A stretch of DNA of 32,090 bases from Candidatus Kuenenia stuttgartensis (lineage in GTDB: Bacteria; Planctomycetota; Phycisphaerae; Sedimentisphaerales; CAMDDF01), in assembly GCA_945890885.1 (NCBI GenBank), contig CAMDDF010000010.1:1-32090 (forward strand), in the 5' to 3' direction. The notes beneath the pieces are model-generated. The model worked only from the letters and a program-made list of their open reading frames with translations. It searched no databases and was not told the DNA's origin. A program made the translations under genes and the position numbers. Position 1 is the stretch's first letter, and each line of letters opens with the position of its first letter. This document shows, piece by piece, positions 1 through 32,090 of this stretch.

Positions 1-495
1 CTCAAACTAAGCGTTCATTCCGGTTCTGATAAGTTCTCTATCTATGGTTCTATCAATAAAACGCTCAAAAAATTCAATGCCGGTGTCCATGTCAAGACAG
101 CAGGTACGACCTGGCTGGAAGAAGTTATCGGGCTGGCAATGGCTGGCGGCGAAGGACTGGTGATTGCAAAGCGTATATATCGTGATGCTATGGGACGATT
201 TGATGAGCTTTGTGGTCCATACGCAACGGTTATCGATATTGATGAGGCAAAGTTGCCGAGTCCTGATGCCGTGGATAAATGGAACAGTGATGACTACGCT
301 TCTGCATTGCGCCACGACCAAAGATGTATAAAATATAATCCTCATTTTCGCCAGCTTATTCACGTTGGCTATAAAGTCGCTGCGCAAATGGGAGATGAAT
401 ACCTCAATGCTCTGGTAAAATACGAGGATATAATTGCAGCCAATGTGCGGTATAATGTACTCGAGCGACACATTAAACCAATATTTTTGAGTTGA
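1..495 (+). CDS. uxaE: Tagaturonate epimerase, 3' end (5' partial)
   Basis: The frame is open from base 1 to a TGA at 493-495, so the gene enters from the left; the ORF-track start at 139 is an internal Met. The visible 164 residues include HSGSDKFS, KTAGTTWLE and LRHDQ. I recognise these as typical of the tagaturonate/fructuronate epimerase (UxaE) family, which interconverts D-tagaturonate and D-fructuronate in galacturonate breakdown in the cytoplasm. The C-terminus (ERHIKPIFLS) looks natural. This is the only clearly chromosomal housekeeping-type gene at the left edge, so the accessory region probably begins just after it. The family call is from memory of conserved motifs. Confidence 0.8.
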   Translation, partial: LKLSVHSGSDKFSIYGSINKTLKKFNAGVHVKTAGTTWLEEVIGLAMAGGEGLVIAKRIYRDAMGRFDELCGPYATVIDIDEAKLPSPDAVDKWNSDDYASALRHDQRCIKYNPHFRQLIHVGYKVAAQMGDEYLNALVKYEDIIAANVRYNVLERHIKPIFLS

Positions 496-687
496 AGTCG
501 GATTCGAATAAGATTAAAAACTCTGGGCCAATACTGCGGTTGCTGTATAATACTGCCGGCGAAATAAATTTAAAATTGATCGTGTTCACATCCTGGCAAG
601 CTTTACGGTGTTATTTTATAGATCGCTGGGCTAAGTGTTGCTGAGCCTTTACGCTCATTTGCTTATTGCAAAATCCAATGCAGCAAA

Positions 688-1160
688 TTATTGCGATTGG
701 CCGCATTGCTCCGTAAAGCACCATCTAAAAAAAAATGCCGGGCTGACGTTGAATAGCTCGCAGAGAATACGTATATGGGCCTTACTCAATTCTCTTTGCC
801 CTTTGAGTACTCGCCAGCCAAGATGGCGATCTCCCATTAATTTTCCGAAGTCAGAGGTTTTCATCACATTTTCTTCGAGCAGGGACTAATAGCTTCAATT
901 GGCGTTACTTCACCGATATCTGTGGCAAAATGTTTTTGTTCATAGCTGTCTATCACAAGACTTAAACTTTCAAGATAATCCTGCTGATCTTTATTCAGGA
1001 TATTTTGTGATGCAAGCAGTGATGCCGCCTTGACCGCTCTGTTGTGGTCTTTTTTATTATGGATGGGGCGAAGCGGGCAAAGTTTGGCCTGAAGTCCAAG
1101 CCATGTTTCAGGTATTGCCGGAGCACCACCAAGCTTTTTCACTTCCCACACCTTCTTCAT
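688..1160 (-). pseudogene. HigA-like antitoxin, frameshifted
   Basis: The first 90 or so residues (starting MKKVWEVKKLGG) read like the N-terminus of HigA-type antitoxins, which precedes a helix-turn-helix. The frame then stops at about 864. Shifting by one base near 880-890 restores a continuation reading LLEENVMKTSDFGKLMGDR and GWRVLKGQRELS, the expected HTH, ending near SPAFFF. A second probable slip lies at a run of nine T/A, where homologs would stop; the open frame runs on to a TAA at 688-690. The ATG overlaps the stop of the upstream RhuM-Fic gene (ATGA), behind a GGAGG ribosome site. It is either a true pseudogene or carries homopolymer sequencing errors. No HigB partner is visible. 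Confidence 0.6.
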
Positions 1161-2161
1161 AAAAGCCTCCGATTTAAAATGCTAATCACTACTCGCTTGA
1201 TTGTTTCCATCTCTTCCGGATTACTTTCTGCAATAAAAAGGGTGACTGCCGCCAGCCCTTCATTGCTCAGTTTTGGATTCCCTTCGGCATCATAAAGAAG
1301 ATTATTCTGGTTAAGAAAATACAGAAAGATGGATGCTGCAATCCGTTTATTGCCATCGGTGAAGGAGTGATTTTTAACGATAAGATACAGTAGCATAGCC
1401 GCTTTTTCTTCGATGGACGGGTACATTTCCTGACCAGAAAAGCTTTGGTATATTTGACTGACTGAACTTATAAAACTGCCATCTTTTGGCCTGCCAAACA
1501 GATATGATACAAACTGTTTTTTCATGTGATCTATTATTTCGAAACATTCTTCAGCTGTAATGCGAACTGCCGGCTTTTGTGTTTTACCGCCTGCATCAAG
1601 TTTTTCATGGTCATAATCATCAAGTATGCCGAGTCCGCCGGAAAAGTCAGCCAAAAATGAAACGAGCGATGTTGCCTGCTCAAGAGACTCTACCTGATTC
1701 TTCAAACTACGCTCTATAATTCGCAAACTCGACTTTAGAAGCTCAATCTCTTCTGTTTTTTCTCTAAGCCGTCGTTCGTTGATTGTGAATCCTTTGCTCA
1801 AGTGCTCTTTAAGAATGCGATTTGCCCAAATCCTGAATTGTGTACCACGTTTGGAATTGACGCGATACCCGACGGATATAATCATATCAAGATTGTAATA
1901 AAGGACCTGCCTGGTTATTTGTCTTCCACCTTCTGTCTGAACATGTGCAAATTTTGCACATGTTCCAGATTCGGGCAATTCATCGGTTTCTAAGATGTTT
2001 TTAATGTGTTTAACGATTGATGTACGATCAGTTTCAAAGAGTTCAGCTAACTGGTACTGATTGAGCCAAAGCGAATCATTTTCCATGCGAACAGAAATTT
2101 CTGGAGCCCCGTTCTTCAGCTTGAAAATTACGACCTCACCTCTATTGTTGAGCTTACTCAT
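1157..2161 (-). CDS. RhuM family protein with C-terminal Fic domain
   Basis: This 334-residue protein has two parts. The N-terminal ~130 residues match the RhuM/virulence-protein family (LWLNQYQLAELFETDR, VGYRVNSKRGTQFRIWAN), a KilA-N/Bro-like DNA-binding type fold. The C-terminal part carries a complete Fic motif, HSFTDGNKR, expected to bind ATP phosphates and catalyse AMPylation or a related transfer. A coiled region (about residues 125-170) links them. Such RhuM-Fic genes are often embedded in type I restriction-modification loci, which fits the hsdM remnant just upstream; its remnant stop overlaps this ATG. The reading frame is intact although both neighbours are broken. Target unknown. 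Confidence 0.85.
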   Translation of the reverse strand: MSKLNNRGEVVIFKLKNGAPEISVRMENDSLWLNQYQLAELFETDRTSIVKHIKNILETDELPESGTCAKFAHVQTEGGRQITRQVLYYNLDMIISVGYRVNSKRGTQFRIWANRILKEHLSKGFTINERRLREKTEEIELLKSSLRIIERSLKNQVESLEQATSLVSFLADFSGGLGILDDYDHEKLDAGGKTQKPAVRITAEECFEIIDHMKKQFVSYLFGRPKDGSFISSVSQIYQSFSGQEMYPSIEEKAAMLLYLIVKNHSFTDGNKRIAASIFLYFLNQNNLLYDAEGNPKLSNEGLAAVTLFIAESNPEEMETIKRVVISILNRRLL

Positions 2162-2678
2162 ACAATCGCTCCGATTGTTTTGATAAGCGGACGGAGTGTG
2201 CAGTATTTGCCATCATTTCTGCCTGCGTTGCCCATATTCTGGATTTTGACTTTGTAGAGGTGCTTATCTCGTGCTTTTCGACACAGGAACGGAACCGTAG
2301 TTCATCTATACGGTTGATTACTTCCCGCATGTTATAGCCGCATTGAATCTTGTTTTTCAGTTTGCTGAATATCTCGCCAATTTTGTATTTGATGGTGTTG
2401 GCGCTGTCAGCGAAAGTTTTGTTTTTTTTCAAGTAGCCAAACAGCTTGCCGTCTGTACCTTTAGGGGTAGCCCATAAGTCCCAGCGGTACTCCAGACTAA
2501 TAATACCTGCGTAGATCTTACCAGCCAGCGGTGCCGCAGTTTTCTTGTCTTTTTCGAAATCATCCAGATATTTCAGAGAGAGAATCAATGATGTTTGTTC
2601 CACATAGCCCAACTCGCTTGAGCATCCTGTATCTTTGTGGAGGATGTTGTTTATATTCTTAAAGGTTTGCTCAAACAA
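2154..2678 (-). pseudogene. hsdM: Type I restriction-modification HsdM, truncated and frameshifted
   Basis: The first ~135 residues (MFEQTFKNINNILHKDTG, YVEQTSLILSLKYLDD, YRWDLWATPKG) are the N-terminal helical domain of the HsdM methyltransferase of type I systems. After CVEKHEIS the frame slips. The adjacent frame reads LYKVKIQNMGNAGRNDGKY and LRPLIKTIGAIV, the expected start of the methyltransferase core, and then ends at a TGA that overlaps the RhuM-Fic ATG. The S-adenosylmethionine and NPPF motifs are absent, so roughly two thirds of the protein is missing. No hsdR or hsdS is in the window. The remnant may still be translated but cannot methylate. Confidence 0.85.
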
Positions 2679-3762
2679 GGTAATGTATCCTTTAATTTGT
2701 TTTCTGATCAGCTATTTCCCGATAATAGGCAAATTTCAGTAGATATTTAAATTATTCTAACCAAAAAAAGAACTAAAAGCAAACCCCTTATTTTGCCCCC
2801 TGAAATCAATATCACATTCATTGACCGTTTGCCTTGGACAGGGCTAACCAGCGGAAAGCCGGTATTGTTCTCAATTTTCAGGCTGAATATTGAAAGTTAT
2901 CTATTGTCTATTTAAGTGTAATCTTGTCTTGTTGTTCCAAATTTAGCTTATGGTCTCTTGGGTATATAATGAGCCCCAAGCAAAATGGGTGTGTGGGTCT
3001 GGCAAAATTTCCGGCAGAAGAGGCCTTTGGGAGCAGAAGCAAATGAGCGGTATTTTAATATCGTCTTTATTGATGTAGGAATGTTATGCCCCTGATATTG
3101 TATGGCCTCATTAAATCTTTCGCATTGTTTAGAGTTTGACGATTTTTTCTCAGGTTGTTCATCTATGCAAATGTGAAATCACCGAACGACTTGAACTTTT
3201 CTATTATTTATTTCAATACCATAATATTTAAATAGTTGCGCATCTTAGTAGATGCTGAAGGCCAGAAGAATCAAACATTAAAGACGACCAGATTTTTTCA
3301 GACAAGCCACCTTGCCAAACAAGCTTAGTCGAAAAACATCCAATTGCCTTTACAGTTTTGATTCTTACTGACTTTTGAAATTGGCCTTTTCCGGGCTGGA
3401 ACTCACTAATTCCGCCTTAAGGTCATAATCCACGCAGGATTTTCTTAGCTGTTGCTGGCTCTGCAGCAACTGTATGAATTCTTACATTTTAGTACCGCTC
3501 TAATTGCTCTTAACCTCGCAATCACACCGCTTCCTATCCTCTGTCAATCACTGCCGCCGACGGCATTTGCTGCTGATGCTGATTATAAAACAATCGGCCA
3601 TCTCGAAGGTCTGCTCACAAAATCGCTTCGCCTAAGGCGTCGCTTTTAGCGCCTACGCATGGCCTTGTATATTCTGCATCAGCCAAAAGTTTATAAACTA
3701 CTATCATCTTGTACGATCGTACTGATTGGTATTAACCAATCGATAGGAGGAATAAGCGGAAC
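2679..3762. other. Gene-poor interval of about 1.1 kb
   Basis: No convincing gene was found on either strand. The 65-codon frame at 3452-3649 has no ribosome site and an unstructured composition, so I do not call it. The left part must hold the promoter of the minus-strand hsdM remnant. A near-palindrome, GCTTCGCCTAAGGCGTCGC, lies near 3626-3645. The right end holds the palindromic regulatory region described separately. This interval separates the decayed restriction locus from the element genes and is a reasonable place to look for an element boundary. Confidence 0.5.
3688..3741 (+). promoter_or_regulatory. Palindromic promoter/operator region before the 92-aa gene
   Basis: Three symmetric elements lie in 54 bp: the 12-bp palindrome AGTTTATAAACT (3688-3699), which contains a TATA-like box; the 12-bp palindrome GTACGATCGTAC (3711-3722); and an inverted repeat with 7-bp arms GATTGGT/ACCAATC around 4 bases (3724-3741). 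A ribosome site (GGAGG) follows at 3746-3750, before the ATG at 3763. If the TATA-like box is used at the usual ~26-nt spacing, transcription would start near 3720, inside the second palindrome, which suits repressor control. The same AAAGTTTATAAAC string recurs before the gene at 14900. Confidence 0.45.
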
Positions 3763-4041
3763 ATGTCAAAACCAGAAATAACGTTTAAGGCGGGAGCCGT
3801 CAGAGCGTCAGTATTCAGAAACACTGTAATCAAAGCCGGCCAGTCAATACCACTTCCCAAGGTTGTGATTGAAGTTCGGTACAAAGACAAGACCGGCCAA
3901 TGGCAAGGTACCAACAGCATGAGCGTCAATGACCTTCCTAAGGCCATATTAGCCCTGCAGAAGGCATTTGAGTACCTTATGGAACATAAGGCAGATGCAC
4001 CTCAATCAGAGGATACACTGCCAGCAGATGACCAGTATTGA
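3763..4041 (+). CDS. Small conserved mobile-element protein (92 aa)
   Basis: No enzyme motif is visible. The sequence shows a basic beta-rich core (FKAGAVRASVFRNT, VIEVRYKDKTGQWQGTNSMS) followed by a helical tail with DLPKAILALQKAFEYL. I have a general memory of similar short proteins in plasmids and integrated elements of bacteria and archaea, but no established function. The start is supported by GGAGG 13 nt upstream of the ATG. It sits alone behind a palindromic control region and is followed by a terminator-like hairpin, so it is probably a monocistronic, autoregulated or highly expressed element gene. A nucleic-acid-binding role is possible but only inferred. Confidence 0.7.
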   Translation: MSKPEITFKAGAVRASVFRNTVIKAGQSIPLPKVVIEVRYKDKTGQWQGTNSMSVNDLPKAILALQKAFEYLMEHKADAPQSEDTLPADDQY

Positions 4042-4079
4042 CAGATTGGGAATGATTTCTTAACAACTTTTAAATTTGG

Positions 4080-4122
4080 TGACACGATAGGATGGTCTTA
4101 CCGTGTCATCATTTTATTTTTA
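4080..4122 (+). terminator. Probable intrinsic terminator after the 92-aa gene
   Basis: TGACACG (4080-4086) and CGTGTCA (4102-4108) form a 7-bp stem with a 15-nt loop, followed by a T-rich tract (TCATTTTATTTTTATA). It lies between the 92-aa gene and the DUF2958 gene. Confidence 0.55.
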
Positions 4123-4140
4123 TAGAAAGAGAGGTGTTTT

Positions 4141-4995
4141 ATGGCATGGCGACCAAACGATCAATTTATCAGTGGTGAGTTAGATAACTCAGAACACGGC
4201 AGGATTATCGGCTGGATGAAATTTGCCGGGATGAAGGAAGAAGTTGCTTTTGATTTGGAAGGAGACTTTCACAGGGATATCAGAGGCGCTAAAATCCGAC
4301 TCAAAGGTGACGGTCAATCACAGGATCAGGCAAAAGCTGCAAAGTATATGGAGGGATTTTGTATTCTGCAGACAGGTGTGGCTGGCGATATTACCGCAGG
4401 ACTGCCGCCCCATGATTACGGGCTGCCAGGTGAAGGCTATGTCGAATGGTTTTCTGATGATAATGGCAGAGTTGTGCTAGAATTTAGCTCAGATCAGATT
4501 GAGATTTTAACACCGCCGATACCATTCTGTGAATCAGACCCTATCGACAGAAACAAGCAGGCACAGAATATGGCAAAGTTTCTGTGTGGTCTTGCATCAG
4601 ATTTGGGTCTTCCGCAAAGCAATGTTATTGCAGTTGGAAATACCGCTGCTGTTGAAAAAGCAAAGATAGTCTTAGCCAACGATAAAATCCGCGGCATGAA
4701 ACTACTGACGAAGGAAATCCGTGAACAACTACCCCCCTTATACAGTCAGGATGGCAAAGGCGGCAAGGCAATCGCTTATGTAAAGTTTTTCATTGGTTCG
4801 TGGACCTGGCATGCAACGGAATTTGATGGCGAAGATACATTTTTCGGTCTGGTTGAGGGCTTTGAGAAAGAACTGGGATATTTCAGTCTTTCCGAGATGG
4901 AAAACACCAAAGGCCCAATGGGGTTGCCGATAGAGCGAGATTTGCATTTTAAGCCGAAGATGCTTGAAGAAATTGCTCCAGAGATGTTCGGGTAA
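4141..4995 (+). CDS. DUF2958 domain protein
   Basis: The 284-residue product has an unassigned N-terminal half (about 1-140, acidic, with a [17 protein letters not shown] stretch). Its C-terminal half matches DUF2958: [13 protein letters not shown], then [20 protein letters not shown] and GYFSLSEME, ending near [18 protein letters not shown]2958 is common on conjugative elements and phages; its biochemical role is unknown. The start follows AGAGAGGTG. The stop TAA overlaps a downstream ATG (TAATG), so translation may be coupled to the next gene. This is the first gene of the long plus-strand block leading to the ubiquitin-like system, and the N-terminal extension relative to bare DUF2958 proteins is notable. 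Confidence 0.75.
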
Positions 4996-5027
4996 TGGAT
5001 CGCAATGAAAATACTGAAAGGATAAAT

Positions 5028-5294
5028 ATGAGAAAAACAATTACTATTAAGGAACAGTGTTCAGATTCACTGCCTGTCGAGATAAAAGTAAATATCTTGT
5101 CTGAAGGTGGTAAAGTCTGGATTCAACCTGATGGCTTCGGTGAAAAATGCGCCGATGATGGCGAAGGCTTTCCTGTTGGTATCGAGATTTGGCAAGGCAG
5201 ACTTCGTTTGATTGTATTTAACGATATCAACGTGGAAGACCCGATAATCCTCAACCTTGAAAATGCCAGAGAATCCAGCCGCATCAATGCCTGA
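5028..5294 (+). CDS. Hypothetical protein (88 aa)
   Basis: I do not recognise the family. I chose the ATG at 5028 over the track start at 4995 because AAAGGA lies 6 nt upstream and the first 11 codons of the longer form overlap the preceding stop. The product is acidic and predicted mostly beta strand (KTITIKEQ, LPVEIKVNIL, VGIEIWQGRLRLIVF). It follows DUF2958 with about 30 nt between genes and precedes the modifier gene, so it is likely co-transcribed with the ubiquitin-like cassette. A substrate or adaptor role would be speculation. Confidence 0.6.
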   Translation: MRKTITIKEQCSDSLPVEIKVNILSEGGKVWIQPDGFGEKCADDGEGFPVGIEIWQGRLRLIVFNDINVEDPIILNLENARESSRINA

Positions 5295-5376
5295 TTGGAA
5301 TTGCTCCGATTCACACAGTAACATTTAGTATTACCGCTCCAAATTTTTATCAAACCAATTTACGAAAGGAATCCAG

Positions 5377-5433
5377 ATGAAAACAAATTGCGGAGAATGT
5401 GCGCGCAGTCCTCCCCAAAAAGTTAGAAGTTAG
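5377..5433 (+). CDS. Micro-ORF (18 aa) with CxxC, probably truncated
   Basis: A good ribosome site (GAAAGGA) precedes an ATG encoding a peptide that begins MKTNCGECAR and stops inside the purine-rich repeat at 5417-5450. The CxxC pair and the strong ribosome site suggest the beginning of a small zinc-binding or redox protein cut short where the repeat begins. It could equally be a fortuitous frame. Too short for the ORF track. Confidence 0.3.
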   Translation: MKTNCGECARSPPQKVRS

Positions 5434-5450
5434 AAGTACGAAGTTAGAAT
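5417..5450. repeat. Purine-rich GAAGTTA repeat, copy 1
   Basis: Tandem GTTAGAAGT units (AGTTAGAAGTTAGAAGTACG) interrupt the spacer before the modifier gene. A related tract lies at 5705-5753, so the modifier gene is bracketed by the two copies. Low-complexity purine tracts of this sort are, in my experience, dispersed in some bacterial genomes. Confidence 0.6.
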
Positions 5451-5488
5451 AAAAAAACAACAAATCAAAAATTGAAAGGAAAATTACA

Positions 5489-5731
5489 ATGAGAATTTTA
5501 TTCATTAACAACAATGGTTCCGGCTATGCTGATTATGTCAATATTGCTGAGAATACAACTATCAATCAGTTTTTTGCTATCAAGATGCAGAATCAGCAGG
5601 AAAGTGATTATCTGATCCGTGTCAATCGCCAGCCCGTTCCCAAAGACTATTGTCTTCAGGAAGGCGACCGCGTTACGATAACTCCAACGAAAATTGATGG
5701 TGCGAAAAGAAGTGAGAAGTTAGAAGTGTGA
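5489..5731 (+). CDS. Ubiquitin-like beta-grasp modifier (PRTRC-C/MoaD-ThiS type)
   Basis: This 80-residue protein fits a ubiquitin-like fold: strand 1 ILFINNNGSGY, strand 2 DYVNIAENTTINQFF, helix and YLIRVNRQPV, then LQEGDRVTITPTKIDGA. The phrase GDRVTITPT-K-I/V-x-G-A is what I remember from the C-termini of bacterial Ub-like modifiers in ThiF/E2/JAB operons. The Gly-Ala at 71-72 would be the natural end. Here eight extra residues (KRSEKLEV) follow, encoded by the start of a purine-rich repeat, so the JAMM protease would have to trim it before E1 activation. AAAGGAAA precedes the ATG. The E2, JAMM and E1 genes follow directly, strongly supporting the role. Confidence 0.75.
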   Translation: MRILFINNNGSGYADYVNIAENTTINQFFAIKMQNQQESDYLIRVNRQPVPKDYCLQEGDRVTITPTKIDGAKRSEKLEV

Positions 5732-5753
5732 AGTGAAAAGTGAAAAGTAAAAA
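5705..5753. repeat. Purine-rich GAAGTTA repeat, copy 2
   Basis: This tract contains GAGAAGTTAGAAGTGTGAAG followed by two AAGTGAAA units. It shares AAGTTAGAAGT with copy 1. It overlaps the last codons of the modifier gene and supplies its stop codon. Confidence 0.6.
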
Positions 5754-5818
5754 CTTTTACGGCATCTGCTTATGTTTGATTATAGGCAGGTGCCATTTTT
5801 TATGCATAGGAGAATTTT

Positions 5819-6838
5819 ATGGAAAATCAAAAAAAACTTATACAGCTGTCAAACATGCTGCTGGACAGTTTATTCGAGCTTAAAAAGGCAAGATTGCGGC
5901 AGATCCAGGATGTTATGGAGGGGTTTGGCACCAGGTGCTCTGATACTACGAAAAACTCCCATCTTTTTTATACAGCAGTTGAAAGAAATTGGCTAAGCAG
6001 TGCAGAGCAGGTCATATCGAGGGTAAGCAGGAACCTCACGGATTTTTCATGTTACCTGCAGAGATTCAAAGAGCTTGTCAATGCTGATGAAACAGTGCTG
6101 CCAAAACTTTCTGATATTTATGCAGAGCTTATCCAGATCGAGCGGGAGTTCGGCGAGATAAAATTCGATTCAAACGAAAAAGCCATCTCTGTAATAACTG
6201 AGCCGATCACTCTAAATGATATCCCGCTGGGACCATTTGAAGTAAAACTGTCTATTGATCAGATAAGCAGGCTCTATAATGATACCCCTTACTCGATAAT
6301 TGCATTAGAACCTAATCCGGCAGGATCAAATGAGGAGGTTACTCATCCGCATGTAAGCTCAGAAAGGCTCTGTGAAGGTGATGGCCATGTTGCTATTCGC
6401 AGCGCTATAGAGCAGGGCAGATTCTGCGACTTTTTCACAATGGCGGTAACTATCCTTCAGACCTACAACCCCGGTAGTCCATACATTTCATTGGATGAAT
6501 GGCAAGGAACATCCTGTTATGACTGCGGCTGCACGGTATCTAATGATGACTGCTACTACTGCGAATATTGCGACAGGGATTACTGCAGCAGTTGCAGCAG
6601 CTATTGCCAGAGGTGCGATACAACGGTTTGCCTGGGGTGTTCTTATGAGTGTCCCTCATGTGATGAGCTGGTCTGTCATAACTGTACCGAAAAATGCAAG
6701 GAATGTGATGGAACGTTCTGCAAGAATTGCTTAGATGAAGAAAGATTATGTCAAAACTGCCAGGAGCAGAGAAAGGAAAGCGAAAATGAAGAACAGGAAC
6801 AGCTCTCAGAAGAATCAAAAGCCGATGCTGAGGTTTAG
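5819..6838 (+). CDS. E2-like (UBC fold) protein fused to cysteine-rich treble-clef/RING-like tail
   Basis: The product has three parts. Residues 1-120 are helical. Residues ~135-230 look like a UBC fold: a strand with YSIIALEPNPAGS, then THPHVS (176-180), then LCEGDG with the likely catalytic Cys185, then FCDFFTMAVTILQTYNPGSPY, matching the order HPN, active Cys, helix and PxxP-like segment of E2 enzymes. Residues 233-314 hold about 26 cysteines in repeated CxxC units (CYYCEYCDRDYC, CPSCDELVCHNC), like linked binuclear treble clefs, which are E3-like. An acidic tail follows. AGGAG precedes the ATG. The ORF overlaps the JAMM gene by about 50 nt. Joining E2 and RING-like functions in one chain would let it conjugate without a separate ligase. 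E2 assignment is by motif order, not by search. Confidence 0.7.
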   Translation: MENQKKLIQLSNMLLDSLFELKKARLRQIQDVMEGFGTRCSDTTKNSHLFYTAVERNWLSSAEQVISRVSRNLTDFSCYLQRFKELVNADETVLPKLSDIYAELIQIEREFGEIKFDSNEKAISVITEPITLNDIPLGPFEVKLSIDQISRLYNDTPYSIIALEPNPAGSNEEVTHPHVSSERLCEGDGHVAIRSAIEQGRFCDFFTMAVTILQTYNPGSPYISLDEWQGTSCYDCGCTVSNDDCYYCEYCDRDYCSSCSSYCQRCDTTVCLGCSYECPSCDELVCHNCTEKCKECDGTFCKNCLDEERLCQNCQEQRKESENEEQEQLSEESKADAEV

Positions 6839-7544
6839 TCCGACAGCGTGGGCGAAACTACTATTTATGCGTGATGTAACAGATAATGAAGTCGGCGGTT
6901 TCGGGATAACACAGGCAAATGATCTACTGTTTGTTACAGATTTTGCCCTGGTAAAGCAGAGGGTAACTTGTGTTTCAGTATCATTTGAAGATGAGTCTGT
7001 GGCAGACTTTTTTGAGGATCAGGTTGAAGCCGGCAGGAAACCGGAGCAGTTTGCCCGTATCTGGCTGCATACACATCCGGGAGATTCCCCTGAGCCGAGT
7101 ATGACCGATGGGGCAACTTTTGCCAGGGTATTTGGAACCTGCGACTGGTCCGTAATGTGCATTGTGGCGCAGGATAGTGGAACCTTTGCGATGCTGAGAT
7201 TCAATGTCGGACCAGGCGGTGAGGTAAAGATACCTGTTTATGTTGATTACAGCTATGAATTTGATGCCGCCAATTTTGAACAATGGACACAGCAGTATCA
7301 GGCGAATGTGATTGTGGATGAGATTTTCAAGCAGGTAAGTAAGCCTGGACATGCAGTTTCGCATAAACAACCATCTGCCGATCTATTTGGTGAGAAACAG
7401 TCAGCCGGCATTCCACAGTTTATAAGTGAGGATTTACTTTCAGAGATTGACAGGATGGAGCCTTTTGAGCGGGAAGTGTTTATGGAAGAACTGGCTATAA
7501 GAAGCGAATTCTGGGATGAAGAAAGTGAGGTGTCATATGGATAA
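6786..7544 (+). CDS. JAMM/MPN (JAB) metalloprotease, likely deubiquitinase-like
   Basis: The JAMM zinc signature is complete: upstream Glu in NEVGGFG (E35 in this start), then IWLHTHPGDS with H95 and H97, and SMTDGATF with D108. The family cleaves isopeptide bonds or trims modifier tails. I chose ATG 6786 (AGGA upstream); the track start at 6735 would overlap the E2 gene by over 100 nt. A C-terminal region (about 160-252) contains a helix-rich acidic part with unknown role. The stop overlaps the E1 gene start. Its likely jobs are to mature the modifier, whose GA is followed by eight residues, and to remove it from targets. Confidence 0.85.
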   Translation: MKNRNSSQKNQKPMLRFSPTAWAKLLFMRDVTDNEVGGFGITQANDLLFVTDFALVKQRVTCVSVSFEDESVADFFEDQVEAGRKPEQFARIWLHTHPGDSPEPSMTDGATFARVFGTCDWSVMCIVAQDSGTFAMLRFNVGPGGEVKIPVYVDYSYEFDAANFEQWTQQYQANVIVDEIFKQVSKPGHAVSHKQPSADLFGEKQSAGIPQFISEDLLSEIDRMEPFEREVFMEELAIRSEFWDEESEVSYG

Positions 7545-8190
7545 CAGGTTCTCAAGACAGGCAGATATTGTGCCAAGAGAGCGAATACTTGACTGTAAAG
7601 CTACAGTTATTGGTGTTGGCGCTATTGGAAGACAGGTTGCAATACAGCTGGCAGCTGTAGGAGTACCCCAAATCCGGATTATTGATTTTGACCATGTGGA
7701 AATCTCCAATTTGGCATCGCAGGGATATCTCCAGAAAGATTTAGGCAGTCCCAAAGTCGATGCAACTGCTGATTTTTTAAGGCAGATAAACAATGACCTC
7801 AGCGTTGAGATAGTATTTGAACGTTTTAAACGCTCAACACTTTCCGGTACCTGCGTTTTCTGCTGCGTTGATAAAATTGAGACACGCAGGCACATATGGG
7901 ATGCCGTAAAAGACAAGGTAAACTTCTTTGTTGATGGGCGAATGTCTGCTGAAGTTTTGCGTGTAATAACCGCCTGTGATGAAAAAAGCAGACAGTACTA
8001 TCCGCAGACACTCTTTGCCGCCCAGCAGGCCCATACAGGTCCCTGTACAGCTAAAACTACGATTTACTGCGCCAATATAGCGGCAGGTTTTATGCTGGCC
8101 CAGTTTACCAAGTATCTTCGGATGCTGCCGGTTGATCCTGATATCCAGATCAATCTTTTGGCCTGGGAGTTAAATGTCGGCAGTTGTTAA
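7537..8190 (+). CDS. E1-like ThiF/MoeB family activating protein
   Basis: An N-terminal Rossmann nucleotide-binding loop (VIGVGAIGRQ, residues 24-33) is followed by IIDFDHVEISNLASQGY, the ThiF/E1 adenylation signature, and a lysine at 73. The candidate thioester cysteine is C170 in HTGPCTAKTT. No CxxC zinc pairs are present. At 217 residues it is shorter than MoeB/ThiF (about 250), as in PRTRC ThiF proteins. I chose ATG 7537, with GTGAGGTG upstream, overlapping the JAMM stop. It should adenylate the modifier and pass it to the E2-like protein. A terminator follows, so E1 closes the transcription unit. Confidence 0.85.
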   Translation: MDNRFSRQADIVPRERILDCKATVIGVGAIGRQVAIQLAAVGVPQIRIIDFDHVEISNLASQGYLQKDLGSPKVDATADFLRQINNDLSVEIVFERFKRSTLSGTCVFCCVDKIETRRHIWDAVKDKVNFFVDGRMSAEVLRVITACDEKSRQYYPQTLFAAQQAHTGPCTAKTTIYCANIAAGFMLAQFTKYLRMLPVDPDIQINLLAWELNVGSC

Positions 8191-8201
8191 AATTAACCAG
8201 A

Positions 8202-8243
8202 GCTTAGCGATGGTAATGTTTGGCTGTCGCTAAGCCAATTTTT
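8202..8243 (+). terminator. Intrinsic terminator after the E1 gene
   Basis: GCTTAGCGA (8202-8210) pairs perfectly with TCGCTAAGC (8227-8235) and is followed by CAATTTTTA. The hairpin lies 11 nt past the E1 stop. Confidence 0.7.
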
Positions 8244-8261
8244 ACTAAATGAGGTGTAACC

Positions 8262-8534
8262 ATGTCAAAACAGAAAACCAATGATAATCGAATAACAACA
8301 ATTGGACAGCTTAAAGAGCTGGCAAAGGATGAAAGTGGCCTGGATTGTTTCATCATGCTAAATGGAGGCCTGAGAAGCTCTAAATATATCAGGTATTACC
8401 CTGATGATAACAGCTTTTTTGTGCTGAATCTCATTGATGACAGCCAGCAGGAACTAACTGAAAGCCAGATTCTTGACGGTGCTTATTCCAATATCGGCCA
8501 GGCAATGAAAAAGGGAAGTTTAATAATGGATTAA
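8262..8534 (+). CDS. Conserved accessory protein of mobile elements (90 aa)
   Basis: The sequence reads ITTIGQLKELAKDESGLDCF then LNGGLRSSKYIRYYPDD and FVLNLIDDSQQELTE. I recall similar short proteins on conjugative elements, without a function. The start follows TGAGGTG. It lies just after the E1 terminator and runs with the two following genes, separated by 17 and 11 nt, as a second short operon. A fold with alternating strands is likely; no catalytic residue stands out. Confidence 0.7.
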   Translation: MSKQKTNDNRITTIGQLKELAKDESGLDCFIMLNGGLRSSKYIRYYPDDNSFFVLNLIDDSQQELTESQILDGAYSNIGQAMKKGSLIMD

Positions 8535-8551
8535 ATTTATGAGGTGAAAAA

Positions 8552-9211
8552 ATGTATTACAAAGAAGTTGATAAACGGTATAGGGAGGTAATGGCAGCTT
8601 TCCTGAAGAAGCATTACAGGTACCACACCATGAACAGCTGGAATAAATCAAACAGCTACGCAAATAACATCAAGCTTTACAACATTGATAAACCTGCTGA
8701 CATTGACAGCAACAAATGTTGGGAAATGATTGGGGTCGCTCAGTGGCAGGAAAAGTTAAGCAGCCTGCTGGAGGATTTTGGCAAAAAGCATAACTGGCTA
8801 TGGCAGGCTGGTATCAATGGCAGAAGCGGCGGATATGTTGTTCTTTACAGAGGCGGCATAAAGCCCAGCGGCTATAAAAGCTACTGCATACATTGCGGCC
8901 AGAAAAACTATCAGGCTGTTGTTGACGGTGAAGTTGGTATCTGCGGCAGATGTGATGCCAGGGCAAGAGTTAATTTCAAGCAGACACATATGCAGGTCTT
9001 TACCTTACCAGGCAAGGAAGTTGATATGCATTGGGATTTTGATGGCTGGACTTTGAGCGATCTGCGGGAAAGAGTTGAGTTGGTTCAGGATTTTGACATG
9101 CTCAGTGATGATCTCGTGGCAGCGTATTTTGATATATGCCGGAACTACCGTATTACTGAAGAAGAAATCCTTGTACCAAAAACGATCAAAGTATTGGAAC
9201 CCATAGTTTAG
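8552..9211 (+). CDS. Zinc-ribbon-containing element protein (219 aa)
   Basis: About residues 1-105 form an aromatic-rich domain (RYHTMNSWNKSNSYANNIK, WLWQAGINGRSGGYVVLY) that I recall from phage and conjugative-element hypothetical proteins. Residues ~111-137 hold a zinc ribbon, YCIHCGQ and ICGRCDARAR (two CxxC pairs 21 residues apart). The C-terminal part is helical and acidic (WTLSDLRERVELVQDFD). GAGGTG precedes the ATG. It is the middle gene of a three-gene operon. Nucleic-acid or protein binding through the ribbon is plausible; no enzyme motif is visible. Confidence 0.7.
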   Translation: MYYKEVDKRYREVMAAFLKKHYRYHTMNSWNKSNSYANNIKLYNIDKPADIDSNKCWEMIGVAQWQEKLSSLLEDFGKKHNWLWQAGINGRSGGYVVLYRGGIKPSGYKSYCIHCGQKNYQAVVDGEVGICGRCDARARVNFKQTHMQVFTLPGKEVDMHWDFDGWTLSDLRERVELVQDFDMLSDDLVAAYFDICRNYRITEEEILVPKTIKVLEPIV

Positions 9212-9222
9212 GAGAATTGAAT

Positions 9223-9543
9223 ATGCTGTATATAAGATTGTTTCACGGCAGATGCGACCCAGATCAGCAAATGGATGACTGGGGAAGCGATGGTCCGGTA
9301 TTTGGACCTTATGAATTTGTGCACACTACTTATGTATCTTTCTTGAGATTAGGCAGGCAAGATGGAATTTGTGATGAGCTGCATGTTCACGAGGATATGG
9401 TCTATTATAATGGGATCTACTATGGTGACTGGAGTGTGTTCGATGCAGCAGTGTTCGAAAAAACAAAATTCCAGATAGCTGTTTTCCAGCAGGATAAAGC
9501 AAATATGCCGGAAAATACTGCACCAAAACTTCCAATTTACTAA
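9223..9543 (+). CDS. Hypothetical protein (106 aa)
   Basis: I do not recognise the family. ATG 9223 is preferred to the TTG at 9217 because GGAG lies 8 nt upstream. The product has an N-terminal LYIRLFHGRCDPDQ, a FGPYEFVHTTYVSFLRLG segment and several aromatic residues (MVYYNGIYYGDWSVFD). It begins 11 nt after the zinc-ribbon gene, so it belongs to that operon and is the last gene before the terminator at 9657. Confidence 0.65.
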   Translation: MLYIRLFHGRCDPDQQMDDWGSDGPVFGPYEFVHTTYVSFLRLGRQDGICDELHVHEDMVYYNGIYYGDWSVFDAAVFEKTKFQIAVFQQDKANMPENTAPKLPIY

Positions 9544-9656
9544 GCGGACCAGGCGGACCAATCGCTCACTAGTCCAGACTATACACAACCAATCAGCCGA
9601 CCAAACGAGAAATCCTTATCGAACCTGCCTGTTCTTCTGCTGACGAGTTGACATGG

Positions 9657-9688
9657 GGGGCCTCGGCAAGGCCCCTCATTAAATTTTT
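9657..9688 (+). terminator. Intrinsic terminator closing the plus-strand accessory block
   Basis: GGGGCCT (9657-9663) and AGGCCCC (9669-9675) form a 7-bp GC stem with a 5-nt loop, followed by TCATTAAATTTTTA. It separates the ubiquitin-like/accessory block from the archaeal-flavoured block. Confidence 0.7.
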
Positions 9689-9740
9689 ATAGTCATGCCA
9701 ATTATTGCGATCGAATTCTACACAATCCACTACCGATAAC

Positions 9741-9748
9741 TTTAAATA
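9741..9748 (+). promoter_or_regulatory. TATA-like box before the 69-aa gene
   Basis: TTTAAATA is centred about 31 nt before ATG 9776, preceded by CGATAAC. No Shine-Dalgarno site precedes the ATG (TGTCATTATAAA), so a near-leaderless mRNA is expected if the box works as an archaeal TATA element. A sigma-70 reading is less natural at this spacing. Confidence 0.45.
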
Positions 9749-9775
9749 CTCTCAATTCTTTATTGTCATTATAAA

Positions 9776-9985
9776 ATGACATCAGAAAATTTAAACCAAA
9801 CCATTGAAAAGAGTCTCCATACTCTTGAAGAGATCTGCGAGAATACCCGTGCCATACGTCGTGTGGTAAACAGGATACTTGACCATCTTCATGAGCAGGA
9901 AGCTGCTGAAGAGTTCGATGAGGATTACGACATAGATGAGATCGACTGGGATAAGCTCGATGAACGAGATGATATGTTCAGTTAG
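9776..9985 (+). CDS. Small acidic helical protein (69 aa)
   Basis: I do not recognise it. The N-terminal half is helical with coiled-coil character (LNQTIEKSLHTLEEICENT, RRVVNRILDHLHEQE). The C-terminal third is very acidic (EEFDEDYDIDEIDWDKLDE). This is the first of three short co-oriented genes that converge on the Orc1/Cdc6 gene. The start is supported by a TATA-like box at -31 and the absence of an alternative Met. Acidic small proteins next to replication genes can be partners or inhibitors, but that is only inference. Confidence 0.6.
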   Translation: MTSENLNQTIEKSLHTLEEICENTRAIRRVVNRILDHLHEQEAAEEFDEDYDIDEIDWDKLDERDDMFS

Positions 9986-10002
9986 ACCGCAAAGTTTTTA
10001 TA
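9986..10002 (+). promoter_or_regulatory. BRE/TATA-like promoter before the 109-aa gene
   Basis: TTTTTATA (9995-10002) is centred 25-26 nt before ATG 10024, with a purine-rich CGCAAAG just upstream like an archaeal BRE. There is no Shine-Dalgarno site before the ATG (CACATCGATATTGT), consistent with a leaderless transcript. Confidence 0.5.
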
Positions 10003-10023
10003 GAGTATTCACATCGATATTGT

Positions 10024-10353
10024 ATGCGTAAACCTAATCCAGAAACTGAGACCCTGCTTGGCGATATGAGGAATTCATTAGATCGTATCAAAGCATTGAC
10101 AGCATGGCAGCAGCTCAAGCAATCAGAGCAATATCCGGGCCGCCCGCCGGCATTTGTGATGAGCGATCCAACTTGTACAGACCTCAATAATGAGTATTCC
10201 CGCATTATGGCGACATGTTCGCAATTACAGACGGTTTTTAACGCATCAAAAGTTCCTACAATAACAATTGGGCGAACTCGGCGTGAATATTTCAGGCTTA
10301 AACAGGAATTAAATGCCCTTAATGTGCCGGCACGGCTCAAAGGCCTCTTATAA
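10024..10353 (+). CDS. Hypothetical helical protein (109 aa)
   Basis: No known family recognised. Features are a helical N-terminus (ETLLGDMRNSLDRIKALTAW), a Pro-rich turn (YPGRPPAFVMSDP) and a basic C-terminus (TIGRTRREYFRLKQEL). It is separated from the next gene by only 2 nt (stop 10353, ATG 10356), so translation is probably coupled. It has its own TATA-like box. A structural or replication-accessory role is possible from the neighbourhood only. Confidence 0.6.
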   Translation: MRKPNPETETLLGDMRNSLDRIKALTAWQQLKQSEQYPGRPPAFVMSDPTCTDLNNEYSRIMATCSQLQTVFNASKVPTITIGRTRREYFRLKQELNALNVPARLKGLL

Positions 10354-10355
10354 AG

Positions 10356-10928
10356 ATGGGATGGTTCCATATATTCAAAAGACGCCAGCGTAAAAGGAAA
10401 GCTCACAAATCCAGTCATAACCCCAGCGTCCGCAGTTTAGTTGAAAGGCTCCGATCTGATACTTCTTCGCTGCAGCAGCAATTACAGATGATCCAGACCA
10501 CGGTAGATAAGCACGGTGTTTCACTTAATGAGCATACCACATTATTTGAAGATCACAAAGTGAGAGTTGCAAAACTTGAGCAATTGGTCGCCCAGCCGGC
10601 GACTATTGTACCTGCCGAGAGTCCACGCCTGATTAGTCGCTCCCAAACATCTGCTGAATCACCGCTGTCGCGGCAAAAATATGACGTTAATAACTTTTCA
10701 CCACAGGAAAAACGAATCCTGCAGCTATTCTTTGAGCATCAGGATATGGCACTTTCATATACTGATCTGTCACAGGCACTGGGCAAGAGCCCGTTGACCG
10801 TCAAAAACCAGTTACACGAGATACGACTCAAAGCAGACCTTTTTACAAAGACCATCGGTGCTGATAATCGTAACCGTTTCAAGCTCAGGGACGATGTCAG
10901 ACTTCAAAAGTATCTTAATCTCGGTTAG
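10356..10928 (+). CDS. Coiled-coil protein with C-terminal winged helix (190 aa)
   Basis: The N-terminus is strongly basic (FKRRQRKRKAHKSSH). Residues ~25-85 form a coiled coil (LVERLRSDTSSLQQQLQMIQ). After a Ser/Pro linker, residues ~112-185 look like a winged helix-turn-helix: FSPQEKRILQLFFEHQ, ALSYTDLSQALGKSPLTVKN, then a wing with DNRNRFKLRDD. Such architecture suits a DNA-binding dimer, perhaps a regulator or origin-binding partner. The gene is translationally coupled to the 109-aa gene and converges on Orc1/Cdc6, with about 66 bp between the stops. No ligand-binding domain is seen. Confidence 0.7.
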   Translation: MGWFHIFKRRQRKRKAHKSSHNPSVRSLVERLRSDTSSLQQQLQMIQTTVDKHGVSLNEHTTLFEDHKVRVAKLEQLVAQPATIVPAESPRLISRSQTSAESPLSRQKYDVNNFSPQEKRILQLFFEHQDMALSYTDLSQALGKSPLTVKNQLHEIRLKADLFTKTIGADNRNRFKLRDDVRLQKYLNLG

Positions 10929-10994
10929 TCGCCCGACTAGCTGCGGGTGATCGACTAATTTAGTTGATGGATCGACTAACTGCAATTAATCTGG

Positions 10995-12179
10995 TCATTG
11001 TTCAAACCTCAGCGACCAGATCGCAGCCAGCACGACTGGGTCAAAGGCCAACTGGATACGATTGGTATAGGTCTTACTAATCTTTGTGGAAATCAAGAGG
11101 ATCAATCCTAAGCTTTGCAGATACGAGAGATTTGAGTAAAAGTGAACATAGCTGAATGGTTCTTCGTTAAGTCCGGCGCTGATTCGACGATATGCCCCAT
11201 AGATACTTTTGACGTAGCTGTCATGCTGTGATGAGGCGGCTCTTAAAATGCAGAGATTCTGGTCATTGAGATCTTTTATAATATCCACCAGAATATCTCG
11301 TCGTGCCGTCTCGAAATGGTCTTTGATCGGGATACCCGGTTCCAACGCCCACTGATACAGCGTTTTTATTGCAACCCGCACATCTGAATTAGTATTTTTG
11401 ACCGTCATTGCGGCGATTTCGTTGATTATTGCGGTGGGTATGCAGCCAAGCCCGATTTTCGCTCTATCGGTTAGTATTTTCTGAAGTTCAAGAGCATTAT
11501 AGCTTTTAAAATGTACAATTTCCGGCTGGAGCGTGCTTTGGGTACTTGCGTCCAGAAGTTGATGGAATTTTGGATCGTTGCTCAGTAGCAGTACCATATA
11601 GTTATTCGGTGAACGGCTTATCAGATAGAGGATATCTTTGTTCTTGTCCTTATTGCTGATCAGGTCGATTTCGTCCAGAATAAAGACCGTCTTTTGGGGA
11701 TGCAGGTCGGTAAAGTTGTACCAGAGTTCATCCAGACTTACTCCCCGCGGACGAACACCAAGGGCGGAGGCGAGGATTCTAAAACTGGTATTGCACTGAC
11801 GGCAATTAACATAAATGAAGTCGAGTTGTTTTCGATTCCCCAGAATCTGCATGAGGTATTTGGCTATTACACTTTTCCCCGACCCTCGGCAGCCGAGGAT
11901 CAAAACATTATTCGCAATGCCGCTGTGCTGGTATCGCAATAAGGCATCGATGACGGGTTTGGCTTCCTCTCTCATCAAGGGTTTGGCCGGAATATAATTA
12001 AAATTGAAGACATTTATATCCCGAATTCGGGATGTGTTTTTTAGCAGATGACGCTGCTTCTCGGCAAGATATTTCTCGATATCCATTGGACGCATTAACT
12101 CTACTGGACGTATAAACTCTTGCCGGTTTATAAACTTTTCGGTCGCAATAACTGGCAAAAACCCGATTGTGCTGCTCAA
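10995..12179 (-). CDS. Orc1/Cdc6-family AAA+ replication initiator
   Basis: Domains in order: the family entry motif YIPAKPLMREEAKPVID (about 62-78); Walker A GCRGSGKS (96-103); Walker B VFILDEID (165-172); sensor 1 at LLLSNDPKF (198-205); a sensor-2-like helix NSDVRVAIKTLYQWA (about 264-279); and a C-terminal winged-helix region (about 300-394). The 394-residue length suits archaeal Orc1/Cdc6 (about 380-420). These proteins bind origins and load the MCM helicase. The track start is a TTG; later starts such as MRPMDIEKY are possible, and the N-terminus is uncertain. It is divergent from the nuclease gene across a skewed, repeat-bearing intergenic region. The protein could instead be a distant ORC/STAND-like AAA+ ATPase, but the motif set favours Orc1/Cdc6. 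Confidence 0.75.
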   Translation of the reverse strand: MSSTIGFLPVIATEKFINRQEFIRPVELMRPMDIEKYLAEKQRHLLKNTSRIRDINVFNFNYIPAKPLMREEAKPVIDALLRYQHSGIANNVLILGCRGSGKSVIAKYLMQILGNRKQLDFIYVNCRQCNTSFRILASALGVRPRGVSLDELWYNFTDLHPQKTVFILDEIDLISNKDKNKDILYLISRSPNNYMVLLLSNDPKFHQLLDASTQSTLQPEIVHFKSYNALELQKILTDRAKIGLGCIPTAIINEIAAMTVKNTNSDVRVAIKTLYQWALEPGIPIKDHFETARRDILVDIIKDLNDQNLCILRAASSQHDSYVKSIYGAYRRISAGLNEEPFSYVHFYSNLSYLQSLGLILLISTKISKTYTNRIQLAFDPVVLAAIWSLRFEQ

Positions 12180-12193
12180 AGATGTAAGTTGTG

Positions 12194-12202
12194 TATTTAT
12201 AG
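12194..12202 (-). promoter_or_regulatory. TATA-like box before orc1/cdc6
   Basis: On the minus strand CTATAAATA lies about 19 nt from the TTG start at 12179. A transcript starting ~26 nt downstream would begin near 12172, slightly inside the annotated ORF, so either the box is used with short spacing or translation starts later in the frame. Confidence 0.35.
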
Positions 12203-12334
12203 TGATTTGAATTAGGTTACATGCGCCGATAGAGGGGGGGGATGGTTGTGTAAGTTGATTCTTGTGAATGGCTTTGAGTGATGTTTTTGGTTTTTGGTTT
12301 GGTGTTTAGTTTGGTTAGGTAGTTGTTTTGTTGA

Positions 12335-12438
12335 GTAGCGGTGTTGATGGAGTTGTAGTTGCTGATGGTAGGTTTAGATGTTGGATTTAAGGCGTTAATA
12401 AATGAGGGGAATTTTATATAGTCGGTGTGTAAGATAGT
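12335..12438 (+). repeat. Imperfect direct repeat R1 in the origin-like region
   Basis: R1 begins GTAGCGGTGTTGATGGAGTT and ends GTCGGTGTGTAAGATAGT. It aligns along its length with R2 at 12491-12591, with scattered substitutions and a short gap. Weaker similarity extends upstream into GGTTT-rich sequence. R1 contains its own TATA-like stretch (ATTTTATATAG) but no gene follows. Confidence 0.6.
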
Positions 12439-12490
12439 TCAGGTTGATTATTGAGTTTTGGTTTTGTTGTTAGTTGGTTATTTGATTTGT

Positions 12491-12591
12491 GTAGTGGTGT
12501 TGTTTGAGTTGTGATTGCCGATGGAATGAGGTTGTATTTAAGGGTGTAGTAAGTGAGACGAAATTTTTAAATAGTCTGTGTGTTTGATAGT
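12491..12591 (+). repeat. Imperfect direct repeat R2 in the origin-like region
   Basis: R2 begins GTAGTGGTGTTGTTTGAGTT and ends GTCTGTGTGTTTGATAGT. It carries the TATA-like promoter of the nuclease gene, so R1 may be a decayed duplicate of the same promoter region or a second copy of an initiator-binding site. Confidence 0.6.
12561..12573 (+). promoter_or_regulatory. BRE/TATA-like promoter before the nuclease gene
   Basis: AAATTTTTAAATA is centred 25-26 nt before ATG 12595, with purine-rich GAGACG upstream. The leader GTCTGTGTGTTTGATAGTGTG has no Shine-Dalgarno site, pointing to a leaderless start exactly at the ATG. Confidence 0.5.
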
Positions 12592-12594
12592 GTG

Positions 12595-12996
12595 ATGGAA
12601 GAGCAAGATTGTCGGGCAATAGGGCGGTATAGGCCGTATAGGAGTTGGGGAGAGCAGCAGATAGCGTTGCTGATGGACAGAGAGGGTATTGCATACCAAT
12701 ATGAATATCCGCTTGCGCTGATGGATGATGGGAAAGTGAAATTGTATTATCCTGATTTTACGTTGCCGTGTTATGGACTGATTGTGGAGTACTTTGGTGT
12801 TCAAAATAGTTCAGACTATGAACGTAAGACGAGTAATAAAATGAATGCTTATAGAAAAGCTGGTATTGAAACGATTGTTATCACAAACGATTTTTTTAAG
12901 GGAGACTGGCCGTCGCGAATAATGGGCCAGATTGAGCATGTCCTGCAGTCGCGGGTTGAGCGATTCGGCAGAAGGAATGAAGGCGAAAAGAAGTGA
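12595..12996 (+). CDS. PD-(D/E)XK-like endonuclease (133 aa)
   Basis: The core reads SWGEQQIALLMDREGIAYQY, then KLYYPDFTLPCYGLIVEYFG, followed by a basic helical stretch and IETIVITNDFF. An N-terminal Glu helix, the PD, and a VEYFG strand fit the small DUF559/Vsr-like branch of restriction-endonuclease folds. The usual final lysine is replaced by Gly or a nearby residue, so activity is uncertain. I chose ATG 12595 over the GTG at 12580 because a TATA-like box lies 26 nt before it. It is divergent from Orc1/Cdc6 and probably serves element DNA processing or repair. Confidence 0.6.
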   Translation: MEEQDCRAIGRYRPYRSWGEQQIALLMDREGIAYQYEYPLALMDDGKVKLYYPDFTLPCYGLIVEYFGVQNSSDYERKTSNKMNAYRKAGIETIVITNDFFKGDWPSRIMGQIEHVLQSRVERFGRRNEGEKK

Positions 12997-13200
12997 TTTC
13001 TGGTTAGTGGAGAGACAGTGGAGTTTATACGTAGATTGTAGAATGCTAGCTGGACTGGATAGCTGTTGTAACTGCCCAGTGGTGGGAAAAGTATTTAAAT
13101 GGGCGTGTTTTTTGTAGCTGGTGTATTCGTATGAACTCGGGAATAGTTGGTGCTCTGTTACCATAAATGATAGAGTAGTCGTATCTGGTGTCGTATCGAT

Positions 13201-13621
13201 TTACGCATAAACTGTACTCTTTGCGATTGGTTTATGTTTTTTGTATGGTGGGTGAGCAATGGCCAGGATGATCTGGAGCATGAGGGTGAGCCTGCCTGTT
13301 ATGGCGTTTTGCGTCGCCCGCAATGTACCATTACCATGCCCTGTCAAAATAGTAGTTGGCTGGTCGTGAAAGAATTCGATGATGAGCAGCAGTAACTCTT
13401 TGAGCGGCGTAGTTGTTAGCTTTGCTGAAATTGGATCAAGGTCGCTGTATGCAGCATGAAGCTGCGCGTATTCTAAAAGCTCACGAATAGTATTTGTTAT
13501 TTTGGTTGGCCGACTGATGCAGCAGTGATTGCCTCTTTTGGAGTAATCGCATCGAGAACCGTGATTGATTTTGGTCTATCGTAGAATTTCCAATCAGTGT
13601 CTGTTTCTATTTATTTTTCAC
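13201..13621 (-). pseudogene. Inverted, degenerate copy of the 160-aa gene
   Basis: Read on the minus strand from 13621, the sequence matches the start of the plus-strand gene at 13751 base by base with indels: GTG in place of ATG, AAAAATAAA, CAGACACTGATT, ACCAAAATCAA, GGTTCTCGATG, CAAAAGAGG, ATTCGTGAGCTTTTAGAA and CAGCGACCTT. A TAG follows the fifth codon and further shifts break the frame. The aligned part ends near 13433. Beyond it an open frame without a start (IRELLEYAQLH onward) runs to a TAA at 13201-13203 and no longer resembles the plus copy. The interval 12997-13200 holds nothing I can identify. Confidence 0.65.
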
Positions 13622-13655
13622 CCGAGGTAGAGCCGAGTCTTTATAGATTTTTCGC
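13433..13655 (-). repeat. Left arm of a large imperfect inverted repeat
   Basis: This arm pairs with 13710-13957 in inverted orientation and includes promoter (CTATAAAG on the minus strand), CGGCTCTA and the pseudogene start. The ~55-bp centre holds two smaller perfect hairpins: GTTTTC/GAAAAC with a 4-nt loop, and CTCTGGTTTC/GAAACCAGAG with a 13-nt loop. Confidence 0.6.
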
Positions 13656-13709
13656 CCTATCGGGTTTTCTGAGGAAAACTCTGGTTTCGAGGTTTCGCTC
13701 TGAAACCAG

Positions 13710-13957
13710 AGCGAGAAAATGTATAAATCCTTTCGGCTCTATGGCAGGCCATGAAAAATAAACTTAACGAAACAGACACTGATTTTGGAAAAGAACTAGT
13801 GACCAAAATCAACTTAAATGGGTTCTCGATGGATTCATACATGCCAAAAGAGGTTGTCAGCAGCATCAGTCAGTCAACTCCCAAAATATCAAAAGAGTGC
13901 ATTCGTGAGCTTTTAGAAAAGATAATCGCGCAGTATAACATGCTGCACAGCGACCTT
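13710..13957 (+). repeat. Right arm of a large imperfect inverted repeat
   Basis: Contains AGCGAGAAAATGTATAAAT, CGGCTCTA and the first ~70 codons of the intact gene. It aligns with the reverse complement of 13433-13655, so promoter and gene start were duplicated as a unit. Confidence 0.6.
13711..13728 (+). promoter_or_regulatory. BRE/TATA-like promoter before the 160-aa gene
   Basis: GTATAAAT (13721-13728) is centred 26 nt before ATG 13751, with purine-rich GCGAGAAAAT directly upstream. No Shine-Dalgarno site precedes the ATG (GGCTCTATGGCAGGCC). The same box exists in the inverted copy. Confidence 0.5.
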
Positions 13958-14233
13958 GCCCAAATTGTAGCTGCATACTTAAACCAAACAAAAGCTACTC
14001 CTGCCGAAAGCCCCGCCTGCGTGAAGCAACAGAAACAGTTGACCATAGACAGCAAGCCAATAGTTGACATGTTCATTGACTCTGCGGGCCAGCTGTGGGC
14101 TGTAACCGAGAAGCATGATATCAGAAGCTCCTATTACACCGAGACCAGCCTGCCAAAGCAGAGTGCATATATTTTTTATAAGCTGACCATGCCGGCAAAG
14201 AAGCTATCCACTAAGAGTTTTCATTTTAATTGA
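13751..14233 (+). CDS. Hypothetical protein (160 aa) with a domain shared with the 14900 gene
   Basis: No named family recognised. The N-terminal ~85 residues are helical (CIRELLEKIIAQYNMLHSDL). After a linker the C-terminal part reads LTIDSKPIVDMFIDSAGQLWAVTEKHD, which resembles the N-terminus of the 14900 product (VTIKGEPIIDVYESYDGSYWYITE): the shared pattern is I-x-x-x-PI-x-D then dG-x-x-W-x-x-TE. The pair may share a small beta domain with a separate helical N-terminus here. The start fits a TATA-like box at -26. A degenerate inverted copy lies immediately upstream. Confidence 0.65.
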   Translation: MKNKLNETDTDFGKELVTKINLNGFSMDSYMPKEVVSSISQSTPKISKECIRELLEKIIAQYNMLHSDLAQIVAAYLNQTKATPAESPACVKQQKQLTIDSKPIVDMFIDSAGQLWAVTEKHDIRSSYYTETSLPKQSAYIFYKLTMPAKKLSTKSFHFN

Positions 14234-14341
14234 CTATATAATAGATTCAAGAATTTGCCAGATGTGTTTATTGCTGAGCGTATCTTGCCTGTAAGTGAGC
14301 AAAAGAGGATTTGCAGTAATCAATTCGTGAGCGGCCTGTCA

Positions 14342-14404
14342 ACCCAAAGGCATAAAAGGCGTTTCGCCATACCGAGGCTCAACTAGCCATTTAAGCCTTT
14401 GGGT
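14342..14404. other. Three-way-junction hairpin element
   Basis: A perfect 10-bp outer stem, ACCCAAAGGC/GCCTTTGGGT, encloses two inner hairpins: GGCG-TTT-CGCC (14358-14368) and GGCT-CAACT-AGCC (14376-14388). This clover-like fold lies in a gene-free interval (14234-14627). The minus-strand frame 14339-14575 crossing it is probably spurious. The element could be a structured RNA, a cruciform recognised by a replication or recombination protein, or a remnant of an attachment site. Confidence 0.45.
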
Positions 14405-14493
14405 CGTGCTGTGGTTGTTCGCACATTGATTTAATGAGCGGTGCAGTGGCGGCAGCAAAAGATTTACAATGTGTGCTGCCTGACTACACAGAC

Positions 14494-14553
14494 AAGGAGG
14501 TGATAAAAAATGTGTCATCCGCGATGACAAGACTCCTGTGGCCATTCCCATAA
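14494..14553 (+). other. Strong ribosome site with two overlapping leader-peptide-like ORFs and a hairpin
   Basis: A near-perfect anti-16S match, AAGGAGGTGAT (14494-14504), precedes an ATG encoding the 5-residue MCHPR (14510-14527). Its TGA overlaps an ATG for the 9-residue MTRLLWPFP (14524-14553). A perfect 7-bp hairpin TGTCATC-CGC-GATGACA covers the first ORF, and ACTCCT downstream can pair with AAGGAG. It looks like a leader peptide or translational switch, but no downstream plus-strand gene is close; it may be what remains of a truncated gene. Confidence 0.35.
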
Positions 14554-14627
14554 ATTTTGTAAAATATGTTTGCATAAAAATCAGGAAGCTTATGCTAACC
14601 AGATTTTTCCATTGGTTTTGGTAATGC

Positions 14628-14786
14628 TCAAGATTTGTTCAGTTGTTGGATGGCATCGCAAGAGTGGTTTGAGAGTTGTTCCAGCTTTTCTTTATACTGC
14701 CGCAGCGCTTCCTGAATAATTTTGGATTTGTTTTGTTTGACAAGCTCAAATAGTTCCTTACTCAGATAAATGTTTATGACCGGCAT
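14628..14786 (-). CDS. Ribbon-helix-helix repressor (52 aa)
   Basis: This gene is not in the ORF track. It starts MPVINIYLSKELFELV, a short beta strand followed by two helices (NKSKIIQEALRQYKEKLEQL), the pattern of MetJ/Arc/CopG-type DNA-binding proteins that bind as dimers. A TATA-like box (TATTTATATA on the minus strand, 14809-14818) is centred about 27 nt before the ATG, giving a leaderless start. It is divergent from the 14900 gene, and the shared intergenic region holds an inverted tetranucleotide repeat. It is most likely the autoregulator of this divergent pair, possibly controlling plasmid copy number. Confidence 0.7.
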   Translation of the reverse strand: MPVINIYLSKELFELVKQNKSKIIQEALRQYKEKLEQLSNHSCDAIQQLNKS

Positions 14787-14808
14787 ATACACCTATTAGT
14801 AGTCAGAC

Positions 14809-14881
14809 TATATAAATAGATAGATAGTAAGAAGTATATGTTGCAGCACCATAAAGTTTATAAACCTGTCTATCTATCTAT
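14809..14881. promoter_or_regulatory. Divergent promoter/operator with inverted ATAG repeats
   Basis: ATAGATAGATAG (14816-14827) and CTATCTATCTAT (14870-14881) are perfect inverted arms 42 nt apart. The left arm overlaps the minus-strand TATA-like box of the ribbon-helix-helix gene. The right arm lies just after a plus-strand box, GTTTATAAAC (14856-14865), serving the 14900 gene, whose ribosome site is AGGAGGTG. Short direct tetranucleotide repeats are typical targets for cooperative ribbon-helix-helix dimers. Confidence 0.6.
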
Positions 14882-14899
14882 ACATAGGAGGTGCAAAAA

Positions 14900-15274
14900 A
14901 TGAGTAAGATTGTAACAATCAAGGGCGAGCCGATCATCGACGTATATGAGTCCTATGATGGCAGTTATTGGTATATAACAGAAATGCTATATAAACAGGA
15001 TAGTATCATCGACGGTAAGGTGTACAACGATGACCAGATTTTATTCGGCTATGCCCGATTATCAGCCTGTACAGAATATGCTGAGTTTGGCAATATTTCA
15101 GAAACAGAACTGAAACTGCTAGGAAGCAGGGTCTGGAAGGTGCCAAAGGAAAACTGGGGTGTTTGTCCTGATGTTGAAGTAGGCTGTTTTTCTGAGCAGC
15201 AGGCCGAACTGAAGAACTGGGAAGGTAAACCTTCTCAGCCTTCAGGGCTAAATAGGTTTGAATCTCATTATTGA
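14900..15274 (+). CDS. Conserved mobile-element protein (124 aa)
   Basis: ATG 14900 is chosen over GTG 14891 because the AGGAGGTG ribosome site overlaps that GTG. The product reads VTIKGEPIIDVYESYDGSYW, then KQDSIIDGKVYNDDQILFGY and a Trp/Pro-rich C-terminus (VWKVPKENWGVCP). I recall close relatives in integrated elements of other bacteria, without function. It opens a three-gene operon ending at the hairpin at 15952 and is divergent from the ribbon-helix-helix gene that probably represses it. Its N-terminal domain resembles the C-terminus of the 13751 product. Confidence 0.7.
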   Translation: MSKIVTIKGEPIIDVYESYDGSYWYITEMLYKQDSIIDGKVYNDDQILFGYARLSACTEYAEFGNISETELKLLGSRVWKVPKENWGVCPDVEVGCFSEQQAELKNWEGKPSQPSGLNRFESHY

Positions 15275-15281
15275 AATCAAA

Positions 15282-15632
15282 ATGAAAAAGAAATTTTCAA
15301 TTACATGGGATGAGTACCATGAATGTTCTGCTACTGTTGAAGCTGAATCTCAGGAGGAAGCTGAGGAAAAGTGGAGTAATATGGAATACCTTGATTTCGA
15401 TGACGATGTACAAAATATAGACAACTTCGAGATTTGTGAAGAAGATGATGAGGAAACGGCGGCGGCGGAGTTAAAACCAGATAATGGTCAGTATGATCAC
15501 GAATGCACCCTTGTTGAAAATGACAAATCAAATGATGCTCTTTCTAGCAGCGGTGAGGGTGGGATGACCTCACCGCATTCTTTGTCATATTCACAAGAAT
15601 TGAAAGGGGGTGAAGAGCAAAATGATAATTGA
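15282..15632 (+). CDS. Acidic hypothetical protein (116 aa), likely read-through at its 3' end
   Basis: The N-terminal ~50 residues (KFSITWDEYHECSATVEAES, EEAEEKWSNMEYLDFDDDV) look like a small beta-alpha domain common in element proteins, followed by a very acidic stretch. The last ~30 codons cross a perfect hairpin and then the ribosome site of the next gene, giving an unlikely tail (SSSGEGGMTSPHS). A stop codon has probably been lost around 15480-15545. ATG 15282 begins 7 nt after the previous stop. The gene overlaps the start of the next gene by 11 nt. Confidence 0.6.
   Translation: MKKKFSITWDEYHECSATVEAESQEEAEEKWSNMEYLDFDDDVQNIDNFEICEEDDEETAAAELKPDNGQYDHECTLVENDKSNDALSSSGEGGMTSPHSLSYSQELKGGEEQNDN
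15550..15576 (+). terminator. Hairpin inside the 3' end of the acidic ORF
   Basis: GCGGTGAGG (15550-15558) pairs perfectly with CCTCACCGC (15568-15576), loop of 9 nt, followed by ATTCTTTGTC. It lacks a proper T-run but would normally be intergenic. It may attenuate transcription or stabilise mRNA. Confidence 0.4.
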
Positions 15633-15945
15633 AATGGATGGAAAGATTGAGGAATATATTTCCTTGTATACTGCGATACATAAGCATACAAAGGATATAA
15701 ATATGACCATCGCAATACTGACAGAGATCAGGAAAGATATGCGTGTCGCAGAAATGCAGCAAAACAGGTTTGTAGGTACCGGAGCATTCCCGGCAACTGA
15801 AGGACAACTGTCATATCTCAAGTCGCTTGGGATCAAAGAAACAGATGGTATTAACCGGCAGGAAGCGTCAAAGCTTATTGATGAAGCCAAAAGTAAAAAA
15901 GTCAATACAGAGACCCCTGTTCGAATACCTATGCGGCTTCCATAG
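15622..15945 (+). CDS. Hypothetical element protein with ATExQLxYLKSLGI motif (107 aa)
   Basis: ATG 15622 follows GGGGGTG; the GTG at 15610 is an alternative. The N-terminal half is helical (IEEYISLYTAIHKHTKD). The C-terminal half reads FPATEGQLSYLKSLGIKETD then NRQEASKLIDEAKSK, a short helix-hairpin motif that I recall from many phage and plasmid proteins (for example near DUF3072), probably a protein or nucleic acid interaction module. Last gene of the operon starting at 14900; a strong hairpin follows after 6 nt. Confidence 0.65.
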   Translation: MIIEMDGKIEEYISLYTAIHKHTKDINMTIAILTEIRKDMRVAEMQQNRFVGTGAFPATEGQLSYLKSLGIKETDGINRQEASKLIDEAKSKKVNTETPVRIPMRLP

Positions 15946-15951
15946 GAACAT

Positions 15952-15977
15952 GACGACCGGGCCTCTGCCCGGTCGTC
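15952..15977 (+). terminator. Strong GC hairpin ending the 14900-15945 operon
   Basis: GACGACCGGGC (15952-15962) and GCCCGGTCGTC (15967-15977) form a perfect 11-bp stem with loop CTCT, followed by GAAGAGTTTTC. The interval from here to 16301 holds no gene; a second weaker hairpin CGCAAC/GTTGCG is near 15988-16009, and the promoter of the next gene must lie near 16240-16290 (TTTAAAAAT at 16252-16260). Confidence 0.6.
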
Positions 15978-16301
15978 GAAGAGTTTTCGCAACTGCCGCT
16001 GCGGTTGCGTGGCTGGCTGGATAAATATAAAAAGCATTAAATGTCAAAATTATGAATATATTAAAAGGTGGGTCTGAATCGCAGGAGTTAATATCTCTGC
16101 CTAAGGTATGGAATATTTTTCTTGTTTTCCTATCAATTTGCCGTTATAACTCTTTATGTTCTGTTGGGCAGATGCCCCAATGACCATATCACCTTTGTAA
16201 GCTGCCCAACGGTGGAGTGATGGAGAAATCCAATTCGTTGCGGGGTTTCTCTTTAAAAATGTGTACAAAATAAAACACTGTACTTTTTGAGAGGAATAAA
16301 A

Positions 16302-17363
16302 ATGAAACGCATTCTCATTTCTACCGTTATGCTCACCCTCATTTCCACAGCTGTTTTTGCCAAGTCGCCCCCTGTGGTCAGCAATATCACCATCTCTCAG
16401 CGGACAGACGGCTCGACGCTTGTTGATATTCGGTACACCCTTTCTGGTGCTGAGGGAGACAATTGTACCGTTTCTGTTCAGGTAAGTTCTGATGGCGGCA
16501 GCACGTGGATGGTTCCTGCAGTATCCTTTACTGGAGCGGTTGGAAGTAATATTACTCCCGGCAACGATAAACTTATTACCTGGGATTGTATAAAGGATTT
16601 GCCCGGTGTGTTTGGCAGTAATTATCGGATAAAGGTAACTGCCGATAACGGTCCAGCGAGAATGGTATGGGTCTATATCAACGATTCGGGCGTTTCTGGC
16701 CATGAGAGGTTTGATGGCTATATGAGCAAATACGAGACAACGAATGCTCAGTATTGCCAGTTCCTCAATGTCGCCAAAGCTTCTAATCTGATAACTGTTT
16801 ACAATAATAGTAGTGTTTATGCAACGAGCGACACCAGTCATTCTCAGCTCTACTATAACCTCGCGGGTGCGGGCTTGACTGGCTATGGGCCCACCAACGG
16901 CGGAGCTGCAAGGATCAAGTATGACGGCAGCTTGTTCACCGTGGATAGCGGTTTCGAGAACCATCCTGTGACCTATGTCAGTTGGTATGGAGCAACAGCT
17001 TTCTGCGAATATTATGGATATAGATTGCCTACCGAATGGGAATGGCAGGCGGTGGCTGATTTTAACGGCAGTTTTATCTATGGCTGTGGGACGAGCAGCA
17101 TAAATAATAATACGATGAACTATTTTGGTTCGACTCATCCATATGGCACGACCTCTGTTGGTGCTTTCGGGGCGTATGGTTACGGGATGTGCGATATGGC
17201 AGGGAATGTCTGGGAGTGGACATCATCGATTTACAGTGGCAGCCTTCGCGTTCTCCGCAGCGGTGGCTGGCCCAACCCTAACGACGGCTGTACTGTCTCG
17301 CATAAGAACAAGCTCGACCAGGACTTCACGTTCAGCGACATAGGTTTTCGGGTTTGTCGTTAA
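16302..17363 (+). CDS. Secreted formylglycine-generating-enzyme-fold (SUMF1/FGE-sulfatase) protein
   Basis: The N-terminus is a signal peptide (MKRILISTVMLTLISTAVFA, cut before KSPP). Residues ~22-120 form a beta domain (VVSNITISQRTDGSTLVDIR). Residues ~120-353 are an FGE-type lectin-like fold: YETTNAQYCQFLN, PVTYVSWYGATAFCEYYGYR, LPTEWEWQ, GNVWEWTSS, RSGGW and the terminal DIGFRVCR. The catalytic cysteine pair of true formylglycine-generating enzymes is not seen, so this is more likely a binding or structural member, as are most secreted bacterial ones. ATG 16302 follows GAGAGGA. The N-terminal domain plus FGE arrangement is common in Phycisphaerae, which supports the host guess. Confidence 0.85.
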   Translation: MKRILISTVMLTLISTAVFAKSPPVVSNITISQRTDGSTLVDIRYTLSGAEGDNCTVSVQVSSDGGSTWMVPAVSFTGAVGSNITPGNDKLITWDCIKDLPGVFGSNYRIKVTADNGPARMVWVYINDSGVSGHERFDGYMSKYETTNAQYCQFLNVAKASNLITVYNNSSVYATSDTSHSQLYYNLAGAGLTGYGPTNGGAARIKYDGSLFTVDSGFENHPVTYVSWYGATAFCEYYGYRLPTEWEWQAVADFNGSFIYGCGTSSINNNTMNYFGSTHPYGTTSVGAFGAYGYGMCDMAGNVWEWTSSIYSGSLRVLRSGGWPNPNDGCTVSHKNKLDQDFTFSDIGFRVCR

Positions 17364-17524
17364 GTGTTTCTCTTTCTGGATTTTCCATAATCCTTTGCTC
17401 TTTGTTTACCCTTTGTGGGGTGCAGGGGCGTAGCCGTTGCTTGTCTTCTCAGCCAGCACTGGCTCGAAGGTGTTGGGTATTAACGATTTTAATTCAACGC
17501 AGGAATGCCTGTTGTCTTAAAAGG

Positions 17525-19192
17525 TCACTGAGTACCAGCTGTCGCTTCAAGAGCTGCTTTTCCTTTTTCTGTAAGGTGAGTTAGTGCTTGTCTGCCGATT
17601 CTGGTCGTTTCAATTCGTTCTTCTATGAGTAAAAACTTTAAGGCTGTTGTTTTTAATTTCTGGCCTTGCCGTACTGATAGGCCCAGTCGCTTGTATCGTG
17701 CGGCGACACCGCTTTCTGGAGAGTTCTGGATATCCTTTAGGAAGTATATAAGTGGATTAACAACTGCGGGGCCGGCGGCAGGGAGTTTTTCTTTTGCGGG
17801 GTAAAACGACGAATTTTGCGATGCCGATAATGAAGTGTGCTGCATATGCTCCCGAATATAATCATCGGTGATAGTCCCCTTATCTATGATAAATTCCGGC
17901 ACTTTGACCTGAAATGCCCGAGGGATACGTCCTTGAAGCTTTATAATTGCCTCACCCACTTCCAGGCTGCCGAGTAGGTCTTTTTCCTTATCGAGCAAAA
18001 GGCACTGGGCCATGGCGGTTATATCTGTTTTATGTTTAAGATTCATGCATATCGTTGCGTAGGTATTGCCGAGTGCCGGTAGACTGATCTTTGATGGATG
18101 CTGATCAAGTAGAATAAGGCTTTCTCCGAATTCTCTGATTTCTCTAAAGATAATCTCCATAACAGATTGGCCGCCTACTAAACTCCTTCTTTCATCGGAT
18201 AATAAATGATGGGCCTCCTCAATTAGTACACAATGCCGAAAAGTCTCTCTTTTGTTTTCTGTCATACGCTTGTGATGCAGCCACAACAGCAGAGCCTCTA
18301 CAAAAAACACTTTATCGGATTGCGTAAGCGCATCCAATTCCAGAATTACGGAACTATTGAGGATATGATCCAGACTCTTATTGCTGTGCGTATTAAACAA
18401 TGTATCCATATCGCCAAAACACAGCGATGACAGTGCCCTTAGAGTTGATGACAACCAGCCAGATTCTCTGCCACGCAGATCCATACTTTTGGCCTTTAAA
18501 AGAACATCCTTAAATGTTGGCCAGCTTGTTACAAGATTATCATAAACCCCAGCTTCCTCATAGACTGCGTCGACCGCCTGCTGTAATAAGTATAAGACTC
18601 CATTGCCGAGGCAATAGGAATGGGCGATAACTTCATTTAATTTCTTCAACCATGTCTTGGGGCTGGTACCCTCGGGTGGAATGAGGGGATTAAAAGCAAA
18701 TGGCGTGATATCTCTGCCGATGGTGTAGACCTCAACATCCTTGAATTCAGGTTGTGATATTAGATCTCGATAGTTTCGCTTCCAGTCAAATACCAAAAAA
18801 GGCTTTCCTTTTTTCTTAAGTTCCCTGAGTAAAACAAAACCCACGTTGGTTTTTCCTGCTCCAGATCTGCCCAGTACCGCGACATGTTGTATCCATTCAT
18901 CTTCACGAAGACCAAATTCATAAAGATTTTTGCCTGCATAGTGAACCATACCGATCGGGTACTGACCTTCGGCCTGTTCCTTTGTTGGCGGAATCAGGTC
19001 GGCTTCGGGCTGTTCGAGTTTTTGAGGGATATGTTTTGCCACTGCCAGTTCCAGATACTTTTGGATTTGCTGTTTACCCTCTGTATCTTCTGCGCAGTAT
19101 GCTGCAAATACCTGATCCATTGTGGGGCCGAGGATGGGCTTGAGCTTGAGGCACAATTCTCTGACAAGTGTGGAATTATCCCTGTCCGCCAT
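17525..19192 (-). CDS. HerA/DUF87-type hexameric ATPase with C-terminal winged helix
   Basis: Walker A is GRSGAGKT (about residues 108-115), followed by PFLVFDWKRNY, a typical HerA/VirD4 strand. Walker B is CVLIEEAHHLL, followed by EIIFREIREFGESLILLDQH, a HerA sensor-like segment. The C-terminal ~75 residues form a winged helix (RLGLSVRQGQKLKTTALKFL, RIGRQALTHLTEKGKAAL). HerA-type motors pump or translocate DNA. ATG 19192 follows GGAGGG and overlaps the upstream gene by 17 nt; the track's TTG at 19213 is less likely. No NurA nuclease is adjacent, so a mobile-element transfer or segregation role is more likely than end resection. Confidence 0.85.
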   Translation of the reverse strand: MADRDNSTLVRELCLKLKPILGPTMDQVFAAYCAEDTEGKQQIQKYLELAVAKHIPQKLEQPEADLIPPTKEQAEGQYPIGMVHYAGKNLYEFGLREDEWIQHVAVLGRSGAGKTNVGFVLLRELKKKGKPFLVFDWKRNYRDLISQPEFKDVEVYTIGRDITPFAFNPLIPPEGTSPKTWLKKLNEVIAHSYCLGNGVLYLLQQAVDAVYEEAGVYDNLVTSWPTFKDVLLKAKSMDLRGRESGWLSSTLRALSSLCFGDMDTLFNTHSNKSLDHILNSSVILELDALTQSDKVFFVEALLLWLHHKRMTENKRETFRHCVLIEEAHHLLSDERRSLVGGQSVMEIIFREIREFGESLILLDQHPSKISLPALGNTYATICMNLKHKTDITAMAQCLLLDKEKDLLGSLEVGEAIIKLQGRIPRAFQVKVPEFIIDKGTITDDYIREHMQHTSLSASQNSSFYPAKEKLPAAGPAVVNPLIYFLKDIQNSPESGVAARYKRLGLSVRQGQKLKTTALKFLLIEERIETTRIGRQALTHLTEKGKAALEATAGTQ

Positions 19193-19742
19193 AGAGACCC
19201 TCCATACCGGCAAAAAGAGAATATCTTTGTTTTGCGCCTCTGTAGGTGCTGGCAGTCTCGAATAGTTTCTCTCTTAGTTCGGCGGTATCTTTCCAAAATG
19301 CCAGTTCTTCTTCTCGTTTGGCGGATTCGAGTTGGAGCAGCTGTGTTTCCAGACTTGACATTCGTTTGGTTCTGTCAGGATTTCTGTTAATGATAACGCC
19401 GTAAAGCGACCCCTGGATTTGCAGATCACGATGCTGAATTTCATCAATATGTTTTTTGTGAAGCTTGCACCGCTCATAGAATAGATTGGCAAGGTGCTGG
19501 ATGCCGACATGCTGCTGTTTCATCTCATTGCCGAATATCTGCTGTGAGATATTGGCGGTCTCATTGACAATAGGAATAAGTGCCTCCTGCAATAATTCAG
19601 CGTCGGGCTTTAACCTGTCAAAATAGCCGTTGGCAGGCCATGAAAGAACCCGAGGATAAGTTACGTCGATTTTTTGGGAAGCATAGCTGCTGTTTTGTTG
19701 AAAATAAAGGTTCCTCAATTCGTATGTTTTGTTCGGCATCAT
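19176..19742 (-). CDS. Partner protein of the HerA-like ATPase (188 aa)
   Basis: I do not recognise a family. ATG 19742 (MMPNKTYELRN) is preferred to the upstream track start because GGAG precedes it. Features are a conserved-looking VTYPRVLSWPANGYFDRL, then long helices (IVNETANISQQIFGNEMKQQ, SLETQLLQLESAKREEELAF) predicted to form a coiled coil. The stop overlaps the ATPase start, so the two are translationally coupled and probably interact. An adaptor or membrane-distal partner is possible. It contains no transmembrane segment or nuclease motif that I can see. Confidence 0.65.
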   Translation of the reverse strand: MMPNKTYELRNLYFQQNSSYASQKIDVTYPRVLSWPANGYFDRLKPDAELLQEALIPIVNETANISQQIFGNEMKQQHVGIQHLANLFYERCKLHKKHIDEIQHRDLQIQGSLYGVIINRNPDRTKRMSSLETQLLQLESAKREEELAFWKDTAELREKLFETASTYRGAKQRYSLFAGMEGLYGGQG

Positions 19743-19782
19743 TTTGTAGTAACTCTCCAGTGATAATATATGGACAATGATG

Positions 19783-19790
19783 TTTATAAA
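19783..19790 (-). promoter_or_regulatory. TATA-like box upstream of the HerA operon
   Basis: TTTATAAA on the minus strand (ACATTTATAAACATC) is about 45 nt before ATG 19742. At archaeal spacing it would give a leader of about 18 nt that includes the GGAG ribosome site. Confidence 0.4.
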
Positions 19791-20029
19791 TGTTTCGTCT
19801 AAAGGATAAAGCATTCATAGAAACAGTTTTTAGTAAATACTTTTGTGTTGCTAATATGTCAAATATTTACTGCATTGTTCTATTATTGTCAGGCAGGCTG
19901 ATTGTCTGCGCAACACCCTCAAATCTGAACTTTAGCATCCTCGTGTTTCGTATTGTTCTTGCCTTAAATTTTGGCATTTTAAAAGCGTTGTCGCAAAAAA
20001 AGGCGTTTTTCTCGTTTTTTTGATTACTC

Positions 20030-20057
20030 TTGCAGGTCGCGGCCAATCGAGTATAAT
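20030..20057 (+). promoter_or_regulatory. Sigma-70-type promoter before the sigma factor gene
   Basis: TTGCAG (20030-20035) and TATAAT (20052-20057) are separated by 16 nt. The match to the bacterial consensus is good (4/6 and 6/6), with transcription expected near 20064. It contrasts with the TATA-like boxes to the left and is the clearest evidence for a bacterial host. The interval 19815-20119 has no gene. Confidence 0.7.
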
Positions 20058-20119
20058 AGCCACACAGTAGACCGTGTAGTTCATTATGCAAGTGTTAATC
20101 GTTGACAGAATTGTAAGGC

Positions 20120-20728
20120 ATGAGTATGGATTACAAAAAAGCAAACCAGATTGCAGAACGCATCCGAAACGGCGAAAACAGTGTATTATACAAAGAACTT
20201 GCCTTGATGTGTACCCCATATCTTCTCTGGGTCAAAAAGAAGTACAAATTTTATTGCATTCCGGATGATGACGCAAAGCGGATATTGGTGTATGAAGCTG
20301 TAAACGACAGCATTGTACCAATCAGAAAAAATAAGCCATTTACGATTTGCCTGCAAAATGCATTTCGCAACTGCTGCAGGGACTGGATCAAAAATTATCA
20401 CCACAAAAAGCGAGCCAAAATATGGGCTGAGTTTGATTTTAATGACTATGAGACTGCAGGGTATGGCGGCAGTAAGGAGAATCTTTCGCCGGAGGTTGTG
20501 GCATCTGAAGGCGAAATGATTAAAGCTCTGATGGAAGAACTCATGAAGGATGGACAGTTTTCCCGTGAGGTGATTTTTAGAAGGATGAGTGGTGATAGCT
20601 ATGCGGAAATCGCTGAGGCTAAAAAGAAAACGCACAGTGAATGCAAAAATGTCTTTTGGTGCAATTTTGACCATCTGAAGAAGCGATTGACTCGTCGTTT
20701 CCGAAAAGAAATTCTTGACAACCAGTAG
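20120..20728 (+). CDS. ECF-type RNA polymerase sigma factor
   Basis: The 202-residue product has a sigma region 2-like half (YEAVNDSIVPIRKNKPFTIC, then LQNAFRNCCRDWIKNYHHKK) and a region 4-like half (FSREVIFRRMSGDSYAEIAE, HLKKRLTRRFRKE), the layout of extracytoplasmic-function sigma factors. The linker is acidic. It directs RNA polymerase to its own promoters in response to a signal. The next gene, 11 nt downstream, encodes two zinc-finger anti-sigma motifs, the normal partner. The ATG has a weak TAAGG ribosome site; a second Met lies two codons later. Sequence divergence from standard ECFs is large, so the class is not assignable. Confidence 0.75.
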   Translation: MSMDYKKANQIAERIRNGENSVLYKELALMCTPYLLWVKKKYKFYCIPDDDAKRILVYEAVNDSIVPIRKNKPFTICLQNAFRNCCRDWIKNYHHKKRAKIWAEFDFNDYETAGYGGSKENLSPEVVASEGEMIKALMEELMKDGQFSREVIFRRMSGDSYAEIAEAKKKTHSECKNVFWCNFDHLKKRLTRRFRKEILDNQ

Positions 20729-20739
20729 AGGAAAATAAA

Positions 20740-21489
20740 ATGAATTGTCCTGAAAAAAAAATTCTGCAGGATTTGGTTGATTGCGAATTATCCGAGGAAC
20801 AGCATATAGAGGTAATTGCACACATAAAATCCTGTGACAAGTGCAGAGGCCAATTAAAACAAATGTTGGTGTTCTATCGGGCGTTGAGTGACGTTGTTGC
20901 CATGGAGGCCTGCCCATCGAAAGATGAACTTGAAAACTTTGCACATGGCAAACTTTCCTTACAGAACTCAGATCGCGTTAGGGAACATATTGTATTATGT
21001 GCACAGTGTGAATCATATGTTCAACTTTTTCAGGCCACTGATGAGCAATTGGCAGAGCAGGCGGAACGCGAAAAAGTGATATTTCAAAAGGCGGCGGCTC
21101 AGGGAAGGGCATATGATGCGGCCAGGGTAATTCTCAAAAAACTTCTGCCGGATAAAGTATCCGTTTTCGATAGTCTATGGGAACATATTTCCGGTGTTTT
21201 GGAAGAAATGCTGGAGAGTAAATCAATAAAAGGTTTATCGTTTGGCGATAGTGGTGAATTTGCCGGGGCTTTGGGTTTTTCCGGTGTGCCTGACCCGCAG
21301 ACGGCTGCGGCTGCCATTATAATTGGTACTACCCTTGCTACTGCATATTCGCTTGGCAACACGGTAATCGCCTCTGACCCTGCTGCAATTAAACAAACGG
21401 TTTCCGATATTGCTGGCAGATTGGGTGCAGGGAAAGAACTTAAGAAAAGACTCGCCGAAACAGTTCCTCTTCATTTTATTGATATATAG
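20740..21489 (+). CDS. Double zf-HC2 anti-sigma factor-like protein
   Basis: There are two zinc-binding anti-sigma modules: DCELSEEQHIEVIAHIKSCD followed by KCRG (HxxxCxxC, about residues 20-40), and a second in HGKLSLQNSDRVREHIVLCA followed by QCE (about residues 67-95). The middle is helical. A Gly/Ala-rich hydrophobic stretch near residues 186-206 (AAAAIIIGTTLATAYSLG) may be a membrane segment. GAGGAAAATAAA precedes the ATG. It should hold the upstream sigma factor inactive. The following M48-type protease gene, 19 nt away, could cut it, giving regulated release. Confidence 0.75.
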   Translation: MNCPEKKILQDLVDCELSEEQHIEVIAHIKSCDKCRGQLKQMLVFYRALSDVVAMEACPSKDELENFAHGKLSLQNSDRVREHIVLCAQCESYVQLFQATDEQLAEQAEREKVIFQKAAAQGRAYDAARVILKKLLPDKVSVFDSLWEHISGVLEEMLESKSIKGLSFGDSGEFAGALGFSGVPDPQTAAAAIIIGTTLATAYSLGNTVIASDPAAIKQTVSDIAGRLGAGKELKKRLAETVPLHFIDI

Positions 21490-21508
21490 TCTGTAAGCAG
21501 AGTTATGA

Positions 21509-24301
21509 ATGTTAAGTGTTCCTGTTGAAATTGGCGTTATTGTTCTGGCAGGTTTAACCGTAGTGGGTGGAATACGGGTGGCCAAGAGCGTTCTGTCCTC
21601 AGGCATTGAAAGCTGCCGAGGCCGGTTTTTACTCTGGGCGGCTTTGTTCAATGTTGTTGCAGGTAGTTTCATAGTAGTTTTTCTGGACGCACTTTTTTTA
21701 TGGAAAACATTGGAAACCGGTCGCGTCGCCTTCTTTGAGCTGATAACCGCGATTTCAATGCTCATATTACCCACCCGGTTTATGTGGAACTATCTTGTCT
21801 GCTCTGCCAGATTAAAACAACAATTCAATCTTACGCCATGCACTTCCTCGGGCGTTTATGAGCACATAAACAATTTGGCAGGGATTATGGGTATTGCCTG
21901 CCCAGCAATACTATCCTCACTGCGTGTTACCAAACCGTTTGTCTTTGGAAGGTCGTCCAAAAAAGTGTTTCTGGCCGTTCCTGCCGACTGGCAGCAGGTG
22001 ATTAAAAAAGACACCACGGTAATCCTGATGCATGAGCTTGCACATATACGTAATCGTGATGTGGGATTTCTGACGTGGGCATTTTCTTTCACCCGTGATT
22101 TGTGGTGGTCAATAATCATAGTGGCACCGGCAATAATAGGTGTAATGTTTGTAAAAACAGATATTTCTTTGCCATGGATGCAAGCTGGTATTATTTACGC
22201 GTGCTGTATAATAATTTTACATACACTCTATGTAGCCATAGTACGAGAACGGGAGTATCTGGCAGATAAAACCGTTGCCAGATTAATCTTTTCTGGCCAA
22301 ATAAATGATGCCATTCGCAGCCAGTCGATTTTTGGGGTAACAGGGCGGCACGCTGCCGGCTTGCTACAAATACGATTAAGCATGATCAGACGATTTTCTA
22401 ACTGGCTTTCAGACAAGGCCTTGTTTGGAACAGGTCGAAGTGTTTGGAAATACAGCTTTATTGTTTTCCAATACTTCTATTCGACCCACCCCGATGCAGC
22501 TGAGCGTGCTGCTGCAATAGATGATACGGGTGAGCCGATAATAAATTTTGCCATTAATGAAAAAGAGAGTTTTTTTGCCGGCGTGTCGATAGGGATACTA
22601 GCGGTCACTATTTCACTGGCAGGATATTGGTTTTCCAGCATTATTCTTGGTATAAAGGGCGAGGTTGGCAGTCTGCTTTTGTCTTATGACCTGTTGATGC
22701 TGGCGGTGGGACCTGTGGTGGGTTTTGTGGCAATTATGTGTGCCATACCCATCTGGGCATCGTTAGGGACATCGCCACCCAATGCGAACTATCTTAAACT
22801 GATTTTTGCCAGGCACGGGGTGATGGTGGCGGCTTCGGTATGCGCAGCTTCGCTGATTATACTCAACGGATTGTTTGTCATTCAAACATGGATACTTTTT
22901 GTGCTGCTAACCGTATGGCTTATTCTTGTATCCTTTGCAGCGATTGTGATCAATATTGCGCTTATTTCGCTATGGCAGGATGCCAGATATTTCCTGAAAG
23001 AAGTTGTTGTCGAATTATTGTGGATAATGTTGTGTTTTTATGGAACGGTCGTGGTAGCTGTTTTTGCGTGTGTTGCAATTGCGATTGCCCTTATGGATTC
23101 TGGCAAAACCGTGCTAGGATTCAATGTCATATTTAGTGTTTTACTTGGTCTTTTAGCGAGTGGTTTTTTGAGTGGACGTACGACTATTTCTCGAACGCAG
23201 CAGTATATAATTTCATGTATAGGGCCGTGGACGTTCTATTGCGAAGGTGGGCGGTTTAAACGCTGGGGACCATTGTTTTTTTCTGGCATATGGGCATTGG
23301 AATGTTTTATTCCGGCATTCATATTTTTTATTATTAACTCTGTTTTACTAAGGTATATCACATGGAATCTCGACATCACTATATACTTATGCGCGATACT
23401 AATTCTGTGTTGTGCAGCACTGTGCATAGGCGGACGCAGGAATAGCCGAGTTAGTCGCAGGAAACATCAGGTATATGCGTTATATCACTCACTCAGGCTG
23501 CTTGAGACAAATATTCTGCCAGGTACCAGAGAGACCATAGAACGGTTGCTAAGCACCTATAATCCTGTCGATACGAGATGGAAGCGTTGGAACCGCAGAT
23601 TATTAAGAGTCGAGGTGTTTTTTGAATTGAGTCAATTGGTTCAAGAGCAAACGCAAATTGCCTGGCAGGGGGATATGATTCAATTTGTTTGTGCATGTGA
23701 AAATAAAGGTGGTTTTGGTTTGTGGCCATCCTGTTCTTCTAGACTTTGCTCAACATACCAAAGTCTGTATCTTTTTGAAAAGTTTGGCATTGTTCCAATT
23801 TATAATGTTGACTATCATGCATCATGGATAGGATCGATGCAGTGCAAGGAGGGTATGTTCCAAAGTCAGTGGAGCAAACGACCGCCATACCAAGATACGT
23901 TTTTTGCTATCAAGTCTCTGCAGTTATTAAATCGCCCGCTTATAGGCGACAAGAAGGTTGCTTGTCTTGCATGGGCAAAGAAAACTCTTCTTAATGAAGG
24001 TTTAAAAAACGAACACTGCGATATGATATATTATTGTCTTGCGGTCATTGACGCACTTGATGGAGCAGATATGGGGATTATTGACACTCTTGACAAGTGG
24101 AGCAGTAAAAAACTTCAGAAACTGGCGTTTTCAAATCCGGTCAATTCCTCGGATGCTATTTTATCTGTCCTCAGGGTTTATAGCATCTGTTTAAAGTACC
24201 ACGGTTTCGAGAAAACACCACATTCTATGGAAGCAAAGTCCATTTTGGCACAAAAGCTTGAAAAAGCTATTGTTGCCGAGTTAAGCGGCCTTCGATTCTG
24301 A
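21509..24301 (+). CDS. Membrane M48-type metalloprotease fused to prenyltransferase-like toroid
   Basis: The N-terminal ~330 residues hold hydrophobic segments and a zinc protease core: VILMHELAHIRNRD (HExxH, about residue 175) and REREYLADKTVA, with the third ligand Glu, as in the M48/HtpX-Ste24 family. Residues ~340-640 form many further membrane segments. The C-terminal ~280 residues are soluble and include CENKGGFGLWPSCSSRLCST, the GGF and STY pattern of prenyltransferase/terpene-cyclase alpha-alpha toroid repeats. At 930 residues it is about three times HtpX. It follows the sigma/anti-sigma pair by 19 nt and is probably co-transcribed. Membrane signalling by proteolysis of the anti-sigma is a fair inference; toroid function is unknown. 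Confidence 0.7.
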   Translation: MLSVPVEIGVIVLAGLTVVGGIRVAKSVLSSGIESCRGRFLLWAALFNVVAGSFIVVFLDALFLWKTLETGRVAFFELITAISMLILPTRFMWNYLVCSARLKQQFNLTPCTSSGVYEHINNLAGIMGIACPAILSSLRVTKPFVFGRSSKKVFLAVPADWQQVIKKDTTVILMHELAHIRNRDVGFLTWAFSFTRDLWWSIIIVAPAIIGVMFVKTDISLPWMQAGIIYACCIIILHTLYVAIVREREYLADKTVARLIFSGQINDAIRSQSIFGVTGRHAAGLLQIRLSMIRRFSNWLSDKALFGTGRSVWKYSFIVFQYFYSTHPDAAERAAAIDDTGEPIINFAINEKESFFAGVSIGILAVTISLAGYWFSSIILGIKGEVGSLLLSYDLLMLAVGPVVGFVAIMCAIPIWASLGTSPPNANYLKLIFARHGVMVAASVCAASLIILNGLFVIQTWILFVLLTVWLILVSFAAIVINIALISLWQDARYFLKEVVVELLWIMLCFYGTVVVAVFACVAIAIALMDSGKTVLGFNVIFSVLLGLLASGFLSGRTTISRTQQYIISCIGPWTFYCEGGRFKRWGPLFFSGIWALECFIPAFIFFIINSVLLRYITWNLDITIYLCAILILCCAALCIGGRRNSRVSRRKHQVYALYHSLRLLETNILPGTRETIERLLSTYNPVDTRWKRWNRRLLRVEVFFELSQLVQEQTQIAWQGDMIQFVCACENKGGFGLWPSCSSRLCSTYQSLYLFEKFGIVPIYNVDYHASWIGSMQCKEGMFQSQWSKRPPYQDTFFAIKSLQLLNRPLIGDKKVACLAWAKKTLLNEGLKNEHCDMIYYCLAVIDALDGADMGIIDTLDKWSSKKLQKLAFSNPVNSSDAILSVLRVYSICLKYHGFEKTPHSMEAKSILAQKLEKAIVAELSGLRF

Positions 24302-24483
24302 CAGCGGCTATTCCATTATCGCGTAAATGAACGTGTATCGGTTAAAAAAAATGATCCGCGTCTTGCCCCTCCGTAAAATTTTTCACAATTTTTCAAAAAT
24401 TATTCCGACATTCCCTTCCTTTTGTGGAGTTTACCTTATGAAGGCACAGAGAGTGTCGTTACTTGAATTTTTGAGAATAAGAA

Positions 24484-24954
24484 ATGTTAAGAGCACGTTT
24501 TGATAAATTTGATAAAGCTAAGAACGCCAGCAAATATACGGAGTTCTGCTTTGGTGAATACGAGGTCGTTATTGATGATGGTCCGCGGATTCGGCTTCCT
24601 CGTCCGATTGTGAAAGGTTTACATGAGCATAGGGTACGCCAGTTATGGCGTTTTGCCGATCCGACCGGGCCTCGCATGATTTTGTGCCCTGATTGTTTCC
24701 GCAATATTTATATTGAGACGGCATCCCAAAATCTTCCCAAATCTATGCCTGCCGAAGACGCTTACCTTAAATATATTTGTACTGGAATGAAGATGGAATG
24801 TGCACTGCCAAATCAAAACAAAATAAGAATTACGGCGATATGTCAAAAACACATCAACGTGAAACCTGGTCAGAGATTGGTCATAATTGGTACGGGTTTT
24901 TGGTTTACAACGCTGCGGCTGGACGACTGGCTCAGGATTGCCAATACAACATAA
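24484..24954 (+). CDS. MraZ-like double AbrB-fold protein (156 aa)
   Basis: Two similar halves are visible. The first reads FGEYEVVIDDGPRIRLPRPI and ends MILCPDCF; the second reads KMECALPNQNKIRITAICQK then GQRLVIIGTGFWFTTLRLDDW. In each, a strand is followed by an R-I-x-(L/I/T) strand, a helix and a closing strand, the order seen in MraZ, a transcription regulator with two SpoVT-AbrB folds. The family match is by pattern only. The last ~30 codons lie in the 129-bp direct repeat. The ribosome site is weak. It could regulate the following winged-helix, ParB and DUF932 genes. Confidence 0.5.
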   Translation: MLRARFDKFDKAKNASKYTEFCFGEYEVVIDDGPRIRLPRPIVKGLHEHRVRQLWRFADPTGPRMILCPDCFRNIYIETASQNLPKSMPAEDAYLKYICTGMKMECALPNQNKIRITAICQKHINVKPGQRLVIIGTGFWFTTLRLDDWLRIANTT

Positions 24955-24996
24955 ACGCGGGTTTTTGTGATTGGATAATTATATGCTGAAAATGGA
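24868..24996 (+). repeat. 129-bp direct repeat, copy A
   Basis: Copy A covers the last ~29 codons of the MraZ-like gene and ~40 bp after it. By eye it matches copy B (28159-28287) at 125 of 129 positions with no gaps. The two copies bracket the winged-helix, ParB and DUF932 genes. Confidence 0.85.
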
Positions 24997-25008
24997 AACG
25001 GTTCGGTC

Positions 25009-25716
25009 GTGATATCGGAAAGAAACAATCAGTTCGAGAACGAAATACCTTGTGGAAGATCTATAGACGAATCTTTGATTTTCCTCGGAGTTGTGGGGGA
25101 AAGTGTGACCGAAGCCACGAGAGGGACATTTTCCCTATCCCAACTTGAAGATATTGTCAAAAAGGCTGCGGTACACTGGGGAGCAGGAGATCACCTTTTA
25201 GCTATGTTGTTGTGCAAGTTACCGTCGATGCTTAAAGAACTTCAGTTGTTACCTGCAGTGAATGAGGAAAGTAAAACATTTTTACATGTTAAAACACAAT
25301 ACCGAATATGGACGAAAGGTGAATGCGAAATTGTAAAAGACATTACTAAGTACGAGGCAGAAAAAAATAGCTTCGACTTTTGGATAGATCGCGACGAAAA
25401 AAAAAGTCGGCCATTGAAAAAAAAGTTAGCAAACATAGGCCCTAAGGCGGTAGATCTGCTCATTTATCTTGTTGAAAGACTTGGGGAGAGAGTGTCCAAA
25501 GAACAGCTTTTGAGAGATGTTTGGGGTGAGGAAGTGTACCAAGATATCGAATGTGAAAGGAGCCAGCAAAACAAAATTGAGCTGCAATTGACCAAATTAG
25601 AGCAGTTTTGTGGCGGCAAATTTCGCCAGCATCTGTTTAGTAAGAAATTTGAGAAAGGTATTGGTTTAAATAGTTTGTTTAAGAACAGCTATTTTATATT
25701 TGAAAGGCTTGGTTGA
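25009..25716 (+). CDS. OmpR-type winged-helix regulator (235 aa)
   Basis: The start is a GTG (no good ATG upstream in frame). The N-terminal ~120 residues are unassigned (SVTEATRGTFSLSQLEDIVK). The C-terminal part resembles a Trans_reg_C winged helix: NIGPKAVDLLIYLVERLGER, VSKEQLLRDVWGEEVYQD, then a recognition helix with QNKIELQLTKLEQFCG. It lacks a response-regulator receiver domain. It lies directly after copy A of the direct repeat and is followed by ParB. It probably regulates this partition cassette, though no operator was identified. Confidence 0.65.
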   Translation: MISERNNQFENEIPCGRSIDESLIFLGVVGESVTEATRGTFSLSQLEDIVKKAAVHWGAGDHLLAMLLCKLPSMLKELQLLPAVNEESKTFLHVKTQYRIWTKGECEIVKDITKYEAEKNSFDFWIDRDEKKSRPLKKKLANIGPKAVDLLIYLVERLGERVSKEQLLRDVWGEEVYQDIECERSQQNKIELQLTKLEQFCGGKFRQHLFSKKFEKGIGLNSLFKNSYFIFERLG

Positions 25717-25852
25717 GATATTTCCATTTATTGTATGATTAATACAATGTGGCACCAACACGATTTTATCCGTTATCGAGACTTACCTGCAATAGACTGG
25801 CAATTCTTTATGAAAACTTTACCGCACCTTGAAGAATAAAATTTACGTTAAA

Positions 25853-25880
25853 TTGACTGTACTGGTATGTGTGATAAGTT
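25853..25880 (+). promoter_or_regulatory. Possible sigma-70 promoter before parB
   Basis: TTGACT (25853-25858) is separated by 16 nt from a weak -10, TAAGTT (25875-25880). The ParB ATG lies about 100 nt downstream. The rest of the 264-bp gap holds no gene. Confidence 0.3.
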
Positions 25881-25980
25881 AAAGAGAAGTTAGCTTAGCA
25901 GGTGTTATACATTCTGTAATAAATGAAAAAAAATCGGCAGCCGATTAAAAGGCAACCAAAAAATCCAGAAGGAGATATTT

Positions 25981-27120
25981 ATGGAAAACATTTCTGTTCA
26001 GCATGGGCCTGATCACGTGGAGTTGGCGGATGTCAGGCAAATCGAGCTTGATAAAATTATAGTCTCTGACTTTTGCTGTCGGAATAGCGAAGGTGATGAT
26101 CTGTCTTGCCTTATGGACTCCATTGTGCAAGAGGGGCTTTTACAATATCCCAATGCTATGGATAATGGCGATGGCACCTTTTTGTTGTTGTGCGGGCGTC
26201 GAAGATATTTAGCGTGCAAAACCCTTGGTTGGCAGCGAATACCGTGTGTGGTGAGGCAAAAAGACCAGAGGGATTTGATCTTTATCGCGCTGACGGAGAA
26301 TTTGCAGCGGTTGGCCTCAAATCCTGTTGATGAAGCGATATTTTTAGGTAAAGTCAAGAAAGAATTTGGCTATACCGAAGAGGAGCTTGGCCGTAGAACC
26401 GGCTTTCAACAAAGTGGGGTTAACGAACGGCTGTCTATTCTGGAGTTGCCTCGTGAAATTCTTATGGAAGTGAGCGCCGGTGAAGCTGGTCGGCTTAAGT
26501 TCACGCATGCCGTGGCTTTGGCCTATCTTATGAAAACTAACCGGAGTCAAAAGGAAAGTGAAATCAGAGATCTTGCGGTAAAAGTGAGAAGATGTCAACT
26601 TACGACGATTGAACTGAAAATGCTTGTAAAGTTAATTACCGGTGGTGGGTATGACCGTTTGCCGGACAAACTTAGAATGCTTCTGTTTAACCATAAATAT
26701 ATGACTGCCAAAGTGGCTAATCTTTATTTGGGCATAGAACAGATATGCCAGGAAAAAGAAATGCAGAAGTATCGCATTGTTGTTCCGACAATTAGAACCA
26801 GGATCGCAGATGTTATCTGCAAAGCCGTTAAATCCAAGTTGCTTTATGACAGAATTAAACAGCAAGTAATTGATTTGATTCAACATGAGGCAAAATCAGC
26901 GGATAGCGGTGCAGATGCCGGCTTAAATGTTAAAACAGTAGCACATCATTTTTCCAAGCTGGTAGATGAAATCAATATCAGCCGGGAAAAGATCATCGCA
27001 TTATCTAAAGATAATCCGCAACAGTTGGCAAATTTCAAGAGAATTGCACAAAACCTCATAAAACAGCTGAAAGAGTTGCTGGCAAACGTAGAGCCAGATA
27101 CGAATAATACCGGTAATTAA
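25981..27120 (+). CDS. ParB/Spo0J-family partition protein
   Basis: The N-terminal CTPase/Srx-like domain shows RQIELDKIIV, then LLLCGRRRYLACKTLGWQRI (the GERR-like box, here CGRR) and LTENLQRLASNPVDEA (the ENxxR box). A central HTH follows (YTEEELGRRTGFQQSGVNER). The C-terminal ~150 residues are helical and differ from chromosomal ParB, ending in a coiled coil (AQNLIKQLKELL). GAAGGAG precedes the ATG. No ParA is in the window. It fits a plasmid or PRTRC-type element protein, supporting the idea that the region is or was an autonomous replicon. Confidence 0.85.
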   Translation: MENISVQHGPDHVELADVRQIELDKIIVSDFCCRNSEGDDLSCLMDSIVQEGLLQYPNAMDNGDGTFLLLCGRRRYLACKTLGWQRIPCVVRQKDQRDLIFIALTENLQRLASNPVDEAIFLGKVKKEFGYTEEELGRRTGFQQSGVNERLSILELPREILMEVSAGEAGRLKFTHAVALAYLMKTNRSQKESEIRDLAVKVRRCQLTTIELKMLVKLITGGGYDRLPDKLRMLLFNHKYMTAKVANLYLGIEQICQEKEMQKYRIVVPTIRTRIADVICKAVKSKLLYDRIKQQVIDLIQHEAKSADSGADAGLNVKTVAHHFSKLVDEINISREKIIALSKDNPQQLANFKRIAQNLIKQLKELLANVEPDTNNTGN

Positions 27121-27143
27121 AATCTTATTTGGAGGAACACAAA

Positions 27144-28154
27144 ATGATTGCTTTAGTGCCTGTAAAAGAAGAATCGTTCGCAAAATGGGAAGATTTGTGC
27201 GACATGGTGTTAAGTCGGGATCAGCGTGTTTATGTTGTAAACAGTCGCAATATGGAAATAAAGGATGACGGTATATTGTGTGCTAGTGGATTTGAAGGTC
27301 CTATTGCAGAGTCGGCATTTTCGGGTTTGCTGCGGACATGGAGTATTCCGAATGAGTTTGCCAGAAAAGTGTGCCCTGAGGAGTTACTAAAGATTATGAT
27401 CACGCAGTTGGGGCATCGGCTGAATATTGATGTGCGGATACTTACCATTGATGGTGTTGCACACGCTATCATGCCATTTAATCGGCTGCCGATAATGCAC
27501 ACAGATGTTATTGAGTATTTAGGAAATAGTATCTCGCAGTGCGACGCTGTTTTGGCAGGAAATGTTCTCCGCATTACATCGGTAAACAGCGACTTCAAGG
27601 ACTTGCTTCCTGGCGATGCTTTCGGGTTTGGTTGGGAACTGGTGTGCAGCCAAAGCGGCTGGAATTTAACTGAGGCCTCGCAGTTTGCAATTCGTATGAT
27701 ATGCAGCAATGGGATGCTTGGATTTGACAGGTTTGCCTCGGTCAAACGAAATTACAACAGCAGTGAGCCGGCACTGGAAACGCTTGAGAAACTGGCACAG
27801 TTGCTTGATAGTGCAAACACGCCTGATATGTTTGAAGAGGCGGTTGATTGGGCGGCGAAAACACGGATAGAAAAAAACTATGAGCCAACTCTGAACTATC
27901 TATCGCGGCGGCTGGAAGGTGATGCTACAAAGTCTGCTCTGTCGCAGTTGACGGATTCGCATTCATGGTACGACCTTGTCAATGGGGTCACCGCTCTTGC
28001 GAAAACGCATCAACTGGTGATGCGCCGCAGATATGAGATTGAGGGAGGATTACTCATGAGTTGGTTTGCCAGACAGGGGCGGACCAAAGCACCATGGCAG
28101 ACAGTTTCCTGTGAAAAATGTAGTGTGTGGGATGCAGAAGCACCTCAAGGTTAA
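27144..28154 (+). CDS. DUF932 (phage/plasmid-like TIGR03299-type) protein
   Basis: ATG 27144 follows TTGGAGG. The product has the DUF932 pattern: GFEGPIAESAFSGLLRTWSI, FGFGWELVCSQSGWNLTEAS, then a helical part ending RRRYEIEGGLL. The family is common on plasmids, often near Ub-like or partition genes, and its function is not established. The last ~12 codons (CSVWDAEAPQG) read in a frame different from an MraZ-like remnant that overlaps them, so the C-terminus may have been altered when the repeat was acquired. It follows ParB by 23 nt and is probably co-transcribed. Confidence 0.75.
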   Translation: MIALVPVKEESFAKWEDLCDMVLSRDQRVYVVNSRNMEIKDDGILCASGFEGPIAESAFSGLLRTWSIPNEFARKVCPEELLKIMITQLGHRLNIDVRILTIDGVAHAIMPFNRLPIMHTDVIEYLGNSISQCDAVLAGNVLRITSVNSDFKDLLPGDAFGFGWELVCSQSGWNLTEASQFAIRMICSNGMLGFDRFASVKRNYNSSEPALETLEKLAQLLDSANTPDMFEEAVDWAAKTRIEKNYEPTLNYLSRRLEGDATKSALSQLTDSHSWYDLVNGVTALAKTHQLVMRRRYEIEGGLLMSWFARQGRTKAPWQTVSCEKCSVWDAEAPQG

Positions 28155-28245
28155 CCTGGGTCAGAGATTGGTAATAATCGGTACGGGTTTTTGGTTTACA
28201 ACGCTGCGGCTGGACGACTGGCTTAGGATTGCCAATACAACATAA
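28120..28245 (+). pseudogene. Remnant of a second MraZ-like gene (C-terminal ~40 codons)
   Basis: In this frame the DNA reads VVCGMQKHLKVNLGQRLVII and ends RIANTT-stop, matching the end of the 24484 gene with conservative changes upstream (KHLKVNLGQR against KHINVKPGQR) and identity after. There is no start codon. Its 5' part is overlapped by the DUF932 3' end. Confidence 0.6.
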
Positions 28246-28287
28246 ACGCGGGTTTTTGTGATTGGATAATTATATGCTGAAAAAGGA
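28159..28287 (+). repeat. 129-bp direct repeat, copy B
   Basis: Copy B differs from copy A by four substitutions, one of which changes AAATGGA to AAAAGGA and so completes a good ribosome site for the 28297 gene. It begins 5 nt after the DUF932 stop. Confidence 0.85.
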
Positions 28288-28296
28288 GACTTATTT

Positions 28297-28479
28297 ATGT
28301 GTGCAGACGAAAAAGAAATACCTGATGACAATGCGGATATTCCTGCTGGTGAAGAAGATAAGCAGGACGGCTCAGACTGGCCAGATATGTCTGAAGTTGG
28401 AAAAGACATTGGGGTCAATTGGCCTGATATGGGCGAATTAGGCAAGGATATTGGCAAGCAAATTCCCCCTGTCGGATAG
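28297..28479 (+). CDS. Small acidic protein with an internal WPDM repeat (60 aa)
   Basis: The C-terminal half contains a tandem 15-residue repeat: WPDMSEVGKDIGVN then WPDMGELGKDIGKQ. The N-terminus is very acidic (DEKEIPDDNADIPAGEEDK). AAAGGAGA precedes the ATG and lies in copy B of the direct repeat. No family recognised. It opens the operon that continues through a small membrane protein, a zinc protein, the ATPase and the GrpE-like protein. The repeated motif may be a docking peptide. Confidence 0.6.
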   Translation: MCADEKEIPDDNADIPAGEEDKQDGSDWPDMSEVGKDIGVNWPDMGELGKDIGKQIPPVG

Positions 28480-28626
28480 CAGTAAAGCCACAGCAGATGA
28501 GACATCAGATTTTCATGTGTGCCTAGTTGTGCCTAAGATTGCCTACAACGTCACTGGTATGGCATGGCAGTTTTTGTCATACTTGGTTTTAGAAACAAAT
28601 AGTGTAAATAATGAAAGGAATTAATT

Positions 28627-28812
28627 ATGCCGCTTGGACAAATACCACAATCGATCTGGGGACAAATTATAGAATGGTTAAAATTTTTAGTGAGGCTGCC
28701 TATCATTGCTCTGCTGATGGTTGCTGCGGCGATGTTCTGTTGGGTCGGATTCTGGTTTATCGTACGCCTGAGTATTTATATACATTCTCGTTGTCTTTCG
28801 AGGCCATGGTAA
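28627..28812 (+). CDS. Small single-pass membrane protein (61 aa)
   Basis: This frame, not the overlapping one at 28611-28844, is chosen because GAAAGGAATTAATT precedes its ATG and the product has a clear membrane helix (LPIIALLMVAAAMFCWVGFW) between a short N-terminus and a basic C-terminus. Its stop is 3 nt before the next ATG. It could anchor the neighbouring ATPase complex at the membrane, which is inference from position. Confidence 0.65.
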   Translation: MPLGQIPQSIWGQIIEWLKFLVRLPIIALLMVAAAMFCWVGFWFIVRLSIYIHSRCLSRPW

Positions 28813-28815
28813 AAA

Positions 28816-29238
28816 ATGAGTCCGGTACCATTCAATCCAATTAATCCTCAGCAGTTTTCACAGACCGGTGACAGAGTGACTACTGATGTTCAGCGATATT
28901 GCTCGCCGACAGGACAGATTGCTGACATTATCGTTAACGATCTGACAATCGATTCCAATGGCGTCTGGAAAACTGAGAAACTCAGGGAGTGTATCCCTCC
29001 GCTTGCAGACGGAAGAATACCGGATTCGCCGAAGGATATTCGTGAGTGCTGTCGATGTCAAGGTCTGATCCATGTGGAAAGTTCATATATCTGTCCGGTG
29101 TGTAATTTGACATTTTGCATAGTATGTACAACTGAGTTTTCACCAGATAAAGACAAGTCTATCAGGCTTTGTATACCCTGTGTAGAAAAAGCAACCACAA
29201 CCCCATTACAGAAGTTTTACAAGTGGATAGTAGGTTAA
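28816..29238 (+). CDS. Treble-clef/FYVE-RING-like zinc protein (140 aa)
   Basis: The C-terminal part holds eight cysteines in four CxxC pairs: CCRCQG, CPVCNLTFCIVC and CIPCVEK. The spacing suits a two-zinc cross-brace (FYVE/RING-like). The N-terminal ~75 residues are unassigned (VPFNPINPQQFSQTGDRVTT). It recalls the cysteine-rich tail of the E2-like protein at 5819 and could be an E3-like or adaptor module, but there is no direct link. It starts 3 nt after the membrane protein and ends 1 nt before the ATPase start, so translation is coupled. Confidence 0.65.
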   Translation: MSPVPFNPINPQQFSQTGDRVTTDVQRYCSPTGQIADIIVNDLTIDSNGVWKTEKLRECIPPLADGRIPDSPKDIRECCRCQGLIHVESSYICPVCNLTFCIVCTTEFSPDKDKSIRLCIPCVEKATTTPLQKFYKWIVG

Positions 29239-29239
29239 T

Positions 29240-31315
29240 ATGGTACTAAAAAATAATGGTAATTCATTTGATAATTCCGGCCATCTAACGCCGCAGCAGA
29301 TACAGCAGATGCTCATGGATCCTGCCATAAGAGCCTGGGACAATACCAAACTCTGGCGTGCAGGCATAGCATTGATGAGAAATCCTTTTGATCATGTGCT
29401 TCAGGCTATCTTTGCGCATTTGCTCAGCAAGCAGCGGGAATTGTATGTTCTTAGCGGCAATCCATACTGGCCCAATTATCCGCCTATCGGCACTATCACT
29501 GGCTCAGCTGGCGACATTAAAGTCGGCAGCATGTTCGCTGGCGATCCCGTCGCCTTTTCTGCAAATCGGCTATTCTGCGGTACAGGCATATTTGCCCGCA
29601 TTGGTGCAGGTAAGAGTTCGTTTCTTGCCGAGCCGATCCGGCAGCTGATTGATCAAGATTATCTTGTGATCGTTTTTCAGCAGAAAGATGAGTACAATAA
29701 TTTTGCAACCGAGCCTGCGCTAGCTGGCAAAGTTCTTCCGCTGCGTGATAGCGAATGTATGATTTCTCCCTTTGAGCCAGCCATCGGTGTCTCCATGCAT
29801 GATCACAACAACTCTGTGATCGACACTATAGGCAGATGCTCTGGCCGCATGTACGCACAGCGACTAACGCTTGATCTTAATGACAAATACTCCAAAAAAC
29901 TGCCCAGTGGTTCTTATACTCCTCTTGATGTACTAATTAATATTCACGAAAATTTTGTACCTGGCAGGGGCTCCGTTGAAGCATATTATAAAGAGAGCAT
30001 GCTTTACGCACTTAGGGAGATACAGAAGACATTCGGTGGTATTTTTGACTACTACAGCAGCGATTTCCTGGAAAAAATCTTTAATCGTACGGGGTTGGTT
30101 GCAATTCAGTCTGGCGCTCCGCTGGCAGCATATACTTTTTTTGTGACCATTTTTATCCAATACATCTATTTGCTGCGAAAAGCCGCCAGGTTTACTGTCG
30201 GAACGTTCAAGAAAATCATCATCATTCTTGAAGATGCGACAATGATTACCGATGAAAAGGAGCTGGGCGGCACCTCTCCACTGACAAATCTGGCGTTTAC
30301 AGCCCGTGCTTATAATATCGGCATTGTTTATATCAATCATACAATTGCCACATCCGTTAGTCAGAAACTACTGTCGAATCTCGAAAACATTTTCCTGCTG
30401 GGACTGTCCGGTGAAGATCTTCGCCGAATTCAGCAATTGCTCAATTGTACGCCTGAACAGGCAAAGGTCATCCCTTTGCTTCAGCCAGGCCAGTTTGTCG
30501 CGTTGATACCATCCATGTGGCCAATGGCCGTATTGGGACAGTTCCCCTACAATCCTTCTCCGAGAAAACTGACTGAGGATGAGCGGCTAAAGATAGTCAG
30601 ATCGTTTCTTGGTACCGTCCGCACTGTAAAATCAGGCAGTCATAGATTGCCAATTATTGTTGTTCCGGCATCATCTGCCGCATCATCTGTACCTTCATTG
30701 AACTCCAACCAGATGCAATTTTTGATTCTTGCGGCAACTGGAAAACCGATGCCGCTGGGTAAGTTGTACGAAGTGATCGGACTTGCTCATCGCGATGGCA
30801 AAAAGATAGTCGATAGTTTGGAGCAGAAGGGCCTTATTCGCATATATGCTTTTTCAACGGGCAAAGTCGGCGGTAAGGTCAGTTTTGTCGAGGTTACTGA
30901 TGCCAGCTGGCGGATTCTGATTGCCAGAGGTTTTTCAAGGTCAAAGTCGCTCACCGGCGGGGGATTCCTGCACAATCTTGCAGCTACGCTCATTAACATT
31001 GCAGAAAAGAAGCGGGGCATGACGGTTAATTTTGAGATTGATCTTAAGGGTGTCAGGATCGATGTGGAATCACGGGACAATAAGAGCGGAAAGAGGGTGT
31101 TTATCAACATTGGTGTATCGAGCCCGCAGCGTGAGGCAGATGTTATTGAGAAGATTTTTGCAATGCCGGTAATGAACGGTAATCGTTTTGTTCTGGTGGG
31201 GCTTGATGGGCCGTTTACAAAGCAGGTAAAGGATATTCTGAAGAAAAAAGGATGGAAGAGCGATGCGTTAAATCGCCTTGAGGTGCGTGTAATTGCAGAT
31301 TTTATTGTCGATTAA
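29240..31315 (+). CDS. HerA/VirD4-like ATPase with winged helix and nuclease-like C-terminus (691 aa)
   Basis: Walker A is IFARIGAGKSSF (about residues 117-128), followed by LVIVFQQKDEYNNF. Walker B is IIIILEDAT (about 331-339), followed by NIGIVYINHT. A winged helix follows (LGKLYEVIGLAHRDGKKIVD). The last ~100 residues have a restriction-fold-like pattern, VNFEIDLKGVRIDVESRD then KRVFINIGVSSPQREAD and RFVLVGLDG, but the expected catalytic Glu/Lys are changed. There is no Shine-Dalgarno site; the start relies on coupling to the previous gene. The protein is likely a DNA- or protein-translocating motor of a transfer machine. It is clearly distinct from the HerA at 17525. Confidence 0.75.
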   Translation: MVLKNNGNSFDNSGHLTPQQIQQMLMDPAIRAWDNTKLWRAGIALMRNPFDHVLQAIFAHLLSKQRELYVLSGNPYWPNYPPIGTITGSAGDIKVGSMFAGDPVAFSANRLFCGTGIFARIGAGKSSFLAEPIRQLIDQDYLVIVFQQKDEYNNFATEPALAGKVLPLRDSECMISPFEPAIGVSMHDHNNSVIDTIGRCSGRMYAQRLTLDLNDKYSKKLPSGSYTPLDVLINIHENFVPGRGSVEAYYKESMLYALREIQKTFGGIFDYYSSDFLEKIFNRTGLVAIQSGAPLAAYTFFVTIFIQYIYLLRKAARFTVGTFKKIIIILEDATMITDEKELGGTSPLTNLAFTARAYNIGIVYINHTIATSVSQKLLSNLENIFLLGLSGEDLRRIQQLLNCTPEQAKVIPLLQPGQFVALIPSMWPMAVLGQFPYNPSPRKLTEDERLKIVRSFLGTVRTVKSGSHRLPIIVVPASSAASSVPSLNSNQMQFLILAATGKPMPLGKLYEVIGLAHRDGKKIVDSLEQKGLIRIYAFSTGKVGGKVSFVEVTDASWRILIARGFSRSKSLTGGGFLHNLAATLINIAEKKRGMTVNFEIDLKGVRIDVESRDNKSGKRVFINIGVSSPQREADVIEKIFAMPVMNGNRFVLVGLDGPFTKQVKDILKKKGWKSDALNRLEVRVIADFIVD

Positions 31316-31401
31316 AAAAATAAAATAAAATTATGCCGACACCGGCCCGTGTAATTGGAGTGTTGTAATAGGAAGTGCATAAAAAAATAGGAGACATATA
31401 T

Positions 31402-32088
31402 ATGACAGAACAAAATATTAATAATGACCCGTTGAAGTCGCCTTTGCCGGATAAATCGCAGGAATTTGACCTTGAGCCGGAAGATCTTATCGCCGCCGGT
31501 ATAAGAGGGATCATCGAGAGAAATATAAAAACTCTCGAAATATGTCCTTCAAAAGAAATTCAGGTTCTCAGTTCTCAGATGGCCGAATGTGTCAGTGCAG
31601 TCTCCGGCAACAGGGATCAAACAGAGCGAGTTGGCAAGCAGATCATGGAACTCAAAAGCCGATACGGTGTGATCGAAGCGGCTCTAAGTGAAAATAAGGC
31701 ATTGAGTCAGCAGTATTTTAATGATCACATCCTTGAGCCTATGGCGCAGTCGCTTTTGCCGATCAATGACCTTATTGAGGGTACAATCAGCAGCTGGTTG
31801 GACACCGCCACTGCCATTGATCCTGAGAATCTTCAATTACTTGAGGTGGTACGGATGCAGCTTATGCAGTTTTTGGGTTTCTACCGTATCGAATATATAA
31901 GGCATGAACCTGGCGTGCATTTTGATCCGAAGGTCATGAAACCATCAAAGATTAGTGAAACCTCGCTTGCGGAACTGGATGGCAAAATTGCCAAATCACT
32001 TCAGGCTGGATTTAGGCTCGACGGCCAGCGATTGCTGCGGTCTGAGAGCGTCGTTTTGTATAGATTTGTAAGGCGTGAAAGTATTTAA
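31402..32088 (+). CDS. GrpE-like nucleotide exchange factor (228 aa)
   Basis: ATG 31402 follows AGGAGA. The N-terminal region is acidic (FDLEPEDLIAAGIRGI). A long helix follows (NRDQTERVGKQIMELKSRYG), then ILEPMAQSLLPINDLIEGTI. The C-terminal beta part contains PGVHFDPKVMKPSKISETSL and GFRLDGQRLLRSESVVLYRF, the typical ending of GrpE (G-x-x-L-x-G-x-x-L-R). It is divergent from housekeeping GrpE. A DnaK-like Hsp70 would be expected next, beyond the window. It is the last visible gene of the ATPase operon, which suggests a chaperone-assisted machine. The TAA is at 32086-32088, two bases before the window ends. Confidence 0.7.
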   Translation: MTEQNINNDPLKSPLPDKSQEFDLEPEDLIAAGIRGIIERNIKTLEICPSKEIQVLSSQMAECVSAVSGNRDQTERVGKQIMELKSRYGVIEAALSENKALSQQYFNDHILEPMAQSLLPINDLIEGTISSWLDTATAIDPENLQLLEVVRMQLMQFLGFYRIEYIRHEPGVHFDPKVMKPSKISETSLAELDGKIAKSLQAGFRLDGQRLLRSESVVLYRFVRRESI

Positions 32089-32090
32089 AT

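Follow-up and report, generated by a model that had tools for sequence, protein, structure and literature searches.

Several prokaryotic systems combine an E1, an E2, a JAB peptidase and a ubiquitin-like protein (Ubl) with a zinc component, among them the RING tri-ligase systems, reportedly described by Burroughs in 2011, and the FtsH ternary systems. Bacterial E1, E2 and JAB proteins for Ubl-type conjugation also make up the Bil, Bub and CBASS Cap2/Cap3 systems, which have other neighbor genes than the locus described here, and we know of no zinc array on their E2s. RING-containing E1/E2/JAB/Ubl systems have been reported from planctomycetes among others, and the FtsH ternary systems have a separate gene for the RING and a fusion of Ubl and E2 (PMC7159879). 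Class 6d of Iyer (2006) comprises Ub-like, JAB, E1-like and E2-like proteins together with an alpha-helical protein; its E2s have no His before the Cys, and its description includes no zinc array of the kind found here on the E2 (PMC1779556). In the archaeon Caldiarchaeum subterraneum, one operon encodes Ub, E1, E2 and an Rpn11/JAMM protein that matures the C-terminally extended Ub, and differs from the present locus in its separate small RING E3 (srfp) and GG terminus (PMC5654768, PMC6043591).

The window (i.e., the whole 32,090-nucleotide stretch of DNA that was analyzed) carries a four-gene cassette for a modifier (ubl), an E2-like protein, a JAMM protein and an E1-like protein (Table 1). 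The genes lie on one strand and, as the first-pass annotation had proposed, are closely spaced or partly overlapping in the list of open reading frames, with the JAMM and E1 genes each starting inside the gene before it; in both cases the listed start was favored over the upstream alternative by the starts of homologues. The gene order was kept in 23 loci from related genomes and recurred in about 34 named loci, nearly all from Planctomycetota; one locus (L048) bears a SAR324 label. As judged from dN/dS values against the nearest relative, E2 (0.16), JAMM (0.13) and E1 (0.10) are under purifying selection; dS was saturated for ubl. The conserved synteny in 23 loci and the low dN/dS argue that the four genes are real rather than chance reading frames. 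Catalytic residues were likewise invariant across relatives (the E1 Cys, HPH...C185 of the E2 and the full JAMM motif), and the earlier suggestion of a complete Ubl/E2/JAMM/E1 system held up at the level of the beta-grasp model, the ThiF match, the JAMM motif and the alignment of E2 motifs with those of classical E2s. We consider it probable that the cassette is a self-contained pathway for reversible Ubl conjugation in which one protein is a hybrid of E2 and adaptor.

Table 1. Predicted features of the cassette and its surroundings (window coordinates).
Feature	Position	Strand	Description
DUF2958 protein	4141..4995	+	PF11171, 1.4e-12; outside core cascade
ubl	5489..5731	+	80-aa ubiquitin-like (beta-grasp) modifier
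Terminator-like hairpin between ubl and E2 gene	5761..5794	+	followed by ATTTTTT; terminator scan
E2-like	5819..6838	+	339 aa: helical N-terminus, UBC-like core, cysteine array; ORF, AlphaFold model, alignments
N-terminal helical hairpin of E2-like	5822..6082	+	residues 2-88; DSSP of model
UBC-like core of E2-like	6098..6511	+	residues 94-231: HPH176-178, Cys185, YNPGSPY216-222
Zinc-binding-type cysteine array	6515..6760	+	E2-like residues 233-314; ten CxxC pairs
JAMM/JAB metalloprotease	6786..7544	+	252 aa; alternative start 6735
E1-like adenylating enzyme	7537..8190	+	217 aa; alternative start 7516
Intrinsic terminator-like hairpin after E1 gene	8202..8235	+	13 pairs, then T-run

Like PRTRC and class 6d operons, the cassette has separate Ubl, E2, JAB and E1 genes and mobile-element-type neighbors (e.g., DUF2958). 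In contrast with these operons, it has no separate gene for an alpha-helical protein, no fifth gene being conserved within the cassette across loci, and its E2 has an invariant His before the Cys (HPH). The E1 scored 29.9 bits with the PRTRC_ThiF model (TIGR03736; cut-off 144.75), and because of this score and the invariant HPH, membership in PRTRC was rejected, in keeping with the first-pass view that the cassette is not simply PRTRC. A related explanation, that tagging serves the upkeep or transfer of a plasmid or ICE rather than acting against foreign proteins, draws on the DUF2958, ParB and HerA/TraG-like genes within the window (DUF2958 being the usual upstream neighbor in Phycisphaerae loci), on neighbors in other clades (DUF1257-like, DUF3150-like, DUF6573 and AAA+) and on a patchy occurrence (15 genomes among 392 from the phylum, with up to six copies per genome). 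However, PRTRC models were not reached, no relaxase or integrase was found among the window ORFs scanned and no E2 or E1 match among 72,556 plasmid records, and we regard such a maintenance role as rather doubtful. A role in conflict would likewise be drawn from context: some complete genomes carry the cassette in their chromosomes, a search for the boundary of an element found none, and a tRNA gene occurred in only 1 of the 15 stretches scanned. E1 and E2 occurred together in 15 of the 17 genomes with the E1; in the other two, one E1 copy lay at a contig start and one was a stop-containing remnant.

Relatives were also found in large phages. crAss-like phages share an E1 with the cassette (E 2e-20 to 1e-14); the best match (4e-21) came from an unclassified Caudoviricetes phage whose genes stand in the same order as theirs. 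A gene of JAB type is shared as well (Prok-JAB, 0.0034). The E2 and Ubl proposed for these phages, however, failed to align with those of the cassette, and we do not regard the two as the same system. No match to a terminase model was found in the four viral records, which may be fragments. Occurrence that is patchy and multi-copy, along with relatives in phages, points less to housekeeping than to conflict or the maintenance of mobile DNA; candidate biological roles may include mobile-element or phage conflict, or proteostasis.

The E2-like protein begins with the long helical N-terminus noted earlier (helices 2-55 and 59-88 predicted by DSSP of the AlphaFold model). In the core, the putative catalytic Cys185 (codon at 6371-6373) follows THPHVSSERL, which contains the THPHVS box of the first-pass annotation. 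Among relatives, HPH176-178 and Cys185 were invariant and YNPxSPY nearly so, and hhalign placed these motifs against HPN, Cys and PNPDDPL of classical human E2s with a score of 19.4 that was reached by none of 150 column shuffles; the Asn of HPN is thus replaced by His. In the model (pLDDT 88), the predicted order of helices and strands was that of UBC folds. The UBC fold expected around Cys185 was not contradicted, E2s filling the top Foldseek rows, but these rows were not significant (E 0.19-0.26); rows from VIA-align were taken up mainly by the helical N-terminus and not by the UBC core or zinc tail. Profile searches with curated E2 families, of the kind suggested earlier, gave no Pfam match to Prok-E2 or UQ_con among 36 members at E 0.5, and no NCBIfam E2 model was matched by the E2-like protein. 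Prok-E2_B (PF14461) was not found in 99 planctomycete genomes, a search made uninformative by control genomes that were equally blank. Support for a UBC fold is consistent but weak, and the Pfam and NCBIfam versions searched carry no annotation for this E2 family.

In essentially all members the UBC-like core runs straight into the cysteine-rich tail, and the combination of an E2 with a multi-zinc-type tail is, as first thought, unusual; a distinct partner protein often takes this place in other organisms. The earlier count of about 26 cysteines for the tail is that of the entire protein. Residues 233-314 contain 22 of them, and 20 of these, forming the CxxC pairs, were invariant in 18 relatives. 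Treble-clef-like units, as first proposed, were not recognized in the tail, which consists mainly of four tandem 15-residue units (CxxC-x4-CxxC-x3) and two outer knuckles; the exact spacing was found in 29 of 36 relatives, and the arrays of the others were shorter or longer. Different cysteine-rich tails were seen on related E2s of another planctomycete lineage and possibly of Xanthomonas jumbo phages.

The direct fusion to the E2 would fit a tail that is a genuine E3, i.e., a RING or treble-clef relative activating the E2~modifier thioester in cis within a one-chain E2-E3 ligase, as would weak profile similarities to zinc modules of B-box, FYVE, TFIIH p44, TRIM21 and RNF4 (E 0.003-0.1). Pfam matches of the tail, however, were only scattered and weak (FYVE, B-box-like, Siva), no Pfam RING or Prok-RING family was found among the 36 members at E 0.5, and no RING or treble-clef model was reached consistently. 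Ten CxxC pairs are present, but Pfam revealed no classical RING among them, and the E3-like role proposed in the first-pass annotation is a putative one: the missing RING match, ligands that are all Cys and repeats that vary in number suit a modular binding or adaptor scaffold no less than a RING. Moreover, the E2 of one phage relative (L069) has no tail, so that conjugation need not require one. We therefore hold a true E3 to be unlikely; any ligase function of the tail is one that we infer from sequence, and its adaptor or E3-like role is drawn from the fusion and the cysteine pattern only.

The modifier, an 80-residue protein for which a beta-grasp fold had been anticipated, was predicted by AlphaFold to have that fold (pLDDT 89), and its nearest PDB folds by Foldseek were Caldiarchaeum Ub (CsUb, best row), SUMO and ThiS (probability 1.00, best E 9e-4). 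The usual, although not universal, C-terminal Gly-Gly was absent; Gly71-Ala72 was invariant in an alignment of 33 sequences and was followed by a variable extension (8 residues here) that the JAMM protein presumably removes. A conserved C-terminal alanine is also known from some of the bacterial cGAS proteins that serve as substrates for the E1-E2 protein Cap2 (PMC10097602). In the JAMM protein, Glu35 and HxHx7SxxD at 95-108 form the motif, of which E35, H95, H97, S105 and D108 were invariant in 23 sequences. It matched Prok-JAB below the cut-off (E 3e-4), 22 of 23 relatives hit this family, and its profile matched archaeal and eukaryotic Rpn11, with an archaeal Rpn11-like protein as the best PDB match, a second likeness to Caldiarchaeum beside that of the modifier.

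The E1-like protein matched ThiF (PF00899) with 91.3 bits (cut-off 28.1; E 6.7e-26). Its GxGxxG, Arg14, Asp57, Lys80 and Asp119 (numbered from 7516) were invariant, as was the Cys of a 'CT' motif (Cys170, or Cys177 if counted from 7516). PDB profile matches were ThiF, UBA5/UBA7 and BubCD, and the PADLOC E1-E2 and BilD models were also matched; likeness to Bub and Bil was seen at the E1 level only, and the matched E1s of BubCD and E1-E2 are parts of longer chains whereas the cassette E1 stands alone. A sulfur-carrier (ThiS/MoaD-like) pathway for a cofactor or thiolated product, with the E2-like protein as a non-conjugating partner, would account for the best E1 scores being against ThiF/MoeB models and for weak ThiS-like Pfam matches of the modifier, but is highly improbable given a GA rather than GG end, an E1 without the CxxC zinc site of ThiF/MoeB type, the JAMM and E2-like partners, the lack of cofactor genes near the cassette and the several copies per genome.

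The single terminator of the first-pass annotation was found in part. A strong hairpin (z -3.85; none of 200 shuffles folded as well) begins 12 bases after the end of the E1 gene, but a second one separates ubl from the E2 gene. The latter occurred at the same position in most loci, with compensatory changes in 11 of 13 pairs and observed values that were reached by none of 500 shuffles. This hairpin is likely a partial terminator or attenuator, which suggests that the modifier is made in excess.

In the pathway we favor, the JAMM protein would trim the modifier to its Gly-Ala end. The E1-like enzyme, judging from its motifs, would adenylate the modifier carboxylate and then load the modifier on its invariant Cys, from which Cys185 of the E2-like protein would receive it and hand it on to targets. 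The cysteine array would most likely be a zinc-stabilized adaptor made of repeats, on which targets or partners dock, this being the weakest step, and might also order E2~modifier; with the array fused to the E2, no separate ligase would be needed. The JAMM protein would also take the tag off. Covariation shows the structure of the hairpin after ubl; its presumed effect would be to end some transcripts early, probably leaving more modifier than enzymes. More tentatively, and somewhat short of an even chance, an E2 and a module for target selection or ligation may share one chain. The module would be an array of zinc repeats that can expand, and the chain would work with a Gly-Ala modifier that a conserved attenuator keeps in excess.

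If true, this would be a minimal four-protein bacterial cascade with target choice wired into the E2 itself, and prokaryotes would have met the need for an E3 through zinc-repeat arrays fused to E2s. The Gly-Ala end tests the strictness of the Gly-Gly rule. Phage-borne relatives would put a tagging system within the contest between phage and bacterium, and related E2s with other cysteine-rich tails would mean that prokaryotes have repeatedly fused an E2 to a zinc tail instead of using a separate RING ligase.

The four open reading frames of the ubiquitin-like (Ubl) system described in the first-pass annotation, which encode a modifier (ubl), an E2-like protein, a JAMM protein and an E1-like protein, were recovered on the forward strand at 5489-8190. 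Alignments of homologues indicated later rather than earlier starts for JAMM and E1, so that the JAMM gene overlaps the end of the E2 gene by 53 bp, and the E1 gene that of the JAMM gene by 8 bp. Values of dN/dS against the nearest relative, locus L032, were 0.16 for E2, 0.13 for JAMM and 0.10 for E1, indicating that the cassette genes are under purifying selection; dS was saturated in the same comparison of ubl.

Features of the cassette and of its surroundings in the window
Feature	Position	Strand	Remarks
RhuM-like plus Fic domain protein	1157-2161	-	upstream of cassette, opposite strand
ubl (modifier)	5489-5731	+	ORF, 80 aa
Terminator-like hairpin and T-run	5761-5794		between ubl and E2 gene
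E2-like gene	5819-6838	+	ORF, 339 aa
JAMM gene	6786-7544	+	ORF; best start, chosen by homologue alignments
E1-like gene	7537-8190	+	ORF; best start, chosen by homologue alignments
Terminator-like hairpin, strong	8202-8235		3' of E1 gene
HerA/TraG-like ATPase	17525-19213	-
ParB	25981-27120
Weak HerA-like match	29240-31315		DUF87 below cut-off

The earlier description of a single terminator for the cassette did not hold, as a second hairpin with a T-run separates ubl from the E2 gene and occupies a matching position in most loci. In an alignment of 22 loci over this hairpin, 87% of cells were paired and both-sided changes were noted in 11 of 13 pairs. The observed pairing and covariation values were equalled in 0 of 500 shuffles, and pairing fell to 39-51% when the partner was shifted by 1-3 bases. 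Partial termination at the hairpin would likely leave the modifier in excess.

The AlphaFold model of the 80-residue modifier was, as anticipated, a beta-grasp fold (pLDDT 89), and the nearest solved folds were those of Caldiarchaeum Ub, SUMO and ThiS. Gly71-Ala72 was common to all 33 aligned modifier sequences, with a variable extension behind it, and the modifier of locus L041 ended exactly at Ala72, which suggests that Gly-Ala may be the activated end. Such an end is plausible since some cGAS substrates of Cap2, a bacterial E1-E2, have a C-terminal alanine (PMC10097602).

In the E2-like protein, two long helices were predicted for residues 2-88, followed in the model of residues 94-231 by a helix, strands, an HPH loop, Cys185 and helices, which is the UBC order. 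Profile alignment with four human housekeeping E2s, which served solely as alignment targets, placed GPFEVKL opposite GxFxLxI and HPH opposite HPN; their catalytic Cys fell on Cys185, and their PNPDDPL motif on YNPGSPY. The score was 19.4 as opposed to a mean of 12.4 (sd 2.2, maximum 18.8) for 150 shuffles. The best four rows of a Foldseek search with the model were all E2s, although at E 0.19-0.26, and no E2 family of Pfam or NCBIfam was matched. Residues 94-231 likely adopt the UBC fold claimed around Cys185.

The cysteine array of residues 233-314, previously termed an E3-like zinc tail, contains ten CxxC pairs, of which all 20 Cys were invariant across 18 relatives. Exact spacing was kept in 29 of 36 relatives; fewer CxxC pairs occurred in a few, and more in one viral copy. 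The core of the tail consists of four CxxC-x4-CxxC-x3 units, and its character is putatively zinc-binding, with five sites if each employs four Cys. No RING family was matched by the tail, which bore a weak resemblance to known zinc modules (B-box, FYVE, TRIM21, RNF4). Variation in tail length suggests a modular scaffold, which may serve in target selection or in activation of the E2.

The E1 matched the ThiF model (91 bits), and its family has an invariant Arg, GxGxxG and Cys of a 'CT' motif; the ThiF/MoeB-type zinc CxxC is absent. By itself, the JAMM protein of the window matched Prok-JAB weakly, but 22 of 23 relatives matched this model, and the JAMM motif was invariant among relatives. The first matches of a JAMM family profile were archaeal and eukaryotic Rpn11, and a Prok-JAB search of the window's genome gave no match besides the cassette JAMM.

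The host genome, of which the window is contig C10, is 2.14 Mb, and named relatives point to Planctomycetota of the Phycisphaerae type. Among 98 genomes of the same order, 15 carry the E2. A wider sample of 392 genomes from the phylum contained 15 with the UBC-like core of the E2, and one complete genome held as many as six copies. The order Ub-E2-JAMM-E1 was retained in 23 loci, with truncations at contig ends, and also in about 34 named loci, one of which (L048, labelled SAR324) could be a binning error. In the E1 tree, many inner forks of which were without resolution, planctomycete copies grouped with two viral-contig copies (95/86).

The usual upstream gene in the window's clade is DUF2958, and a GHKL ATPase present about 3.8 kb upstream of the cassette in 12 loci is absent from the window. 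Loci of the Pirellulales-type clade have the cassette as the last part of an extended operon, preceded in order by DUF1257-like, AAA+ ATPase, DUF3150-like and small genes; purely by analogy, an AAA+ ATPase adjoining a Ubl system could act as an unfoldase. Every one of the six cassette copies (L096-L101) in G330, a complete 8.3-Mb planctomycete genome, closes such a DUF1257-like/AAA+/DUF3150-like operon. The HerA/TraG-like and ParB genes and the weak HerA-like match give the window a mobile-element or defence-island flavour; element boundaries were not found, and plasmid records gave no match for E2 or E1.

Tailed E2s occur among phage-type genes on two viral contigs: L066, with exonuclease and primase/helicase genes, and L068, with RNA ligase, DprA-like and HNH nuclease genes. 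At 7374-10952 of the 106-kb viral contig L069, E2, JAMM and E1 are present near a tail-fibre-like gene and NAD synthetase, and the E2, which aligned to the cassette E2 at 97.4% probability, is devoid of the zinc tail; a second E2-like protein (RHPYVSSSGGICFGDS) is encoded in the same stretch. G474, a genome of a second planctomycete lineage, carries a second Ubl-type system of E2, JAB-type protease and E1 (L111 3132-6281 and L112 9102-12002); this E2 (97.8%) is longer and its Cys-rich tail is of another kind. In Xanthomonas phage PhiXhv-12 (L118 1742-5618), the neighbours of E1 are a 140-aa protein bearing a terminal GG and a protein of 892 aa, which combines an HPH...CLG region with a Cys-rich end and matched the cassette E2 weakly (E 0.0027); this gene set is a possible phage Ubl system. 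Thus, related E2s do not all bear the zinc tail, and tails rich in cysteine may have had more than one origin. E1 was also matched in PhiXhv-15, PhiXhv-16 and Erwinia phage Ep032; these are, like PhiXhv-12, cultured large phages in which E1 is annotated as thiamine biosynthesis protein. In crAss-like phages (Steigviridae; L117, L119), an E1 relative likewise annotated as thiamine biosynthesis follows a gene for a metalloprotease, which in L119 matched Prok-JAB at 0.0034, and L116 has E1 in the matching place; no E2 or Ubl partners were confirmed in these three loci.

With the four genes, their conservation, the invariant active-site residues, the beta-grasp model and the covarying hairpin established, the modifier would be trimmed, adenylated, passed along a thioester relay, transferred to a target and later removed, with the tail perhaps acting as adaptor. 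Membership of PRTRC was ruled out on the tested features. In contrast with Cap2/BubCD, the cassette E1 is not of the fused type, and unlike the Caldiarchaeum operon, the cassette has neither a separate RING nor a GG end. Among bacterial systems of Ubl conjugation, the cassette is a novel form unless already included in Burroughs et al. 2011. It occurs patchily and in multiple copies and has relatives carried by phages, which favours a biological role in conflict or mobile-element upkeep.
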